From positions 2,682,068-2,746,067 of the forward strand of contig CAKZJV010000007.1 in NCBI GenBank assembly GCA_937120475.1: a DNA stretch of 64,000 nucleotides, written 5' to 3'. The notes below the pieces were generated by a model. The model saw only the letters and a program-made list of their open reading frames with translations, made no database searches and was not told the DNA's origin. The stretch's first letter is position 1, and each line of letters begins with the position of its first letter. The stretch is from an uncultured Cryomorphaceae bacterium. Its GTDB lineage: Bacteria; Bacteroidota; Bacteroidia; Flavobacteriales; Schleiferiaceae. A program made the translations under genes and the position numbers. Positions 1 through 64,000 of the stretch are shown here, one piece after another.

Positions 1-768
1 TATTCCGCCTATTTTAAAGGAGTAGAGTTAATATCCAAACTGTTTTACCTTACCGAAGCGCAATTGCGGAACCGCAAGTTTTTCTGGGAGTTTTACCGCC
101 CTATGATTAAAACCATTTTGAAGGAATACCTGTCACGTGTGCCACTCACGCAGAGAGCCCGCGCACTTCCGGAGGATAGCGGTTACCGGGATTATGAAAT
201 GGTGGATACGGGAATGGTTTTGCTGCCTGAAAACGGGACGCGACTGGATGAAATAGAGGAATTGTTGGGAGAGCCCGATGACGAGGCTGTGGAAGAGATT
301 AACGAAGCCGGAGAAATCGCTACAACTAAAACAACTAACTCAAATGTCAACTGGCCGGGTGAATTTTCATCCGATCGTTTTCGTGTGGGTGGAAGGTTGG
401 CCTACCGGGAATGGTTAACTAAAAAGGAGAGTTCTTCACTTTCGCCCACCACTACCACCGTAAAGGAAAGCGGAACGGATACCTCTTTACAACAAACCGG
501 CCAGGAGAAAACCTCCTCACAAAACCAGGTTCAAAGGCCCGATCCCGGTCAAAAGAAATGGAGAATAATCATTGCCAGCCTGCAATCTGAGGAAAGGGCG
601 CGCGATTATGTAAGCCAATTGGGCTATTCCGAATTGGATATACTATATGTGGATCATCTTAACACCAATCGCATAGCTTACGGCAGTTATGATAACCTCA
701 GGGACGCTCAAATACAGTTTGAGGAAGTGGTAAAGCGCCATCCGGATGCGTGGATGGTACTTTTTTAA
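1..768 (+). CDS. SPOR-domain protein, 5' end cut by window
   Basis: The frame is open from base 1 to the TAA at 766-768, so the gene starts before the window; the first possible start inside (TTG at 64) is not needed. The visible N-terminal part is helical and basic-aromatic (residues around FFWEFYRPMIKTIL) and is not recognised. A low-complexity Ser/Thr/Gln linker follows, then a C-terminal region of about 70 residues (KKWRIIIASLQSEERARDYV onward) with the beta-alpha-beta pattern of a SPOR domain, which in known families binds denuded peptidoglycan glycan strands. The domain call is fairly safe; the function of the upstream part is unknown. It ends tail-to-tail with the receiver gene, overlapping it by four bases. 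Confidence 0.7.
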   Translation, partial: YSAYFKGVELISKLFYLTEAQLRNRKFFWEFYRPMIKTILKEYLSRVPLTQRARALPEDSGYRDYEMVDTGMVLLPENGTRLDEIEELLGEPDDEAVEEINEAGEIATTKTTNSNVNWPGEFSSDRFRVGGRLAYREWLTKKESSSLSPTTTTVKESGTDTSLQQTGQEKTSSQNQVQRPDPGQKKWRIIIASLQSEERARDYVSQLGYSELDILYVDHLNTNRIAYGSYDNLRDAQIQFEEVVKRHPDAWMVLF

Positions 769-1139
769 CGCTTGTTTTCCAGTAACTTTTTAATGCGGGT
801 AGTCAGGTCCTTAGGGCTAAAAGGCTTGGTCATAAAATCATCAGCTCCCAGGTCAAGGGCCTTGTGAACGGCACTTTCAGAATTGAGGGAGGTAAGCATA
901 AGTATAGGAGCCTCGGTACCACGCTCCTTTAATATTTGCAGTAATTCAAAACCACTTATAAAAGGCATCATCACATCCGAAATAATGATGTCAAAGCTCT
1001 CCTGGTCCAATATTTCAATGGCCTTTTCACCGTCTTCGGCCGTTTCCACGTAATAGCCTTCCTTGGTCAGTTTAAAAGCCAGAGCATCCCGGATCAAGGG
1101 CTCGTCATCAACAATCAGTATTCTTCCGGATTCACTCAT
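765..1139 (-). CDS. single-domain response regulator (receiver only)
   Basis: The 124 residues are one complete receiver domain with no output domain. The acidic pair D11/D12, the phosphoacceptor D55 in SDVMMP, T83 and K105 (in KPFS) are all present, so it should be phosphorylatable. Stand-alone receivers of this kind usually act as phosphate shuttles or by protein contact; the partner cannot be told from here. No histidine kinase is adjacent; the nearest is the hybrid kinase 53 kb away. It converges on the SPOR gene. Confidence 0.9.
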   Translation of the reverse strand: MSESGRILIVDDEPLIRDALAFKLTKEGYYVETAEDGEKAIEILDQESFDIIISDVMMPFISGFELLQILKERGTEAPILMLTSLNSESAVHKALDLGADDFMTKPFSPKDLTTRIKKLLENKR

Positions 1140-1256
1140 AATGGTAAATTAGCCAAATGCCCGGTCAATTATTAAACCAATTCGATAGTGCTTAAAAAAC
1201 TGAGCCGGAATGCACAGCGGATCAAATGTATAGAATTCTATAAAGATAATATTAAC

Positions 1257-1976
1257 ATGAATGATTTTCCTGATCTTGGAAAACTAGGTTCACAAAGTAA
1301 GCTCGTGTTTTTATCCGGAGCCGGAGTAAGTGCCGAAAGCGGTATCAGTACTTTTAGAGACAGTGGCGGACTTTGGGAAAAGCATAATATTTATGATGTA
1401 GCCACTCCCGAGGCCTGGCGGGCAAACCAGGATTTGGTGCTGGAGTTTTACAATCAGCGCAGGAAGCAATTACTGCAGGTAGAACCCAATGCTGCGCACC
1501 GGGCCATAGCCAGGCTTCAAGATTACTTTAAGGTGGAAGTGATTACCCAAAACGTGGATGACCTGCATGAGCGGGCCGGTTCTGAAAAGGTGATGCACCT
1601 GCACGGGGAACTGCGTAAATCACGAAGTTCTGTAGATGATAGCCTTGTTTATGACATAGATGGCTGGGAAATTAAAAAAGGAGACCTCTGTGAAAAAGGT
1701 AGCCAATTACGCCCCCACGTGGTGTGGTTCGGTGAAATGGTACCCATGATTGAGCCTGCGCAGGAGTTGGTGTCGCAGGCTGACCTTTTGGTGGTAGTAG
1801 GCACTTCACTCAATGTGTATCCCGCAGCTGGGTTGTTGCATGCCGTGCGGGCGGGTACGCCTATTATTGCCATTGATCCCGCCCCGCTTGATCTGGATCA
1901 TTTCCCCCGCACTTATCACCTTCGTGAAAAGGCCGGTGAGGGGATGCAAAAATTGTGGTTGAAATTGCGGAGATAA
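1257..1976 (+). CDS. cobB: SIR2-family NAD-dependent protein deacylase
   Basis: Sirtuins remove acyl groups from lysines using NAD. The protein has GAGVSAESGISTFR (NAD-binding loop), QNVDDLHERAG, the catalytic His in HLHGE, and GTSLNVYPAAG near the end. A YxxR pair (in FYNQRR) matches the residues which in E. coli CobB and SIRT5 favour succinyl/malonyl lysine. The CxxC...CxxC zinc-finger cysteines are absent; only one Cys remains in that segment. I chose ATG 1257 (about 239 residues, MNDFPDLG), because the upstream GTG at 1188 adds 23 residues that do not look like a sirtuin start. The gene stands alone between the receiver gene and the rimP operon. Confidence 0.88.
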   Translation: MNDFPDLGKLGSQSKLVFLSGAGVSAESGISTFRDSGGLWEKHNIYDVATPEAWRANQDLVLEFYNQRRKQLLQVEPNAAHRAIARLQDYFKVEVITQNVDDLHERAGSEKVMHLHGELRKSRSSVDDSLVYDIDGWEIKKGDLCEKGSQLRPHVVWFGEMVPMIEPAQELVSQADLLVVVGTSLNVYPAAGLLHAVRAGTPIIAIDPAPLDLDHFPRTYHLREKAGEGMQKLWLKLRR

Positions 1977-2005
1977 GCCTTAAATGTTAAACCGCATAAT
2001 ATTTG

Positions 2006-2013
2006 TATATTTG
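2006..2013 (+). promoter_or_regulatory. -7 promoter element of the rimP-nusA-infB operon
   Basis: TATATTTG matches the Bacteroidetes -7 consensus TAnnTTTG exactly and lies 43 bases before rimP. A clear TTG -33 box is not seen. The expected transcript start is close to the hairpin at 2021. Confidence 0.55.
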
Positions 2014-2020
2014 CACGCTC

Positions 2021-2046
2021 AGAGGGGACTACAGTCCCCTCTTTTA
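2021..2046 (+). promoter_or_regulatory. leader hairpin with T tract before rimP
   Basis: AGAGGGGACT and AGTCCCCTCT form a perfect 10-base dyad around AC (in practice about 8 pairs with a six-base loop), followed at once by TTTTATT. It lies between the promoter and the rimP start, so it cannot end the previous gene's transcript only; it would form at the very 5' end of the operon mRNA. It could be a terminator/attenuator or a 5' stabilising stem. Function is inferred. Confidence 0.55.
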
Positions 2047-2056
2047 TTAATCCTAT

Positions 2057-2521
2057 ATGGTGGATTCGGAAAAGGTTAAGGAATTGGTAACACAAGCCTT
2101 GGATCAGCAGGGAGCTTTTTTAGTTGATTTGAAGATCGCTCCCGATTCCAGGGTTAACCTTAAAGTAGATCATAAGGATGGGGTTACGCTTGAAATGCTG
2201 ACCGCAATAAGCAGGCATGTAGAGCATAACCTGGACCGGGAGGAAGAGGACTTTTCTTTGGAAGTTTCCTCACCCGGAGTTGGAGAACCTTTAATGGTAA
2301 GGGAGCAGTACGATAAAAATGTAGGCAGGCCCATAAAGGTAACGACCAGGGATGGAGAGACGCATCGGGGGGACTTTGAAAAATTCGAGAACGATACGCT
2401 CACTATTACCTGGAAAGAGAGAGTTCCCAAGCCCGTTGGCAAGGGAAAGGTAACTGTAAAGAAGGAGTTGCAAGTGGCCCTTCAGGATGTTGAGGAAGCA
2501 AGCATAGAAATACGATTTTAA
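2057..2521 (+). CDS. rimP: ribosome maturation factor RimP
   Basis: The 154-residue protein has the RimP pattern: an N-terminal alpha/beta domain (residues 1-80, with FLVDLKIAPDSRVNLKVD and the motif LEVSSPGVGEPL near 75) and a C-terminal SH3-like barrel (KVTTRDGETHRGDFEKFEND). RimP helps assemble the 30S ribosomal subunit. It is the first gene of rimP-nusA-infB, an order conserved across most bacteria, and nusA begins 15 bases after it. Its length is normal. Confidence 0.95.
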   Translation: MVDSEKVKELVTQALDQQGAFLVDLKIAPDSRVNLKVDHKDGVTLEMLTAISRHVEHNLDREEEDFSLEVSSPGVGEPLMVREQYDKNVGRPIKVTTRDGETHRGDFEKFENDTLTITWKERVPKPVGKGKVTVKKELQVALQDVEEASIEIRF

Positions 2522-2536
2522 ATTATTTGAGATTCG

Positions 2537-3772
2537 ATGGAAAATCAGGCTATCATTGAAAGTTTTTCTGATTTTAAGGACGAGAAGAATATTGACCGGG
2601 TTACGCTTATGGCTATCATTGAAGAGGCCTTCCGTAACCAATTGACCAAGAAGTACGGAACGGACGAGAATTTCGACATCATTGTAAACCCCGATAAGGG
2701 TGATTTGGAGATATGGCGAAATCGTATGATCGTAGCCGATGGCGAGGTGGAAGATGAGAACATGGAAATTGAACTGACCGAGGCTCTTAAAATTGAACCC
2801 GATTTTGAGGTAGGCGAAGAAGTTTCTGAAGAAGTAAAACTCATTGATCTGGGGCGTAGGTTTGTGCTGGCATTCCGTCAAAACCTGGTGCAAAAGATAC
2901 AGGAGCACGACAATGGTATTATTTATAAAAAATACCAGGACCTGGAGGGTGAAATCCTCACCGGTGAGATCCACCACGTACGCCCGCGCGCGGTCATTAT
3001 ATACGATGACGATCAAAATGAACTGGTGCTGCCCAAGGATCAGCAGATACCCGGTGACTTTTACCGTAAAGGCGATACCTTACGTGCGGTAGTTCACAAT
3101 GTTGACCTCAGGGGCAATAAGCCTATGATTACGCTTTCCAGAACCAGTCCCAAGTTTTTGGCCAAGTTGTTTGAGCAGGAAATTCCGGAGGTTTTTGATG
3201 GGTTGATCGTGGTAAAGAATGTAGTGAGAGAGCCGGGTGAAAAAGCCAAGGTAGCGGTAGAGTCGTATGACGATCGCATTGACCCCGTAGGAGCCTGTGT
3301 AGGGATGAAGGGAAGCCGCATCCACAGCATTGTGCGTGAGTTGGGCAACGAAAACATAGACGTAATTAACTATACCAACAATACTCAATTATACATCCAG
3401 CGGGCACTCAGTCCGGCTAAGATTACCACTATTAACCTGGACGAGGACAACCGGAGAGCGGAAGTTTTCCTGAAGCCTGATCAGGTATCTTTAGCGATTG
3501 GTAAGCGAGGCCTGAACATCAAATTGGCCGGTCAGCTTACCGGTTTTGAGATTGATGTGTACCGTGATGTGGACGAGGAAGAAGACGTAGAGCTTACCGA
3601 GTTTACCGATGAAATTGAAGATTGGATTATCAAGGAATTAAAGTCCATTGGTTGCGATACGGCTAAAAGTGTATTGGATCTCAGCATAGAAGAGCTGGCT
3701 TCCAGAACCGACCTCGAAGAGGAAACCATCGAAGAGGTACGTAGCATATTGCGATCAGAATTTGAAGAATAA
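2537..3772 (+). CDS. nusA: transcription termination/antitermination factor NusA
   Basis: NusA binds RNA polymerase and nascent RNA, controlling pausing, termination and antitermination. The order of domains is standard: N-terminal polymerase-binding domain (1-125), S1 domain (about 136-200), KH1 with the GMKG loop near 256 and KH2 with the GKRG loop near 322. After that comes only one short helix-hairpin-helix-like segment (about 360-411) of the type found in the acidic repeats, so it has fewer C-terminal repeats than the E. coli protein, as is usual in Bacteroidetes. It lies 15 bases after rimP and 11 bases before infB. Confidence 0.97.
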
Positions 3773-3783
3773 TAAACGATTAT

Positions 3784-6570
3784 ATGGCCGAAAAGTCTTT
3801 AAGACTTAGTCAGTTAGCAAAAGAGTGTAATACCGGGGTCAGTACGGTAATGGAGTTTCTGCAGGAGCAGGGGCTGGAGGAGAAGTTACGCCCTACCACT
3901 AAAATCGAGGAGGAGTACATCCAGTTAGCCCTGGAAAAATTTGCACCCGACAAAGCCAAGAAAGAAGCCTCCGAAAAAGTAAGCCTCCAGAAAAAGGAGG
4001 AAAAGGAAAAAATGCGGGCTGAGAAAGAAGCTTCGGATGAAGCTCCGGCCGAAACCGACTCTGTAATCAGAGGCCGGGCCAGTTTGGGTGGTCCCAAAAT
4101 GGTGGGTAAGATCGACCTGGATAAAAAGCCAAAAGCCGAGGAGAAAGAGGAAAAACCCGCTGCTGAAGAAAAGCCGGTAGCGGAAGAGAAGCCGAAAGAA
4201 GAAAGTGCTCCGGCTCCGGAAAAAGTAGAAGAGAAAAAAGCTCCTGAGCCCGAAGCCCCGAAGAAGGAAGAAAAGCCTGAAGAGGAAATCCCTGAGGTAA
4301 AGGAGGAGCCGAAAAAAGAAGAAGAACAGCCGGAACCGAAAGCAGAAGAAAAGGCTAAAGAAGAACCGGCCCCGGAAAGCAAGGAGACCGAACCCTCAAA
4401 AGGTGCTGAAGATGGTAAGATCGAAACCAAATTCCAAAAGCTCAGCGGTCCTAAGTTTACCGGTGAGAAGGTAGATCTCAGCAAGTTTGAAAGACCTAAA
4501 AAGAAAAAGGTTGCCAGCAGCAGTGATGATAAGGACGACCTGAGGAAAAAGCGCAAACGCAAGCGCATTAATAAATCCGATGGTGCCGGTGGTGGTGCCG
4601 ATAACCGCAACCGCGGCAGGGGAGGCAACAATAAGGGCCGTAAACCCGAGCCCAAAAAAGAGCTTACCGAAGAGGAAATCCAGAAGCAGATTAAGGAAAC
4701 CCTTGAAAAGCTGACCAGCGGAGGTAAAAAATCCAAAGGCTCTAAAATACGGAGGGAAAAACGTCAGGAACGCAGAGAACAGGAAGCGCTGGATGAAATG
4801 CGCCAGGAGGAGGAAAGCAAGGTTATTAAAGTAACCGAGTTTGTTACCGTAAGCGAGTTGGCCAATATGATGGATGTATCGGTCAATGAGATCATCTCCG
4901 CCTGTATGTCGTTGGGGATGATGGTAACCATGAACCAGCGTTTGGATGGCGAAACCCTCAATATTGTAGCTGAAGAATTCGGTTATACCGTTGAGTTTGT
5001 GAGTGCCGATGTTACCGAGGCTATCGAAATGGAAATGGATGAGGAGGAAGACCTGAAGCCCCGCGCACCTATCGTTACGGTAATGGGTCACGTGGATCAC
5101 GGTAAAACCTCTTTGCTGGACTACATTCGTAAGGCCAATGTAATAGCCGGTGAGTCCGGAGGTATTACGCAGCATATCGGTGCGTACTCGGTTGAACTGG
5201 AAAATGAACAACACATTACTTTCCTGGATACACCCGGTCACGAGGCCTTTACAGCTATGCGTGCACGTGGTGCCCAGGTAACGGATATCGCCATTATTGT
5301 GGTGGCTGCTGATGATGACGTGATGCCTCAAACCAAGGAAGCCATCAGTCACGCGCAGGCCGCAGGCGTACCCATAGTATTTGCTATTAATAAGGTGGAT
5401 AAGGATACGGCCAACCCCGATAAGATCAAGGAATCGCTCGCCCAGCAAAACCTGCTGGTTGAAGATTGGGGTGGTAAAATCCAATCTCATGATATATCCG
5501 CTAAAACAGGAATGGGCGTGCCCGAACTGTTGGAGAAGGTATTGTTAGAGGCTGAGCTGCTCGACCTCAAGGCTAACCCTAACCGTAACTCTAACGGTAC
5601 GGTGGTAGAAGCCTCGTTGGATAAAGGTCGTGGTTATGTAACCACCATTTTGGTACAAAACGGTACTCTTAAAATTGGTGATTATGTATTGGCCGGTCAG
5701 TACAGCGGTAAGGTACGGGCGATGCTCGATGAAAGAGGTCACCGCATTCAAAAAGCGGGCCCGGCCCAGCCGGTAAGCATCCTCGGTTTGGATGGTGCCC
5801 CGCAGGCAGGTGACACTTTTGTGGTGATGGATGATGAACGCGAAGCCAAGAATATTGCTACCAAGCGTATGCAGTTGCAACGCGAACAAAGTGCCCGTTC
5901 TCAAAAGAACCTTACGCTGGAAGAAATTGGAAGGCGTTTGGCCATCGGAGATTTCCAGGAGCTGAATGTTATTGTTAAAGGTGACGTGGACGGTTCTATT
6001 GAAGCTCTTTCCGATTCCTTACAAAAGCTGAGTACAGAAGAAATACAGGTAAATATCATTCATAAGGCCGTAGGGCAGATTAGTGAATCCGATATCCTGT
6101 TGGCTACCGCTTCAGATGCCATTATAGTTGGCTTCCAGGTACGTCCTTCCGCCAGTGCCCGTAAGTTGGCCGAAAAAGAGGAAGTAGATGTTCGCTTGTA
6201 TTCCATTATTTACGATGCAATCAATGAGATTCGTGATGCGATGGAAGGTATGCTTTCGGCCGAAGTGAAGGAAGAAGTGGTTTGCAACATCGAGGTTCGC
6301 GAAACCTTTAAAATATCCAAGGTGGGAACCATTGCCGGTTGTTTTGTGCTGGATGGAACCATTACCCGTAACACCAGTGTTCGCCTCATCCGTGACGGAG
6401 TGGTGGTATATACCGGTGAACTCGGCTCGCTCAAACGTTTTAAGGACGATGTGAAGGAAGTGAGCAAGGGTTACGAATGCGGACTGAATATCAAGAACTT
6501 CAACGATATCAAAGTAGGGGATATCATTGAAGGTTACAAGCAAGTAGAGGTAAAACGTACACTGGATTAA
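3784..6570 (+). CDS. infB: translation initiation factor IF-2
   Basis: IF-2 is the GTPase that brings initiator tRNA to the 30S subunit and promotes subunit joining. The protein (928 residues) starts with a small winged IF2_N-like domain (residues 1-55), then a long Lys/Glu/Pro/Ala-rich disordered segment to about 300, a second IF2_N domain (about 350-405), and the GTPase domain with GHVDHGKT (about 435), DTPGH (about 481) and NKVD (about 535), followed by the beta-barrel domains II-IV. The charged linker has low-complexity coding, which produces long false frames on the opposite strand. It is the last gene of the operon and is followed by a terminator. Confidence 0.97.
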
Positions 6571-6595
6571 AATAACGGTGTAGATGACATAAATA

Positions 6596-6623
6596 AGCCC
6601 CCGACATTCGGAGGGCTTTTTTT
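6596..6623 (+). terminator. rho-independent terminator after infB
   Basis: A GC-rich stem (AGCCCCCGA against TCGGAGGGCT, one bulge) with loop CATT is followed by seven T. It closes the rimP-nusA-infB operon 25 bases after the stop codon. Confidence 0.85.
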
Positions 6624-6670
6624 GTGGTCAAGTGTTTTGAAATATTAAAGGACAGCCCTCTGGCTGAGGT

Positions 6671-7186
6671 TTAATCAAATGGAAAAGCCAGGCTTATACT
6701 GGCATTAAGGGCCACATCACCCAAGTGATCGGTTTGATCCTGGTAACCGTCCAGGGTATCGAAGGCCCAATAATCTGCTCCCAGTTTAGTGCCTATATAA
6801 AAGCGCTTACTGCGCTTCATTTTGACCTTATGCAGGTACTGAAAACGGCCCCCTAAACCAAATTGCCGTAATAGTTGCCACTGTGGACCAATATCCACAA
6901 AAAAGCGACCGTTGCGCCATAGGGAGCGGCTCCCGCCTACGTAAGGCGCAATTACCAGTTGATTGACCTGATGGGTAGCACCGTGCGACTCCTGAAAAAT
7001 ATCCCGAACCTCTAATGAGTTGGAGAAGTAGGTAATCCTCAAGCCGGCATGGCCGGACTTTTGCGTTTGCAACATAATAGAGGTTTCGGCAAAAATACCG
7101 GGCTCACTGGTTAGTTGATGACTGTTTAAATCAGTTTTAACAGAGGAGAGGCCCATTGATAAAATGAGCAACCAGGTGTAATCCAT
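6671..7186 (-). CDS. uncharacterised protein, possible outer-membrane beta-barrel fragment or small barrel
   Basis: I do not recognise a family. The 171 residues show alternating hydrophobic/polar stretches (for example HAGLRITYFSNS, GRFFVDIGPQWQLL, RFYIGTKLGADYWAF) and end in Phe after a hydrophobic strand (ISLAFPFD has F second to last), which suits a small beta-barrel. The N-terminus (MDYTWLLILSMGLSSV) is only a weak signal peptide. Its promoter (7240-7269) is one of the best in the window, which supports it being a real gene. It converges on infB. Confidence 0.5.
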   Translation of the reverse strand: MDYTWLLILSMGLSSVKTDLNSHQLTSEPGIFAETSIMLQTQKSGHAGLRITYFSNSLEVRDIFQESHGATHQVNQLVIAPYVGGSRSLWRNGRFFVDIGPQWQLLRQFGLGGRFQYLHKVKMKRSKRFYIGTKLGADYWAFDTLDGYQDQTDHLGDVALNASISLAFPFD

Positions 7187-7239
7187 GACTATTCTCTTTT
7201 AACATTAATATCCTTCGCGCTTAGTCAGTTTGAATGTGG

Positions 7240-7269
7240 CAAAGATAAAGCTTTTGAGGCTTTAAACAA
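7240..7269 (-). promoter_or_regulatory. promoter of the 6671-7186 gene
   Basis: Read on the minus strand: TTG (7269-7267), a 19-base spacer, then TATCTTTG (7247-7240). Both boxes and the spacing fit the Bacteroidetes consensus TTG-N19-TAnnTTTG exactly. The leader would be about 50 bases. Confidence 0.75.
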
Positions 7270-7338
7270 GAGAAAGAAACCGCAATAATCTGATTGTCAA
7301 TAACGTAGAAAAAAGACTACAGTAAAGTGGAGTTTTGC

Positions 7339-7764
7339 TCAGGGCTTGGGAACCCCTGTTTTATGTAAGTCCGGTAGTTTTATTCGGGTGTTTACCACAA
7401 AGCTGCCCGAAAATTCTGAAAGGACAGTTTGAAGAAATTTTTCTGCCTCTAAACGGGTTCGGAAATCACCCACCTGTATGCGGTATTCGGGCGCTTCATA
7501 AAGGGTGTAGGCTGCAACCGTGGGAAACACACTGATAAAATGAGAACGTTTATCCATGCAGGCATCTTTGCGGCCGTTGTAAATCTGAACCCGGTAACCG
7601 GCAATACCCTGGTTTTTTTTATTCTCTTCAATGTAGGATTGTTGCAATTGCCGTATGCCGGGCTCCTCGATAACGTCCAGTTTACCTTTGGAAAAATTAC
7701 CGCCTTGTGCCTGTAACAAAGGGCTGGTTATCATAAGGGTCAACAGCAACAATACAATACGCAT
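7339..7764 (-). CDS. secreted SPOR-domain protein
   Basis: The 141 residues start with a clear signal peptide (MRIVLLLLTLMITSPLLQAQ, cleavage after AQA/Q). From about residue 54 (GYRVQIYNGRKDACMD) to the end lies a SPOR-like domain, including the typical YRIQVGDFRTRLEAEKFL stretch, so the mature protein probably binds peptidoglycan in the periplasm. No partner is visible; it is divergent from actA and separated from the 6671-7186 gene by about 150 bases. Confidence 0.8.
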   Translation of the reverse strand: MRIVLLLLTLMITSPLLQAQGGNFSKGKLDVIEEPGIRQLQQSYIEENKKNQGIAGYRVQIYNGRKDACMDKRSHFISVFPTVAAYTLYEAPEYRIQVGDFRTRLEAEKFLQTVLSEFSGSFVVNTRIKLPDLHKTGVPKP

Positions 7765-7780
7765 ATCGTGTAATTTTAAG

Positions 7781-7788
7781 CAAAGGTA
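7781..7788 (-). promoter_or_regulatory. -7 promoter element of the SPOR-domain gene
   Basis: On the minus strand the sequence reads TACCTTTG, an exact TAnnTTTG match 16 bases before the start codon. No obvious TTG -33 box was found. Confidence 0.55.
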
Positions 7789-7888
7789 AGACGGTACTCC
7801 TAACTCTGTAGAAACCGGGATTATTATTTAGAACAGTTATAAATTGAAACCGATTAATCCCACCCCTTCTTCAAACAGCTTTATGTTA

Positions 7889-7896
7889 TAAATTTG
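7889..7896 (+). promoter_or_regulatory. -7 promoter element of the act-cox operon
   Basis: TAAATTTG is an exact TAnnTTTG match 29 bases before the actA start. A TTC at 7867-7869, 19 bases upstream, may serve as a -33 box. It is the only good promoter seen before the eight-gene respiratory operon. Confidence 0.6.
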
Positions 7897-7925
7897 CGCC
7901 TCGAAGTACGACCGGCTATTTATAT

Positions 7926-9176
7926 ATGGTATCTACAATGAAAAACCGTTTCACTGCACGAGTCCCGCACTGCATTTTAACCATTATTCTGGTACTGAGT
8001 TCATTCGGATCTTTTGCTCAGGATTACTCAGGTGATGCGGCCAACGGGAAGTCACTCTTTAACTCCAACTGTGCCTCTTGTCACGCGCTGAACAAGAAGA
8101 TGATCGGACCCGCCCTGGGCGATGTTACCGAGCGTAGGTCAAAGGAATGGCTGGTTAAATGGATTATCAATAACCAGGAGCTCCGCGCCAGTGGCGATGC
8201 GGAGGCTAAGGCTATTTTCGAGGAATACAATGGCTCGGTGATGCCCGCCTTCCCTAATCTTTCTGAAACGGATGTTGAAGATATCCTGACCTATACGATC
8301 GAGGGCGGTAAGCCAGATGATGGTGGAGGTGAAACAGTTTCGGTTGCAGTAGAAGAAAAAGAAGCCGATAACACCGTGCTCCTTTTGGTTCTTGCGGCCG
8401 TTCTGGCCTTGCTTATTATGTTGCTGGTACGTGTAAAGAACGTTTTGAAAACGGTAAAGGGCGACCCTACCTCAACCCTGGCGGAGGATGCGAACGTTAT
8501 TACCCGCACGGCCCTTAAGAATCCTAAGATCGTTACCCTGCTTACCATTTTTATAGCGGTGATATTCTTCCAGCAACTCTACCTGGCTTTAATGGCCGTA
8601 GGTATTCAGCAGGAGTACCAGCCCGAGCAACCCATTGCCTTTTCGCACAAAATACATGCAGGTGAAAATGCTATCGATTGCAACTACTGTCACTACGGTG
8701 CCCGCAAAGGCAAACACTCCAATATTCCTTCGGCAGGCGTTTGTATGAACTGCCACATGTACATTCAGGAGGGAACCAATACCGGTACTGAAGAGATTTC
8801 CAAGATCTACGCTGCGGTAGGCTGGGATAAGGAAAATAGTAAGTATATAGAAGGATACGAGCAAAAACCAATCAAGTGGGTGCGTATCCACAACTTGCCC
8901 GACCTGGCTTACTTCAATCACTCGCAGCACGTAACTGCCGGGCAAATTGCCTGTCAGACTTGTCACGGGCCCATCCAGGAAATGGAGGAAGTATATCAAT
9001 ATTCTCCACTAACTATGGGTTGGTGTATTAACTGCCACCGCGAAACGCAGGTGCAGGTTGAAAGTAACGACTACTACTCAAAAATGCATGAAGAGCTGAA
9101 AGAGAAATACGGTGACGATGCCGAGATTACCGTAGAGATGATCGGAGGTTTGGAATGTGGTAAGTGTCACTATTAA
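7926..9176 (+). CDS. actA: alternative complex III multiheme cytochrome c subunit ActA, with N-terminal monoheme domain
   Basis: ActA is the multiheme subunit that passes electrons out of alternative complex III. After a signal peptide (ending SFAQ, about residue 32), a class I monoheme cytochrome c domain carries CASCH at 49-53 with a Met ligand candidate in VMPAFP. Two hydrophobic segments follow (about 150-169 and 202-226), then a typical ActA pentaheme domain with CNYCH (252), CMNCH (273), CQTCH (343), CINCH (367) and CGKCH (411). The total is six CxxCH motifs; the classical ActA of Rhodothermus has five. It is the first gene of actABCDEF-coxBA. Confidence 0.93.
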   Translation: MVSTMKNRFTARVPHCILTIILVLSSFGSFAQDYSGDAANGKSLFNSNCASCHALNKKMIGPALGDVTERRSKEWLVKWIINNQELRASGDAEAKAIFEEYNGSVMPAFPNLSETDVEDILTYTIEGGKPDDGGGETVSVAVEEKEADNTVLLLVLAAVLALLIMLLVRVKNVLKTVKGDPTSTLAEDANVITRTALKNPKIVTLLTIFIAVIFFQQLYLALMAVGIQQEYQPEQPIAFSHKIHAGENAIDCNYCHYGARKGKHSNIPSAGVCMNCHMYIQEGTNTGTEEISKIYAAVGWDKENSKYIEGYEQKPIKWVRIHNLPDLAYFNHSQHVTAGQIACQTCHGPIQEMEEVYQYSPLTMGWCINCHRETQVQVESNDYYSKMHEELKEKYGDDAEITVEMIGGLECGKCHY

Positions 9177-9203
9177 TTGTTGAATAATCTTTCCTTATAG
9201 ATA

Positions 9204-12200
9204 ATGGCCGAAACGAAAAAATACTGGAAAGGAATTGAGGAACTCACTAAGCCCGAATCCGTAAAAGGATTAGCGGAAAATGAGTTCAACACTGAAATTT
9301 CTACCGAAGAGTTTCTGGGAAATAAAGAGAATCTGGAAGGTTCCCAAACCAGCAGGAGAGACTTCCTGAAGTATATGGGATTTTCCACCGCTGCTGCCAC
9401 CCTTGCTGCCTGTGAGGCCCCGGTGGTAGAATCTATTCCCTACGTTGTGGCACCGGAAGAAATAATTCCCGGTATTCCCAACTATTACGCTACCTCTTAT
9501 TTTGACGGTCATGACTATGCTTCCATCCTGGTGAAAACCCGGGAAGGGCGACCTATTAAGGTGGAAAACAATAAAATGGCTGGTATCAATGGTGGAGCCA
9601 ATGCCCGTGTGCATGCTTCCGTTCTGGATCTTTACGATTCTACCCGCCTTAATAACCCATTGATCAACGGTGAAGAAGCTAACTGGAGTGACGTTGATGC
9701 CGGAATTAGCCGTGACCTCAACGCTGCTGTAGCCAGTGGTAAACAGGTAGTAATGCTTACCTCAACGGTAATGAGCCCTACTACCAAAAAACTGGTAAAA
9801 GAGTGGGGTGCTCAAACCAATGGCTTTAAGCACGTAATGTACGATGCGTTCTCGTACTCCGGCAAGTTGGATGCTATTGCAGCGGCTACCGGAAAGAGGG
9901 CCCTTCCTACTTATAAATTTCAAAATGCAGACGTTATTGTAAGTTTCGGTGCCGATTTTCTCGGTGACTGGATCGGGCAAAATGTTTCTGCAGATTATGC
10001 TTCCCGCAGGAAGCCCGGTAAGAATATGTCGCATCACATTCAGTTTGAGAGCAACATGAGCCTTACTGGTAGTAATGCCGACCTGCGTCATAAAATTAAA
10101 CCTTCCGAGTTGGGTAACGCCCTTATTGCTCTTTACAAGGAGCTGGGGGGTAACGCTAACGGAGGTGAAACCAATCTTTCGGCCCAGGTAAAAGATGCCG
10201 CTGAAAAACTTCGCAAAGCCGGTTCTAATGGATTGGTAGTAAGTGGCACCAACGATGCCGATGTGGAGGCCATCACAATTGCCGTCAACAAATTGTTGGG
10301 CAACGGTGGAACTACGGTTGATTATTCCAATCGCACTTACTTCCGCCAGGGTAATGATGCAGCCATGATGCAGCTCATCGAAGATATGAATGCTGGTCGT
10401 GTGGGTGCATTGTTTATAGACAATCTGAACCCCGCCTATTTGATGGCCGGAAACAGCAAGTTGACCGAAGGCCTTAAAAAAGTGGCTTTGACGGTAACTT
10501 TTGCTGAAAAAGAAAATGAAACCACGGCCCTTTGCAAATACGTTTGTGCCCGCCACAATTACCTGGAAAGCTGGGGTGATTTTATGCCGGCCGATGGTGT
10601 TTACAGCCTTCAACAACCTCTGATCCGTCCGCTTTTCAATACCCGTCAAACCGAAGACTGCCTTGTTAAATGGATGGGTAAAAATGGAACCTATTACGAT
10701 TATCTGAAAGCTAACTCCGCGGCCACAGCCAACTGGAAAAAAGCACTGCATGATGGAGTTTACAAAGCTTCAACTGCGGCTGCAGTGGTAGGAGACGATG
10801 AGCCCGGATTTTTTGAAAGAATATTTGGCGGAGACGATACGGACTCTACCGAACAGTCAGAAACCGTTTCTGGGGGAGCAGCCGTAGATATAGCATCCAT
10901 ATCCTCGCGTTTGTCCAAAACGAAAGGAGGAGCTTATGAAATCCAGTTTTACGAAAATACAGCCATGGGTGCCGGTATCCTTGCCAACAACCCTTGGTTA
11001 CAGGAACTGCCCGATCCCATTACCCGCGTAAGTTGGGATAATTACCTTACCATTTCAGCCGCTGATGCGGTGGAGTTGGGTATGGAAAATACGAATGAAT
11101 CCAATGGAGCTCTTAACGGAAGTTACGCCACGGTAACGGTTAATGGTAAAACCATGGAGAATGTGCCCGTTTTTGTGCAACCCGGACAAGCTAAGGGTAG
11201 CATGGGGCTGGCTGTGGGCTACGGACGTTCTGCGGCCGGAAAAGTAGGAAATGACGTAGGAGTGAATGCCTTTCTTTTAATGGATGGTAGCCACAGTGCG
11301 GAGGTGAAAATTGAAAAAGGTACCGGCACTCACGGTTTTGCCTGTACTCAATTGGCGCATACCATGATGGGCCGTAAGATTGTAAACGAGGTTACCCTCG
11401 ATACCTTCCTCAATCAACCCGCCCGTGGAGAAGGTGGTTGGAATGAAGTAACCGAGTTTGAAACCTTCAAAGGTCCCCTTACTTCGGATGAAACCAACCT
11501 TTGGGATGATTTCGATCACCAAACCGGTCATATGTGGAATATGTCCATTGACCTGAACCTTTGTAATGGTTGTGGTGCCTGTGTAATTGCTTGTCACGCA
11601 GAGAATAATGTTCCCGTTGTAGGTAAAGAAGAGGTGCGCAAGCATCGCGATATGCACTGGTTGCGTATTGACCGTTACTATTCTTCAGACATGACCGAGG
11701 AAGTAGCGGAAGAGCAGGGAATATCCGGTATCGACATGTATGCGGCCATGGAAAAGCCATCTTCGAGCCCCGAAGTAGCTTTCCAGCCGGTTATGTGTCA
11801 GCATTGTAACCACGCTCCGTGTGAAACGGTATGCCCGGTAGCCGCTACCACCCATAGTGCTGAAGGCTTGAACCACATGGCCTACAATCGCTGTATCGGA
11901 ACCCGCTACTGTGCCAACAACTGTCCCTATAAAGTAAGGAGGTTCAACTGGTTCCAGTACGAAGGAAACAGCAAGTTTGAAAACAACCTGGCCATGAATG
12001 ATGACCTGGGCCGTATGGTGTTGAATCCCGATGTTACCGTAAGGGCGCGTGGGGTAATGGAAAAATGTTCCATGTGTATTCAGCGCATACAGTTGGGTAA
12101 ACTTACAGCCAAGAAAGAAGGTAGGTTATTGAAGGATGGTGATATTCAAACTGCCTGTCAAAGTGCCTGCGATACCGGAGCGATTGTATTCGGTGATGTA

Positions 12201-12320
12201 AATAACAAGGAAAGTGAGGTGTTTAAACTGAAGCAAAACGAGCGGATGTACCACCTCCTGGAAGAAGTGGGAACACAACCTTCCGTATTTTATCAAACCA
12301 AGGTTAGAAACAGAGCTTAA
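9204..12320 (+). CDS. actB: alternative complex III iron-sulfur subunit ActB
   Basis: ActB is a fusion of a molybdopterin-oxidoreductase-like domain (residues about 90-760, known in this family to lack the molybdenum cofactor) and a ferredoxin-like domain. The cysteine groups are visible at about 787 (CNGCGACVIAC), 865 (CQHCNHAPCETVCP), 896 (CIGTRYCANNCP) and 954/985 (CSMC, CQSAC), enough for four clusters. The N-terminus has a twin-arginine motif SRRDFLKY (51-58) and a lipobox-like LAAC with Cys at 70, suggesting Tat export followed by lipidation. It starts 27 bases after actA. Confidence 0.94.
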   Translation: MAETKKYWKGIEELTKPESVKGLAENEFNTEISTEEFLGNKENLEGSQTSRRDFLKYMGFSTAAATLAACEAPVVESIPYVVAPEEIIPGIPNYYATSYFDGHDYASILVKTREGRPIKVENNKMAGINGGANARVHASVLDLYDSTRLNNPLINGEEANWSDVDAGISRDLNAAVASGKQVVMLTSTVMSPTTKKLVKEWGAQTNGFKHVMYDAFSYSGKLDAIAAATGKRALPTYKFQNADVIVSFGADFLGDWIGQNVSADYASRRKPGKNMSHHIQFESNMSLTGSNADLRHKIKPSELGNALIALYKELGGNANGGETNLSAQVKDAAEKLRKAGSNGLVVSGTNDADVEAITIAVNKLLGNGGTTVDYSNRTYFRQGNDAAMMQLIEDMNAGRVGALFIDNLNPAYLMAGNSKLTEGLKKVALTVTFAEKENETTALCKYVCARHNYLESWGDFMPADGVYSLQQPLIRPLFNTRQTEDCLVKWMGKNGTYYDYLKANSAATANWKKALHDGVYKASTAAAVVGDDEPGFFERIFGGDDTDSTEQSETVSGGAAVDIASISSRLSKTKGGAYEIQFYENTAMGAGILANNPWLQELPDPITRVSWDNYLTISAADAVELGMENTNESNGALNGSYATVTVNGKTMENVPVFVQPGQAKGSMGLAVGYGRSAAGKVGNDVGVNAFLLMDGSHSAEVKIEKGTGTHGFACTQLAHTMMGRKIVNEVTLDTFLNQPARGEGGWNEVTEFETFKGPLTSDETNLWDDFDHQTGHMWNMSIDLNLCNGCGACVIACHAENNVPVVGKEEVRKHRDMHWLRIDRYYSSDMTEEVAEEQGISGIDMYAAMEKPSSSPEVAFQPVMCQHCNHAPCETVCPVAATTHSAEGLNHMAYNRCIGTRYCANNCPYKVRRFNWFQYEGNSKFENNLAMNDDLGRMVLNPDVTVRARGVMEKCSMCIQRIQLGKLTAKKEGRLLKDGDIQTACQSACDTGAIVFGDVNNKESEVFKLKQNERMYHLLEEVGTQPSVFYQTKVRNRA

Positions 12321-12340
12321 TAAATTTATAAAGACTGAGT

Positions 12341-13729
12341 ATGCATTACGAAGCTCCCATACGAAAGCCCCTTATTACCGGTGATAAAAGCTATCATGAT
12401 ATCACCGTTGATGTAGCTCGTCCGGTGGAGACCAAAGCCCCCAGATCGTGGTGGCTGGTATTCGGTATTTCCCTGGTTGCCTTCCTTTGGGGGGTAGGGT
12501 GTATTCTCTATACCATTGGTGTTGGTATCGGAACCTGGGGTTTGAATAAAACCGTGGGCTGGGCCTGGGATATCACCAACTTCGTTTGGTGGGTTGGTAT
12601 TGGTCACGCAGGTACTTTGATTTCTGCGGTACTATTATTATTCCGCCAAAAGTGGAGGATGTCTATCAACCGTTCGGCCGAGGCGATGACCATCTTTTCG
12701 GTAATTCAGGCAGCCTTGTTCCCCGGTATTCACATGGGTCGTATCTGGCTGGCTTACTTTGTTTTTCCAATTCCCAACCAGTTTGGTTCCTTGTGGGTAA
12801 ACTTCAACTCACCACTGCTTTGGGACGTATTCGCCATCTCCACCTATTTTACCGTTTCGGTAGTATTCTGGTACGTAGGTCTGATTCCCGATTTCGCCAT
12901 GATCCGTGACCGTGCCGTACGCCCGGTAACTAAACATATTTACAAGATTCTGAGCTTCGGCTGGGGTGGAAAAGCCAAGCACTGGCAACGTTTCGAGGAA
13001 GTTTCCCTGGTACTGGCCGGTTTGGCTACACCACTGGTACTTTCGGTACACACTATTGTATCCATGGACTTTGCCACCTCGGTAATTCCCGGATGGCACA
13101 CCACCATCTTCCCACCCTACTTTGTGGCGGGAGCCATCTTCTCGGGGTTTGCGATGGTAAATACACTGTTGATCATTGTAAGGAAGGTCTTTAAGATGGA
13201 AGACTATATTACCATTCAACACATTGAAATGATGAATATCATCATCATGATCACCGGTTCCATAGTGGGTATTGCCTATATAACCGAATTATTCATCGCT
13301 TGGTACAGCGGAGTGGAGTACGAGCAGTATGCCTTCCTGAACCGTGCTACCGGCCCTTACTGGTGGGCGTACTGGAGTATGATGACTTGTAACGTATTCA
13401 GTCCGCAGTTTATGTGGTTCAAAAAACTACGTACCAGCCTTATGTTCTCCTTCTTTATTTCTATTGTGGTGAATATAGGGATGTGGTTTGAGCGTTTTGT
13501 GATCATTGTAACCTCATTGCACCGCGACTATTTGCCTTCATCCTGGAGTATGTTCTCCCCCACTTTTGTGGATATCGGGATATTTATCGGAACTATCGGG
13601 TTCTTCTTTGTACTGTTTTTATTGTACGCCCGCTCCTTCCCGGTAATCGCCCAGGCTGAATTGAAAACTATTTTGAAGTCATCAGGAGAAAAGTATAAAC
13701 AATTACACGAAAAGGATGGCCACCACTAA
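12341..13729 (+). CDS. actC: alternative complex III quinol-binding membrane subunit ActC (NrfD/PsrC family)
   Basis: A polytopic protein of 462 residues with about ten membrane segments starting near residue 38 (WWLVFGISLVAFLWGVGC). It belongs to the NrfD/PsrC family; in alternative complex III, ActC carries a menaquinol-oxidation site. HxxH/GIHMGRIWLAYF is visible near 130. It lies 20 bases after actB and overlaps actD by 14 bases, so translation of the two is probably coupled. Confidence 0.93.
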   Translation: MHYEAPIRKPLITGDKSYHDITVDVARPVETKAPRSWWLVFGISLVAFLWGVGCILYTIGVGIGTWGLNKTVGWAWDITNFVWWVGIGHAGTLISAVLLLFRQKWRMSINRSAEAMTIFSVIQAALFPGIHMGRIWLAYFVFPIPNQFGSLWVNFNSPLLWDVFAISTYFTVSVVFWYVGLIPDFAMIRDRAVRPVTKHIYKILSFGWGGKAKHWQRFEEVSLVLAGLATPLVLSVHTIVSMDFATSVIPGWHTTIFPPYFVAGAIFSGFAMVNTLLIIVRKVFKMEDYITIQHIEMMNIIIMITGSIVGIAYITELFIAWYSGVEYEQYAFLNRATGPYWWAYWSMMTCNVFSPQFMWFKKLRTSLMFSFFISIVVNIGMWFERFVIIVTSLHRDYLPSSWSMFSPTFVDIGIFIGTIGFFFVLFLLYARSFPVIAQAELKTILKSSGEKYKQLHEKDGHH

Positions 13730-14252
13730 TCATCAACATCCACCCATTATCAACGCCCTGTACGATGACGATGACGTCTTGTTGAAGGGTGTAAAAGATC
13801 TGAAAGCCAAGGGATATACTATTGCCGAGGTGTATTCTCCCTTTCCCATTCACGGTTTGGACCATGCGATGGGTTTGAAGAGAACCCGTATTGCCATTGC
13901 GGCTTTTATGTACGGATGCCTGGGCTTAATCACGGCCATTTCGTTGACCTACGGAATGATGATCGTGGATTGGCCCATGAATATAGGTGGTAAACCCAGC
14001 TTTACCTGGGGCGAGAATATGCCGGCCTTTGTACCCATCATGTTTGAGCTTACCGTGTTTTTTGCTGCTCACCTTATGGTGTGGACCTTTTTCATACGTA
14101 ACGACATTTACCCGGGCCGTAAGGCGCAAAACCCTGACCCCCGTACAACTGACGATAAGTTCCTTATGGAAGTAGAGCTCAGTGGTGATAAAGAAGAATT
14201 AATGTCTCTATTGCGCGATAGTGGTGCTATTGAGATCAGTGAAAAAAATTAA
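13716..14252 (+). CDS. actD: alternative complex III subunit ActD (DUF3341)
   Basis: The 178-residue protein has a soluble N-terminal segment (FYDDD/LLKGVKDLKAKGY pattern), two membrane helices (about 57-80 and 100-128) and a short cytoplasmic tail, the ActD layout. ActD is a structural subunit of alternative complex III. It overlaps actC and is followed by actE after 11 bases. Confidence 0.92.
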   Translation: MATTNHQHPPIINALYDDDDVLLKGVKDLKAKGYTIAEVYSPFPIHGLDHAMGLKRTRIAIAAFMYGCLGLITAISLTYGMMIVDWPMNIGGKPSFTWGENMPAFVPIMFELTVFFAAHLMVWTFFIRNDIYPGRKAQNPDPRTTDDKFLMEVELSGDKEELMSLLRDSGAIEISEKN

Positions 14253-14263
14253 TTAAGGTATAG

Positions 14264-14929
14264 ATGCTTAGAAAGAACTTTTTTGCTGCACTTACCCTGA
14301 TAGCGGGAGGACTGCTGGTAGTAGTTAGCTCTTGCAGTGAAAAATCACCGGGTGTGGAGTATATGCCGGACATGTACCGTGGCCCCGCCATTGAAGCTTA
14401 TCAGCCTAACGGATGGTTTGCAGATAGTTTAGGTGCCCGCAAACCGGTTGAAGGAACTATTCCACGTGGCTTTTTGTCGTACGATGCTTATGCTAATACT
14501 ACCGAAGGTTATGAAATGGCCAAAGCTAATATGAGTATGCCAGCGGGCTTTCCCAAAGATTCAGCTGCCCTGGCCGAAGGTGCGAAGCTTTACGGTATTT
14601 TTTGTGGGCACTGCCACGGTGAAAAGGGTGATGGTAACGGTATTTTAATGAAGAACGAAAAGTTTTTGGGGATTCCCTCCTATGCTGACCGTGAAATTAC
14701 CCTGGGAAGCATTTTTCACGTAGTTACCTACGGGAAGGGGGTTATGGGTTCTCACGCCTCACAGGTTACCCCAGAAGAGAGATGGAAAATAGCCCAGCAC
14801 GTAATGAAATTACGTCAGGAATTGGTGGGCGGTGGCTCGGAAGAAGCCGCTGCCAACCAGGATAGCACCGCAGCACCTAACGATAGTACTGCGGCTTCCA
14901 GTAATACTAATGATAACACGCAATCCTAG
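14264..14929 (+). CDS. actE: alternative complex III monoheme cytochrome c subunit ActE
   Basis: A lipoprotein signal with lipobox VSSC (Cys 24) places the protein on the membrane surface. One heme c motif, CGHCH, lies at about 115-119, with GSHASQ/VMGSH downstream. A low-complexity Ser/Asn/Asp/Ala tail ends the 221 residues. ActE is the monoheme electron-transfer subunit next to ActA. It lies 11 bases after actD and 6 bases before actF. Confidence 0.92.
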   Translation: MLRKNFFAALTLIAGGLLVVVSSCSEKSPGVEYMPDMYRGPAIEAYQPNGWFADSLGARKPVEGTIPRGFLSYDAYANTTEGYEMAKANMSMPAGFPKDSAALAEGAKLYGIFCGHCHGEKGDGNGILMKNEKFLGIPSYADREITLGSIFHVVTYGKGVMGSHASQVTPEERWKIAQHVMKLRQELVGGGSEEAAANQDSTAAPNDSTAASSNTNDNTQS

Positions 14930-14935
14930 GAGCTG

Positions 14936-16396
14936 ATGTTTGAATTTACCGGAAAATTAAAGAGGACCACCTTTATACTGATGCTCATCGGAGCAGTATC
15001 CATTGGCGCCAGCTTTTTTGTAGGTGGTGAGCATCATGAAGCCGATCATACCGAGCATCATGAAAGCAATGCCCATCATGAAGATGGTGAACATCACGAG
15101 GCAGAGGAAAATCACCACGAAGAGGCGAATCACGAAAGTGCTGCGGCAGGCCACGGTCACGGAGGTCATGGAGACCATCCCTACCATGCTGATCCTTCCG
15201 AGGGTGATAAGTTTCATAAAGGAGCGTCCCGCTCCACTCGTGACCATAATCACTTTTACGCTTCTGAAGAGCACCATGATGCTGAGCACGCTCATCATCA
15301 AGTGGCCAATAAGCCCTGGGCTAACCTCTTGGTAAATAACTTTTTCTTTTTGGCCATTGCCTTGGGAGCCTTGTTCTTTTTGGCCATCCAGTACGCTGCT
15401 CAGGCAGGATGGGCTATCGTGGTAACCCGTATTATGGAATCCATGTCGCAATTCCTGATCATTCCCGGTATCATCATGATTGTATTAATCGTACTGGGAT
15501 TGGGACATTCCCACCACATCTGGCACTGGATGCAGGAAGGCATAATGACTCCGGGCACAGAAAACTACGATGAGATTATTGCCGGTAAGCAAGCGTACCT
15601 GAACGGACCGTTCTACGTAATCCGCGCGGTGATCTACATCATCGGTTGGGTTGGTGCGGCTATGTTGCTTCGCAAAATGTCCAAGAAATTGGAAACTACC
15701 AACGACCCGAATCGCCTGTGGGTGAAAATGCGTAACCTGTCGGCCGGTTTCCTGGTATTCTTTGCCGTAACTTCTTCCACCAGTGCCTGGGATTGGATTA
15801 TGAGTATTGACACCCACTGGTTCAGCACCCTTTTCGGTTGGTATGTATTTGCCGGAATGTTTGTAAGTGCGCTTACGGTAATGACTATGCTGGTTCTCTT
15901 CCTTAAAAAATTAGGGTATCTGCCGGAAGTCAATCACAGCCATATCCAGGATTTAGGTAAATTCATGTTTGCCTTTTCCGTCTTCTGGACGTACCTGTGG
16001 TTCTCCCAGTTCATGTTGATCTGGTATTCCAATATACCGGAAGAGGTAACCTACTATATGGCACGTTGGGGAGAATACAAGGGCTTGTTTTTCACCATGT
16101 TGGCTATGAACTTTATTTTCCCGATACTAATTCTGATGAGTCGCGATACCAAGCGTAACTATGGTTTCCTGGTTACAGCCGGTATTATCATGATCATCGG
16201 CCATTGGTTGGACGTATATATCATGGTAACTCCAGGAACGGTAGGTTCACACTGGAGCCTTGGCCTTATACAATTAGGAACCTTCCTCGGTTATGCCGGA
16301 GTATTCCTTTTTGTGGTATTCAGTTCGCTGGCTAAAGCTAAACTGATGCCCGAAGGGCACCCGATGTTGCAGGAAAGTAAGTATCATCATATTTAA
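14936..16396 (+). CDS. actF: alternative complex III membrane subunit ActF, with long His-rich segment
   Basis: ActF is a second NrfD-related membrane subunit with about ten helices; here they start at residues 10-28 and resume near 128. Between the first and second helix lies an unusual segment (about 30-125) with roughly two dozen His mixed with Glu/Asp (repeated EHHE, HHED, AHHQ), likely able to bind metal ions. The remainder is typical of the family (IMSIDTHWFSTLFGWYVFAG, IIGHWLDVYIMV). It is 18 bases before coxB. Confidence 0.92.
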   Translation: MFEFTGKLKRTTFILMLIGAVSIGASFFVGGEHHEADHTEHHESNAHHEDGEHHEAEENHHEEANHESAAAGHGHGGHGDHPYHADPSEGDKFHKGASRSTRDHNHFYASEEHHDAEHAHHQVANKPWANLLVNNFFFLAIALGALFFLAIQYAAQAGWAIVVTRIMESMSQFLIIPGIIMIVLIVLGLGHSHHIWHWMQEGIMTPGTENYDEIIAGKQAYLNGPFYVIRAVIYIIGWVGAAMLLRKMSKKLETTNDPNRLWVKMRNLSAGFLVFFAVTSSTSAWDWIMSIDTHWFSTLFGWYVFAGMFVSALTVMTMLVLFLKKLGYLPEVNHSHIQDLGKFMFAFSVFWTYLWFSQFMLIWYSNIPEEVTYYMARWGEYKGLFFTMLAMNFIFPILILMSRDTKRNYGFLVTAGIIMIIGHWLDVYIMVTPGTVGSHWSLGLIQLGTFLGYAGVFLFVVFSSLAKAKLMPEGHPMLQESKYHHI

Positions 16397-16414
16397 ATTT
16401 GCAGATAGAGCAGA

Positions 16415-17455
16415 ATGGAAACATTATTGATCATAATTGTTGGAATTCTTGGCCTGATTGCCATAGCGCAGGCGGTTCGTGTATTTGAGCTTTCTGCCGC
16501 AGTAAAAGGTGAAGATGCGAGTAGTGAAAATGTAACCGACAAGGACAACCGTAACCAGGGCATATTATTGCTGATCTTCATGATTTTCATGCTGGGCGGT
16601 TTTATAGCCATGATTTTTGGTTACAGCGATGTTATGCTGCCGGTATCGGCCTCGGAGCACGGGGTAGATATTGATAACCTCTGGGATATCTCTATGTGGT
16701 TGATCATCGTGGTGTTTTTCATCACCCAGCCTATTCTTTTTTACTTCGGCTACAAATTCAGGGGAGCGAAAAAGAAAAAGGCCGTTTACATGGAGCACAA
16801 CAACCGTTTGGAGTTTATCTGGACGATTGTGCCCGCAGTGGTATTGGCCGGTTTGATCATTTATGGTCTGGCAACCTGGAGTAACATTATGAACCCGGTA
16901 ATTGGTGAAGGTGAAGAAGAGCCTATGGTAGTAGAAATTTACGCCAAGCAATTCGGATGGACCGCCCGTTATTCCGGCAGTGATAACCAGTTGGGTTATG
17001 CCAACGTACGGATGATCGGTGGAACCAACACCCTGGGTGTTGACCCTGATGATGCCAATTCACTGGACGATGTGATTACAACCGAACTGCATCTTCCGGT
17101 AAACCGTCCGGTACTTTTCAAATTCAGAAGCCAGGATGTTATCCACTCCGCGTATTTACCACACTTCAGGGTGCAAATGAACTGTGTACCGGGAACCAAA
17201 ACCCAGTTCATGTTCAAGCCAACCATGACCACCGAAGAGATGCGTCAGGACCCGGATACCCAGCAAAAGGTGGCCAATATCAACGAAATCCGTGGTGAAA
17301 GAGGGGATGAAGCATGGCAGTTTGATTACGTACTTTTGTGTAACAAGATTTGTGGTTCCGCCCACTACAATATGCAGATGAAGATAGTAGTGGAGAGCGA
17401 GGAGGAATATAATAAATGGATGAGCGAACAGAAATCGTTCGCTGAACTGTTATAA
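16415..17455 (+). CDS. coxB: cytochrome c oxidase subunit II (CuA)
   Basis: Subunit II takes electrons from cytochrome c at the CuA centre. The protein (346 residues) has an extra N-terminal helix (1-25), then the two usual helices (about 50-70 and 90-115, another at 130-150) and a C-terminal cupredoxin domain. CuA ligands are visible in LLCNKICGSAHYNM (about 309-320: two Cys four apart, His, Met) and the upstream His in VIHSAYLP. There is no fused cytochrome c domain. The acidic residue usual between the two Cys is Lys here. The gene joins the act operon to coxA. Confidence 0.95.
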   Translation: METLLIIIVGILGLIAIAQAVRVFELSAAVKGEDASSENVTDKDNRNQGILLLIFMIFMLGGFIAMIFGYSDVMLPVSASEHGVDIDNLWDISMWLIIVVFFITQPILFYFGYKFRGAKKKKAVYMEHNNRLEFIWTIVPAVVLAGLIIYGLATWSNIMNPVIGEGEEEPMVVEIYAKQFGWTARYSGSDNQLGYANVRMIGGTNTLGVDPDDANSLDDVITTELHLPVNRPVLFKFRSQDVIHSAYLPHFRVQMNCVPGTKTQFMFKPTMTTEEMRQDPDTQQKVANINEIRGERGDEAWQFDYVLLCNKICGSAHYNMQMKIVVESEEEYNKWMSEQKSFAELL

Positions 17456-17482
17456 TAAAAAGATTTAAGAGAGCAGAAGATT

Positions 17483-19255
17483 ATGGCGACACACGAAGCA
17501 CACGATCACCATCACGAGCAGTCTTTTATAGAAAAATACGTTTTTAGCCAGGATCATAAGATGATCGCCAAGCAATTCCTGATCACGGGTATGATCATGG
17601 GAATTATAGGGGTGGCCATGTCTATGCTCTTCCGTTTGCAACTGGCCTGGCCCGATAAGCAGTTTCCCATCCTGGAAACACTGCTGGGCAAATGGGGAGC
17701 TGATGGAACCATGGACCCCAACATTTACCTGGCGTTGGTAACCATTCACGGAACCATCATGGTATTCTTTGTACTAACGGCTGGTTTGAGTGGTACCTTT
17801 TCCAATCTTTTAATTCCATTGCAAATCGGGGCTCGTGATATGGCTTCCGGTTTTATCAATATGCTTTCCTACTGGTTTTTCTTTGCTTCCAGTATTGTAA
17901 TGGTGGTTTCCCTGTTTGTTGAAAACGGACCTGCCGCAGCCGGTTGGACGGTATATCCACCCCTGAGTGCCCTGCCCCAGGCTATGCCCGGTTCAGGTTT
18001 GGGAATGACCTTGTGGTTGGTGAGTATGTCACTCTTTATCGTGTCCTCACTACTCGGGGCATTGAACTACATTGTAACGGTATTGAACCTCCGTACCAAG
18101 GGAATGTCCATGACACGTCTGCCATTGACTATATGGGCCTTCTTTGTAACCGCTATTCTAGGGGTACTGTCGTTCCCGGTTCTGTTTTCAGCCGCTTTAT
18201 TGCTGATCTTCGACCGTAGCTTCGGTACCAGCTTTTATCTTTCCGATATTATGGTGGCCGGTGAGTTGCTGAGCAACCAGGGAGGTAGCCCGGTACTCTT
18301 CCAGCACTTGTTCTGGTTCCTGGGTCACCCTGAGGTTTACATTATTCTTTTGCCCGCATTGGGTATTACGTCCGAGGTAATTTCAACCAATGCCCGCAAG
18401 CCGATTTTCGGTTACCGTGCGATGGTGGGTTCTATTTTGGCCATTGCCTTCCTTTCGTTTATCGTTTGGGGTCACCACATGTTTGTAACCGGTATGAACC
18501 CCTTCCTGGGATCGGTATTTACTTTTACTACCCTATTGATTGCGATACCCTCAGCGGTAAAAGCCTTTAACTATATTACTACCTTATGGAAAGGTAACTT
18601 GCGATTGACTCCCGCAATGCTCTTTTCCATCGGTTTGGTATCTACTTTTATTACCGGTGGTTTAACCGGGTTGATCCTGGGTGACTCTGCACTGGATATC
18701 AATGTTCACGATACGTATTTCGTGGTAGCCCACTTCCATATTGTAATGGGTCTTTCCGCTATTTTCGGAATGTTTGCAGGGGTATATCACTGGTTCCCGA
18801 AAATGTTTGGCAGGCGTATGATCAAATCTTTGGGATACGTACACTTCTGGGTTACTTTCATAACGGCTTACGGAGTATTCTTCCCGATGCACTTTATGGG
18901 AATGGCCGGTTTACCGCGTAGGTATTACACCAACACCTCTTTCCCCATGTTTGATGACCTGGCGGATATCAATGTGATGATTAGCATATTTGCTATTGTG
19001 GGAGGTATTGCTCAGGTGATCTTCATCTTCAACTTCTTTTACAGTGCCGTACGCGGCAAAAAAGCTTCACGCAACCCCTGGAAATCCAATACTTTGGAGT
19101 GGACTACCCCGGTAGAACATATCCATGGTAACTGGCCGGGCGAAATACCCGAAGTTCACCGCTGGGCTTATGACTACAGCAAGCCCGGAATGGAAGATGA
19201 CTTTGTACCGCAAACGGTGCCCATTCGTGAGAATGAGGTGGAAACCGGACATTAG
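17483..19255 (+). CDS. coxA: cytochrome c oxidase subunit I (aa3-type)
   Basis: Subunit I holds heme a and the heme a3-CuB centre where oxygen is reduced. About twelve membrane helices are seen. The CuB His-Tyr pair lies in GHPEVY (about 282-286), the HH pair in WGHHMF, and the heme His residues in HDTYFVVAHFHIVMG (about 410). GLPRRYY is present near 480. The N-terminus has a short His-rich stretch (THEAHDHHHEQ). It is the last gene of the operon and is followed by a terminator. Subunits III and IV are encoded 20 kb away. Confidence 0.97.
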   Translation: MATHEAHDHHHEQSFIEKYVFSQDHKMIAKQFLITGMIMGIIGVAMSMLFRLQLAWPDKQFPILETLLGKWGADGTMDPNIYLALVTIHGTIMVFFVLTAGLSGTFSNLLIPLQIGARDMASGFINMLSYWFFFASSIVMVVSLFVENGPAAAGWTVYPPLSALPQAMPGSGLGMTLWLVSMSLFIVSSLLGALNYIVTVLNLRTKGMSMTRLPLTIWAFFVTAILGVLSFPVLFSAALLLIFDRSFGTSFYLSDIMVAGELLSNQGGSPVLFQHLFWFLGHPEVYIILLPALGITSEVISTNARKPIFGYRAMVGSILAIAFLSFIVWGHHMFVTGMNPFLGSVFTFTTLLIAIPSAVKAFNYITTLWKGNLRLTPAMLFSIGLVSTFITGGLTGLILGDSALDINVHDTYFVVAHFHIVMGLSAIFGMFAGVYHWFPKMFGRRMIKSLGYVHFWVTFITAYGVFFPMHFMGMAGLPRRYYTNTSFPMFDDLADINVMISIFAIVGGIAQVIFIFNFFYSAVRGKKASRNPWKSNTLEWTTPVEHIHGNWPGEIPEVHRWAYDYSKPGMEDDFVPQTVPIRENEVETGH

Positions 19256-19271
19256 AAAATCTTAAATAGAA

Positions 19272-19306
19272 ATACAAAGCCCCGTGTGAACGGGGCTTTG
19301 TATTTT
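19272..19306 (+). terminator. terminator after coxA
   Basis: ATACAAAGCCCCG and CGGGGCTTTGTAT form a 13-base perfect stem with loop TGTGAA, followed by TTTT. It ends the act-cox operon 17 bases after coxA. Confidence 0.85.
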
Positions 19307-19323
19307 GGGCTTATATTTTCCGC

Positions 19324-19331
19324 TACTTTTG
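19324..19331 (+). promoter_or_regulatory. -7 promoter element of ruvB-queG
   Basis: TACTTTTG is an exact TAnnTTTG match ending only three bases before the ATGATG of ruvB. If it is used, transcription starts at or next to the start codon and the message is leaderless. Confidence 0.6.
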
Positions 19332-19334
19332 TGA

Positions 19335-20357
19335 ATGATGCTAAGAGGTGAAGAAGAACATTTGAGCTCCGAAGAGCTGGAGCTGGAAAAAAAGCTCCGG
19401 CCCGTAAGTTTTGATGACTTTGCCGGTCAGGAAAAGGTTTTGGAAAACCTGCAGATTTTTGTGCAGGCCGCTAATCAGCGGAACGAAGCCCTTGACCATG
19501 TTCTATTACACGGCCCTCCCGGCCTCGGTAAAACCACTCTGGCCCATATACTGGCCAATGAGTTGGGTTCCGGTATCAAGATCACTTCCGGGCCCGTAAT
19601 TGACAAGCCAGGAGACCTGGCCGGTTTGCTCACCAATCTCGAAGAGCGGGATGTGTTGTTTATTGATGAGATTCACCGTTTAAGTCCTATAGTAGAAGAG
19701 TACCTGTACTCGGCTATGGAGGACTATCGTATTGATATCATGATCGAAAGCGGACCCAATGCCCGTAGTGTTCAGATCAACCTGAACCCTTTTACCCTTA
19801 TCGGAGCTACTACCCGCTCGGGCTTACTCACCTCTCCCTTGCGAGCACGCTTTGGTATCAATAGCCGCTTACAATATTATTCCACCGAGCTACTCTCCAC
19901 CATCGTGGAGCGTTCAGCGGGGATTCTGGATGTGCCTATCGATGAAGATGCAGCGATTGAAATCGCCCGCAGAAGCCGCGGAACACCCCGCATTGCCAAT
20001 GCCCTGTTGCGCAGGATGCGTGATTTTGCCCAGGTTAAAGGAGAAGGGATCATTACCAAATCCATAGCCCGCTATGGTCTGGAAGCACTGAACGTAGATG
20101 AATACGGCCTGGATGAAATGGATAACCGTATTTTGACCACTATAATCGACAAGTTCAAAGGTGGCCCCGTAGGGGTGAATACCATCGCTACCGCGGTAGG
20201 GGAGCAGGGTGGTACCATAGAGGAGGTTTATGAGCCCTTTCTTATCCAGGAAGGTTTCCTGGTGCGGACGCAAAGAGGAAGGGTGGTAACCGATAAAGCC
20301 TATCAGCATCTGCAACGGGATATTCCGCGCAATCAAGGAGGTCTTTTTGAAACTTAA
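19335..20357 (+). CDS. ruvB: Holliday junction branch-migration helicase RuvB
   Basis: RuvB is the hexameric AAA+ motor of the RuvAB complex. The 340 residues include Walker A GPPGLGKT (60-67), Walker [10 protein letters not shown] (about 112-120), the sensor GATTRSG and the C-terminal winged helix with [10 protein letters not shown]. Two ATGs (19335 and 19338) are possible starts; the promoter position favours the second. ruvA is not adjacent but lies at 27.6 kb. The end overlaps queG by 11 bases. Confidence 0.96.
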
Positions 20358-21282
20358 GGAAAAGCACACCCGGCTCATAAAGGAAGAGGCATTGCGCCTC
20401 GGGTTTATGGCTTGCGGTGTGGCCGAAGCCGGATTCCTGGAAAAGGAAGCCCCACGTTTGGAGGAATGGCTGAAGCGCGATTACCACGGTCAAATGAAGT
20501 GGATGGAGAACCACTTTGACAAGCGCCTGGACCCCAGGAAGCTGGTGGAAGGAGCTAAATCCGTGGTTTCCGTACTCCTGAATTATTATCCCGAAAAAAA
20601 ACAACAGGATCCGGAAGCTCCCAAGCTTGCCCGCTATGCCTACGGAGAGGATTATCACTTTGTGATCAAGCGAAAGTTGAAGGCTTTAATGGACTTTATT
20701 CACCAGGAAATCGGGGAGGTGAGTGGACGTGCTTTTGTGGATTCTGCTCCCGTAATGGACCGTGCCTGGGCCGAAAGGGCCGGCTTGGGCTGGACCGGTA
20801 AGCACACCTTATTACTGACCAAAGGCACGGGCTCCTATTATTTTATCGGTGAACTCATACTAGACCTAGAGCTGCAGGCGGACGTACCGGTGGCTGATCA
20901 TTGCGGGGAGTGTACACGTTGCATAGATGCTTGCCCTACCGATGCCATATTACAACCCAATTTGTTGGATAGTTCCAAATGTATTTCGTACCTCACCATT
21001 GAGCTGAAAGAGGAGATACCGAAATCTTTTCAGGGACAGATGGAAAACTGGGCTTTCGGTTGTGACATTTGCCAGGAGGTATGCCCCTGGAACCGTTTTG
21101 CCAAACCCAACACCCATGCTGAGCTACAACCCAAACCGGAAATGCTGGAAATGAATCGAGAGGAGTGGATGGAGATTACGGAAGAGGTATTTCAAAGGTT
21201 ATTCAAAAAATCGGCTGTAAAGCGCACGAAATACAGTGGCTTAAAGCGGAATCTCCAATTTCTGGATCGCAAATCCAATTAA
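20347..21282 (+). CDS. queG: epoxyqueuosine reductase QueG
   Basis: QueG reduces epoxyqueuosine to queuosine in tRNA using cobalamin and two [4Fe-4S] clusters. The cluster cysteines are in [12 protein letters not shown] (186-197), C212, and [10 protein letters not shown] (239-247). The catalytic Asp region is [13 protein letters not shown] (about 131-143). The length (311) is normal. The start is TTG at 20347, inside ruvB, preceded by AAGGAGG (20335-20341) at ideal distance, a strong Shine-Dalgarno that is rare in this window and supports the choice. It ends overlapping the minus-strand gene by four bases. Confidence 0.94.
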
Positions 21283-21893
21283 CGATCGAAGGTATAAACC
21301 AGAGCGAAGGAGAGTACCATATTGCGCTGACCGTAACCAAATTGTATGTAAGGGCTGGCAGTACGGGGCGCATTTACATCCCGAATGGGAATAATGGAAT
21401 TGTTGGTTCGAAGGTTAATATACATACGCTCGGTAAAATGCCAGTTAATACCAAAAATGCCGGTGAGGTTGAGCGTATAAAAAGGGGGTTCACTGGCGTA
21501 TTCCACCCCAAAGGTTTCTTCCTGGGCCGAAACTAAAATATCAAGGGCCGGTCCTAATTCAAATGAAAATTCTCCCCAACGGTACTGGTAAATCAAGGGG
21601 ATTTCGATGTAGTTGAGCCGGGCGCGGTAAAAGTTGCTGGTATCACTATTGGGTTCGCGGGCACCTTTTTGGATGAAAGCGATTTCCAGTTGGGCCTTTG
21701 ATCTTTTACCCCAACCTACATAAGTAAGAAAACCACCGTGAAAACCATATTGATCGTATCCCGCCAGGTTATCGCCATTGATCTGGCTACCGGCCATACC
21801 GGCATAAATACCACCACCAAAATTCTGAGCTTTAAGTGAAGTTAATACCAAGCAGGTGAGGGCGACCAAAAAAATCTTGATACGGCTGATCAT
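21279..21893 (-). CDS. outer-membrane beta-barrel protein, PorT-like
   Basis: A signal peptide (ending SLKAQ, about residue 23) is followed by repeated amphipathic strands ([49 protein letters not shown]) typical of the small OMP_b-brl/PorT-like barrels of Bacteroidetes. The sequence ends in a strand-like region and Arg. It is the last gene of a tight four-gene minus-strand run (24968 to 21279) and starts directly after the Omp28-type lipoprotein gene. Specific function is unknown. Confidence 0.78.
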
Positions 21894-22724
21894 TTACAGA
21901 TGAGCACTTCCAGCCTGGATTACCTCGTAGGTATCCTCGCTGAGGTTCCGGTCATATACAAAAAAGACTACGCCAAGATGCTCCAAATTCCAATCGGGAT
22001 TAATAGTAATTGAATAGGATTTTGCGTACGCTGCCCCATTATTGATAGCACCGTTTACCAACGCCTCTCCAAAGGGTGAAGCGGTAAGTTTATCGCGCAG
22101 CACGTGCATATGCACATAATCCTTATCGATGGTGGTACCATCCGGTAAGGTTTGGGGAGCTACAATGCTATCCTCATAAAGCATGGCGGAAAAATAATAG
22201 TTTCCAGCAGGAAGGTTAGAAGTAGCTATCACCTCGGTACGCAAACGCATCTCCTTGCTAGCCTCATCATAACTCAAAGTGGGGTTAAGAGCTAGCAGGG
22301 CGGGCTTCGAAAGCTCCCTGGCAATGGCATCATCCCAGCCCGATAAAAGTACCGTTTCGGGGTCGCCACTGCGGTTGAACATCCCGCTGGGCACGCCAAT
22401 GGGTGTAAATTGATCGTATATAGCATTTCCGGTTTCTGTTCTGAAATCTACAGGGTGCTTTTCATTAGGTATGGCAAAACCTCCGGCATGAATAGCTAAA
22501 AGAACCACCTGCCCCGGAAAGGTTTGCTGGAACTCTTTAGCTTTGGCGGCCGCCTTGGGGCAGTTGTTACACGATGTTCCGGTAAACTCTTCCAATAAGA
22601 TCACCTTGCTGGAACTATCGGGCAAAGGCACAAAGCCGTATTCATTTTTGAGCGGTTGCTCAATTTTATCACAGCTTGCCAGTAGCAGGGCAAAAATGGA
22701 TAAAGCCAGTATCTTTTTCATCAT
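21894..22724 (-). CDS. Omp28-type lipoprotein with thioredoxin-like CxxC
   Basis: A lipoprotein signal (LLLASC, Cys 18) is followed by a thioredoxin-like domain: VILLEEFTGTSCNNCP (about 42-57) has the CxxC in the usual place after the first strand, and QVVLLAIHAGGFA fits the next strand. The C-terminal half (beta-rich, about residue 150 onward) resembles the second domain of Omp28-related proteins. It should sit at the outer membrane or on the surface. It lies nine bases after the DUF6029 gene and abuts the PorT-like gene. Confidence 0.82.
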   Translation of the reverse strand: MMKKILALSIFALLLASCDKIEQPLKNEYGFVPLPDSSSKVILLEEFTGTSCNNCPKAAAKAKEFQQTFPGQVVLLAIHAGGFAIPNEKHPVDFRTETGNAIYDQFTPIGVPSGMFNRSGDPETVLLSGWDDAIARELSKPALLALNPTLSYDEASKEMRLRTEVIATSNLPAGNYYFSAMLYEDSIVAPQTLPDGTTIDKDYVHMHVLRDKLTASPFGEALVNGAINNGAAYAKSYSITINPDWNLEHLGVVFFVYDRNLSEDTYEVIQAGSAHL

Positions 22725-22732
22725 CCTTTAAC

Positions 22733-24436
22733 CTAAAAATTTGTAGTTACCCCAAAGGTAAAACCATTCGAAGCCGGTACTATCCGGCAGATTCCTCCAA
22801 CGCAAAAAACGCCTTGTTGTTGCCTTCCGTAACCTATCTGTAAACGAGTGGTTGCGAAAAAATAACCCACATTAGCACTAAGGTAATGAATCTGCAAATC
22901 TTCATCCGGGTTACCGTAATTGTAGGCATCCTGAACGGCAAAAAACCAACTCGGGGCGATGGAATACTCCATTAACAAAAGGGCCCAGTTTCCACGATCT
23001 TGCTGGGTAAACAAACCCTGAATTTCAGTGCGCAGTGAGTGCCGAGGCTTAATTTTGTAAAGCAACTCCAATACACCGGCATTCACATAAAAAATTTCGG
23101 GCGTACTACCGGCCTCCACGTAATCGAAGTCCGATGCACCCTTAATTAGTGTGCTGTTGTTATATATAAAGTTATAATAGGTAGCCGTGGCCTTCCAGTT
23201 TTTGCTAAGCTTCTTCTTGATTTCTACGTGGAAATCCTGGAAGTAAGTAAAAGGCCCTCTTCCAAAATAGGAACTGGAATACCCTTGTGAACCGCGCAAA
23301 ACACTATCTATAATAGTGGTATCAGCGGGTGAGTAACGGGGCCGTAATTTATAATCCTTATCCAGGCTATAGCTATTGGCATAACTTAGGGTAATTAAAG
23401 TACCGTACTTACCCCCGAAAAAAGTTTTTCTTTCAAAATTATACGACACCTCCGCCTGAAAGCCCATTTCACCATTCCCCTGTGTATTAAAGGAATATAA
23501 GGCAGGTAAGGCATAGGTATGTAGAGTGGTAAGTGAAGGAAGGTAATTAATAAAGAGCTGTTGTAAATCTGATTCCCTCTGCGACTTGAAAAAGAAGTTA
23601 TCGTACCGCTTAAAACCCAGTGAAGTACCCAGACCATTACTAGCGTAGGAGGCCGCTACATACAGGGCGTTACCAGGCTTGTAAATGTAACTGTTAAAGG
23701 CATTGGGATCAGCCGATTTATAGGCATACTCTCCATAAATATTAAAGTCACCGGTAATAAGGTTTACCCGGATAGCGCCTGACCCTACGTTTTCAGGAAT
23801 ATTGAGTTCGGGGTCATTGGCCGATTCGAACTTACTCACAAAGCTTCCTCCCAGTATGAAGTTGGTATTTCCTTCCCAACCCAGGGTAGGCTTAAGGCTC
23901 CATTCGGCATCAAAACCACGTACCAGCCCTTCACTTTTTTCAAAGTAATTCCGTTGGCGACCTATGATACCCTTGAAGGTAAGCCCGTTGGAGGGTTGAT
24001 AAATCATGCGAAGCCCATCCAGGTTATTGTCAATCCCCAGCCCGCGTTCCTCGTAGGTACGCAGCACCAGGCCGCTGCCGAATTGCTCGTAATAGTTTCC
24101 TGCGGTAACGTCAAAACCGCTTTGTATAAAGCGGGCATAGCGGTAGGTAATCCCTTCACTATCATAACCTTCCGGAAGTCCAACGCGTTGATTTTGATAG
24201 TTCTCATAACGGACACCGGCAATAAAATTACCACGGGTATAGGTCAGGTTTAAAAAACCCGTACCTAAAATACGCTCATCGGGATTGGCATCTCCTGATG
24301 GGTCGATGAGTGTATCCTGGATGTAATACTGAAAATCAGATTGGAAGTTTCCGCTGATTTGCCCAAAATCGTTGTTGTTTTGAGCCCATAAAAAACTAAA
24401 TACTAGTAGGTTAAAGCCGGTAAAAAATTTTTTCAT
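22733..24436 (-). CDS. DUF6029-type outer-membrane protein
   Basis: 567 residues with a signal peptide (MKKFFTGFNLLVFSFLWAQ) and continuous amphipathic strands, rich in Tyr, Gly and Asn, ending in Phe (FTFGVTTNF), as outer-membrane barrels do. Stretches such as ERGLGIDNNLDGLRMIYQ and GVRYENYQNQRVGLPEGY agree with the Bacteroidetes DUF6029 family. Function is unknown. It lies between the tlpA-like gene (19 bases upstream) and the Omp28-type lipoprotein gene, most likely in one operon. Confidence 0.75.
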   Translation of the reverse strand: MKKFFTGFNLLVFSFLWAQNNNDFGQISGNFQSDFQYYIQDTLIDPSGDANPDERILGTGFLNLTYTRGNFIAGVRYENYQNQRVGLPEGYDSEGITYRYARFIQSGFDVTAGNYYEQFGSGLVLRTYEERGLGIDNNLDGLRMIYQPSNGLTFKGIIGRQRNYFEKSEGLVRGFDAEWSLKPTLGWEGNTNFILGGSFVSKFESANDPELNIPENVGSGAIRVNLITGDFNIYGEYAYKSADPNAFNSYIYKPGNALYVAASYASNGLGTSLGFKRYDNFFFKSQRESDLQQLFINYLPSLTTLHTYALPALYSFNTQGNGEMGFQAEVSYNFERKTFFGGKYGTLITLSYANSYSLDKDYKLRPRYSPADTTIIDSVLRGSQGYSSSYFGRGPFTYFQDFHVEIKKKLSKNWKATATYYNFIYNNSTLIKGASDFDYVEAGSTPEIFYVNAGVLELLYKIKPRHSLRTEIQGLFTQQDRGNWALLLMEYSIAPSWFFAVQDAYNYGNPDEDLQIHYLSANVGYFFATTRLQIGYGRQQQGVFCVGGICRIVPASNGFTFGVTTNF

Positions 24437-24455
24437 CCGTTTGCTTTAGCGGTTG

Positions 24456-24968
24456 CTATTTTCCGATTTTCTTCCCTTCCACCACTTGGTTAATCAATTC
24501 GTAAAGGTGATCTTCATCACCGGGAATATAACCGTTGTGCTGCCAAACGATATGGCCTTGGCCATCCAGCAAGAAAGTGTGGGGTATATTGTTAACATTC
24601 AAAGCCCTGCGAAGCTCCGAGTTTTCATCAAGGTAAACCGGGTATTCCCATCCCTGGCCGGTAATAAAGGGCTTTACTTTAGCCGAGTTACGGGAGTCAT
24701 CGATGGAAATGGCAACCAGCTTAACCCCGGTTTCATCCTGCCAATCGATATACTGGTCGTTAATAGCATTTAATTCGCGGATGCAGGGCTTGCACCAGGT
24801 AGCCCAAAAGCTTATCACCATAGGTTTACCATCATTCGATAATGAAGCAGCATCTATAATGTTGCCATTCAAATCTTTGATTTTGATAGCTGGTAATTTA
24901 TCCTGGGCCAGGGTGGCAAAACTCATCGCTAAAAAAGCCACTAAAAATAAGGGGGCATAAAATTTCAT
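24456..24968 (-). CDS. TlpA/ResA-like thiol-disulfide oxidoreductase
   Basis: A signal peptide (about 21 residues, ending FATLAQ) and one thioredoxin fold with SFWATWCKPCIRELNAI (CxxC at about 61-64) and a cis-Pro loop in NNIPHTFLLDGQG. Such proteins reduce disulfides outside the cytoplasm, for example in cytochrome c maturation. It is the first gene of the four-gene minus-strand run and its neighbours suggest outer-envelope targets. Confidence 0.9.
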   Translation of the reverse strand: MKFYAPLFLVAFLAMSFATLAQDKLPAIKIKDLNGNIIDAASLSNDGKPMVISFWATWCKPCIRELNAINDQYIDWQDETGVKLVAISIDDSRNSAKVKPFITGQGWEYPVYLDENSELRRALNVNNIPHTFLLDGQGHIVWQHNGYIPGDEDHLYELINQVVEGKKIGK

Positions 24969-25030
24969 GGAATACTATTTTAAAGTTATATATAAGCCTG
25001 GAAAGGCGTTTCTGGGCTTTCACGGGGGTC

Positions 25031-25038
25031 CAAATATA
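25031..25038 (-). promoter_or_regulatory. -7 promoter element of the tlpA-DUF6029-omp28-porT run
   Basis: Read on the minus strand: TATATTTG, an exact TAnnTTTG match, 62 bases before the tlpA-like start. A weak hairpin (24994-25019, two wobble pairs) would lie in the leader. Confidence 0.55.
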
Positions 25039-25084
25039 AGACCAAAAATAAGTTAGGAATCTTCCTAAGCTTTCAGGTAATGAA

Positions 25085-25109
25085 AAAAGCCGGGCTTAGC
25101 CCGGCTTTT
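25085..25109 (-). terminator. terminator after the type IX-sorted Omp28 gene
   Basis: AAAAGCCGGGC/GCCCGGCTTTT, an 11-base perfect stem with a three-base loop; on the minus strand it is followed by further T (six in total). It lies 18 bases after the stop codon at 25128 and separates that gene from the tlpA promoter. Confidence 0.85.
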
Positions 25110-25127
25110 GAAAAATCATTGAAATTA

Positions 25128-27221
25128 TTATTTCACAATACTGATACGTTCAGTAACGGTTTTATCTTCAGAAGTAACGTTTAGGATATAAACCCCGTTA
25201 CTAAGATTAGCCGTGTTGATCTCAGCTGCAGCAGCATTGTCGTGCTCGGCAGTATAAACTACCTGACCCACATTGTTTACCAGGCTGATTTGAATTGAAC
25301 CACCACCCATAGCTTCAGCGTTTACAAAGAAACGATCTTTAGCGGGGTTTGGATAAACCTGCACGTCTGCGGCCAGCTCTTCTTCTACACTAACACCACC
25401 GATAAGGCTTACGCTTTTAGCGTTAAGAATTTCGTAGGTACTGTTGTCCACTACCATAACAATAACGTGTACTTTGTTATCATCCTGTACAGCAGAAGGT
25501 AAAGTAGCATTCATCGTATAGTTGACGGTTTGTCCGAAGCTCACATTGGCCGGAACACTGTTGGCAGCACCAAAGAACCCTGGGTAAATACCACGGGCTA
25601 CGTGGTCATATACCATTTGACTGGCTGGCACCGGATTGGGTGAGGTTTGCCAGTTTCTTCCGTAACCATTCAAAGGCAGGTTTTGAGAAGTAGAGCTGTA
25701 ATAGTTCACCTGGGCATAACCCGAAGAGGTACCGGTAACACCATCCTCTGTTAAAACCATTACAAACCTCAAATCAGAATTGGAATACGTAGCAAAAAAT
25801 TCAGCACTGGCATCTACTGAAATCTGGCCGGTTCCTGAATTGTAAGTTATCGTATTGATAGCAACACTGGCAGAGGGAGAAACATCCTGACGCTCATCGT
25901 AGGCATCCTGTAAGTCAGCGGTATTGGGGTCGGGACCAAGAACACGGTCCACGGCAGATCCCGGGTAACCACCAGGAGCTACTACATTGATGTTGGCATC
26001 ATAAGTACTTACTTCCATCGGGTCATTATTATGCACTGCGATTCCGGCTACGGTGTTGGGGTATTGCTTGGTAATGTCATCCATTCCAACCAAACCGCGT
26101 GGGCACCATCCGCACCAGGTACCGGTTTTTTCTTCTATTACCACTACGCGCTGCGGAGGATTTGCAACAGCAGCTACGCTAAAAGTGATGGTGTCATTGC
26201 CGTTAACGCCATCGGCATTACCGTTAATATTGGAACCCCAAACTTCAACCGTGTAGGAACCATCAACCGAAGGAGTCCACTGAGTGGGGTGGGTAACATC
26301 GAAAAAATCTCCTGAAGCGATGTTCAGAGAAGAGATACCCGCAGTTACGGTACTACCACCGTTAACACGGTAGTTCAAGTCCATAGATGATACGTTCATG
26401 GAACCACGGTTCCTTAATTGAATATCAATATCCACACCCGATCCGGTTTGTACCAAAGGAAGCACATCGTAATCTGTGGCCGCAAGGTCATAAGAGGCTT
26501 GTGTTCCGTAGGCAAACTCATACCAGGTATTGTCAGATGGGTCATCACCGTTACCACCGGTAGCCGTTGTATTACTGCTTACTGAGGGAGAGGCAGAAAC
26601 CTGGATAGCGTTACCGGCACTTACCTGAATACCTACGGTAATAGCGCAGTTTCCACCAGATTGGCTGTAGGTTCTCTGATCCACCACATAAATAGAGTTG
26701 GTGCTTTCTTCCAGAACGATGGACCAATAAGTCCAGTTGGTAGTGGCAGTAGAAGCCGAAGCATACATAATCCAGTGCTGACGGTTAGGAGCAGTACCGA
26801 AAGTTTTACGTACCACGGCATCATTACCACCACTAAGGTTGATCCCCCAGGCACAAACTGACATATTGGGGATTAATGGACTGGGAAGAGCCGAGGGATT
26901 ACTGGGAGGTACCAGGCCGGGAGAACTTGAGAAGGTAAGTACACCCGTGTTTGATACCGCATAACTCGTAACGGCCGTACCGTTGAAGTTAAAATTAAAA
27001 GGGATGGTCTGAGAGCTTGACCAGGTATCGGTAGAGGTGGAACCCATAATGGTAGTCCAGCCATAATTGTTTTGCGCCAAAAATGCCTCTGTTTGCTCCG
27101 GGTCATCATTAAGCGTTCCTCCCGGATTGTTACCAGCATCAAAAGCCGGTAGGAGGTAATATTGAGCATTTATTACCCCACACGCCAGAAGCAATGTGAA
27201 TAAAGCATAAAGTTTTTTCAT
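25128..27221 (-). CDS. secreted Omp28/thioredoxin-like protein with type IX (type A) sorting domain
   Basis: 697 residues: signal peptide (ending GVINAQ), an N-terminal beta-rich region, a CARDB-like segment (about 240-350), then a thioredoxin-like domain with VVVIEEKTGTWCGWCPRG (CxxC at about 371-374) followed by Omp28-like sequence, and a C-terminal type A sorting domain beginning VQVYPNPAKDRFFV and ending TERISIVK. The type IX system should carry it across the outer membrane. It has its own terminator and starts a divergent arrangement with ruvA. Confidence 0.9.
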   Translation of the reverse strand: MKKLYALFTLLLACGVINAQYYLLPAFDAGNNPGGTLNDDPEQTEAFLAQNNYGWTTIMGSTSTDTWSSSQTIPFNFNFNGTAVTSYAVSNTGVLTFSSSPGLVPPSNPSALPSPLIPNMSVCAWGINLSGGNDAVVRKTFGTAPNRQHWIMYASASTATTNWTYWSIVLEESTNSIYVVDQRTYSQSGGNCAITVGIQVSAGNAIQVSASPSVSSNTTATGGNGDDPSDNTWYEFAYGTQASYDLAATDYDVLPLVQTGSGVDIDIQLRNRGSMNVSSMDLNYRVNGGSTVTAGISSLNIASGDFFDVTHPTQWTPSVDGSYTVEVWGSNINGNADGVNGNDTITFSVAAVANPPQRVVVIEEKTGTWCGWCPRGLVGMDDITKQYPNTVAGIAVHNNDPMEVSTYDANINVVAPGGYPGSAVDRVLGPDPNTADLQDAYDERQDVSPSASVAINTITYNSGTGQISVDASAEFFATYSNSDLRFVMVLTEDGVTGTSSGYAQVNYYSSTSQNLPLNGYGRNWQTSPNPVPASQMVYDHVARGIYPGFFGAANSVPANVSFGQTVNYTMNATLPSAVQDDNKVHVIVMVVDNSTYEILNAKSVSLIGGVSVEEELAADVQVYPNPAKDRFFVNAEAMGGGSIQISLVNNVGQVVYTAEHDNAAAAEINTANLSNGVYILNVTSEDKTVTERISIVK

Positions 27222-27460
27222 AATACACTAATTTTTAGTTTGACTGACGAAGATAGCGGCTCCATTTTAAAAATGCAAGGTGCTGGCAACAAGAATGTTT
27301 CAGCCGATGTGGAAATGAAGATTAATCCCACAAAAAGTGCTCTTCAGCCGACCTCGGTAATCCGTTGATGAAAATTTATCCGGAGCCATGCTATTCTGGC
27401 CATACTCCCCGGTACGGAAGGAAAGCTAAAATCTTCATCTTCAGATTACATTTATGCCTC

Positions 27461-27468
27461 TATATTTG
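27461..27468 (+). promoter_or_regulatory. possible distal -7 element of ruvA-sprA
   Basis: TATATTTG, exact TAnnTTTG, 105 bases before ruvA. Confidence 0.5.
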
Positions 27469-27505
27469 CCACCCTAATTTTTTTAAAGGGCATATATGAA
27501 ATATC

Positions 27506-27513
27506 TATTTTTG
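27506..27513 (+). promoter_or_regulatory. possible proximal -7 element of ruvA-sprA
   Basis: TATTTTTG, exact TAnnTTTG, 60 bases before ruvA. Which of the two sites is used cannot be decided from sequence. Confidence 0.45.
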
Positions 27514-27572
27514 GCGTTTTCTATCCTGATTAACCAGAAAGATTAAACAATTACGCGCTCCAAGCCATAACC

Positions 27573-28157
27573 ATGATTTATCACTTACAAGGAAAACTGG
27601 TTGAGGTTACACCTGCTTTTGCAGTAGTGGACTGCGGGGGTGTAGGCTATATGGTCAACATTACGCTGCAAACCTACACGCATATATCAGGAGCGTCTGC
27701 CGTTAAATTGTACACCCTGCCTATATATAAGGAAGATTCGCAAACCCTTTTTGGTTTTCATTCTAAAACCGAACGGGAAATGTTCAGCTTGCTGATTTCC
27801 GTTTCAGGAGTAGGGGGCAATACGGCCCGGGTGATATTGAGCAGCCTTTCGGCCGAAGAGTTACAGGATTGTATAGCTTCGGAAAATACGGCTTTGCTAA
27901 AATCCGTTAAAGGTATTGGTGCCAAAACGGCCCAGCGGATAATTGTAGATCTTAAGGATAAAGTTTCGGGTATTGGACTGAATGAAGCAAGCGGTAGCAC
28001 CACCGGAGATTCCAACCTGGTTCAGGAGGCCACCTCCGCTCTTGAAGTTTTAGGGTACCAGAGTCGTCAAACGCACAAGATTCTTTACCAGATTAAAAAA
28101 GAGAATCCTTCCATTGGCCTGGAGGAACTCATAAAAACAGCGCTGAAAAGATTATAA
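27573..28157 (+). CDS. ruvA: Holliday junction DNA-binding subunit RuvA
   Basis: RuvA binds the four-way junction and loads RuvB. The 194 residues show domain I (MIYHLQGKLVEVTPAFAVVDCGGVGYMV), the helix-hairpin-helix region (LISVSGVGGNTARVILS and LLKSVKGIGAKTAQRIIVDL, about 70-130) and the C-terminal domain III that contacts RuvB (EATSALEVLGYQSRQ). The stop overlaps the start of sprA by one base (TAATG), so the pair is likely co-translated. ruvB lies 8 kb upstream. Confidence 0.96.
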   Translation: MIYHLQGKLVEVTPAFAVVDCGGVGYMVNITLQTYTHISGASAVKLYTLPIYKEDSQTLFGFHSKTEREMFSLLISVSGVGGNTARVILSSLSAEELQDCIASENTALLKSVKGIGAKTAQRIIVDLKDKVSGIGLNEASGSTTGDSNLVQEATSALEVLGYQSRQTHKILYQIKKENPSIGLEELIKTALKRL

Positions 28158-31100
28158 TGGGGAATAGTACGCTGAGAACTTTAGTGCTGTTGTTTTTTGT
28201 AGCAGCCGTTTTTACACTTTCAGGTCTTACCAGTAAGCGCCCCCACGTTGTAGCTCCCCATGAAATATGGGAACAGGTAGTGGCGGATAGCACTGAACCG
28301 GATACTACCTTACCTTACCCTTTTGATGCCGAAGAGGGAGGCTTATACCTTAATAATCCTTCCAACTACACCGAGGAGGTGGATTACGACCCCGAGACTA
28401 ATCAATACATTGTTACCCAAAAAATAGGAAACCTCAACGCGCGGCCTCCTATGTTTATGACACCCGAGGAATACCGGGAGTACGTGGCCCGGAAACAGGT
28501 GGATGACTATTGGAAGAGCAAAACCCAAAGCGAGGAAGCGGCTAAGGCAGAAGGGCGGGACCCCGGAAGCTCCCTCATTCCGCAAATTCAGGTGAATAGT
28601 GAAACCTTTGCCCGTATTTTCGGAAGTAATACCATTGATATAAGGCCCCAGGGTTATGCTCAGTTAAGCTTTGGCGGGCGCATCCAAAAAATTGATAACC
28701 CCCTCATTCCGGAGAGAAACCGCTCTGTCTTCAATTTTGACTTCGATCAACGCATTCAAATGAATGTTACCGGTAAAATCGGGGAAAAGTTGCAGATCAA
28801 TACCAACTACGACACCGAAGCTACTTTCTCGTTCGAAAACCAGATGAAGGTAGAGTTTACGGGTGATGAAGATGATATCATCAAGAAAATAGAAATGGGT
28901 AATGTGAGCCTGCCGCTCAACAGCTCATTAATGAGCGGGGCCCAAAGTCTTTTTGGTGTTAAAGGGCAGTTCCAGTTTGGTAAACTCCGCCTTACCGGTG
29001 TTTTTTCCGAACAGCGCAGCCAGTCTTCTTCCGTAAATGTTCAGGGTGGGGCCACCACTACTGATTTTGAGATCAACGCAGACCAATACGAAGCCAACAA
29101 ACACTTTTTCCTTTCCCATTACTTCCGCGATAATTACGAACGTTTCCTCAGCCAAATGCCTCTTATTATTTCACCGGTACAAATTACCAAGGTGGAGGTA
29201 TGGGTAACCAATACCCGCTCTGAAACGGAGGATACCAGAAATATAGTGGCCTTCATGGACCTCGGTGAGCGGGATAACTCACGGGCCTACCGCAATACTG
29301 CAGCCAACCGCCCTGGTTACAGTATTTTCGGCCGCTTTTTTCCGTACAGGGGTTTTCCTGATAACCGTAATAACGCCCTTAGCCCCGAGGTATTGGAGCA
29401 AAACTTTAACGGGGTACGCGATATTGCCCGGGTAAACCAGGTGCTGAATTCATCGGGCTTTGAAGAAGCCATTGAATACGTGGAGCTGGCCAACGCGCGT
29501 AAATTAAGGCCTACGGAATTTAGCTTTGACCCTCAATTGGGGTACATCTCCTTGAGCTCATCTTTAAACCAGGATGAGGTTTTGGCCGTGGCTTTCCAAT
29601 TTACGGCCGGGGGTAAAACCTATCAGGTAGGTGAATTCTCTACTGATGGAGTGAGCCCTCCGCAAAACCTCATCGTAAAAATGCTGAAGAGTACGGTGCT
29701 CAATGTAAAGGCACCCATGTGGGACCTGATGATGAAAAACGTGTACTCACTCAGTGCCTTCCAGGTAAACCAGGAAGATTTCCGGCTAAACGTTCTGTAT
29801 CGTGATGACGAGCGGGGTACACCTATTCCTTTTCTGCCAGACGGTAGCCTCAGCGATACGCTCCTTTTGCAGGTTATGGAGCTGGACCGTTTGAACAACA
29901 ACAACGACCCTCAGCCCGATGGCTTCTTCGATTTTGTGCCCGGAATAACCATCAGGCCGCAAACCGGACGTATTATTTTCCCGGTGCTGGAACCCTTCGG
30001 GTCTAACCTGAGTCGGAAGTTGGATACCGAAGAGTCGAAGGAAAAATACGTATTCCAGGAACTGTACGACTCCACCCGCTTTAAGGCCCAGAACGAAACG
30101 GAACTCAATAAATACCTTTTAAAGGGAACCTTTAAATCCTCATCCAGTAGCGAGATATCCCTTAACGCCTTTAACATTCCCCAGGGATCAGTAACCGTTT
30201 CGGCCGGGGGTGCGCAATTGGTTGAAAACGTGGATTACACCGTAGATTACAACCTGGGCCGCGTTAGAATTATCAATGAAGGGATATTGAACTCGGGCAT
30301 ACCGATTAAGGTAGATTTTGAAAATAACTCCCTCTTTAACTTCCAAACCAAAACCTTTACGGGTTTAAATGCGGAGTACGAGGTCAATCAAAACCTTAAC
30401 GTAGGGGCTACCATTCTTCGCCTTTCCGAAAGGCCGCTTACCCAAAAAACCAACATAGGTGACGAGCCCATAGCCAACACCATGTTTGGCTTTAACGGTA
30501 CCTATACCAAAGAGGCTCCTTACCTTACCCGTGCGGTGGATGCCATTCCCTTTGTTGAAACCAAGGCCAAGTCCAATATTACGGTTCAGGGAGAATACGC
30601 CCAACTGGTGCCCGGTTCACCGCGTGGTATCGAAATCGGAGGAGAGCCCACCACTTACCTGGATGATTTTGAGAGTAGCCAGACCTCCATCGATATCCGT
30701 AACCCCAGGGCCTGGCAGCTAGCCAGTGTACCCGGAGGCCAGCCCGACCTGTTTCCGGAATATGACAATAACGACCTTTCCTATGGTTTTAACCGCGCCC
30801 GTATGGCGTGGTACACGGTGGATCCGCTGTTTTACGGCACCGAGTCCAGAACCCCCGATTTCCTGAAGGATAACCCCGCCCTGCAATCCGAACAATATAC
30901 CCGTGCTGTTTTTCTGGAAGAGGTTTTTCCCGAACTGGAAATAGACCGTTCGCAGGTGCAGAATATTGCCGTTTTGGACCTGGCCTATTACCCGGAAGAG
31001 CGGGGCCCCTATAACTTTGACGTTGAGGCCACGGATGTATCGGCCGGTATAAGCGGTAGCGGAAACCTGTTAAGGCCAGCCACCCGCTGGGCCGGTATTA

Positions 31101-34100
31101 TGCGCGACCTGAGCTCTACTAACTTTGAAGAACAAAACATTGAGTTTATCCAGTTCTGGATGATGGACCCATTTTTGGAGGAAACAGGTGGTTCTATTGA
31201 TTCAGCAGGTGGAACACTTTACTTTAACTTGGGGAGCATTAGCGAAGATATTTTGCGGGACGGTCAGCAAGCCATCGAAAACGGACGACCGGCCGATGGC
31301 GACCTGTCTAAACTGGACTCTACCATTTGGGGATACGCACCCCGGGTAAGGCCTCCCATTATAGCTTTTGATAATGACCCGGCCTCGCGTTCGGCCCAGG
31401 ATATCGGTTACGACCTTCTGAACGATGAAGAAGAAATTGATTATCCCAACAACCCGGCCGGACAAACCTACCTGGAAAGGATTGAACAATTTATTGGTGC
31501 CCAATCTATAGCTTACCAGGTAGCCCAGACCGACCCGTCCAATGACAACTTTGCGTATTACCGCGCTCCGCAGTACGACCGCAGTACTATTGCTGAGCGT
31601 TATAAAAATTTCAATAACCCGCAAGGCAATAGCGACCCCACCACCATTGACGGGGTTTCGGCTTTTGCCACCAACAACCCGGATATTGAAGATATTAACG
31701 GTGACCAAACCCTGAGTAAAACCGAAACCTATTACCAGTATAAGGTAGAGCTTTTGCCTACTACCCTTACGCTTGATCACCCCTACATAACCGATATAAG
31801 AGATGCTACCAGCCACGTTTTACCGGATGAAAGCCAGAAAAATGTTCGCTGGATACAATTCAGAATACCCATTTTTGAGCCGGATAAAAAGGTAGGTCCG
31901 ATCAGCGATTTCCGTTCCATCCGCTTTATCAGGATGTTTATGAAGGATTTTCAGAAACCTGTAATTCTCCGTTTTGCCCGCCTGGAGTTGATCCGCGGAG
32001 AGTGGAGGCGTTTTAGGGGTAACCTGGATGAATTCGGTGACGGTTTGGAAGAAGATGAAGGTGACCAAACTCTTTTTGAAGTAGCGGCCGTAAACATCGA
32101 GCAGAACTCTTCCCGTGATCCTATTCCTTATGTTCTGCCTCCGGGTATCGATCGCCAGGTGCTTTTTGGTACGGCCAGTTCACAGCAGCAAAATGAGCAA
32201 TCACTTTCATTGCGGGTTTGCGATCTGCAGGATGGTGCGGCCCGCGCGGTTTTCCGGAATCTTGATTTTGACATGAGGTTGTACAACCGCCTTAAAATGT
32301 TTGCCCATGCCGAATCACTCATTAACGAGCAGAGAGGTTTTACCGGTGATGTTTTAGAGCCGGGTGACCTGAACCTTTTCATCAGGATGGGTAGCGACTA
32401 TACCCAAAACTATTACGAGTACGAAATTCCGTTGATTCCTACCCCCTGGAACTCTACCGAGGAAGAAGCGATATGGCCCGCGGAAAACGAAATAGACTTT
32501 TCCCTTTCGGAATTAAAGGAGGTAAAACTGGAGAGAGACCGTGTTTACCGCAACGGAACCAGTATTACCGAACGCTATAAAGTACGCAGGGGTAAAGCCG
32601 ACATTAGTGTGGTAGGTGCGCCTAACCTGGGCAACGTACGCACCATTATGATTGGTGTTCGCAACCCTAAAGGGCGTACCGTGGGAACCATAGGCCCGGT
32701 ATGTGCCGAGGTTTGGGTAAACGAGTTACGCCTTACCGAATTCGATCAAAGGGGAGGTTGGGCTGCCAACGCGCGGGTAGCGGCCCAGTTGGCTGATTTT
32801 GCCAACGTATCGCTGAGCGGTCGCACCAGTTCAGTAGGTTTTGGTAGTATTGATCAAAAGGTGAATGAACGCCAGAAAGAGGAGATATATGCTTACGATT
32901 TGCAAAGTAGCTTCCAGTTGGGAATGTTCTTTTCCAAGAATGTGGGCCTTCAGATACCGATGTATTTTGGGGTGAGTGAAGAGTGGAGGAACCCTCAGTT
33001 TAACCCCCTGGATCCCGATATTGAGTTTGACGATGCTTTGAACAACCTCGAAACGGAAGAAGAGCGGCAGGAGTTGCGCGAAATATCCCAGGATTATACC
33101 CGTAGAAAGTCGATCAACTTTACCAACGTGCGTAAGCAAAGAACCGGTAAGAAAGCGCAAAAGAAACCACAGGTGTACGATATTGAAAACTTTAGCGCCA
33201 GCTATTCCTTTAACGAGGTTTTCAGGCGTAATGTGAATACCAAAACCGACCTGCGCAGGGATTATATGGGTAGCCTCAATTATACCTATCAAACCCAGCC
33301 AACACCGGTGGAACCTTTTAAAAAGGTGAAATTCCTGCAGTCGGATTACCTGGCCCTTATCCGCGATTTCAACTTCAATTATTACCCTTCTAATTTTACA
33401 GCTATCGGTACGCTGAACCGCTCGTATAATAAGCTACAGGCCCGTAATATTGAAAGTCCCTTTGAACTGCCGGAAACCTATAACAAGTCTTTTACTTTTG
33501 ACCGGCAGTACAGCCTGCTTTTTGATATTACCCGATCGTTGAAACTGGATTTCAACGCCAGGATGAACACACGTATCGATGAGCTGGATGGCCCGGCCGA
33601 TTCAGAAGAAAACAAAGATGAGATACGCAGAAACCTGGAAGACTTTGGCCGCCCCACCAACTACCATCAAACCCTGAATGTAAACTGGCAGGTACCGGTC
33701 AATAAGCTCCCTTATTTTGAGTTTGCCAATGTTTCGGCCCGTTATACCGGGGATTATGATTGGACGGCTAACTCCCTACGTGCCCAGCAGGGCCCGGATT
33801 CCCTCAACTTCGGGAACACCATTCAGAATAGCATGCAGGTGCAGTTGAACAACAGTTTTAACCTGGTAGCCCTCTACAATAAATTTCCCTACCTGAAACG
33901 GGTAAGCCAGGGTAACCGGCCTCAGCGAAGACCCCGGAGAGGAGCACTGCCGGAACGGGGGCGAAACCGTACCGAAAATGCACCGGGAGATCAAGAAAAG
34001 GATGAGGAAGAGGAGAGAAGCACCTTTCAAAAAATACTGGATGGTACCGTAAAAACCTTGATGATGGTGAAGCAGGCCTCGGCCAACTTCAGCAAAACCC

Positions 34101-35473
34101 AGGGAACGCTATTGCCCGGGTTTAAGCCCCAACCCTCTATTTTAGGAATGGATAATGCGCAGTCGCAGGCACCCGGCTTCCTGTTTACCATGGGTGATCA
34201 GGCCGATATCCGGCAAACTGCAGCCGATAACGGGTGGTTGGTAACCACGGAATTACTGAACAACCAGTACACCCGAACCTATAACGAGAGTATGAACTTC
34301 CGGGTAACGGCCGAACCGGCTACGGATCTGCGCATAATACTTACTGCGAATAAATCCGAGTCTTCCAACACCGCTGAATTTTATCGTTTCAATAATGACC
34401 CGGTAGAAGGCGACCCGGGTTTTGAAATCCAGAACAGCTTTACTACGCAAACCTACACCATAAGTTACTACACCCTTCCTACCGCTTTTGAGTCGAGCAA
34501 AGCCCCCAACTATGACTCGGAGGCCTACAGTACCTTCCTGGCTAACCGGGAAGTAATTTCAAGGCAATTAGCGGTGGATTTTGCCAATAACAATTCCCTG
34601 GCTCCGGATGACTATACCCCGACTTTAAGGGATGTGCCCCTCGATTCTTCCAGCTACGGTTACCGTTATTTCAGTTATAATTCGCAACAGGTATTGATCC
34701 CCGCCTTTTTAGCGGCTTATTCCGGTAATGACATTAATAGTTTCGGGACCAACCCCCGCAGGAAAACACCGATACCCAACTGGCAGGTGACCTATGATGG
34801 ATTGGGAAAACTGAATTTCGTGAAGAAGCTATTAAACAGTTTGGTGGTAAGCCACTCCTACCGTTCTACTTATACGCTCAATAGCATTTCCACCAACCTA
34901 TTGCGGCAGCAGGAAATTGAAGAATACCCCGGCTTGCCGCCATTGGATCAAAACGGTGACCTTTTACCTACCACACAAATCGGGGCGGTGGTTTTAAGTG
35001 AGCAGTTTGCACCCCTGGTAGGCTTTAACATGAAGCTGAAGAACGGGATGAACATAAGGCTGGAATACAAGAAAAGCCGTAACCTTACCCTCAGTCTTAC
35101 CAACAACCAGTTAACCGAAACCAAAGGCACGGAATGGGTGATAGGAACCGGTTATATTATTCAGGATGTAAAGTTGAAGTTCATTTCCATCGGTTCGCGC
35201 AGAACCAACCCGGTATCTAACCTGGAACTCAAGGCGGACGTAGGAATACGTGACAACGTGACCATTATCCGCAGAATACTGGAGGATATCAGCCAGCCTA
35301 CGGCCGGGCAAAAAGTGATTAACCTTAAGTTTTCGGCCGATTATCAATTGAGTAAAAGGGTAAACTCCAAGCTGTTTTACGACCTCAATTTATCACGATT
35401 TAAAACCTCCAACGCTTACCCCATTACAACCCATCAGTTCGGATTGAGTTTCCGCCTTAATCTGGGTCAATAG
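28157..35473 (+). CDS. sprA: type IX secretion outer-membrane translocon protein SprA
   Basis: SprA (Sov in Porphyromonas) forms the very large outer-membrane channel of the type IX secretion system and is needed for gliding and surface export. The protein has 2438 residues, the size expected, an N-terminal hydrophobic signal (about 5-25), family stretches such as VNSETFARIFGSNTIDIRPQ (about 150), YLDDFESSQTSIDIRNPRAW (about 835) and a C-terminus ending in barrel strands (HQFGLSFRLNLGQ). It supplies the export route for the three type A sorting proteins in this window. It shares a start/stop overlap with ruvA. Confidence 0.96.
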   Translation: MGNSTLRTLVLLFFVAAVFTLSGLTSKRPHVVAPHEIWEQVVADSTEPDTTLPYPFDAEEGGLYLNNPSNYTEEVDYDPETNQYIVTQKIGNLNARPPMFMTPEEYREYVARKQVDDYWKSKTQSEEAAKAEGRDPGSSLIPQIQVNSETFARIFGSNTIDIRPQGYAQLSFGGRIQKIDNPLIPERNRSVFNFDFDQRIQMNVTGKIGEKLQINTNYDTEATFSFENQMKVEFTGDEDDIIKKIEMGNVSLPLNSSLMSGAQSLFGVKGQFQFGKLRLTGVFSEQRSQSSSVNVQGGATTTDFEINADQYEANKHFFLSHYFRDNYERFLSQMPLIISPVQITKVEVWVTNTRSETEDTRNIVAFMDLGERDNSRAYRNTAANRPGYSIFGRFFPYRGFPDNRNNALSPEVLEQNFNGVRDIARVNQVLNSSGFEEAIEYVELANARKLRPTEFSFDPQLGYISLSSSLNQDEVLAVAFQFTAGGKTYQVGEFSTDGVSPPQNLIVKMLKSTVLNVKAPMWDLMMKNVYSLSAFQVNQEDFRLNVLYRDDERGTPIPFLPDGSLSDTLLLQVMELDRLNNNNDPQPDGFFDFVPGITIRPQTGRIIFPVLEPFGSNLSRKLDTEESKEKYVFQELYDSTRFKAQNETELNKYLLKGTFKSSSSSEISLNAFNIPQGSVTVSAGGAQLVENVDYTVDYNLGRVRIINEGILNSGIPIKVDFENNSLFNFQTKTFTGLNAEYEVNQNLNVGATILRLSERPLTQKTNIGDEPIANTMFGFNGTYTKEAPYLTRAVDAIPFVETKAKSNITVQGEYAQLVPGSPRGIEIGGEPTTYLDDFESSQTSIDIRNPRAWQLASVPGGQPDLFPEYDNNDLSYGFNRARMAWYTVDPLFYGTESRTPDFLKDNPALQSEQYTRAVFLEEVFPELEIDRSQVQNIAVLDLAYYPEERGPYNFDVEATDVSAGISGSGNLLRPATRWAGIMRDLSSTNFEEQNIEFIQFWMMDPFLEETGGSIDSAGGTLYFNLGSISEDILRDGQQAIENGRPADGDLSKLDSTIWGYAPRVRPPIIAFDNDPASRSAQDIGYDLLNDEEEIDYPNNPAGQTYLERIEQFIGAQSIAYQVAQTDPSNDNFAYYRAPQYDRSTIAERYKNFNNPQGNSDPTTIDGVSAFATNNPDIEDINGDQTLSKTETYYQYKVELLPTTLTLDHPYITDIRDATSHVLPDESQKNVRWIQFRIPIFEPDKKVGPISDFRSIRFIRMFMKDFQKPVILRFARLELIRGEWRRFRGNLDEFGDGLEEDEGDQTLFEVAAVNIEQNSSRDPIPYVLPPGIDRQVLFGTASSQQQNEQSLSLRVCDLQDGAARAVFRNLDFDMRLYNRLKMFAHAESLINEQRGFTGDVLEPGDLNLFIRMGSDYTQNYYEYEIPLIPTPWNSTEEEAIWPAENEIDFSLSELKEVKLERDRVYRNGTSITERYKVRRGKADISVVGAPNLGNVRTIMIGVRNPKGRTVGTIGPVCAEVWVNELRLTEFDQRGGWAANARVAAQLADFANVSLSGRTSSVGFGSIDQKVNERQKEEIYAYDLQSSFQLGMFFSKNVGLQIPMYFGVSEEWRNPQFNPLDPDIEFDDALNNLETEEERQELREISQDYTRRKSINFTNVRKQRTGKKAQKKPQVYDIENFSASYSFNEVFRRNVNTKTDLRRDYMGSLNYTYQTQPTPVEPFKKVKFLQSDYLALIRDFNFNYYPSNFTAIGTLNRSYNKLQARNIESPFELPETYNKSFTFDRQYSLLFDITRSLKLDFNARMNTRIDELDGPADSEENKDEIRRNLEDFGRPTNYHQTLNVNWQVPVNKLPYFEFANVSARYTGDYDWTANSLRAQQGPDSLNFGNTIQNSMQVQLNNSFNLVALYNKFPYLKRVSQGNRPQRRPRRGALPERGRNRTENAPGDQEKDEEEERSTFQKILDGTVKTLMMVKQASANFSKTQGTLLPGFKPQPSILGMDNAQSQAPGFLFTMGDQADIRQTAADNGWLVTTELLNNQYTRTYNESMNFRVTAEPATDLRIILTANKSESSNTAEFYRFNNDPVEGDPGFEIQNSFTTQTYTISYYTLPTAFESSKAPNYDSEAYSTFLANREVISRQLAVDFANNNSLAPDDYTPTLRDVPLDSSSYGYRYFSYNSQQVLIPAFLAAYSGNDINSFGTNPRRKTPIPNWQVTYDGLGKLNFVKKLLNSLVVSHSYRSTYTLNSISTNLLRQQEIEEYPGLPPLDQNGDLLPTTQIGAVVLSEQFAPLVGFNMKLKNGMNIRLEYKKSRNLTLSLTNNQLTETKGTEWVIGTGYIIQDVKLKFISIGSRRTNPVSNLELKADVGIRDNVTIIRRILEDISQPTAGQKVINLKFSADYQLSKRVNSKLFYDLNLSRFKTSNAYPITTHQFGLSFRLNLGQ

Positions 35474-35499
35474 ACTTTTAGGGTTAAAGCAAATAAGAT

Positions 35500-35507
35500 T
35501 ACATTTG
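35500..35507 (+). promoter_or_regulatory. -7 promoter element of gcvH
   Basis: TACATTTG, exact TAnnTTTG, 19 bases before the ATG at 35526. It overlaps an in-frame TTG (35505) that would otherwise extend the reading frame, showing that TTG is not the start. Confidence 0.6.
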
Positions 35508-35525
35508 TCTCCAAATCTTATGCTA

Positions 35526-35906
35526 ATGAATTTTCCTGAAGAACTCAAGTACACCAAAGACCATGAATGGGTGCAGGTAGATGGGGATGTAGTCACCGTA
35601 GGTATTACCGAATTTGCTCAATCTGAATTAGGAGACATTGTTTACGTGGAAATTGAGACCGAAGGCGAAGATCTGGATAAGGAAGAAGTATTCGGGTCCG
35701 TGGAAGCGGTAAAAACGGTTTCCGATCTTTTTATGCCGGTTTCGGGAAAGATTATTGAGGTAAACTCTAAAATTGGAGAAGTACCGGAATTAGTAAATAG
35801 CGAACCTTACGGAAACGGGTGGATGATTAAAATTGAAATGACCAATGAGTCGGAGCTGGAATCGCTTCTCAGCGCTGACGACTACAAGGAGGTCATTGGA
35901 GCTTAA
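35526..35906 (+). CDS. gcvH: glycine cleavage system H protein
   Basis: The H protein carries aminomethyl groups on lipoate between the P, T and L proteins. From ATG 35526 (MNFPEELKYTKDHEWV) it has 126 residues; the lipoylated Lys is K63 in FGSVEAVKTVSDL, followed by the usual MPVSGKIIEVN. An ATG at 35520 is also possible. gcvT and gcvP are not in the window. The promoter lies directly upstream, so it is separate from sprA. Confidence 0.95.
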   Translation: MNFPEELKYTKDHEWVQVDGDVVTVGITEFAQSELGDIVYVEIETEGEDLDKEEVFGSVEAVKTVSDLFMPVSGKIIEVNSKIGEVPELVNSEPYGNGWMIKIEMTNESELESLLSADDYKEVIGA

Positions 35907-35916
35907 TTTTTTTAGA

Positions 35917-36288
35917 ATGTCCTTAAAATATTTTGCCCCTGCCTTCGGTTGGGGCATTTTTATTTTAATAGCCAGTACTTTACCCAGCAAAAAAGTGCCC
36001 TCTCTTCTGCTGGAGGTTAGTGATAAGTGGATACATGGTGTTATTTATTTTTTGGCCGCACTTCTAATATATGGGGGATTTATCCGTTATCAATTCAAGA
36101 ACCCTATTTCCCGGAAAAATCTGTGGTTCATTGTATTGACCTGTATCCTTTACGGAGGTATTCTGGAATTGGTGCAGGAGTTTATGGTGCCCTCCCGCAG
36201 TGGCGATTGGTTTGATTTTTTCGCCAATACCTGCGGTTCAATTATCGCTGTGCTCATTGTGCGGCTTTTTCACCGCATAATAGCCTGA
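35917..36288 (+). CDS. VanZ-like membrane protein
   Basis: A 124-residue protein with about four membrane helices. KWIHGVIYFLAALLIYGG (with the conserved DKxxH) and GGILELVQEFMVPSRSGDWFDFFANTCGS match the VanZ family, whose exact biochemical role is unsettled. I use ATG 35917; the longer frame from 35845 lies inside gcvH and is not needed. It starts 10 bases after gcvH, probably in one transcript. Confidence 0.88.
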   Translation: MSLKYFAPAFGWGIFILIASTLPSKKVPSLLLEVSDKWIHGVIYFLAALLIYGGFIRYQFKNPISRKNLWFIVLTCILYGGILELVQEFMVPSRSGDWFDFFANTCGSIIAVLIVRLFHRIIA

Positions 36289-36290
36289 TC

Positions 36291-36317
36291 GGGCCATCGG
36301 CCCCGGTACACTGTACC
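36291..36317. promoter_or_regulatory. two small adjacent palindromes before tonB
   Basis: GGGCC-ATC-GGCCC (36291-36303) and GGTAC-ACT-GTACC (36305-36317) stand back to back in the 54-base gap before the first tonB-like gene. They could be operator half-sites or small stems. No known regulator motif is recognised. Confidence 0.35.
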
Positions 36318-36342
36318 TCTACCTCCTTAAAACTTAAAACCT

Positions 36343-37077
36343 ATGGATAGCAAAAAGCATCCAAAAGCTAACCTCGAAAGCAGGCGTGGCCTTTTTTTCC
36401 TGATCGGCCTTTCCGTAGCCCTGGTGGCCGCCATCATTGTTTTTCAGTGGACTACTGTAATTACATATGAACCCGAGCCCGACTTTAAGCCACGCAAGCC
36501 TGCCTGGGTTGATATAGATGTACCGATTACAGTGCATACGGTGGCTAAAGCTGAGCCTGAACCAAAGACAAAACAAAATTCGGATACCCGAAAAATTGTG
36601 GACGAAATCGTGAAAACCATTATTGAGGTGCCCGACCCCTTTAAGGGCGACCCCGGGCAAATGGAAGACCCCGAACCGCTGCAATTTGGGGATGATGGTT
36701 TGGAACCGGAAGAGCCTATAGAAACCATTATTCCGGTTTTGGTGGAGAACATTGCCCGGCCCTTGCCCTGTGCTGACGTTCGGGGAAAGGAACAGCAGCA
36801 GGCCTGTTTAAACGAGTGGATGGCGCAATACCTTCAAAAAAACATACAATATCCATCGCGAATGAAGGCTATGGGACTGGAGGATGCGGTAACGGTGAGC
36901 TTTATTATCAACCATAAGGGAGAAGTGGAGCGTGTGCAGGTAAGGGGCCGCCATGAAGACTTTAATCGCGAGGCGGAGCGCGTAATTTCAGAGTTACCAC
37001 TTTTTGAACCCGCTTCACATTTTGGCAAAAAAGTGAAAATGCCCATGAGCCTCCCCGTCAACTTCAAGGTTCGTTAA
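36343..37077 (+). CDS. TonB-like energy transducer (first copy)
   Basis: One N-terminal helix (about residues 17-37, GLFFLIGLSVALVAAIIVFQW), a proline/acid-rich spacer and a C-terminal TonB domain from about 145 (YLQKNIQYPSRMKAMGLEDA, VSFIINHKGEVERVQVRG, PLFEPASHFGKKVKMPMSLP). TonB links the inner-membrane proton-motive complex to outer-membrane receptors. Two Cys (PCADV, QQACLN) flank the start of the domain, as in its neighbour. The spacer is shorter and lacks the poly-Pro run. A second copy follows after 78 bases. Confidence 0.88.
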   Translation: MDSKKHPKANLESRRGLFFLIGLSVALVAAIIVFQWTTVITYEPEPDFKPRKPAWVDIDVPITVHTVAKAEPEPKTKQNSDTRKIVDEIVKTIIEVPDPFKGDPGQMEDPEPLQFGDDGLEPEEPIETIIPVLVENIARPLPCADVRGKEQQQACLNEWMAQYLQKNIQYPSRMKAMGLEDAVTVSFIINHKGEVERVQVRGRHEDFNREAERVISELPLFEPASHFGKKVKMPMSLPVNFKVR

Positions 37078-37097
37078 ATAGGGCTCTCGCATGGTTT

Positions 37098-37134
37098 TTG
37101 TTTTGTGTGTCACATAGGTTTTTACTTATCTTTA
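37098..37134 (+). promoter_or_regulatory. promoter of the second tonB-like gene
   Basis: A TTG in TTTTTGTTTTG (37098-37105) and TATCTTTA at 37127-37134, one mismatch to TAnnTTTG, with spacing near 22. Moderate support. Confidence 0.4.
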
Positions 37135-37155
37135 ACCCCAGTAAAAGACTAATCA

Positions 37156-37863
37156 ATGGAAGTCAAAAAAAATCCGAAGAAAGATCTTGAGAATTTTCGC
37201 GGTTTGTTCATCCAGGCCGGCTTAGTGATCGGTTTAGTGTTGGTCATCGTTCTGATCGAATGGAAAACCTACGATCGGTCGGTTTCAGACCTCGGTGAAC
37301 TGGACGTTGAAATCGATGATGAGATTATTCCCATTACCAACCGTGAACTGGCTCCACCTCCACCCCCACCACCCCCGCCACCCGAAGTTATCGAGGTAGT
37401 TGAGGATGACGTGGAATTAGAGGAAGAGTTGGAAATTCAATCGACCGAAACAGATGAAACCGAAGAGGTGGAAATCATTGAAATGGAAGAAGAGGTTTCG
37501 GATGAGGTACTGAGTTTTGCCGTAGTGGAATCGGTTCCCGTTTTCCCCGGTTGTGAGGATGCTTCCAATAATGCTGAGCGCCAGAAGTGTTTCCAGGAGG
37601 AAATGCAACGCTTTGTAGCCCGAAACTATAAATTCCCCGAAATGGCCCGCCAAATGGGAATTCAGGGAAGGGTGTACGTAGATTTTGTAATTGAGAAAAA
37701 CGGTACTATTTCCAACGTATCTGTAGTACGTGGAGTAGATAAACTGCTGGATGATGAAGCCGTGCGGGTAATTAAGGCGCTGCCTAAATTTGAGCCCGCC
37801 AAACAACGTGGTAAACCGGTGCGCATGCGTTTTACCATGCCCTTTAATCTTAAACTGCAATAA
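37156..37863 (+). CDS. TonB-like energy transducer (second copy)
   Basis: 235 residues: MEVKKNPKKDLENFRGLF, a membrane helix (about 17-37), a spacer with ten consecutive prolines (about 71-80) followed by a strongly acidic stretch (VEDDVELEEELE), and a C-terminal TonB domain (VPVFPGCEDASNNAERQKCF, FPEMARQMGIQGRVYVDF, LPKFEPAKQRGKPVRMRFTM). It shares the N-terminal pattern with the first copy, pointing to tandem duplication, but the spacers differ. A terminator follows. Confidence 0.92.
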   Translation: MEVKKNPKKDLENFRGLFIQAGLVIGLVLVIVLIEWKTYDRSVSDLGELDVEIDDEIIPITNRELAPPPPPPPPPPEVIEVVEDDVELEEELEIQSTETDETEEVEIIEMEEEVSDEVLSFAVVESVPVFPGCEDASNNAERQKCFQEEMQRFVARNYKFPEMARQMGIQGRVYVDFVIEKNGTISNVSVVRGVDKLLDDEAVRVIKALPKFEPAKQRGKPVRMRFTMPFNLKLQ

Positions 37864-37882
37864 TTTTATACTTTTAAAAGAT

Positions 37883-37919
37883 AAACCCGCTTTGCCGTGG
37901 CAGAGCGGGTTTTATTTTT
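37883..37919 (+). terminator. terminator after the second tonB-like gene
   Basis: AAACCCGCTTTGCC pairs with GGCAGAGCGGGTTT (14 positions, one wobble), followed by TATTTTT. The T tract is at the same time the -7 element of the next promoter. Confidence 0.85.
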
Positions 37920-37920
37920 G
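37913..37920 (+). promoter_or_regulatory. -7 promoter element of cysQ, within the terminator T tract
   Basis: TATTTTTG, exact TAnnTTTG, 19 bases before the cysQ ATG. Confidence 0.55.
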
Positions 37921-37939
37921 TGCTAACCGAAATTTTTAA

Positions 37940-38743
37940 ATGAACGTAACTGAAATCAAAGTGCTGCTTACCGATGCCATAAAAGCCTCGGTAGATGCAG
38001 GAAAAGAAATTCTGAACATTTACGAAGGGAACTTTAAAGTAGAATATAAGGAGGACAACAGCCCTTTAACCCTGGCCGATCAACGGTCGCACGAAACCAT
38101 AGTAGCGGCTCTGGAACCGACCGGTTTTCCCATATTGAGTGAAGAGGGGAAGGAAATGAACTACGATGATCGCAACCATTGGACTGTGTTATGGGTGGTT
38201 GATCCGCTGGATGGTACCAAGGAGTTCATTAAACAAAATGGCGAGTTCACCGTAAATATTGCGCTGGTAAAAGGGCAGTCCGCTGAGCTCGGAGTTATTT
38301 ACGTACCGGTGCAGGATACCCTCTATTTCGGTGCCACTGAAGTAGGTGCCTACAAAGTGGAGAAAACCTCTGAAAAGGACCTTAACGATCTTGAAAAACT
38401 TACCGAAGAGGGAGTGAAGCTCCCCGTGTCTTTAGAGCGCCCCTTCACCATGGTAGGCAGCCGTTCGCACATGAATGATGAAACGGCCGCCTATTTCGAA
38501 GGCATACGCAAGGAGCATCCACAAGCTGAAATTATATCCTGCGGAAGCAGCCTCAAAATTTGTATGGTAGCCGAAGGCAAGGCCGATGTTTACCCACGCT
38601 TTGCGCCTACTATGGAGTGGGATACCGCGGCAGGTCACGCCATTGTAAAGCAGGCGGGTTTTGATATAGTAAGGCCCGATGATAACCAACCCCTGCATTA
38701 CAACAAGGAAGATCTGCTGAATCCCTGGTTTATCGTTAAATAG
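37940..38743 (+). CDS. cysQ: 3'(2'),5'-bisphosphate nucleotidase CysQ
   Basis: CysQ removes the 3' phosphate from PAP, the by-product of sulfate assimilation and sulfation, and belongs to the inositol monophosphatase fold. Metal-binding motifs are all present: LSEEGKE (about 72), WVVDPLDGTKEFI (about 87-99) and MEWDTAAGHAI (about 215). Length (267) is normal. The gene is alone between a terminator and the cyoE promoter; no sulfate-assimilation genes are near. Confidence 0.93.
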   Translation: MNVTEIKVLLTDAIKASVDAGKEILNIYEGNFKVEYKEDNSPLTLADQRSHETIVAALEPTGFPILSEEGKEMNYDDRNHWTVLWVVDPLDGTKEFIKQNGEFTVNIALVKGQSAELGVIYVPVQDTLYFGATEVGAYKVEKTSEKDLNDLEKLTEEGVKLPVSLERPFTMVGSRSHMNDETAAYFEGIRKEHPQAEIISCGSSLKICMVAEGKADVYPRFAPTMEWDTAAGHAIVKQAGFDIVRPDDNQPLHYNKEDLLNPWFIVK

Positions 38744-38767
38744 CCGGTTTAATTAGAATCATTCTTT

Positions 38768-38798
38768 TTGGAGTCCGAAAGTTTGGGTTGTAATTTTG
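38768..38798 (+). promoter_or_regulatory. promoter of the cyoE-coxC-sco operon
   Basis: TTG at 38768-38770, a 20-base spacer and TAATTTTG at 38791-38798: both boxes match the Bacteroidetes consensus. It covers the first in-frame TTG (38796), so translation must start later. Confidence 0.7.
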
Positions 38799-38816
38799 CA
38801 CCCGAAATTAGAACCG

Positions 38817-39719
38817 TTGGAAAAGATCAGGGAATTAAAGGCTGAAAAGAGTGCATTCGCACTTAAATGGAACGCGGTACTTGAGCTTACCAAAGCACGC
38901 CTCAATATCAGCGTGGTGTACTCCGCCATTGCCGGTTATTTATTGGGTGCTGATTCATTTTCGGCCCTGCATTTAATCTTTTTATCCCTGGGGGGATACC
39001 TGGTAGTAGGAGCTGCCAATGGCTTTAACCAGGTTATTGAGCGCGATCGTGATGCTTTGATGAAGCGTACGGCCAACCGCCCTTTACCTACCGGACGCCT
39101 CAGTTTACTGGAAGCCATGGTTGCCAGTACTCTAATGGCCTTTGCCGGTATGTGGATGTTGTACCTCATTAACCCCCTTACGGCCGCTTTCGGAGCCTTT
39201 GCACTGTTTATGTACGTTTTGGTTTATACCCCTTTTAAAGCCAGGGGTCCGGTTGCCGTTTTCATAGGGGCCTTTCCGGGTGCTATACCGGCATTGCTGG
39301 GCTGGGTAGCTGCAACCAATGATTTTGATATAGAACCAGGCACCCTGTTTGCTTTACAATTTCTGTGGCAGTTCGCTCATTTTTGGGCCATCGGCTGGAT
39401 AGCCGATGAGGATTATAAAAAAGCGGGCTATAGCCTCTTACCTTCCGGTAAGCCCGACAAACGCACTGCTTTTCAGATTCTGATTTATACCCTTTTTGTA
39501 ATCCCCGTTTCCTTACTGCCGTTTTTCGGTATTACCGGAAGCCTGCAATTGGATTGGGTAGCGGCCGCACTGGTATTGGTGATGGGGATATTCTTTTTGA
39601 GCAAAGCCATCAGGTTGTATCAATCGCAAGAAGTGGCGGATGCTCGTAAACTGATGATTGCAAGTATTATTTATCTCCCGGTAGTTCAATTGATCTACGT
39701 GTTGGACAAATTCATCTGA
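38817..39719 (+). CDS. cyoE: protoheme IX farnesyltransferase (heme o synthase)
   Basis: This UbiA-family membrane enzyme adds a farnesyl group to heme b, the first step to heme a for the aa3 oxidase. The substrate motif NGFNQVIERDRDALMKRTANRPLP is visible near residues 65-90 (NxxxDxxxD type) along with YTPFKARGP, and about eight or nine helices. The frame is open from a TTG at 38796, but that lies in the promoter; the next candidate is TTG 38817 (LEKIREL), about 301 residues, and there is no ATG early enough. It is the first gene of the oxidase assembly operon. Confidence 0.92.
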   Translation: MEKIRELKAEKSAFALKWNAVLELTKARLNISVVYSAIAGYLLGADSFSALHLIFLSLGGYLVVGAANGFNQVIERDRDALMKRTANRPLPTGRLSLLEAMVASTLMAFAGMWMLYLINPLTAAFGAFALFMYVLVYTPFKARGPVAVFIGAFPGAIPALLGWVAATNDFDIEPGTLFALQFLWQFAHFWAIGWIADEDYKKAGYSLLPSGKPDKRTAFQILIYTLFVIPVSLLPFFGITGSLQLDWVAAALVLVMGIFFLSKAIRLYQSQEVADARKLMIASIIYLPVVQLIYVLDKFI

Positions 39720-39726
39720 CCTTAAA

Positions 39727-40308
39727 GTGGGGAAACTTAGCCGCGAAGAAAAGAGAAAAGTACGCAAACCCCTCCTTTGGATCGGGATGGCGAGTATTGT
39801 GATGACCTTTGCCGGGCTTACCAGTGGCTACGTAGTAAGCCGCTCGGCCCTGCTGGTAGATAATCGCTGGCTTGAGTTTGCCTTGCCATCGGCCTTTTAC
39901 GCGGCTACAGCCGCCATTGTTTTGAGTAGCATTAGCATGATGTGGGCCAAAGCTTCGGTAAAGAGAGGTCGCCAATCTACCCTGGTTACGGCCCTTGCCG
40001 TTACCCTGGTATTGGGTTTAGTGTTTTTGGTGTTGCAAATTGTGGGGGCCACCGATATGATAAATCGCGGCTTGTACTTTACGGGTGCCGATAGTAACAC
40101 TGCGGTTTCATGGGTATATGTTATTGCAGCGTTGCACTGGTTGCACGTGGTATCAGGAATTATAGTTTTGATTGTTACCTTAATTAGAGCCCGAAAGGGA
40201 GCTTATACTTCCAACGACCATTACGGCTTGGATATGAGTGCTATTTACTGGCACTTCCTTGACGCACTGTGGATTTATTTGTTCCTGTTTTTGGCATTTA
40301 TTCGCTAA
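39727..40308 (+). CDS. cytochrome c oxidase subunit III-like protein (short)
   Basis: 193 residues with five membrane helices, the short form of heme-copper oxidase subunit III: RKPLLWIGMASIVMTFAGLTSGYVVSR, LHWLHVVSGI and YWHFLDALWIYLFLFLAF at the end are typical. The start is GTG 39727, eight bases after cyoE. Bacteroidetes often have two subunit III-type genes in tandem; which is in the enzyme cannot be told from sequence. Confidence 0.92.
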   Translation: MGKLSREEKRKVRKPLLWIGMASIVMTFAGLTSGYVVSRSALLVDNRWLEFALPSAFYAATAAIVLSSISMMWAKASVKRGRQSTLVTALAVTLVLGLVFLVLQIVGATDMINRGLYFTGADSNTAVSWVYVIAALHWLHVVSGIIVLIVTLIRARKGAYTSNDHYGLDMSAIYWHFLDALWIYLFLFLAFIR

Positions 40309-40329
40309 ACTTGCAAAAAATTTTAAAGG

Positions 40330-41244
40330 ATGTCTAACGAAGCTACTTTACAAAAGGATTCACCGCTCTGGGGCGGAGGCCGACAACCTCTCGGGGTGAG
40401 CTACGGTAAACAAATGATGTGGTTTTTCCTGTTGTCGGACGCCCTCTCATTTTCGGGTTTCCTTACGGCTATGGGCTTATACCGCTTTAAATATGAGGAT
40501 ACCTGGCCGGTGGCGGAAAATGTATTTACCCACTTTCCTTTTATGCATGGTGATGCTCCACTGCTTTTCGTAGCGCTCATGACCTTCATCCTTATCCTTA
40601 GTTCGGTAACCATGGTACTGGCCGTAAATGCCGGTCACCATATGAATCGCAAAGGCGTTATTCTTTGGTTGGGGTTAACCATCATCGGTGGTTTCTTCTT
40701 CCTCGGTTCACAGGCCTGGGAGTGGTATCACTTTATTAACGGTGACAAAGGAGCCGTTCAGGTGGAAGACAATACCATCTATTACCTCAGTGATATGGAA
40801 GGTAATATTGTAACCCTTCATGAACTGGTGGACGGTACTCCCGGGGAACACGGTGAGCACTACCATTTTACCACCGAGCAGGTTCGTGCCGCTTTTGAAA
40901 GAAATGAAGGAGTTACCCTCCGTAATCCCGGAAAAACGGCTACCACCTTTAGCCGCAAAGAGGCCGAGGCCATGATGACCAATGCCGAAGTGGTACAAGG
41001 GGCAAACTTAACGGAGAATGAATACGGTCATGTTCTTTTTGCTGACTTCTTCTTCTTTGTAACCGGTTTCCACGGAACCCACGTATTTTCAGGGGTGGTG
41101 CTGAATATCATCATCTTCATCAATGTGATTATGGGCACCTATGACAAACGTGGCCATTATGAAATGATCGAAAAAGTGGGCTTGTACTGGCACTTTGTAG
41201 ATTTAGTATGGGTATTTGTATTTACCTTCTTCTATCTCGTTTAA
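40330..41244 (+). CDS. coxC: cytochrome c oxidase subunit III with extra-membrane insert
   Basis: 304 residues. The helices and motifs of subunit III are present (MMWFFLLSDALSFSGFLTAMGLY, FLGSQAWEWYHF, GFHGTHVFSGV, WHFVDLVWVFVFTFFYLV), but between the third and fourth helix, from about 140 to 235, lies a polar insert (EDNTIYYLSDMEG, GEHGEHYHFT, KEAEAMMTNAE). Such inserts are known from other Bacteroidetes. It lies 21 bases after the short subunit III gene. Confidence 0.94.
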   Translation: MSNEATLQKDSPLWGGGRQPLGVSYGKQMMWFFLLSDALSFSGFLTAMGLYRFKYEDTWPVAENVFTHFPFMHGDAPLLFVALMTFILILSSVTMVLAVNAGHHMNRKGVILWLGLTIIGGFFFLGSQAWEWYHFINGDKGAVQVEDNTIYYLSDMEGNIVTLHELVDGTPGEHGEHYHFTTEQVRAAFERNEGVTLRNPGKTATTFSRKEAEAMMTNAEVVQGANLTENEYGHVLFADFFFFVTGFHGTHVFSGVVLNIIIFINVIMGTYDKRGHYEMIEKVGLYWHFVDLVWVFVFTFFYLV

Positions 41245-41269
41245 TTCAGGAAAGGAAAAACTTTAGAAT

Positions 41270-41617
41270 ATGTCTGATCATCCCAAATTACCAAGTGAAC
41301 ATCACGAAAGTCCCGAAGGAACCTGGTGGATATGGAAAGTATTTATCATACTGCTGGTGGTAACTACCGTTGAAGTAGTTCTCGGTATTATAAAGCCGGA
41401 AATACTGATGGTGCAACTGCTGGGTACTTCCATACTCAACATCATCTTTATTGTACTTACCCTGCTTAAGGCCTTTTACATTGTGGCTGAATTTATGCAC
41501 TTGAAGTATGAGCGCAGCAATTTTATATGGACCATTACCCTGCCCATGCTGGTGCTCATTCCTTACCTAACCTTTATTGTATTGACGGAAGGCGGTTACA
41601 TGAATGTATTTGAGTAA
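41270..41617 (+). CDS. coxD: cytochrome c oxidase subunit IV (prokaryotic type)
   Basis: A 115-residue protein with three membrane helices (about 22-40, 48-70, 78-100) and the subunit IV signatures VFIILLVVTTVEVVLGI and LKAFYIVAEFMHLKYE. It overlaps the SCO gene by one base (TAATG). Confidence 0.9.
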   Translation: MSDHPKLPSEHHESPEGTWWIWKVFIILLVVTTVEVVLGIIKPEILMVQLLGTSILNIIFIVLTLLKAFYIVAEFMHLKYERSNFIWTITLPMLVLIPYLTFIVLTEGGYMNVFE

Positions 41618-42378
41618 TGAATAACAACATCACCAAAGGGGTAGTATTGGTTAGTTTACTGATACTGCCCTTTTTAGTATATTTTATTTTCGTTTACAGT
41701 GCCGAGGAAAACTTTTTCGTTACCCTGGATTACGTGGGTCCGAAAACGGCTGAAAAAGTAGTAGTGGATGGCGAAACCCGGTGGGACACCACGTACTACA
41801 CCGTTCCGGATTTTGCCTTTACCTCCCAAAACGATTCGCTGGTAAGTGCGCAGGATATGCGCGGACAGATCTACCTCGTTAACTTTTTCTTTACCACCTG
41901 CCCCAGTATCTGCCCGGCCATGAACTTCCAGGTAAAACAAGTGCAGGACCGCTTTAAGGGTTACGATGATTTTAAGATTATTTCCTTCACCGTTGATCCC
42001 GAACACGATACGGTTGAAGTGCTTAAAGCCTATGAAAAGGAGATTGGTGCGCTGGACGGAAGGTGGCATTTTTTAACCGGTAATCAAGACAGTATTTACA
42101 ACATTGCACGTGGTTTTTTCACCAACGCTATGGAAGACGAAGAAGCCGAAGGCGGCTTTCTGCATTCCGAAAACCTGATACTGGTAGATTGGGATGGACA
42201 TATTCGCAGTGGCCGGGATGATTACGGCAATCTAAAAGGAGTTTACAATGGTTTGAGTACCGATGAAATCAATACCCTGAAAGAAGATATTAAAGTGTTG
42301 ATAGCGGAGTACGAGAAAAAGAAATCGGTGGACGAATACAATTTGGAGAAAAAGAGGAAAGCGGAGCAAAATGGCTGA
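41617..42378 (+). CDS. SCO1/SenC copper chaperone
   Basis: SCO proteins deliver copper to the CuA centre of subunit II. After an N-terminal membrane anchor (about 9-28) comes a thioredoxin fold with copper ligands in TTCPSICPAMNF (CxxxC at about 95-99) and a His in GFLHSENLILVD (about 190). A charged coiled-coil-like tail ends the protein. It overlaps the DUF420 gene by eight bases. Context in the oxidase operon fits. Confidence 0.94.
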   Translation: MNNNITKGVVLVSLLILPFLVYFIFVYSAEENFFVTLDYVGPKTAEKVVVDGETRWDTTYYTVPDFAFTSQNDSLVSAQDMRGQIYLVNFFFTTCPSICPAMNFQVKQVQDRFKGYDDFKIISFTVDPEHDTVEVLKAYEKEIGALDGRWHFLTGNQDSIYNIARGFFTNAMEDEEAEGGFLHSENLILVDWDGHIRSGRDDYGNLKGVYNGLSTDEINTLKEDIKVLIAEYEKKKSVDEYNLEKKRKAEQNG

Positions 42379-42922
42379 AGCAGGAACTCCTGAAAACAAG
42401 CGGGATAAAATTTACATTCCCCTCATAATCACCCTGTCGGTAGTGGTGCCACTGGCCGTGGCCGCACTTTTACTGTTTCCCGATTTTTTCAGTGTAGATT
42501 TCGGTATTGACCGGGGTACCCTGCCCGCCTTTCATGCCTTGCTGAACGGCAGCACTGCGGTCCTACTTCTTTTAGGCCTATGGTTTATAAAGGGCCGTAA
42601 TATTACCGCACACCGTAATACCATGCTGATCGCCTTTGGTCTTTCCGCTATTTTCCTGGTATCCTACGTAATCAGTAAACTCAATGCCGACCCCATACCC
42701 TTTGGTGGAGAAGGCTGGATAAGAGGTCTTTACTTTTTCGTGTTGATTTCGCACATATTGCTGAGTATCCCGGTTTTACCATTGGCGATGCTGGCCATTT
42801 ACCGTGGCCTGGCGCAGGAATATGCCAGGCACCGTAAAATTGTACGCTGGGCCTATCCGGTATGGCTTTACGTAGCCATTACCGGGGTGTTGGTCTATCT
42901 TTTTATGCAACCGTATTATTAA
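42371..42922 (+). CDS. DUF420 membrane protein, oxidase-assembly associated
   Basis: 183 residues and five membrane helices; FHALLNGSTAVLLLLGLWFIKGRNITAHRN and ISHILLSIPVLPLAML match DUF420, a family linked to heme-copper oxidase assembly in Gram-positives (CtaM) and placed beside oxidase genes in many phyla. Several conserved His residues (FHALLN, AHR, SHI, RHRKI) suggest heme or copper contact. Role here is inferred from family and position. Confidence 0.85.
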   Translation: MAEAGTPENKRDKIYIPLIITLSVVVPLAVAALLLFPDFFSVDFGIDRGTLPAFHALLNGSTAVLLLLGLWFIKGRNITAHRNTMLIAFGLSAIFLVSYVISKLNADPIPFGGEGWIRGLYFFVLISHILLSIPVLPLAMLAIYRGLAQEYARHRKIVRWAYPVWLYVAITGVLVYLFMQPYY

Positions 42923-42935
42923 GTAAATTTGCCCT

Positions 42936-43160
42936 GTGAAAAAAGGCATCCTCATACTGGCTTTAATACTTTTGGTACCGGCCCTGGCCGATGCCCAATG
43001 TGCTATGTGCAAGGCTGTGGCTGAAAGTAGTAACGGAGCGGGCTCATCGGTCGCCACGGGTTTAAACAGCGGTATCATGTACCTCATGATTTTTCCTTAC
43101 CTCATAATGGGTGCGGTAGGCTACGCTATTTACCGGCATAAAAAACAAAGCAACCCCTGA
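42936..43160 (+). CDS. small CAMC-motif membrane protein at end of oxidase operon
   Basis: 74 residues: a signal peptide (GILILALILLVPALADAQ), then at the mature N-terminus CAMCKAVAESS, a short Gly/Ser stretch and one membrane helix (about 46-66, MYLMIFPYLIMGAVGYAIY) with a basic tail. The family name is not known to me, but the CxMC pair exposed outside the membrane suits a copper-binding or assembly role. The start is GTG at 42936. A TAAATTTG (42924-42931) just upstream could be an internal promoter or chance. It is 13 bases after the DUF420 gene. Confidence 0.75.
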   Translation: MKKGILILALILLVPALADAQCAMCKAVAESSNGAGSSVATGLNSGIMYLMIFPYLIMGAVGYAIYRHKKQSNP

Positions 43161-43184
43161 GTTTTCCTTTATCCACAATACATC

Positions 43185-43192
43185 TATATTTG
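43185..43192 (+). promoter_or_regulatory. -7 promoter element of the tolC-hlyD operon
   Basis: TATATTTG, exact TAnnTTTG, 37 bases before the TolC-family gene. No clear -33 box. Confidence 0.55.
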
Positions 43193-43229
43193 TAAGGCTG
43201 CTTGAGCACCAAACAAATCTTTCCATTTC

Positions 43230-44582
43230 ATGAATTGTAATTCCCGTATGCTCACAACTGTTTTAGGGATGGTACTATCCCTTTCGGTTGCCAAGGCTCA
43301 GCAGGAACCTAAAGAGGCGTGGACCATCGATGAGTGTGTGTCCTATGCTGTTGAGAATAATATTCAGGTTCAGCAGAGCAATCTCGATCAAAAACTGGCA
43401 CTCTCCAATCGCAAACAAAGCTTTTGGAATACCTATACGCCTTCGTTAAGTGCCAATTCATCCTATTCCTGGAACTTCGGTTTTAACATTGACCCGGTAA
43501 CCAACCTGCCGAGTTCCGTAACCAGGCGCACTTTCAATTTGGGAGTAAGCGGTAACCTTATTCTCTTCAATGCCTTCCAAAATCAAAGAAGCTTGCGGCA
43601 GAGTAATTTAACCTACCTCGCCCAAACGTACACTACGCAGGATATTGAAAACGATATCAAGCTCAACGTAGCCAGTGCTTTTTTACAGGTGCTCCTTAAC
43701 AAAGAAATAAAGGCGGTGGCTGAAGAACAGGTACGGGTTACCGATCTTCAAACCAGGCGTATGAAGCAGTTGGTGGATGCCGGTGCAAGGCCTAAGGGCG
43801 ACTTATTGCAACTAGAGGCCCAACTGGCCCGTGACAATCAAAACCTGATTGCTACCGATAACCAGGTAACCATCAGCAGGTTGCAACTGGCTAATTTGAT
43901 GCAGTTGGAAACCCCCAGCGATTTCAGGGTGGCCAGCCCTGATTTGGAAATTCCAGGAACCGAATACATGGCACGCCAGCCCGAGTATATCTATCAAACC
44001 GCCCTGGAACAACAAGCCGACATTAAAAGTGCGGAAGCCAGTGTTTTGAGTTCTGAAGCCAATGTGGATGTCGCCAAAGCCAATTACTATCCTACCGTCA
44101 GCCTTGCCTTTGGTGCAGGAAGTAACTATTCCAGCCAGGTAGAAGAAATACTGGACCAGGATTTCAGTCAACAATTGGATAACAACTTTAACCAGTTTGT
44201 AGGTTTTAATCTCAACTGGACCCTTTGGAACCGTTACCAGCTAAGGAACCAAAGCCAAACCGCGCGCATCAACCTTACACGCGCCCAATTGAATTTGGAG
44301 CAAACAAAAAATACCCTCCGCCAGGCCGTGTTCCAGGCGCATGCCGATTCCAAAGCTGCGTACAACACTTACCTGGCTGCTGAAAAGGCCGTGGAAGCCA
44401 GCGAAGAGTCTTTCAAATATGCGGAAGACCGCTATGAAGTGGGCGCTTTGAACCAGTTTGATTATGAAAATGCCAAGAACAGCCTGGCTAACGCTCAATC
44501 TGAAATGTTACGCGCCAAGTACGATTATATCTTTAAAATAAAAGTGCTGGAATTTTATTTGACCAACCAGGTAAACCTCTGA
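43230..44582 (+). CDS. TolC-family outer-membrane efflux protein
   Basis: 450 residues with a signal peptide (ending LSVAKAQ) and the duplicated outer membrane efflux (OEP) repeat: WTIDECVSYAVENNIQVQQSN at the start of the first repeat, and long heptad-rich helices (RVTDLQTRRMKQLVDAGARP, FKYAEDRYEVGALNQFDYENAKNSL). TolC trimers form the outer channel of export pumps. It is followed two bases later by the matching adaptor; no inner-membrane pump gene follows, so the pair must share one from elsewhere. Confidence 0.92.
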   Translation: MNCNSRMLTTVLGMVLSLSVAKAQQEPKEAWTIDECVSYAVENNIQVQQSNLDQKLALSNRKQSFWNTYTPSLSANSSYSWNFGFNIDPVTNLPSSVTRRTFNLGVSGNLILFNAFQNQRSLRQSNLTYLAQTYTTQDIENDIKLNVASAFLQVLLNKEIKAVAEEQVRVTDLQTRRMKQLVDAGARPKGDLLQLEAQLARDNQNLIATDNQVTISRLQLANLMQLETPSDFRVASPDLEIPGTEYMARQPEYIYQTALEQQADIKSAEASVLSSEANVDVAKANYYPTVSLAFGAGSNYSSQVEEILDQDFSQQLDNNFNQFVGFNLNWTLWNRYQLRNQSQTARINLTRAQLNLEQTKNTLRQAVFQAHADSKAAYNTYLAAEKAVEASEESFKYAEDRYEVGALNQFDYENAKNSLANAQSEMLRAKYDYIFKIKVLEFYLTNQVNL

Positions 44583-44584
44583 TT

Positions 44585-45871
44585 ATGAATAAAACCCTGC
44601 GAATTATTCTCATTATCGGCATTCCGTTGATTATCCTTTTGGTAGTAGCCAAGAGCCAGGGTTGGATCGGCTCTGAAAAGGGCATTGAAGTGGAAACCGG
44701 TAAGGTTAAAAAGCTTTCGATAGTAGAAACGGTAATAGCCAGTGGTAAAATACAACCGGAGGTAGAGGTAAAAATCAGCTCCGAGGTTCCCGGTGAAATT
44801 ATAGCCCTGCCGGTGGAGGAAGGGCAAAGGGTGGAAAAAGGGGATTTGCTGGTTAAGATCAACCCGGATATTTACCTGGCGGCCGTTAACCGTTCGCAGG
44901 CCACCGTAAATAGTTCCCGTGCTTCCGTAAGCACCGCAAAGGCCCAGCTTATTGAAGCTGAAAAGAATTTCAACCGTAACCAGAAGCTATACCAGCAAAA
45001 GGTGATCAGCGATTCGGAATTTGACGCCATTCAGCGGGCTTTTGATGTGGCCAAACTCAATGTGGAAGCCATGGAGTACCAACTGCAAAGTGCCATTGCC
45101 ACAGCCAAGGAAGCACGTGATAATTTAGCGCGTACCACCATATACGCCCCACAACCCGGTACCATTAGCAAGCTGAACGCTGAAATTGGTGAAAGGGTGG
45201 TGGGTACCGCTCAAATGACCGGAACCGAGATTATGCGACTTGCCAACCTGGATAATATGGAGGTACTGGTGGAGGTAAATGAAAACGACATTATCCGCGT
45301 TTCGGAAAACGATACCGCCATTATTGAGGTAGATGCTTACCTGGATAAGGAATTTAAGGGTATCGTTACCGAAATTGCTAATTCCGCCAATATCGAGGGC
45401 TTTTCCACCGACCAGGTAACCAACTTTGAAGTGAAGGTCAGGATTTTAAAAAGCTCCTATGACGACCTCCTGAAGTCGGGTAAAGCTACCCCGTTTCGCC
45501 CGGGTATGACGGCTTCCGTTGAAATTCAAACCGAGCGCAGGGGCGGGGTATTGGCCGTGCCCATTGAGGCGGTAACCACCCGTACCGATACCAGCTCAGA
45601 CGCTAAATCCTATAAGATTGGCCGTGATGATGAGAATAGTGATGAGGAATACGAAGTGGTATTCCTTTACGTGGACGATGAGGCCATCCTCCAGGTGGTG
45701 GAAACCGGCATACAGGACGATGAGTACATTGAGATTAAAAGCGGGGTGCAGGATGGTGAGGAAGTAATAACAGGCCCTTACAGTACCGTGAGCAAAAAAC
45801 TGGTGAACGGTGACCTGGTAAGCCGCAAATCGGGTTCCGATAAACGGAAAGAGGAGGAGGACGAAGATTAA
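44585..45871 (+). CDS. HlyD/MacA-type periplasmic adaptor protein
   Basis: 428 residues with one N-terminal membrane anchor (TLRIILIIGIPLIILLVVA), a lipoyl/biotinyl-like half (VEVKISSEVPGEIIALPVEEGQRVEKGDLL, about 57-90), a coiled-coil hairpin (about 95-180), the second lipoyl half (TTIYAPQPGTISKLNAEIGERV) and a beta-barrel domain, ending in a charged tail. It resembles MacA-type adaptors that pair with MacB-class ABC pumps; no macB is adjacent (tsaB follows, overlapping by one base). Confidence 0.92.
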   Translation: MNKTLRIILIIGIPLIILLVVAKSQGWIGSEKGIEVETGKVKKLSIVETVIASGKIQPEVEVKISSEVPGEIIALPVEEGQRVEKGDLLVKINPDIYLAAVNRSQATVNSSRASVSTAKAQLIEAEKNFNRNQKLYQQKVISDSEFDAIQRAFDVAKLNVEAMEYQLQSAIATAKEARDNLARTTIYAPQPGTISKLNAEIGERVVGTAQMTGTEIMRLANLDNMEVLVEVNENDIIRVSENDTAIIEVDAYLDKEFKGIVTEIANSANIEGFSTDQVTNFEVKVRILKSSYDDLLKSGKATPFRPGMTASVEIQTERRGGVLAVPIEAVTTRTDTSSDAKSYKIGRDDENSDEEYEVVFLYVDDEAILQVVETGIQDDEYIEIKSGVQDGEEVITGPYSTVSKKLVNGDLVSRKSGSDKRKEEEDED

Positions 45872-46560
45872 TGCCGCTAACCCTCTGCATTGAAACCTCC
45901 ACCAAAAATTGCTCGGTAGCCCTGTCGCGTGATGGCGAAGTACTGGCCAGTAAAGAGCAAAGTGACGACCAATACATCCACTCCGAAAAACTCCATTTGT
46001 TTATCCGGGAAGTGCTGGATGCAGCCGGTTTTAAGGCGGCCGACCTGGATGCCGTAGCTGTGGGTAAAGGCCCGGGTTCGTACACCGGTTTGCGCATTGG
46101 CATATCAGCCGCCAAAGGCCTTTGCTATACCCTGCAAATTCCCCTTTTAGCGATAGACGGATTATCCATTTTGGCACAGGATTTTATCCAGCGGCATCAC
46201 CCGGCAGAAGGTGAATTGATCCTGCCCATGCTGGACGCCCGCAGGATGGAGGTTTATACCGCACTGTACGATTACCGGGGAAATCGCCAGGGGGAGATTG
46301 AAGCCAGAATTCTGGATGAAAGTTCCTTTGCAGAGCTTTCCTCAACCGCTATTCATTTAATAGGGGATGGTGCCACCAAGGCTAAAACCGTACTTACGGA
46401 CGATCGCTTTCAATGGCACGAACTCCCTTTTCCCTCTGCCAAAACTTTAGCCCGTTTAGTACCAGCCAAACTTCAAAATAAGGAGTGGGAAGATGTGGCC
46501 TACTTCGAGCCTTTTTACCTCAAGGATTTTGTAGCCGGGAAGCCGAAGAAACTGCTGTAA
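45871..46560 (+). CDS. tsaB: tRNA threonylcarbamoyladenosine biosynthesis protein TsaB
   Basis: TsaB works with TsaD and TsaE to make t6A37 in tRNAs. The 229 residues are of normal length: LCIETSTKNCSVALSRDGEV at the start, VGKGPGSYTGLRIGISAAKGL (about 67-87) and PMLDARRMEVYTALYD (about 118). The last 130 bases (46431-46560), coding SAKTLARLVPAKLQ to KKLL, are repeated 270 bases downstream with six changes, so the gene's 3' end has been duplicated or replaced. The start overlaps the adaptor gene by one base. Confidence 0.94.
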   Translation: MPLTLCIETSTKNCSVALSRDGEVLASKEQSDDQYIHSEKLHLFIREVLDAAGFKAADLDAVAVGKGPGSYTGLRIGISAAKGLCYTLQIPLLAIDGLSILAQDFIQRHHPAEGELILPMLDARRMEVYTALYDYRGNRQGEIEARILDESSFAELSSTAIHLIGDGATKAKTVLTDDRFQWHELPFPSAKTLARLVPAKLQNKEWEDVAYFEPFYLKDFVAGKPKKLL

Positions 46561-46580
46561 TAAGAACAATTACTCCATTG

Positions 46581-46660
46581 CCTTCTATGAGTAGCGTTCA
46601 GCTACGCTTTGTTATATTGCAAAATAGGAGGCTGTAGCGGGACGCTACAGCCAGTAAGGT
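46581..46660. repeat. repeat family A, copy 1 (two-hairpin element)
   Basis: An 80-base element: first stem GTAGC/GCTAC (46591-46605), link TTGTTATATTGCAAAATAGG, then a perfect 10-base stem GGCTGTAGCG-GGA-CGCTACAGCC (46630-46652) and AGTAAGG. It closely matches the copy at 50688-50767, and its first half the copy at 46983. Both stems share GTAGCG. It is probably a repetitive extragenic palindrome; no coding capacity. Confidence 0.75.
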
Positions 46661-46703
46661 TTTTTTACGAAATTATGCGGGGTTTAAGTCTGGGTACGGC
46701 TCC
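46659..46703. repeat. direct repeat D, copy 1
   Basis: About 45 bases (GTTTTTTTACGAAATTATGC, then GGG and TTTAAGTCTGGG and ACGGCTC) repeated with few changes at 46908-46954. It directly precedes the copied tsaB tail. Confidence 0.75.
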
Positions 46704-46830
46704 CTCCGCCAAAACTTTAGCCCGTTTAGCCCCGGCCAAACTTCAAAATAAGGAGTGGGAAGATGTGGCCTACTTCGAGCCTTTTTACCTCAAGGATTTT
46801 GTGGCGGGGAAGCCGAAGAAACTGCTGTAA
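46701..46830 (+). pseudogene. duplicated 3' end of tsaB
   Basis: 130 bases that match the end of tsaB (46431-46560) at 124 positions, including its stop codon. The six differences affect five codons: four are silent and one changes Val to Ala. It has no start of its own and no N-terminal ATPase part, so it cannot work as TsaB; an open frame reaching back to about 46609 looks accidental. It is an orphan tail left by a duplication, or by insertion of a segment that brought a new tail. Confidence 0.85.
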
Positions 46831-46907
46831 GGGAGCAAAGCCCAAGGAGACCGCAGCTTCTTATCGGTGAAAACGCCTCTTCAAAAAGTATGAAAGCCTG
46901 CATACGG

Positions 46908-46954
46908 GTTTTTTTACGAAATTATGCGGGATTTAAAGTCTGGGGACAGCTCTC
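46908..46954. repeat. direct repeat D, copy 2
   Basis: Matches 46659-46703 (GTTTTTTTACGAAATTATGC, then GGG[A]TTTAAAGTCTGGG and ACAGCTC). With copy 1 it brackets the orphan tsaB tail. Confidence 0.75.
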
Positions 46955-46982
46955 AGTAAGGGAATAAAACCGGTATTAGCTA

Positions 46983-47021
46983 CCCCTCCTAAGCGTAGCG
47001 TCTCGCTACGCTTGGTTATCC
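46983..47021. repeat. repeat family A, copy 3 (first hairpin only)
   Basis: CCTCCTAAGCGTAGCG-TCT-CGCTACGCTTGGTTAT: a perfect 10-base stem (AAGCGTAGCG/CGCTACGCTT, three-base loop). It matches the first half of copies 1 and 2; the second hairpin is missing. Between 46831 and 47291 no gene is seen. Confidence 0.7.
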
Positions 47022-47094
47022 CATTCGTCAATTCTGAACGCACGAAAACCATGCAGTTAAATTAGAAACCAACGCCATTTTGGATAGCCACCTG

Positions 47095-47190
47095 CCTAGG
47101 CGTAGTTTGCAACCACTCCAGCTTATCCTTCGCCCTATAGTCAAATGGAAACAGACAAGATATAGCGGTATAGTTGCAAACTACACCGGG
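47095..47190. repeat. repeat family B, copy 1
   Basis: A 96-base element with a palindromic arm at each end: GGCGTAGTTTGCAACCACTCC (47099-47119) and GGTATAGTTGCAAACTACACC cut as 47167-47187. The arms are inverted repeats of each other with four mismatches and each can fold on itself (GTAGTT...AACTAC). The middle (TTATCCTTC, ATAGTCAAATG, GATATA) is conserved in the copy at 50119-50217. It looks like a small non-autonomous element. Confidence 0.75.
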
Positions 47191-47291
47191 ATTTGGAGAA
47201 ATTAAACACTATCCACTGCTTGGTTGGATGGTCAAAAAAATGCCTCTAAACAAAATGATGCCATTGAAAGTAACTTTATAAAACAAAGAGG

Positions 47292-47501
47292 ATGATACGC
47301 GAAGGATCTAAAGTAAAATGGAAGTGGGGCCAGGGCACTGCCCTTGGTGAGGTAAAAGCAACCTATGCAAAGGAAGTGACCCAAAACATTGATGGCAATG
47401 AGATTACACGGAAGGGCGAGCCGGGTAACAAGGCACTGTTAATAGTGCAGGAGGATGGAGCCGAAGTATTAAAACTGGAAAGCGAAGTAGAAAAGCAATA
47501 G
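47292..47501 (+). CDS. DUF2945 (hypervirulence-associated TUDOR-like) protein
   Basis: 69 residues, starting MIREGSKVKWKWGQGTALGE and including ITRKGEPGNKALLIVQEDGA: the pattern of DUF2945, a small SH3/TUDOR-like barrel with no proven role in bacteria despite its name. It is an isolated gene in the repeat-rich stretch; AGAGG touches the ATG, too close for a normal ribosome site. Confidence 0.85.
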   Translation: MIREGSKVKWKWGQGTALGEVKATYAKEVTQNIDGNEITRKGEPGNKALLIVQEDGAEVLKLESEVEKQ

Positions 47502-47576
47502 GCTCAAACCTGTTGAAGGGCTAAGGTTGTAGAGGGGCACCACAAACAAAGAACCCCAGTTTGTGTTTTTCTTCGC

Positions 47577-48353
47577 ATGTCTGATGAGCAAATAAAGGAA
47601 CCGGGGGAGGTTGTAAATGAGCAGATAAGCTTAGGGAGTAAGATATACAATATGCCCTCTCATAAGCTGTTCATATCCTCTTTTACGGCTGGGTTGGAAA
47701 TTAGTTTTAGCCTGGTGCTCATGGGGCTGCTATACACCATGTTTGAAGGTCAGCTTTCAAAATCAGCCCTTTCACTGGTAATAAGTCTTGGCTATCCCAT
47801 AGGTTTCATCTTTGTGATCATGGGCCGGTCAGAGTTGTTTACCGAGCAAACGGCCCTGGCCATGGTGCCGGTACTCAATAAAGATCAGTCTTTAAAGTCC
47901 CTGGTCAGATTATGGATGGTAGTACTGTTAGGCAATTTAATCGGTGGCCTGCTATTTTCATTGTTTATCAGCTGGTTTGGGCCTGCAAAGGGAATTGTTT
48001 CGGCAGAGGCTTTAGAGCATATTGCCCAAAAATTTATTGATCAGCCTCTAGTTTTGGTTTTAGGTAGTGCTTTACTGGCTGGTTGGATGATGGGTTTGCT
48101 GGGCTGGTTGCTAACTTCGGCCCGGGAATCTATAGCCAGGATAATGCTCATCATTTTAGTTACCATTATCATAGGCTTTGCCAACCTACACCACTGTGTG
48201 GTGGGTTCTGTAGAGGTTTTAAGTGCTCTGTGGTTGGAGGAAAGCGTAAGTTGGAGCGATTACCTACAGTTTCTTTGGCCCTCGGTAGTGGGTAATATTT
48301 TGGGTGGGGCACTCTTTGTTTCGGTTTTAAAATTTGCGCTTACCAAAGAATAA
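47577..48353 (+). CDS. formate/nitrite transporter (FNT) family channel
   Basis: 258 residues with six membrane helices. LFISSFTAGLEISFSLVLMG, GRSELFTEQTALAMVPVLN and the end NLHHCVVGSVEVLSALWLEE with WPSVVGNILGGALFV match the FNT family (YfdC-like branch), pentameric channels for small monovalent anions such as formate, nitrite or hydrosulfide. The His of the channel centre appears in LHHCVVG. Substrate cannot be stated. It stands alone. Confidence 0.9.
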   Translation: MSDEQIKEPGEVVNEQISLGSKIYNMPSHKLFISSFTAGLEISFSLVLMGLLYTMFEGQLSKSALSLVISLGYPIGFIFVIMGRSELFTEQTALAMVPVLNKDQSLKSLVRLWMVVLLGNLIGGLLFSLFISWFGPAKGIVSAEALEHIAQKFIDQPLVLVLGSALLAGWMMGLLGWLLTSARESIARIMLIILVTIIIGFANLHHCVVGSVEVLSALWLEESVSWSDYLQFLWPSVVGNILGGALFVSVLKFALTKE

Positions 48354-48377
48354 CCAGAGCGTTAAAGCATGCCCCCG

Positions 48378-48415
48378 GCTAGGCGTAGTTGGTAACTACA
48401 CCTGAATATACTTCC
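48378..48415. repeat. repeat family B, copy 3 (left arm only)
   Basis: GGCGTAGTT-GGT-AACTACACC (48382-48402) forms a hairpin with one mismatch; with the flanks CTA before and the A/T-rich TGAATATACTTC after, it aligns to the left end of copy 1. The rest of the element is missing. It lies between the FNT gene and the type IX-sorted gene; in copy 2 the same arm follows that gene. Confidence 0.7.
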
Positions 48416-48508
48416 TGCGCCCGGCAGATTCTTTTCTTAAAAAAGACCGGATTAGGCGTATCTTTCTCCTCCATTTTTCTTTGAGATAAACCCCTATTTA
48501 CCTGAACC

Positions 48509-50116
48509 ATGAAATCCTGTTTCCTGCTTTCATTGATAGTGCTTTTGAGTGTACCCCTCAGCGCACAAATCAATTTCTCCGATACCAATACTACCGCCTC
48601 CCAGGTCAGCATAGCCATTAGCAATGCCGGTACTTATGGCAATGCTTTTCGCGGGTACCGCGATGGAACCGGAAATGCCAGCGGTGAATATCCCCGGGGA
48701 AGCAGTATTGAGCACCTCTACCAGGGAGGCTTTTGGGTGGGCGGTGTACGTACGGACGGTACTACCCTGGTTTCTACTTCCGCTATAGACTTACCGCAAG
48801 GCTACGGCCCGGGGCGGGCGGGCTGTGAATTTACCTTTCCGGCTAATGATCCTTTACAGTTGCGCAGCAACCTCCCCAATAATCCCAATTTTGATATAGC
48901 AGCCGTAAGCCACGAGGATATTATCACCGAAATTACCGATGCCAATACGGTAGAGCCCGTGACCGGGACTTCCATTCCGCAGCATACTACGCCCATGGGC
49001 CTATCCGTACGCCAGGAAGTTTACAATTGGGGTTTTGCGGCTTCCAACTTTTTTGTGGTAGTGGATCTGACCCTTACCAACAACGGCTCCCATACTTTTG
49101 ACAGTCTTTTTGTGGGGCTGTACAATAACACGGTGGTTCGCAATGTGAATGTAACACCCGCAGGCGCAGGAGGTAGTGCTTTTTACAATAAGGGAGGTAA
49201 CGGTTATATGGATGATCTTCACATGGCCTACGGTTACGATGCGGCCGGAGATACCGGTTCCACCGAAAGTTACGTGGGGCAGGTATTTTTGGGCAGTGAA
49301 GATAAATACGGTTTTCATCACCCGGATATCCCCAATTTTCAGAACCGGATCAGCGGCTTAGCGGAAGCAGAGCCCCTAAAGTTACATTACAATACCTGGG
49401 AGTTTAATTGTGGTAATTGTCCGGCACCCTTTTTTGCACCCGGCAACGATGATCTGCGTTTTCAGTATTTGTCGGCCGGAATCAACCACAACCCTTGTTG
49501 GGATAATCCCGGAGGAGCACCCTGCCAGGGAGGTTTAAACCTCGATATTCAAAATGTGATCAATCAGCCCGGTAACCGTTCCGATTTAGTAGGGGCCGGG
49601 CCCTTTAAAACTTTTGCGCCCGGTGATGAGGTGAAAGTAACCTTCGCTTATGTGTTTGCGCCCAAACAGGAAGACGGCCAGCCCAATTCCGTAAACAGTG
49701 CTTTTCATCGTGCTAACCTTATTACCAACGTTCAAAAAGTGCAGCAATACTTTAACGGTGAGGACGTGAACTTCAATGGAGTACTGGATGCCGGTGAGGA
49801 TTTGGATAATGACAATTCCATAGACCGTTGGATGGCTTCACAGATGATTTCCGTACAGGAAAGCACACCAACGCTTCCGGCTTTTATGCCTAACCCCATA
49901 CATGATTTCTTGAGGATAGACCTTGGAGTCGAGGAATATAAGAGCCTGAGCCTGCAGGTTTGGGATGTAAACGGAAAACGTATGGCCCGGCAAGAGCTCC
50001 AAGACTTTTCTTCTTCCATTAACCTTCCTTGCTCCAAATGGCCAGCAGGTTTGTACTTAGTTCATTTACAGGATGAAAAGGGCCGGATTTTTAAGGGGAA
50101 GGTGGTGAAGGAATAA
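48509..50116 (+). CDS. secreted protein with Ca-binding loop and type IX (type A) sorting domain
   Basis: 535 residues: signal peptide (MKSCFLLSLIVLLSVPLSAQ), a large beta-rich body of unrecognised family (GGFWVGGVRTDGT, NFFVVVDLTLTNNG, FAPGDEVKVTFAYVFAP), two EF-hand-like acidic loops in DVNFNGVLDAGEDLDNDNSI (about 425-445) and a C-terminal type A sorting domain (FMPNPIHDFLRIDLG to GKVVKE). Four Cys between 300 and 340 may form disulfides. SprA provides its export route. Copies of repeat B lie on either side. Confidence 0.85.
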   Translation: MKSCFLLSLIVLLSVPLSAQINFSDTNTTASQVSIAISNAGTYGNAFRGYRDGTGNASGEYPRGSSIEHLYQGGFWVGGVRTDGTTLVSTSAIDLPQGYGPGRAGCEFTFPANDPLQLRSNLPNNPNFDIAAVSHEDIITEITDANTVEPVTGTSIPQHTTPMGLSVRQEVYNWGFAASNFFVVVDLTLTNNGSHTFDSLFVGLYNNTVVRNVNVTPAGAGGSAFYNKGGNGYMDDLHMAYGYDAAGDTGSTESYVGQVFLGSEDKYGFHHPDIPNFQNRISGLAEAEPLKLHYNTWEFNCGNCPAPFFAPGNDDLRFQYLSAGINHNPCWDNPGGAPCQGGLNLDIQNVINQPGNRSDLVGAGPFKTFAPGDEVKVTFAYVFAPKQEDGQPNSVNSAFHRANLITNVQKVQQYFNGEDVNFNGVLDAGEDLDNDNSIDRWMASQMISVQESTPTLPAFMPNPIHDFLRIDLGVEEYKSLSLQVWDVNGKRMARQELQDFSSSINLPCSKWPAGLYLVHLQDEKGRIFKGKVVKE

Positions 50117-50118
50117 AC

Positions 50119-50217
50119 AGGCTACAACTAGTTTGTGACTACGCCTGATTATCTTCATCTCATAGAGTCAGATGTAAATAGATTGGATATAGGGGTGTAA
50201 TTGCAAACTACACCGAG
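50119..50217. repeat. repeat family B, copy 2
   Basis: Left arm degenerate (CTAGTTTGTGACTACGCC, about 50128-50145), right arm GGTGTAATTGCAAACTACACC (50194-50214) folding with one mismatch; the middle TTATCTTC, ATAGAGTCAGATG, GATATA aligns base by base with copy 1. It begins three bases after the sorting-domain gene. Confidence 0.75.
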
Positions 50218-50293
50218 TTGGGGACTTATCCATAACGACTCCTGTAATTAGATAGTAATAAAGTTTTTGAATCTGAAAAAGTGAGCCAAACCG

Positions 50294-50629
50294 ATGAATT
50301 ACAACGGTAAAAAGTTTAAAACACAAAGCAATTCCGTAAACGGTGAGACCTCATCCGATACCGTATTTAATTATAATCAGGAAGGCAACTTGTTGAAAGG
50401 AACCTACTCGGGCGGAAAGATAAAATTTGGGCATTTGATAGGTTTGGTTGACGAAATGGGTAATATTGATATGCGGTATCATCAAGTAAATATCAAGGAT
50501 CAATTAATGACAGGGACTTGCTTTTCAAGGCCCGAAGTTTTACCAAACGGAAAGTTGCTTCTACGCGAAACCTGGCAATGGACAAGTGGAGATAATTCAA
50601 AAGGCACATCGATTATTGAGGAAATTTAA
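50294..50629 (+). CDS. small conserved protein, often mislabelled n-acetylglutamate synthase
   Basis: 111 residues (MNYNGKKFKTQSNSVNGETS, VFNYNQEGNLLKGTYSGGKI, GLVDEMGNIDMRYHQVN, LRETWQWTSGDNSKGTS). It matches in memory a widespread short family of Flavobacteria that databases sometimes name n-acetylglutamate synthase. It has no acetyl-CoA binding motif (no RxxGxG/A) and is far too short and beta-rich for ArgA, so the name should not be used. It appears soluble, with no signal. Function unknown. Confidence 0.75.
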   Translation: MNYNGKKFKTQSNSVNGETSSDTVFNYNQEGNLLKGTYSGGKIKFGHLIGLVDEMGNIDMRYHQVNIKDQLMTGTCFSRPEVLPNGKLLLRETWQWTSGDNSKGTSIIEEI

Positions 50630-50687
50630 GCGTTTAATCCGCACTGCAGGGAAGGTGTAGCTTCACCTAAACCCTGATATTATTCAT

Positions 50688-50767
50688 CCCTTCTAAGCGT
50701 TGCGTCTGGCTGCACTTTGTTATCTTAGAAAATAGGAGGCCGTAGCGGGACGCTATGGCCAGTAAGG
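50688..50767. repeat. repeat family A, copy 2
   Basis: Matches copy 1 along its length. The second stem, GGCCGTAGCG-GGA-CGCTATGGCC (50738-50760), has a C for T and T for C change that gives a G-T wobble and keeps the pairing; the first stem (GCGTTGCGTCTGGCTGCAC) is weaker. A short palindrome AGGTG-TAGCTT-CACCT lies just upstream (50653-50668). Confidence 0.75.
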
Positions 50768-50852
50768 GTTATCATTGATAGCATCAATAGTAATTTCATA
50801 CTAAGAGGCATGGTGTATGGATTATAAATGTCAATTATAGTCATTTAATATT

Positions 50853-50983
50853 GTACAACGGTTTGAATAAACGCAGGGCGGCTTCATCCGTGATTTTGTA
50901 AAAAAAAGGAATGTTTCTCTGTCCACCGTAAAGCCCCTACCGGAGCGGGATTAAAGCCGCCTTGAGTTTGTTTTTTGTTGGGC
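50853..50983. repeat. attC-like imperfect palindrome
   Basis: 131 bases that open with GTACAAC (near RYYYAAC) and close with GTTGGGC (50977-50983, fits GTTRRRY). An inner perfect 8-base pair of arms, GGCGGCTT (50877-50884) and AAGCCGCC (50954-50961), and further loose matches outside it (AAACGC against AAACTC) make an extended imperfect hairpin. Length, end motifs and symmetry match the recombination sites of integron cassettes. No integrase is in the window. Confidence 0.45.
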
Positions 50984-51562
50984 TTAGTTTTTTCTTTTTA
51001 TCATCAGGTCAAGTCGATTATAAAGAGAACCATAATGGTTAAGTGTCATGGTTATTTTTGGAATTGTGTCGGTCTTATTCGTAAAATAGCTATAACCAGA
51101 TTCTCCTTCTGGCAATAGATAAAGTGAGTCGATACGTTCATGATGATTTCTTAGGAGTTGATCTATGAGTCGAAATTGTTCCTTTATGGTTGTCGTATCA
51201 GACTTTAAATAGTTCGCATGAAGATTGATAAATATGATTTTTTCGGAATATAGATACTCCCCAAAGGTATTGCTATCCAATCGTTCAGAAATCCAAAACT
51301 CATCCTTGTGTATTTCAAGCTGATAGATTTTTGCAGGGTAATTGAAAGAGTTATTTTGCTTTAGAAATCCTGAGATTGAAGTGTCCGTAGAATTGTTGCG
51401 GTCCAATTCTAGATTTCGAGCAGACCTTAATAGTTCACTATAATTCCCTTCAATCGGTAAATTCCAAAAATATTCCTTCAGTTGTCTTTGGTTCAAAGAT
51501 GGTTCAGGCGGAATTGAGAAAACTCCAAATAAAAACGAAAGTATGGTAAGGATTGGTTTCAT
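50984..51562 (-). CDS. uncharacterised secreted protein in a cassette-like setting
   Basis: 192 residues. A signal peptide-like start (MKPILTILSFLFGVFSIPPEP) is followed by a polar, mostly helical/beta mixed sequence (LNQRQLKEYFWNLP, YQLEIHKDEFWISERLD, LYLLPEGESGYSYF) that I do not recognise. The coding sequence is clearly richer in A/T than its neighbours, hinting at transfer. It is orphan, on the minus strand, with its stop codon inside one half of a 10-base inverted repeat (50977-50986) whose other half (51569-51578) lies just before its start. Confidence 0.55.
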   Translation of the reverse strand: MKPILTILSFLFGVFSIPPEPSLNQRQLKEYFWNLPIEGNYSELLRSARNLELDRNNSTDTSISGFLKQNNSFNYPAKIYQLEIHKDEFWISERLDSNTFGEYLYSEKIIFINLHANYLKSDTTTIKEQFRLIDQLLRNHHERIDSLYLLPEGESGYSYFTNKTDTIPKITMTLNHYGSLYNRLDLMIKRKN

Positions 51563-51568
51563 TTAAAT

Positions 51569-51578
51569 TAAGCCCAAC
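51569..51578. repeat. right half of inverted repeat framing the 50984-51562 gene
   Basis: TAAGCCCAAC is the exact reverse complement of GTTGGGCTTA (50977-50986). GCCCAAC also fits RYYYAAC, the opening motif of an attC site. The 241 bases from 51563 to 51803 hold no gene; a matching closing GTTRRRY was not found there, so the second site would be incomplete. Confidence 0.5.
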
Positions 51579-51803
51579 GGTTGTATATAGCGCACTACAC
51601 TATATATTCCAATATTAAAATATGGTATAAGCACTTGTTTTCTAGAGCTTTGTAAGTCAAAAGTAAATTTTAAAGTATGATTTTTTTCTCAAATAAACAT
51701 CGGCCTGCTAAAGATAAATAACTGCGGCTGCTTCTCGAAGCTACTTTCAAGATGGAAATCCTACCAGGGAAAATATCAATAGGGGAAGCCTGTAACTTCA
51801 AAC

Positions 51804-52394
51804 TTAGAAGCTGATCGTATCGCCCAGCTTCCTCACCTCCGCATACCGAAAACAATCCGTGGTATGATCATTCACCATACCGCAGGCCTGCATATGTGCG
51901 TAAATGGTAGTAGAGCCCACGAATTTGAATCCGCGCTTTTTCAGATCCTTACTAATGCGATCGGATAATTCGGTTTTAGCGGGAACCTCTTTCAAATTTT
52001 TCCAACTATTCTGAATGGGTTGGTGATCTACAAAAGACCAAAGGTATTTACAAAAGCTGCCGTCCCATTCCTCTTGTACTGCCATAAAACGTTGTGCGTT
52101 GTTGATGGCCGCATCAATCTTTTGCCGGTTGCGGATAATCCCCGCATCCTGCAAAAGCCGTTCGCGGCCGGTATCGGTAAAAGCGGCTATTTTACCATAA
52201 TCGAAGTCGGCAAAAGCCTTCCGGAAATTTTCCCGCTTCTTCAAAATGGTGAACCAGCTTAACCCTGCCTGGAAGGTTTCCAGCAGCAGGAACTCAAACA
52301 TTTTTTGATCATTGGTTACCGGTACACCCCATTCCGTATCGTGGTACTCAATGTAAAGCGGATCATTATTAAGCCAACCGCAACGTGTTTTCAT
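51804..52394 (-). CDS. tag: DNA-3-methyladenine glycosylase I (Tag)
   Basis: Tag removes 3-methyladenine from DNA. The four zinc-snap ligands known from E. coli Tag are present as C5 (MKTRCGW), H18 (EYHDTEWG), H177 and C181 (NDHTTDC). The catalytic-site Glu corresponds to E39 in FLLLETFQAGLSW. Length (196) is normal. It lies 16 bases after the MATE gene in the same direction. Confidence 0.94.
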   Translation of the reverse strand: MKTRCGWLNNDPLYIEYHDTEWGVPVTNDQKMFEFLLLETFQAGLSWFTILKKRENFRKAFADFDYGKIAAFTDTGRERLLQDAGIIRNRQKIDAAINNAQRFMAVQEEWDGSFCKYLWSFVDHQPIQNSWKNLKEVPAKTELSDRISKDLKKRGFKFVGSTTIYAHMQACGMVNDHTTDCFRYAEVRKLGDTISF

Positions 52395-52410
52395 CTTATC
52401 AAATATAAGC

Positions 52411-53820
52411 TTACACTTCCATCTCCTTCCATTTACCCTTGCGAAACAATATTATGGCTGCTATAGCCAGTAAACATTCCGAAACGGCTATGGCCAGGAA
52501 AACACCCACCGGCCCCCAGTCCCAGTATAAGGCCGTGATATACGCCACCGGTAATTGGAAAAACCAGAAGGCAAACAGGTTAATCCAGGTAGGGGTTTTG
52601 GTGTCACCGGCCCCGTTAAAGGCCTGGCTTACTACCATTCCGTAGGCGTAAAAGAGGTAACCTCCCGCAATAATCCGTAGGCAAAGTGAACCGTGGTACA
52701 CCACATCGGGCGAGGTGTTAAACATTTTAATCAAGGTATCGGCAAAAAGCAGGTACAGGATAGAAACCGTTACCATAAAATACATATTGTACTTGGCCGT
52801 TCTCCATACCGATTTTTCGGCCCGGTCGGGCTTTTTAGCACCCAGGTTTTGACCCACCAAAGTGGCCGCTGCGTTGCTCATACCCCAGGAGGGTAAAATG
52901 GTGAACATAATAATGCGGATGGCGATGGTATAACCCGCCAGCACTTCACTACCGAACTCCGACATAATCCGCATGAGGAACAACCAACTGGAAGTACCGA
53001 TCAAAAACTGACCGATGCCACCCAACGAAATTTTGATCAGCCGCAGGGCCATTTCCGCCTTAAAGCGCAAGTCGGCCAATACTACGCGGATACGGCCTTT
53101 ATTGGAACTGAGCATGTACGATTGGTAAATTACGGCAATACCACGTCCGGTAGTAGTGGCTATTGCCGCTCCTTCCACCCCGAAGGCCGGAACCGGGCCC
53201 CAGCCAAAAATAAAAAGTGGATCGAGGAGAATATTCAAACCATTGGCCAGCCAAAGGGAACGCATGGCGATGGAAGCATTGCCCGCTCCCCGGAAGATAG
53301 CGTTGATGAGGAAGAGCAGCATGATGGTTACATTACAACCAATCAGGATACGGGTGTAACCATAACCTTCTTCAATCAACTCGGGTTCCGCACCCATCAA
53401 TCCCAAAATTTCGCGGGGATAAAGCCATCCGATGGCACCGGTGGTTACCGAAATGGCAATACCGATAATGATGGCCTGGGCGGCTGCCAGGGAAGCTTTG
53501 TTATAATCCTTTTCGCCCACCCTGCGTGAAACCATGGCAGTGGCGGCCATACTTAAACCGATGGCCAAAGCATATACCAGGGTGATCACCGACTCCGTTA
53601 AGCCGATGGTGGCCACTGCATTAATGCTCACCTGTGAAACAAAAAAGATATCTACTACGGCAAAGAGCGACTCCATTACCATTTCCAGTATCATGGGAAT
53701 GGATAACATGAAAATGGCTTTGCGAATACTGCCGGAGGTGAAATCCTGCTCGCTACCGGCAACGGCTAAACGCAGGTTGGTTAAAAATTTACGAACGGAA
53801 TTTAATCTATGTTGAGGCAT
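52411..53820 (-). CDS. MATE-family efflux transporter
   Basis: 469 residues with twelve membrane helices in two homologous halves. MLSIPMILEMVMESLFAVVDIFFVSQ and the internal repeat of GLSMAATAMVSRRVGEKDY and MSNAAATLVGQNLGAKKPDRAEKS are the MATE signature. These antiporters export drugs or cationic compounds using Na+ or H+ gradients. The substrate cannot be told. The start ATG 53820 is preceded by a short polar N-terminus (about 25 residues). Confidence 0.92.
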   Translation of the reverse strand: MPQHRLNSVRKFLTNLRLAVAGSEQDFTSGSIRKAIFMLSIPMILEMVMESLFAVVDIFFVSQVSINAVATIGLTESVITLVYALAIGLSMAATAMVSRRVGEKDYNKASLAAAQAIIIGIAISVTTGAIGWLYPREILGLMGAEPELIEEGYGYTRILIGCNVTIMLLFLINAIFRGAGNASIAMRSLWLANGLNILLDPLFIFGWGPVPAFGVEGAAIATTTGRGIAVIYQSYMLSSNKGRIRVVLADLRFKAEMALRLIKISLGGIGQFLIGTSSWLFLMRIMSEFGSEVLAGYTIAIRIIMFTILPSWGMSNAAATLVGQNLGAKKPDRAEKSVWRTAKYNMYFMVTVSILYLLFADTLIKMFNTSPDVVYHGSLCLRIIAGGYLFYAYGMVVSQAFNGAGDTKTPTWINLFAFWFFQLPVAYITALYWDWGPVGVFLAIAVSECLLAIAAIILFRKGKWKEMEV

Positions 53821-54126
53821 GGTAAAACAGAATTATGTAGTGAAAAAGGGAAAACGACAGGGGACGGTCTTATTGAACCGTTAGCAGTATATCTGGCGTG
53901 ATGGTAGCCAGTTTCAAGTTTGTCGTCAACATAATTCTAAGTGCTGATTAGCTTGTACAAAGTTGGTCAGAAAATTTGAAAATCAAGGCAATTGACTATC
54001 TTATTTCTTCGCTTCACTTATCAGAATGTAATTTTAAGAAGATGAACGATGTTTGCCAATTAGCCTGCACGGCTGCATAGAATTGGTTACTTTGCAATTT
54101 ATGACTACCCATTTTCCGGAGGCGGC
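53821..54126. other. intergenic region between MATE and the hybrid kinase
   Basis: 306 bases of divergent spacing. On the plus strand TTACTTTG (54087-54094) is one base from the -7 consensus, 33 bases before the kinase. On the minus strand CAACTTTG (53965-53958) is also one base off. Neither is strong. No gene or repeat was seen. Confidence 0.5.
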
Positions 54127-56214
54127 ATGAAAAAAAATAACTCTACAAAATTCTCGGGAACTACCCGTTATATCCTGCTTTCTGCCGGGGTAAGTATTAT
54201 TGGAATTATACTGGTTTGCACCATTTGGTTTGTCCACGGCCGGGTTCAGCGTGATAATCTGTACGAGAATACTGTGCTCACCGGGCGGCTAACTACACAG
54301 CAAATACTATCCACGGTTACCGGAGACATCCAAAGACTGGAAAACCTTAAGGACCGTATTGAGTGGACCAACGGTGATTATTTCCGTTACTGGTCCTATG
54401 ATGCTGCTTTATTGCTGAAGCAAAATCCATCTTTTCGCTTTGTAGAATGGATTGACAGTAATATGATCATCCGCAAAATTGAACCCGAATCAGGTAATGA
54501 AAAGGCACTAAACCTGGATATTTCGAAGATACAAAGCCGCAGCAGGGATTGGTTGAAGCATAGCCGTGACAGTACCATAAATATTACGGAGTGGACGGAA
54601 CTTGCCCAGGGAGGGCAAGCCTTTCTGGTGGATGTGCCGGTGTATTACGATAACCGTTTCCAGGGTACTATAACGGCCGGAATGGACTTTAGTGAAGACT
54701 TTACATCCATCCTTAAAAGCTCCACCAATTTTGCCTTACAGGTACGGGATCAGAATGAGCAGGTATTTTATGAATTCAACATGCCAGCCTCAGGGAAAAT
54801 CCCTGAAGCGGGTCTTTATTCCGAACAGTTGAATATTGGCGGAGCAGTTTCCAGTGATAAAACCCGCTGGAAACTTTTCTTTTTCCCGTTACCTGATTTC
54901 GATAAAAGCTACAGGCGTGGCTCTGCTCTGCTCGGCCTCATTATGGGAGTACTGGTTTCCATACTGGCGGGTATAACGGTTTATTATGCCCAAAGAGCTT
55001 CGGCCGAGGCACGCAGGGTTCACAACGTAAATAAAGAACTGAAAAAGCTCAACTGGGAGTTGAATGAGGAGCGGGGCAAAGCCGAGAGAGCTTCTCAAAC
55101 TAAAACCGAATTTTTGGCCAATATGAGCCATGAAATACGCACACCCCTCAATGCAATTCTTGGGTTTATAGAGGTTTTGAAAAATATGGAGATCGAGGAT
55201 GAAAAGCGTAAATACCTGGATATGATGGATTTTTCCTCTAAAAATCTATTGTCGTTGGTGAATGATATCCTGGAGATTGACAAAATAGAATCCGGCAAGC
55301 TAACCTTACGGCAAGAAGTATTTACACCCCAGGAGGAGATACAGGAACTTTTAGGCGTTTTTAGGATGGGTTTTGTTGAAAAGGGCCTGAGCCTGGAGTA
55401 CTATTGTAACTGTCAGCAGGTAAAGAAGGCCGTGGGCGACATTGGGAAATTCAACCAGGTACTTACCAACCTGCTGCGGAACTCCTTTAAGTTTACCCAT
55501 GAGGGAGGCATAAAAGTAATTTGTAATGAAAAAGTAGAAGGGGAAGTTTTGCAGGTGGAAGTGAAGATCAGGGATACCGGTATTGGTATTCCGGAAGATA
55601 AAATCAACACCATATTTGATCGCTTTGCCCAGGTGGATAGCAGCTTACGCAGAAAACACGAAGGCAGTGGCTTGGGCCTGGCTATAACCTATCAATTGGT
55701 TCAGAAAATGGGAGGTACTATTTCGGTAAGCAGCGAATCAGGAAAAGGAAGTGAGTTTACCGTAAAGCTGCCACTTAAACTGGCCCCTGAGGATGGCCCG
55801 GAGGAAAAACGTACCGAAAACCAGAAAAATGTTTTTGAAGGAAAGAAGATATTAATAGTGGAAGACAATGCCATGAATGTAATGGTGCTCCAAAAGGTGC
55901 TGGAGCAATTCCGCATTGAAACCGATGTAGCCGATAATGGTATGGTAGCCCTGGATAAAGTGGAGGAGGAAGACTATGACCTGGTGTTTATGGATATTCA
56001 CATGCCGGAGATGGATGGGTTTGAAGCTACCAGGGTCATCCGGAAAAAGAACCGGGATTTGATTATCATTGGTCTTTCGGCCAACGTTACCCGCGAAGCT
56101 ATCGATGAAGCAAAGGAGGTGGGGATGCAGGATTACCTTACCAAGCCTTTTTCGCGGGATAAGTTATTGGCCTTACTTCAACGTTTTTTACATACCGGTC
56201 ATAAAAACCAATAA
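54127..56214 (+). CDS. hybrid sensor histidine kinase/response regulator
   Basis: 695 residues: membrane helix (about 15-38), an extracytoplasmic sensor of about 225 residues with CHASE-like character (FVEWIDSNMIIRKIEPESGN), second helix (about 266-288), short coiled coil, HisKA domain with FLANMSHEIRTPLNAILGF (His 335), HATPase domain (DTGIGIPEDKINTIFDRF, EGSGLGLAI) and a receiver domain with the phosphoacceptor Asp 623 (LVFMDIHMPEMDG) and KPFSRD. It is thus able to pass phosphate within itself and possibly on to a separate carrier. No target gene is adjacent. Confidence 0.93.
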   Translation: MKKNNSTKFSGTTRYILLSAGVSIIGIILVCTIWFVHGRVQRDNLYENTVLTGRLTTQQILSTVTGDIQRLENLKDRIEWTNGDYFRYWSYDAALLLKQNPSFRFVEWIDSNMIIRKIEPESGNEKALNLDISKIQSRSRDWLKHSRDSTINITEWTELAQGGQAFLVDVPVYYDNRFQGTITAGMDFSEDFTSILKSSTNFALQVRDQNEQVFYEFNMPASGKIPEAGLYSEQLNIGGAVSSDKTRWKLFFFPLPDFDKSYRRGSALLGLIMGVLVSILAGITVYYAQRASAEARRVHNVNKELKKLNWELNEERGKAERASQTKTEFLANMSHEIRTPLNAILGFIEVLKNMEIEDEKRKYLDMMDFSSKNLLSLVNDILEIDKIESGKLTLRQEVFTPQEEIQELLGVFRMGFVEKGLSLEYYCNCQQVKKAVGDIGKFNQVLTNLLRNSFKFTHEGGIKVICNEKVEGEVLQVEVKIRDTGIGIPEDKINTIFDRFAQVDSSLRRKHEGSGLGLAITYQLVQKMGGTISVSSESGKGSEFTVKLPLKLAPEDGPEEKRTENQKNVFEGKKILIVEDNAMNVMVLQKVLEQFRIETDVADNGMVALDKVEEEDYDLVFMDIHMPEMDGFEATRVIRKKNRDLIIIGLSANVTREAIDEAKEVGMQDYLTKPFSRDKLLALLQRFLHTGHKNQ

Positions 56215-56361
56215 TTCTCTCCCTTGACCAACCCCTTTGTTGCAAGGTGTTCTTCCAGAAGTTTACGTTGATAGGAAGGGGAGTTTTAGCCAAATCGCTG
56301 GCAATAATTTTGTTTACGGTTTCAGATTCCCCCCTACCCTAAAGCCTGTAAATCCAACTCC

Positions 56362-58473
56362 TTATTGATTATGATGAACCATAAAGGTTTTAACCTTAGA
56401 TATTCCTGAACCGGTAAGTTGTAATACGTAAAATCCTGCCGGCCAATCTGAAACGGAGAATTCAAATACCCTTGGATCTAATGCAACACCTTCATAAACA
56501 AGAAGTCCCTGGGAGTTGATAATCCTCACTTTCAAAGGCTCACTTCCTGAAAGTTGTACATGTACCTTATCTGATGATGGGTTTGGATAAATAGCAAACC
56601 TTCCGGCTACATTTAATTCCTCTGTGTCCAAATTATCTAACCTGTAACATACAGAAGTATCCTGGCAGCCATTTAGTGATACCATCACCGCATAGCTTCC
56701 ATTTACACTAGGGGCATAGGAACCGGATGTGGCACCGGGAATAGGAAGGAAGGTGGAGTCACAATTTACCCATTGATAGTTGGCGAGGGAATCAGATTCG
56801 CCAGAGTGGAGCAAACCACTATTAAGCCATATGGTAGTGTCTATAGTTGTGATATCCAGGTGAAGCTTCCATACAGTATCCAGGGTCCCGATGCTATTAA
56901 AACGTTCAAACCTATAATCTCCCGAATTGTAAAAAGTGCTGTCCCTATAAACATACTGGTCGCATGCTTCAGCCGTATCATACTGGTAAATCCCATATTC
57001 TGCAGCTCCAATTTCCCTTATTCCGAAAATCTTACCATTCTGAGCCGGGGTAAAATCGAGGGAATCTCCGGCATTTACCGCAGGACTATTAGCGAAGGGT
57101 AAAAGTACCGGGAGCGAGCCCTCAACAGAAGTTAGAATTGAATCCAATTGGAGCTGAGACCATGAAACATCTGTTGAATCTGACGATAGTCCATAGGCAA
57201 AATAAGTGCTGATCAAATTGTGTCCCCCACTGGTAATATAATTGTCATAGGGATCAAATACATCCTTTGACCCATTGGTGGCAATAATGGACCCGGTGAT
57301 CTTAAAATTGCTAGTACTGAAGCTGGCAATCAATTTATGCGTGGTATTATCTGCATTTACAAGTGTACTGTTCAGAACTTCCAGTTGACCACCCTGATAG
57401 TTTCCTCCAGACAGTATCGGAGCCTCAGTGTTGTAAAATGTAGACCTCGCAATAGGCCCATTGCAGTTATCCAGTTCAAGCGTACCATGGAATTCGTAAG
57501 TATTTACTATGTAATTATTCTCAAAGGTGCAGTACTCCATCAAGAATGGATTTCCGCGGGAAAAATCTCCGGCCGCCCCCTCATTTAGCGCCCCATTGTT
57601 TTTAAAATGACACCTTTGAAAGGTCATCTTCATTCCCTGGTGCCAGTTACCGCATTTAATAGCACCTCCCTGAGCACCCGAATAATTGTCGTCAAAAAGG
57701 CAATCTGTGAACTCTACCGGTTCAATACCACTGATGTAGCATGCTCCCCCACCGGGACTCGTAAACAATAGTGTTGTATAGTTTCCTTCAAATAGGGATG
57801 ATCTGGCTACGCATCCCCCATTCTCAACATATATCGCTCCGCCTCCGCCAGATGCCATATTTTTCTTGTAAACAGACCGTTCAGTGTGCACATCACAATA
57901 CAGCGCACTAATTGCACCACCTGTGGTGTATGAAGACCCTGAGGCAGTGTTATCAATGAATGTACAGTCGTACACAAAGGTATTTGACCACCAGGAACGA
58001 ATGGCCCCTCCTTCGCCATTAAATGAAGTTCGGTTGGCCTTGAAATAGCAATTCTTGACAATCAAAGTATCCACAAATTCCGAATAAATCCCGCCTCCCC
58101 CCGGAGCTTGTGAGAAAGAGCCTTTTACTATGGCGAGATCCTCAAAGATTACCATTCCTGTTGGCGGGTTTTGAAAGTCTACCTTAAATACGCGGGTTGA
58201 TTGATCGCCTGAAATAAAGATGGTATCACCATTTTTAATACTTCCTCTAATAACCAGGGACTCATCAATAAGCAACTCCGATGATAAAAAGAGGGTATCA
58301 TTTCCGGATAGAAAAAGTGACGTGTCAAATTGCACCGTATCTCCACTGGATGCAGCTGCTATGGCCGAACGTAAAGATCCTGCTCCATTATCGTTAAGGT
58401 TGGTTACCAATTGAACCTGCCCGGTTGAAACAAAGGAAAGCAGTAAGAAGAGTGAAGCAATTGATTTTCGCAT
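56362..58473 (-). CDS. secreted right-handed beta-helix protein with type IX (type A) sorting domain
   Basis: From ATG 58473 (MRKSIASLFLLLSFVSTGQ, signal peptide) the protein has 703 residues; the 40 codons upstream have no support. The start QLVTNLNDNGAGSLRSAIAAA followed by GDTVQFD is the usual opening of surface beta-helix/polymorphic repeat proteins. The middle has repeated turns (GGGGIYSE, GGAIRSWWSN, GGAISAL, GGGGAIYVE, GGGACYISG, GGAIKCG) spaced as parallel beta-helix rungs. The C-terminus (FAIYPNPSSDKVHVQLSG to MVHHNQ) is a type A sorting domain. It probably acts at the cell surface, possibly as adhesin or polysaccharide enzyme; no catalytic residues are identified. Confidence 0.88.
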   Translation of the reverse strand: MRKSIASLFLLLSFVSTGQVQLVTNLNDNGAGSLRSAIAAASSGDTVQFDTSLFLSGNDTLFLSSELLIDESLVIRGSIKNGDTIFISGDQSTRVFKVDFQNPPTGMVIFEDLAIVKGSFSQAPGGGGIYSEFVDTLIVKNCYFKANRTSFNGEGGAIRSWWSNTFVYDCTFIDNTASGSSYTTGGAISALYCDVHTERSVYKKNMASGGGGAIYVENGGCVARSSLFEGNYTTLLFTSPGGGACYISGIEPVEFTDCLFDDNYSGAQGGAIKCGNWHQGMKMTFQRCHFKNNGALNEGAAGDFSRGNPFLMEYCTFENNYIVNTYEFHGTLELDNCNGPIARSTFYNTEAPILSGGNYQGGQLEVLNSTLVNADNTTHKLIASFSTSNFKITGSIIATNGSKDVFDPYDNYITSGGHNLISTYFAYGLSSDSTDVSWSQLQLDSILTSVEGSLPVLLPFANSPAVNAGDSLDFTPAQNGKIFGIREIGAAEYGIYQYDTAEACDQYVYRDSTFYNSGDYRFERFNSIGTLDTVWKLHLDITTIDTTIWLNSGLLHSGESDSLANYQWVNCDSTFLPIPGATSGSYAPSVNGSYAVMVSLNGCQDTSVCYRLDNLDTEELNVAGRFAIYPNPSSDKVHVQLSGSEPLKVRIINSQGLLVYEGVALDPRVFEFSVSDWPAGFYVLQLTGSGISKVKTFMVHHNQ

Positions 58474-58733
58474 AATTAGGAAATTAATATAATAAGGTGC
58501 TCGAAAATAAAAAAAGCCAGCATATATCTTCACAGGTATATTATTTTGATCGCCTTTCCAAATTCTCTGGTCAACTCCCTGTATTAGTCCCACTGGCTCG
58601 AGACTTTAATCAATGGAGTATGTTTTTCTTATAGCATTTTTCCTGTCGGTTAATTAAAATTTTAAGGGCTAAATATGGCAAGGGTAGTGAGATTGTTGTG
58701 GAAAAAAGTGAGAATGTATTGACCCTGGAAAAT

Positions 58734-59756
58734 TTATAAATACCAATAATCTCTCCCAGCCTTCAAGGAATTTTGAGCCAGAAAACTTTCCATTTCGTGC
58801 TTTTGAGGTTCGGGTGGATAAACGGTCAACAGTACTAAAGGATGGTTCAGTGAAGGTGTGTCTCTAAAGGATTGTACCGGCTGCCTTTCAATGCCATTGG
58901 GATATTTTTCCGGATTGAGCACCATCCAAATAAAAGGTACTTCCAGCTCTCTTAAAGTTTTCGCAGCCAGTCGGGCCTTTGTACCATCTCCCCAAATGGC
59001 TATATCGCGACCGGCCGTTTTCTCCAATTCTACAAAACGCTTGATCTTTAAGCGGAAAAAAGCCTCCTGTGAATAATGATCGGAATTCCGGGAAGTGCGC
59101 TGCGGGTGTTCCCGCCAGTGGAGGGTAACCGCGTCCACCGCTTTAAACTGAAAACCATGGCGGTACCAGCGAAAAGTCAGGTCGTAATCTTCCGGGTATT
59201 CCAGGCCGTCAAAACCACCGATGTCCAGCAAATCCTGACGCCTCATCATCCAGTTGGGCGAGGCCACCACACATTCGCGATACATATTTTCACCGAAGCT
59301 TTGGGTGCTCACCACCTGGTTCAACCACTTTTCATACTGGCGGTATCCATCACCTAAAGTTTCGCGCGGAAAATACTTTACCGGCCCGGTAACGATGGTT
59401 TGAGGAGCGGCTTGCTGCAACGCATTCACCATAATGGATAGCCTGCGGGCAGGCATGATATCGTCCGCATCCATACGGGTAACATAGGTTCCGCCACATT
59501 TTTGCAAAGCCTGTTGTAAGGCGGGAATAATACCTTTTCCAGTATCCCTGAATACCTGGATGCGGGAATCAAGAGCGGCTTCTCGTTGGAGCAACTCCCA
59601 GCTATTATCGGTGGAATGATCATCTACCCAAATCCATTCCCAGTCCTTAAAATTTTGGTTTTGTGCAGAATGGATGCAATCCTTTAACCACGGTGCCGCA
59701 TTTTGAACCGGGGTGATAATGGAAAGCAAAGGGGCTGTTTCACGCGTGGTTTCCAT
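58734..59756 (-). CDS. family 2 glycosyltransferase with C-terminal Rossmann-like extension
   Basis: 340 residues. The GT-A core is clear: LLSIITPVQNAAPWLKDCI, WVDDHSTDNSW (about 43-53), RMDADDIMP (about 95-103, metal-binding DxD) and FDGLEYPEDYDLTFRWY. After about 240 comes a second segment beginning KTAGRDIAIWGDGTKARLAAKTL, a G-x-G-rich pattern of a nucleotide-binding fold, continuing to the end. The acceptor is unknown. It begins three bases before the stop-adjacent TPR gene, which is on the same strand upstream. Confidence 0.88.
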   Translation of the reverse strand: METTRETAPLLSIITPVQNAAPWLKDCIHSAQNQNFKDWEWIWVDDHSTDNSWELLQREAALDSRIQVFRDTGKGIIPALQQALQKCGGTYVTRMDADDIMPARRLSIMVNALQQAAPQTIVTGPVKYFPRETLGDGYRQYEKWLNQVVSTQSFGENMYRECVVASPNWMMRRQDLLDIGGFDGLEYPEDYDLTFRWYRHGFQFKAVDAVTLHWREHPQRTSRNSDHYSQEAFFRLKIKRFVELEKTAGRDIAIWGDGTKARLAAKTLRELEVPFIWMVLNPEKYPNGIERQPVQSFRDTPSLNHPLVLLTVYPPEPQKHEMESFLAQNSLKAGRDYWYL

Positions 59757-59759
59757 ATC

Positions 59760-60578
59760 CTATAGAGGCCGGTTTAAAGCCAACCGCAGCTCTTCAATAT
59801 CCGAACGGTAGATTTGCTCCTGCACCTCCGTATAAGCCTGACTATGAAAATACCCCATATCAAAATATTTCATGGCAAGGTCGGTACACAGGCGGGCCGA
59901 ATCTATTTGGTTTAAGTGCATGTGCGCGATGGCTTTGTGGTAGTTCAGGTCGGCCGATTGATTGAAAATAGAGAGACCCTTGCGGGTTTCCCGCAAGGCA
60001 GTTGTATAATTTTTGAGACGGTTTTGTACCACAGCACGGTAAAGAAATACTCTTTGATCTACCCATTCTAAACCGTATTTCAGGCTGTCTTCATCAATGT
60101 AGGACTGGAAGTGAAAAAGGGCGGAATCATATTGCTCCAAGCCTAAAAAACAAAGGCCCTTCAGGTATTTTACGCTCATGGCTTGCGGAAAATCCGTGAA
60201 GCCGGGAGTTAGTGTATCGGTAGCCCTGAAGTCGGCCAGTGCGCGCTCATAATCCCGGTAAAAGAAAAGGTAATTACAGCCCCGATATCCACACCAAGAA
60301 GGATCTTCACGAATAGTTTTAGCGATGAGCGGAAACCATAAATGCGGATAGCCCCTCTTTAAATAAGGTATGGACAATTCACGGTAAGCCTCAGCATTGG
60401 TGCTGTCATGAGCCACAGATTTCATCAGGTAGGTCATATTCTTTACGCTGCCCTGGTAGTTGTGTTGAGCACTATCCAGGTAAACCATCGAAAGCTCGTC
60501 ATCCTGGGGTGGCGTATGATTGGAGCAAGCTCCCCAAAAGAGGGACAGGCTAAGGAAGAATTTCAGTGATTTTTCCAT
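59760..60578 (-). CDS. TPR-repeat lipoprotein
   Basis: 272 residues with a lipobox (FWGACS, Cys 18) and helix pairs with TPR-like spacing (AEAYRELSIPYLKRGYPHLW, AMSVKYLKGLCFLGLEQYDSALFHFQSYI, ALRETRKGLSIFNQSADLNYHKAIAHMHLNQIDSAR). Such proteins are scaffolds. Its first 29 bases overlap the upstream lipoprotein gene, and it lies four bases before the glycosyltransferase, so the three are likely one transcript. Confidence 0.85.
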   Translation of the reverse strand: MEKSLKFFLSLSLFWGACSNHTPPQDDELSMVYLDSAQHNYQGSVKNMTYLMKSVAHDSTNAEAYRELSIPYLKRGYPHLWFPLIAKTIREDPSWCGYRGCNYLFFYRDYERALADFRATDTLTPGFTDFPQAMSVKYLKGLCFLGLEQYDSALFHFQSYIDEDSLKYGLEWVDQRVFLYRAVVQNRLKNYTTALRETRKGLSIFNQSADLNYHKAIAHMHLNQIDSARLCTDLAMKYFDMGYFHSQAYTEVQEQIYRSDIEELRLALNRPL

Positions 60579-61071
60579 TTTCTATACGGTAGATGAGGTA
60601 CATATAACTGTCCCGGTACGACCCCTGGTGGAAATTCGCTTTCCAGGCGTTAAGTTCCCTGGTTATTTTCAGGAGTTGCTCACGGGTATGTGCGTTCAAG
60701 GAGGTAGGCTGAAAGTCAAGGTCGTTTTCAAATACTTCGAAATAACCGGTTTGCCCCTGGCAATTAATAACAAAACGGATGGTGAGCATGCCGGAATCCT
60801 GGTGCAGGTTCAGCTGCGGGTAATTTTCAAGAATGTATTTCCGGATGGCTTTAGGCCCACCTTCATAATAGGCCGGTGCATCGTCAATCGTATTAGTATT
60901 ATAGTACTGGATTATGCTTTCCGTACTATCACAGGGTTTAAACACTTCGGTGGCATCTTCTGTATTTTCCGGGTTTATGTAACCGATGTCATGAGTGGGA
61001 TAATCGGGGGGCGTAGGGCTGCACCCAAAAACTAACAAGGGTACGGTAAGGAGGAGATAGATCTTTTGCAT
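60550..61071 (-). CDS. lipoprotein with TonB-C-like domain
   Basis: From ATG 61071 the protein has 173 residues; the longer frame from 61107 is not needed. Lipobox VFGCS (Cys 17) is followed by a region with the TonB C-terminal pattern: KAIRKYILENYPQLNLHQD, LTIRFVINCQGQTGYFEVFEND, TRELNAWKANFHQG. It may act as an energy-transfer or signalling accessory, but lacks the membrane helix of a true TonB. It overlaps the TPR gene. Confidence 0.8.
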   Translation of the reverse strand: MQKIYLLLTVPLLVFGCSPTPPDYPTHDIGYINPENTEDATEVFKPCDSTESIIQYYNTNTIDDAPAYYEGGPKAIRKYILENYPQLNLHQDSGMLTIRFVINCQGQTGYFEVFENDLDFQPTSLNAHTREQLLKITRELNAWKANFHQGSYRDSYMYLIYRIENGKITEILP

Positions 61072-61125
61072 GGCGGTGTTTGGTAAAGAACACCTTTGCA
61101 AATACAAAGCCAGAATAAAAGTGGA

Positions 61126-62184
61126 TTAGTCCTTAATTCGGTTAAAACGCAGGGCCTTTAACATCCAGTTGGGCAAGGCCTTTTCGGGGTGGCGTTTTTC
61201 AATGTTAAGGAACCAGTTCCACTTTTCCACGATAGGGAGCTTATGGGTTTCCACAAACTCAATCCAGGTTCCATCGGGGTCTTCAATATAGGCAAAGCGT
61301 CCGGCCGCCTTTCCCATATCGAAGGAATCGGCACTATCAATGGTGAAAGGGAAGCTCGCTTTTTCACATTCCTTTTGCAGGGCCCCTATATTACGAACAT
61401 CAAAGCACAGGTGAATGTACCCCATATCACCCCAGTAACGATTTTCAAAGAGCCTGCGCCCCTGTCCATCTTCCCTTTGCAACAATTCAATTTGGGAAGC
61501 CCCCAGTAGTTTGCTGAAGGCTCCTTTGCGAGGTTTGGAATGCTTGAGCAGCACTCGTCTGAAGGAAGCATCGCCTCCTTCCAGGGTTTTAAGATCTTCA
61601 AAAGTGCCACGGGTATCATACACCACCTGGTCATAGTTCAGCACATCGCGGTACAGCTTCAGGCTGGCTTCTATATCACTAACCCCTAAAACGGCACCGT
61701 AGGCCCCACCCGTTAAGCGGCCGGTATTGCTAAACCAGTCTCCGGCCTTACAAACTTCAAATAGGTTACCGTCCGGATCCTGCAGGTAAAAATGAAAATC
61801 ACCGTTAGGGTCTCTGGCCAGTCCCCCGGCTGTATTTATTCTCTTCTCTTTAAAGTATTCGTAGGTGGCTTTTACATCCCTGCTCTTTATCTTGGTGATA
61901 TAAATGCCCAGGTCACCGAGCTTAGGCGTAAAGGCCGGAACCTGGGCCTGGCGGCTGGTAAACTGCCATATTTCAAAGCCACCGCCACCCTGCATATTCA
62001 GGGCCAGGGCGGCATTGCGGCTGTGTACTTCACCACCGGTATATTGGGTCATCAGCGGAGCTTCGGCTGCTTCTTCAAAAATGCGGATGTCCATACCAAA
62101 TTGCTCGCGGTACCACTTCCATAAACGGTGTACATCACGGTTTCCAATACCGATTTGCTGTATTCCGCTGATCACTTTCTTCAT
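61126..62184 (-). CDS. two-domain VOC (glyoxalase/dioxygenase-fold) protein
   Basis: 352 residues with two vicinal oxygen chelate modules: IQQIGIGNRDVHRLWKWYREQ with DPDGNLFEV (about 9-140), and YGAVLGVSDIEASLKLYRDV with DPDGTWIEFVE (about 165-325). Metal ligands of the usual kind are hinted by H in GYIHLCFDV and E in WIEFVE. The substrate cannot be given. It overlaps the SDR gene by four bases, so it probably works in the same small pathway. Confidence 0.85.
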   Translation of the reverse strand: MKKVISGIQQIGIGNRDVHRLWKWYREQFGMDIRIFEEAAEAPLMTQYTGGEVHSRNAALALNMQGGGGFEIWQFTSRQAQVPAFTPKLGDLGIYITKIKSRDVKATYEYFKEKRINTAGGLARDPNGDFHFYLQDPDGNLFEVCKAGDWFSNTGRLTGGAYGAVLGVSDIEASLKLYRDVLNYDQVVYDTRGTFEDLKTLEGGDASFRRVLLKHSKPRKGAFSKLLGASQIELLQREDGQGRRLFENRYWGDMGYIHLCFDVRNIGALQKECEKASFPFTIDSADSFDMGKAAGRFAYIEDPDGTWIEFVETHKLPIVEKWNWFLNIEKRHPEKALPNWMLKALRFNRIKD

Positions 62185-62981
62185 GTTTGGGGCTTTCGTT
62201 TTTTCAGAAGCTTGTAAAAAAGGGCGGGAAAAAGAGTTTTTACTTTTACGCTGAGGTTTTCCAGTCCCTGGCCGATGATTACTTCTTTTTTATTCTTTTG
62301 AATGGCATGGATCATTCTTTTCACGCACTCCTCAACCGGCATTCCCTGTGCCTGCAACTCGCTCATTTTGCCGTAGGCCGAACCACCACCATCCACCGCA
62401 TTGATGGATATGTTGGTTTGAATACCTCCCGGGCACAAGAGGGTAACCTGAATATTGTTTTCCTCTTCCTCCAGCCGCAACACTTCAAAAAAACCGTGGA
62501 GCGCATGCTTGGAAGCTGAATAGGCCGAGCGTTCGTAAAAGCCAAACTTACCGGCCAGACTACTGACCACTGCAATATGACTTTCCCGTTGTTTGCGGAG
62601 TTGCGGTAAAAGTGCTTTGGTTAAGGCGATGGTGCCGAAGTAATTCACCTCCATCAAAAGTCGATCTACTTCTTCGGAGGTTTCCTTCAAGTGGGAACGC
62701 TGACTCAGGCCGGCATTATTGAAAAGTAAATCAATGCGGCCGAATCGTTTTAGGGCCTGTTCCACTTTTTCAGGAAATTCATTCTGCTTTACCATATCCA
62801 AAGGCAGCACTATTGAATTTTCAGGATGAGGTAGTGATTTTTGCACTTCCTTCAGGGCCTCCACATTTCGGGAAGAAAGAATAGTAAAGGCCCCAAGTTT
62901 ACTGCACTGAACCGCCATTTCGCGGCCAATACCCGAACTGGCTCCGCTTATCCAAATCACCTTGGCCTTGAAATCTTTCAT
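62181..62981 (-). CDS. short-chain dehydrogenase/reductase
   Basis: 266 residues: cofactor loop SGASSGIG (12-19), NNAG (88-91), catalytic Ser around 140 and Y154/K158 in YSASKHA. It ends with a hydrophobic, basic tail (LFPALFYKLLKKRKPQT) as in DltE-like membrane-associated members. Substrate unknown. It is between the VOC gene and the NAD(P)-binding gene on the same strand. Confidence 0.92.
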   Translation of the reverse strand: MKDFKAKVIWISGASSGIGREMAVQCSKLGAFTILSSRNVEALKEVQKSLPHPENSIVLPLDMVKQNEFPEKVEQALKRFGRIDLLFNNAGLSQRSHLKETSEEVDRLLMEVNYFGTIALTKALLPQLRKQRESHIAVVSSLAGKFGFYERSAYSASKHALHGFFEVLRLEEEENNIQVTLLCPGGIQTNISINAVDGGGSAYGKMSELQAQGMPVEECVKRMIHAIQKNKKEVIIGQGLENLSVKVKTLFPALFYKLLKKRKPQT

Positions 62982-63007
62982 AGCAGGAGCGAAAATAGGG
63001 AAGCCCT

Positions 63008-63667
63008 TTAGCTTTTGGAAATAGTAATGGCCTTATTCACAAACTCTTGTTTTTCAATCTCGTTTACTGCGAAACGAGCTACACTGTGCCGGGAAATGGT
63101 TAGGGAAGGTCTGGGCTTGCCATTCACGCTCACCTTCACATCATCCCGGGCCGGGCCATTGGTAAGGCCACTGGGGCGCAGGGCGGTCCATTCCAAACCG
63201 GATTGGCGCAACACTTCTTCTTGCCTTTCATGATCACGGTAAGCCGCCCCAATATTGCTCCATTTAATAAGCGCTTTAAACCAAAAGGGTAATTCATGAA
63301 AGGTTTCGTGTACGCCCCATGCGGAAATGAAGATGATACGGTTCAGGCTTTTACCGGAACCTGTTTTTGCCACCATTTGCATGGTTTGCGACATAAATTT
63401 TTTGGGCGTGATGAGGGGTGACCAGGGGAAGAGGTATTTCCGGGAAATATTCAAGGCACTGAGCACGGTTACGCAACCTTCCAGTGCTTCGGCCAGTAGT
63501 TGCTGGTTGGTAGGCGTGCCTTTAAAAACAATAAGCCTGGGATGTTGCAACGGAAGCTTTTTGGCTTGGCGCGCTATGGCATGTACTTCGTATCCATTTT
63601 CAATAGCTTCCCGCACCATTAACTTCCCGGTGTGGCCGGTTCCTCCTAAAATCAAAATCCGTTTCAA
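63008..63667 (-). CDS. NAD(P)-binding NmrA/epimerase-like protein
   Basis: 219 residues with the Rossmann motif LGGTGHTG (7-14), LSALNISRKY and ALRPSGLTNGPARDD. It resembles SDR a5 (NmrA/biliverdin reductase-B-like) proteins; no YxxxK active site is obvious, so an enzyme activity is uncertain. It overlaps the TfoX-like gene by four bases and lies 26 bases before the SDR gene. Confidence 0.85.
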   Translation of the reverse strand: MKRILILGGTGHTGKLMVREAIENGYEVHAIARQAKKLPLQHPRLIVFKGTPTNQQLLAEALEGCVTVLSALNISRKYLFPWSPLITPKKFMSQTMQMVAKTGSGKSLNRIIFISAWGVHETFHELPFWFKALIKWSNIGAAYRDHERQEEVLRQSGLEWTALRPSGLTNGPARDDVKVSVNGKPRPSLTISRHSVARFAVNEIEKQEFVNKAITISKS

Positions 63668-64000
63668 GCCTTTTTCTTTTTGCGGGAGGGTTGGGCTTTT
63701 GGGTTAAAATCCAGTGCCAATTGCATCCAGTAATCCAGGTCTTTCTCACCGGCCAGAGCTTGCGGATTCACCATCACGTAGCCTTTTAAGGGTCGCCCGG
63801 TAAAATCCATAGGGCGGCAACCCTCTTTCTGTAACGCCTCTTCGTAAACCGCAGGGCCTACCCGGGCCATCAGCTCGTTATGGATGATGCCGGTGCACAT
63901 TTTATCATTCACCATATAAGTGAGGCCACCCATCATCTTTTTTGCTTCAAATGGTACTTTTTTACGGGTAAACCAGTTACTTATCCGATCCGCTAAAAGA
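63664..64000 (-). CDS. TfoX/Sxy N-terminal-domain protein, 5' end cut by window
   Basis: The frame is open to the right edge, beyond the internal ATG at 63936: the residues before it read LADRISNWFTRKKVPFEAKK, matching the helix before the MMGGLTYMVNDKMCTGI core of TfoX N-terminal domains. GCRPMDFTGRPLKGYVMVN and a basic tail follow. Small TfoX-like proteins are common and mostly uncharacterised; no competence link is shown here. Confidence 0.85.
   Translation of the reverse strand, partial: LLADRISNWFTRKKVPFEAKKMMGGLTYMVNDKMCTGIIHNELMARVGPAVYEEALQKEGCRPMDFTGRPLKGYVMVNPQALAGEKDLDYWMQLALDFNPKAQPSRKKKKA

Follow-up and report, generated by a model that had tools for sequence, protein, structure and literature searches.

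A second tsaB end downstream of the intact gene

We analyzed a 64,000-nucleotide stretch (hereafter, the window) of contig CAKZJV010000007.1 from an uncultured Cryomorphaceae bacterium, in which a second copy of the last 43 codons of the gene tsaB lies downstream of the gene (Table 1). The copy that belongs to the gene (tail1) and the downstream copy (tail2) form a direct repeat of 130 nt with a spacing of 270 and 95% identity; the match includes the stop codon, and an in-frame TAA ends both copies. The two tails are separated by 140 bases, and their longest common perfect run spans 68 bases (46465-46532). The six base differences (TTAAAC in tail1 vs CCCGGG in tail2) fall into five codons, four of which are changed silently (TCT/TCC, CCA/CCG, GTA/GTG, and GCC/GCG), and the sole replacement is at codon 197, which reads GTA (Val) in tail1 and GCC (Ala) in tail2. 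Both the duplication of the last 130 bases of tsaB at a distance of 270 and the count of four silent codons and one Val/Ala exchange had been reported in a first-pass annotation of this DNA, and they were confirmed by the repeat match (124/130, stop included) and by the codon comparison, respectively. The codon usage of the changed codons is mixed, with CCA being rare in tail1 and GCG being rare in tail2, and neither copy looks foreign. The live tsaB gene retains a full-length end while another end sits downstream of it, and tail2 is apparently an inert leftover.

Repeats of this kind are scarce in the genome. We sampled 464 kb, comprising the window and 20 stretches of 20 kb, for same-strand repeats of at least 80 bp and at least 80% identity lying within 3 kb of each other, and found comparable repeats in just two other places, namely a tandem array and an 81% pair of 93 bp; the tail duplication is therefore beyond chance. 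The tandem array (L177:321-875) has spacings that are multiples of 66 bases.

The copied unit extends beyond the tail. A short block, termed A, repeats after each tail, and hence the unit that was copied comprises tail, spacer, and block A, with the parts in the order tail1-S1-A1-tail2-S2-A2. The first-pass annotation had overlooked block A (46658-46702 and 46907-46952), whose copies of 45 and 46 bases differ by three substitutions and one 1-base gap in 46 columns. The 15-base core of block A has exact genome matches in A1 and A2 only, and there is no clear further copy of the block in the genome. The two spacers are mutually unrelated, thus the units of the repeat are not alike over their whole length. 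The units stand head to tail with a clean join: in a base-by-base walk, block A copy 2 could be tracked up to 46702 and the tsaB tail from 46701, with nothing inserted, so that the A1/tail2 join is almost without homology. In comparisons of S1, S2, and block A with the tsaB flank of six relatives no significant match was obtained (lowest shuffle P 0.08).

Table 1. Features of the tsaB locus and related features elsewhere in the genome. Coordinates are those of the window unless another sequence is named.
Feature	Coordinates	Strand	Basis or remark
tsaB, live gene, 229 aa	45871..46560	+	ORF; NCBIfam TIGR03725, 175 bits (cut-off 69); final part is tail1
tail1, proximal copy, belongs to intact tsaB	46431..46560	+	124/130 identical to tail2
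S1, spacer after tail1	46561..46657	.	No alignment to S2 seen
REP-type palindromic element, two hairpins	46581..46659	+	82% match at 50689-50770; overlaps first two bases of A1
A1, block A copy 1	46658..46702	+	91% to copy 2; ends where tail2 starts
A1/tail2 join	46701..46702	.	Base-by-base walk; 2 bases fit both parents, no filler
tail2, displaced tsaB end	46701..46830	+	Repeat match, ORF, codon comparison; frame and stop intact
S2, spacer after tail2	46831..46906	.	Genome search, no second match anywhere in the genome at E up to 1
A2, block A copy 2	46907..46952	+	Similarity to copy 1; runs on into downstream flank
tsaB-tag interval, 5243 bases	46561..51803	.	Probably gained DNA
tag, DNA-3-methyladenine glycosylase I	51804..52394	-	TIGR00624, 253 bits (cut-off 232.5)
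Third tsaB tail, decayed	C7:688620-688843 (= L011:4621-4844)	-	About 2.0 Mb away, same contig
REP-type hairpins, one family	L175:8804-8827 and L175:9563-9589		Flank transposase L175:8985-9530

Palindromic elements and the tsaB-tag interval

S1 consists largely of a 79-base REP-type element, of which a second copy lies near 50689-50768 (82%), and the left hairpin of the element recurs at 46985-47019. The hairpin pattern has three matches in the window vs 0.00 expected. Elsewhere in the genome, REP-type hairpins of the S1 family flank both sides of a gene for a 181-aa protein, which was identified as a REP-associated tyrosine transposase (NF047646, 99.5 bits, cut-off 80). Like REP elements associated with such transposases, the hairpins are intergenic, repeated, and next to the transposase gene; beside this gene, only 15 bases match the S1 hairpin exactly, and the sister hairpin at 46985-47019 matches better. 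REP elements usually number more than 100 copies per genome (PMC2817692, as stated there). Here, genome-wide similarity searches with S1 and with 46831-47060, together with the scanned stretches, gave only a handful of REP-type copies, a count from which short divergent copies may be missing; moreover, the element alone does not account for the copied tail. The repeat that the first-pass annotation had placed in the 140-base spacer does exist, and on the strength of its hairpins and of the transposase flanks it most likely represents a REP-type element, its small number of copies notwithstanding. Of the four terminator-like stems in 46400-47300, three fall within this element, and no Rfam family in the window reaches its gathering score. 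Ends of the TAGTTTGCAAC type mark a second palindromic family, which occurs at 47091-47190, 48374-48414, and 50119-50215 (extents partly by eye).

The gene tag is the convergent neighbor of tsaB in much of the family. Among 27 family loci outside the genus, fetched from the 68 genomes with a match, tsaB and tag are convergent, with alignments ending within about 34 bp of each other, in 14 loci, and the same convergent arrangement is given by the coordinates in G053, G067, and G087. In the other 13 of the 27 loci tag is not shown beside tsaB, some of these loci being cut short by the end of the flank or contig; one of the 13, G027, is of the same genus as three loci having tag there. Tag was found beside tsaB in none of the 80 loci of a wider genome-contig scan, nearly all of which belong to other families; both counts speak against a simple gain at the junction. 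In the window the two genes are still convergent, and the 5.2 kb between them hold a TUDOR-domain gene, a formate/nitrite transporter, a secretion-sorting-domain protein, and several palindromic repeats.

Since tsaB and tag nearly touch in 14 of 27 family loci outside the genus, the 5.2-kb interval is probably gained DNA, and the junction has probably gained different DNA across members of the genus. One genus member (G001) has 19.5 kb after tsaB without tag, which is located near the end of another contig; in a second one (G002), 7.5 kb follow the end of tag, and tsaB is found on a different contig, 232 bases short of the contig end. The genes of the 5.2 kb and the segments from G001 and G002 have none in common, apart from a weak sorting-domain match. 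The formate/nitrite transporter occurs in 4 of 21 genomes, this one among them, which is a patchy distribution; G001 encodes it on a different contig from tsaB. For G001 and G002, rearrangement may be an alternative to gain, tsaB and tag being on different contigs. A relative of the transporter in G004 (C15:58425-59193) is split into two overlapping pieces with stops and is likely a broken gene. Gain of DNA at the junction alone does not explain tail2, which sits near the left edge of the added DNA.

Distribution and divergence of tsaB tails

Among the matches listed, additional tsaB ends are confined to this genome in all sets of relatives that we searched. In the family, 68 of 88 genomes match the last 79 residues of this TsaB, and more than one match occurs in this genome alone (all candidates scored). 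In the order, 377 of 393 genomes match a profile of 34 tails, and among the matches listed only this genome has more than one; 14 of the first-look candidates were scored where a genome had more, so that a weak second tail could be missed. In the phylum sample, which overlaps the order set, 95 of 247 genomes match, with more than one match again only in this genome, and the tail profile misses many distant TsaB. No second tail was found in the flanks (up to 4 kb) of the 80 loci kept from 303 relatives in the wider genome-contig scan, where the best amino acid identity is 54%.

In this genome (G000) there are four matches: tsaB itself, tail2, and, elsewhere on the same contig, a third tail that is matched in two overlapping pieces. 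The third tail is decayed, with about 50% residue identity, a frame change, and stops. Its DNA is 83 and 84% identical to that of two relatives over 81 and 68 bases, vs 82% to tail2 (66 bases) and 77% to tail1 (86 bases); as it is about equally close to the relatives and to the copies at the tsaB locus, either it is old or it came from elsewhere. No stray tsaB end was seen in the other genomes of the order, among the matches listed. S1 and S2 have no significant match in the flank of the third tail (same shuffle test, lowest P 0.08), and five genes neighboring the third tail, compared with four segments from G001 and G002 to see whether this tail had left the tsaB-tag region along with its neighbors, have no match there. 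The third tail is flanked on one side by the gene of a 1217-aa protein and on the other by a SET-domain gene, which neighbors tex.

No donor or sister strain was found above 76% DNA identity over the tail among the three genomes of the genus (own included), the 88 genomes of the family, and the 80 contig loci. The four closest tails have 73-76% DNA identity and are about equally far from tail1 and tail2 in ungapped alignments, the only ones used, with 98/96, 97/96, 94/95, and 94/92 identical positions of 129 bases to tail1/tail2, respectively. At the six differing sites neither tail is favored by these four relatives, save that Ala197 is commonest. The first-pass annotation had regarded two patterns as signs of an old tandem duplication without exchange, namely both tails being present in all relatives and the two tails being each other's closest match. 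The former was not seen, as no relative searched lists a second tail; the latter holds true and is uninformative, since there is nothing between 76 and 95% identity.

Residue 197 is Ala in 66 and Val in 1 of the 101 relatives' loci kept for the count (9 gapped loci were left out), and Ala in the four relatives closest by DNA. Given this distribution, the Val197 change probably arose in the live gene, and tail2 would carry no derived replacement, Ala197 being commonest in relatives.

The predominance of silent changes was assessed as the probability of at most one replacement among the six changes, with omega 0.05 and transition biases of 1, 2, 4, and 8. If one copy is dead and the other constrained, P is 0.024, 0.041, 0.065, and 0.088, respectively, and if the changes in the same model are counted as five codon events, P is 0.06 to 0.12 (transition bias 1 to 4). 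With both copies free P is 0.003 to 0.015, and with both constrained it is 0.78 to 0.90. The earlier reading of the silent pattern, that both tails were coding while they diverged, is thus only suggested by the values by bases against one dead copy, and the test is weak when codons are counted. Overall, the pattern suggests, not strongly, that both tails were functional ends during most of their divergence.

Probable origin of the second tail and known counterparts

The observed tail-S-A-tail-S-A order, the clean join, and the allele-like differences between the units (6 of 130 bases in the tails, three substitutions and a gap in 46 columns of block A, and wholly different spacers) lead us to favor, with slightly better than even confidence, a head-to-tail join between diverged alleles of the tsaB 3' region. 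DNA donated by a related strain or species, with tsaB-tail1-S1-A1 at its right end, would have undergone homologous recombination with the resident chromosome upstream, in tsaB or in the HlyD gene before it, while the right end would have been joined illegitimately to codon 187/188 of the resident tsaB, where the two share 2 bases. In this way tsaB would have remained whole with the donor tail, and the resident tail with S2 and block A would have been pushed 270 bases downstream and left presumably inert. The route may have been homology-facilitated illegitimate recombination (HFIR), or the alleles may have undergone an unequal exchange equivalent to it; we infer the donor, the upstream crossover, and the direction of the event, meaning which of the copies is the resident one. 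The clean 2-base join, the mostly silent changes, the lack of a derived replacement in tail2, and a junction that looks open to DNA gain are consistent with the joining of two alleles. Against it, the best relative has just 76% identity, the silent-change test is weak by codon, and the different donor spacer demands a history of its own.

The same topology and clean join would also result if tail-S-A (about 250-270 bp) had been duplicated in tandem within a single chromosome, the ends overlapping by 2 bases, and if the copies had later diverged and one spacer had been replaced by entry of the REP-type element into S1. Such a duplication requires no donor, agrees with the two tails being each other's closest match, and could draw on the REP-type hairpins and the REP-associated transposase that are present in the genome, and we consider it possible, though less likely. 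However, the dead copy must then have collected almost only silent changes while keeping its frame and stop (P 0.02-0.09 by bases, 0.06-0.12 by codons), one spacer must have been swapped completely, and 68 perfectly matching bases would have had to persist 270 bases apart. According to PMC5426353, direct repeats recombine more often the longer their perfect homology and the closer they lie, so that long persistence of the tail pair seems unlikely. The joining of two alleles is preferred since it needs one joining event vs duplication, long survival, near-silent decay, and a spacer swap. The first-pass annotation had proposed that a segment with its own tsaB tail repaired the gene and displaced the old tail; this proposal is partly supported, as the allele-like differences, Ala197, and the single tails listed for the relatives searched agree with it, but the topology also fits a tandem duplication in one chromosome.

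Other explanations fare worse. If a site-specific integrative element had attached at the tsaB 3' end, as e14 does in icd of E. coli K-12, and later lost its interior, the scar left by it would account for the restored gene end, the old tail downstream, and the mostly silent differences, as in icd/icdC, and could be linked with the decayed third tail elsewhere in the genome. An attachment site does not predict block A after both tails and A1 joined straight to tail2, though, and the 140 bases between the tails contain no integrase and have no room for a recombinase gene; the other 376 matching genomes of the order have one match each, among the matches listed. In viral contigs, a search with one peptide pattern gave nine candidate stretches, and the sole confirmed match has tsaB as a flank. 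We consider this origin very unlikely and rejected it on the lack of room for a recombinase, the block A repeat, and the single tails listed for the relatives searched. The confirmed viral contig (L197:1-3607) carries a host-like tsaB, then a cut-off end of rmuC (616-1107, minus strand), and then phage genes with terminase subunits (2001-3607); a phage seems to sit in rmuC.

An assembly artifact, in which contig ends of two strains that overlap in tail-S-A were joined without merging, would resemble the false duplication of a haplotype overlap in an assembly of 9 contigs; it is just as improbable as an integrative element, given a 3.04-Mb contig with no N at the join, a contamination estimate of 1.75%, and a join over 2 shared bases, which would be unlike an assembler overlap. 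Hardly any credence can be given to a second tail kept for a function, for instance in gene conversion, as a spare, or within a small protein. Its intact frame and stop, with at most one replacement, and the 73-aa open frame that spans it would suit such a role; that frame, though, starts with a TTG inside the REP-type element, among the matches listed no relative searched has a second tail, and no sigma-70-type promoter-like site precedes tail2 in 46400-47300, a search to be read with the different promoters of this phylum in mind. A functional second tail was rejected for its TTG start in the REP-type element, the missing promoter-like site, and its absence from the matches listed in relatives.

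A broader and improbable extension of the allele-joining model would make the tsaB-tag junction of the genus a recombinase-free landing point, at which foreign DNA, anchored in tsaB, arrives with an end of its own and pushes the old one away; this would cover tail2, the third tail, and the differing DNA of genus members. If two alleles were indeed joined, the locus is a natural case in which the trace of an illegitimate join at a housekeeping gene can still be read, as well as an instance of DNA gain beside an essential gene without breaking the gene. It also cautions that a copied gene end with silent changes need not imply an integrase-bearing element.

Our literature search on tsaB/yeaZ returned no copied tsaB end among the matches listed, from which we do not claim its absence from print, and the counterparts considered below come from other loci. 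The closest in appearance is icdC beside the e14 prophage of E. coli K-12, where, as described in PMC11148124, a copied end of 165 bp has 12 changes and 2 conservative replacements. As here, a gene end is copied downstream, the live gene is whole with its new end, and the differences are mostly silent; in the E. coli case, however, a prophage lies between the two ends, whereas here there are 140 bases without room for a recombinase gene, plus a duplicated block A. The tail2 product thus resembles icdC in that the gene is whole and an old end is left behind, a likeness that falls short of showing membership in e14-type integration.

HFIR shares with our locus homology at one end and an illegitimate join at the other (PMC3240628), the join here having a 2-base overlap. 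In the experiments described in that report it was shown with marked donors, whereas at tsaB we infer the donor and the crossover. The same report describes, for E. coli given small DNA with the lacZ end, gene-end duplications of 109-950 bp (14 clones sequenced), most of which are put down there to a single crossover with a shortened circular donor and not to HFIR proper; HFIR itself was rare where measured, with 3e-10 events per recipient cell in E. coli conjugation (PMC3240628), which weighs against this route. As most of the duplications are ascribed to a single crossover, the work backs the outcome and not one particular route.

In another case, the orphan immunity genes and orphan 3' ends of T6SS/Rhs loci are explained, in the Vibrio model of PMC5361080 as outlined there, by a new module arriving via an upstream anchor and shifting the old end downstream. 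T6SS/Rhs loci are variable effector loci, whereas tsaB is a housekeeping gene whose new end is equivalent to the old one. Pneumococcal merodiploids illustrate that transformation can end in a tandem duplication when incoming DNA takes part in an unequal exchange (PMC3784515); in the case described there the exchange proceeds via existing repeats and involves whole genes, with 107 kb duplicated, in contrast to the 2-base join and 270 bases at our locus. Overall, tail2 is most likely a gene end displaced by recombination, a small scar whose general kind is known.
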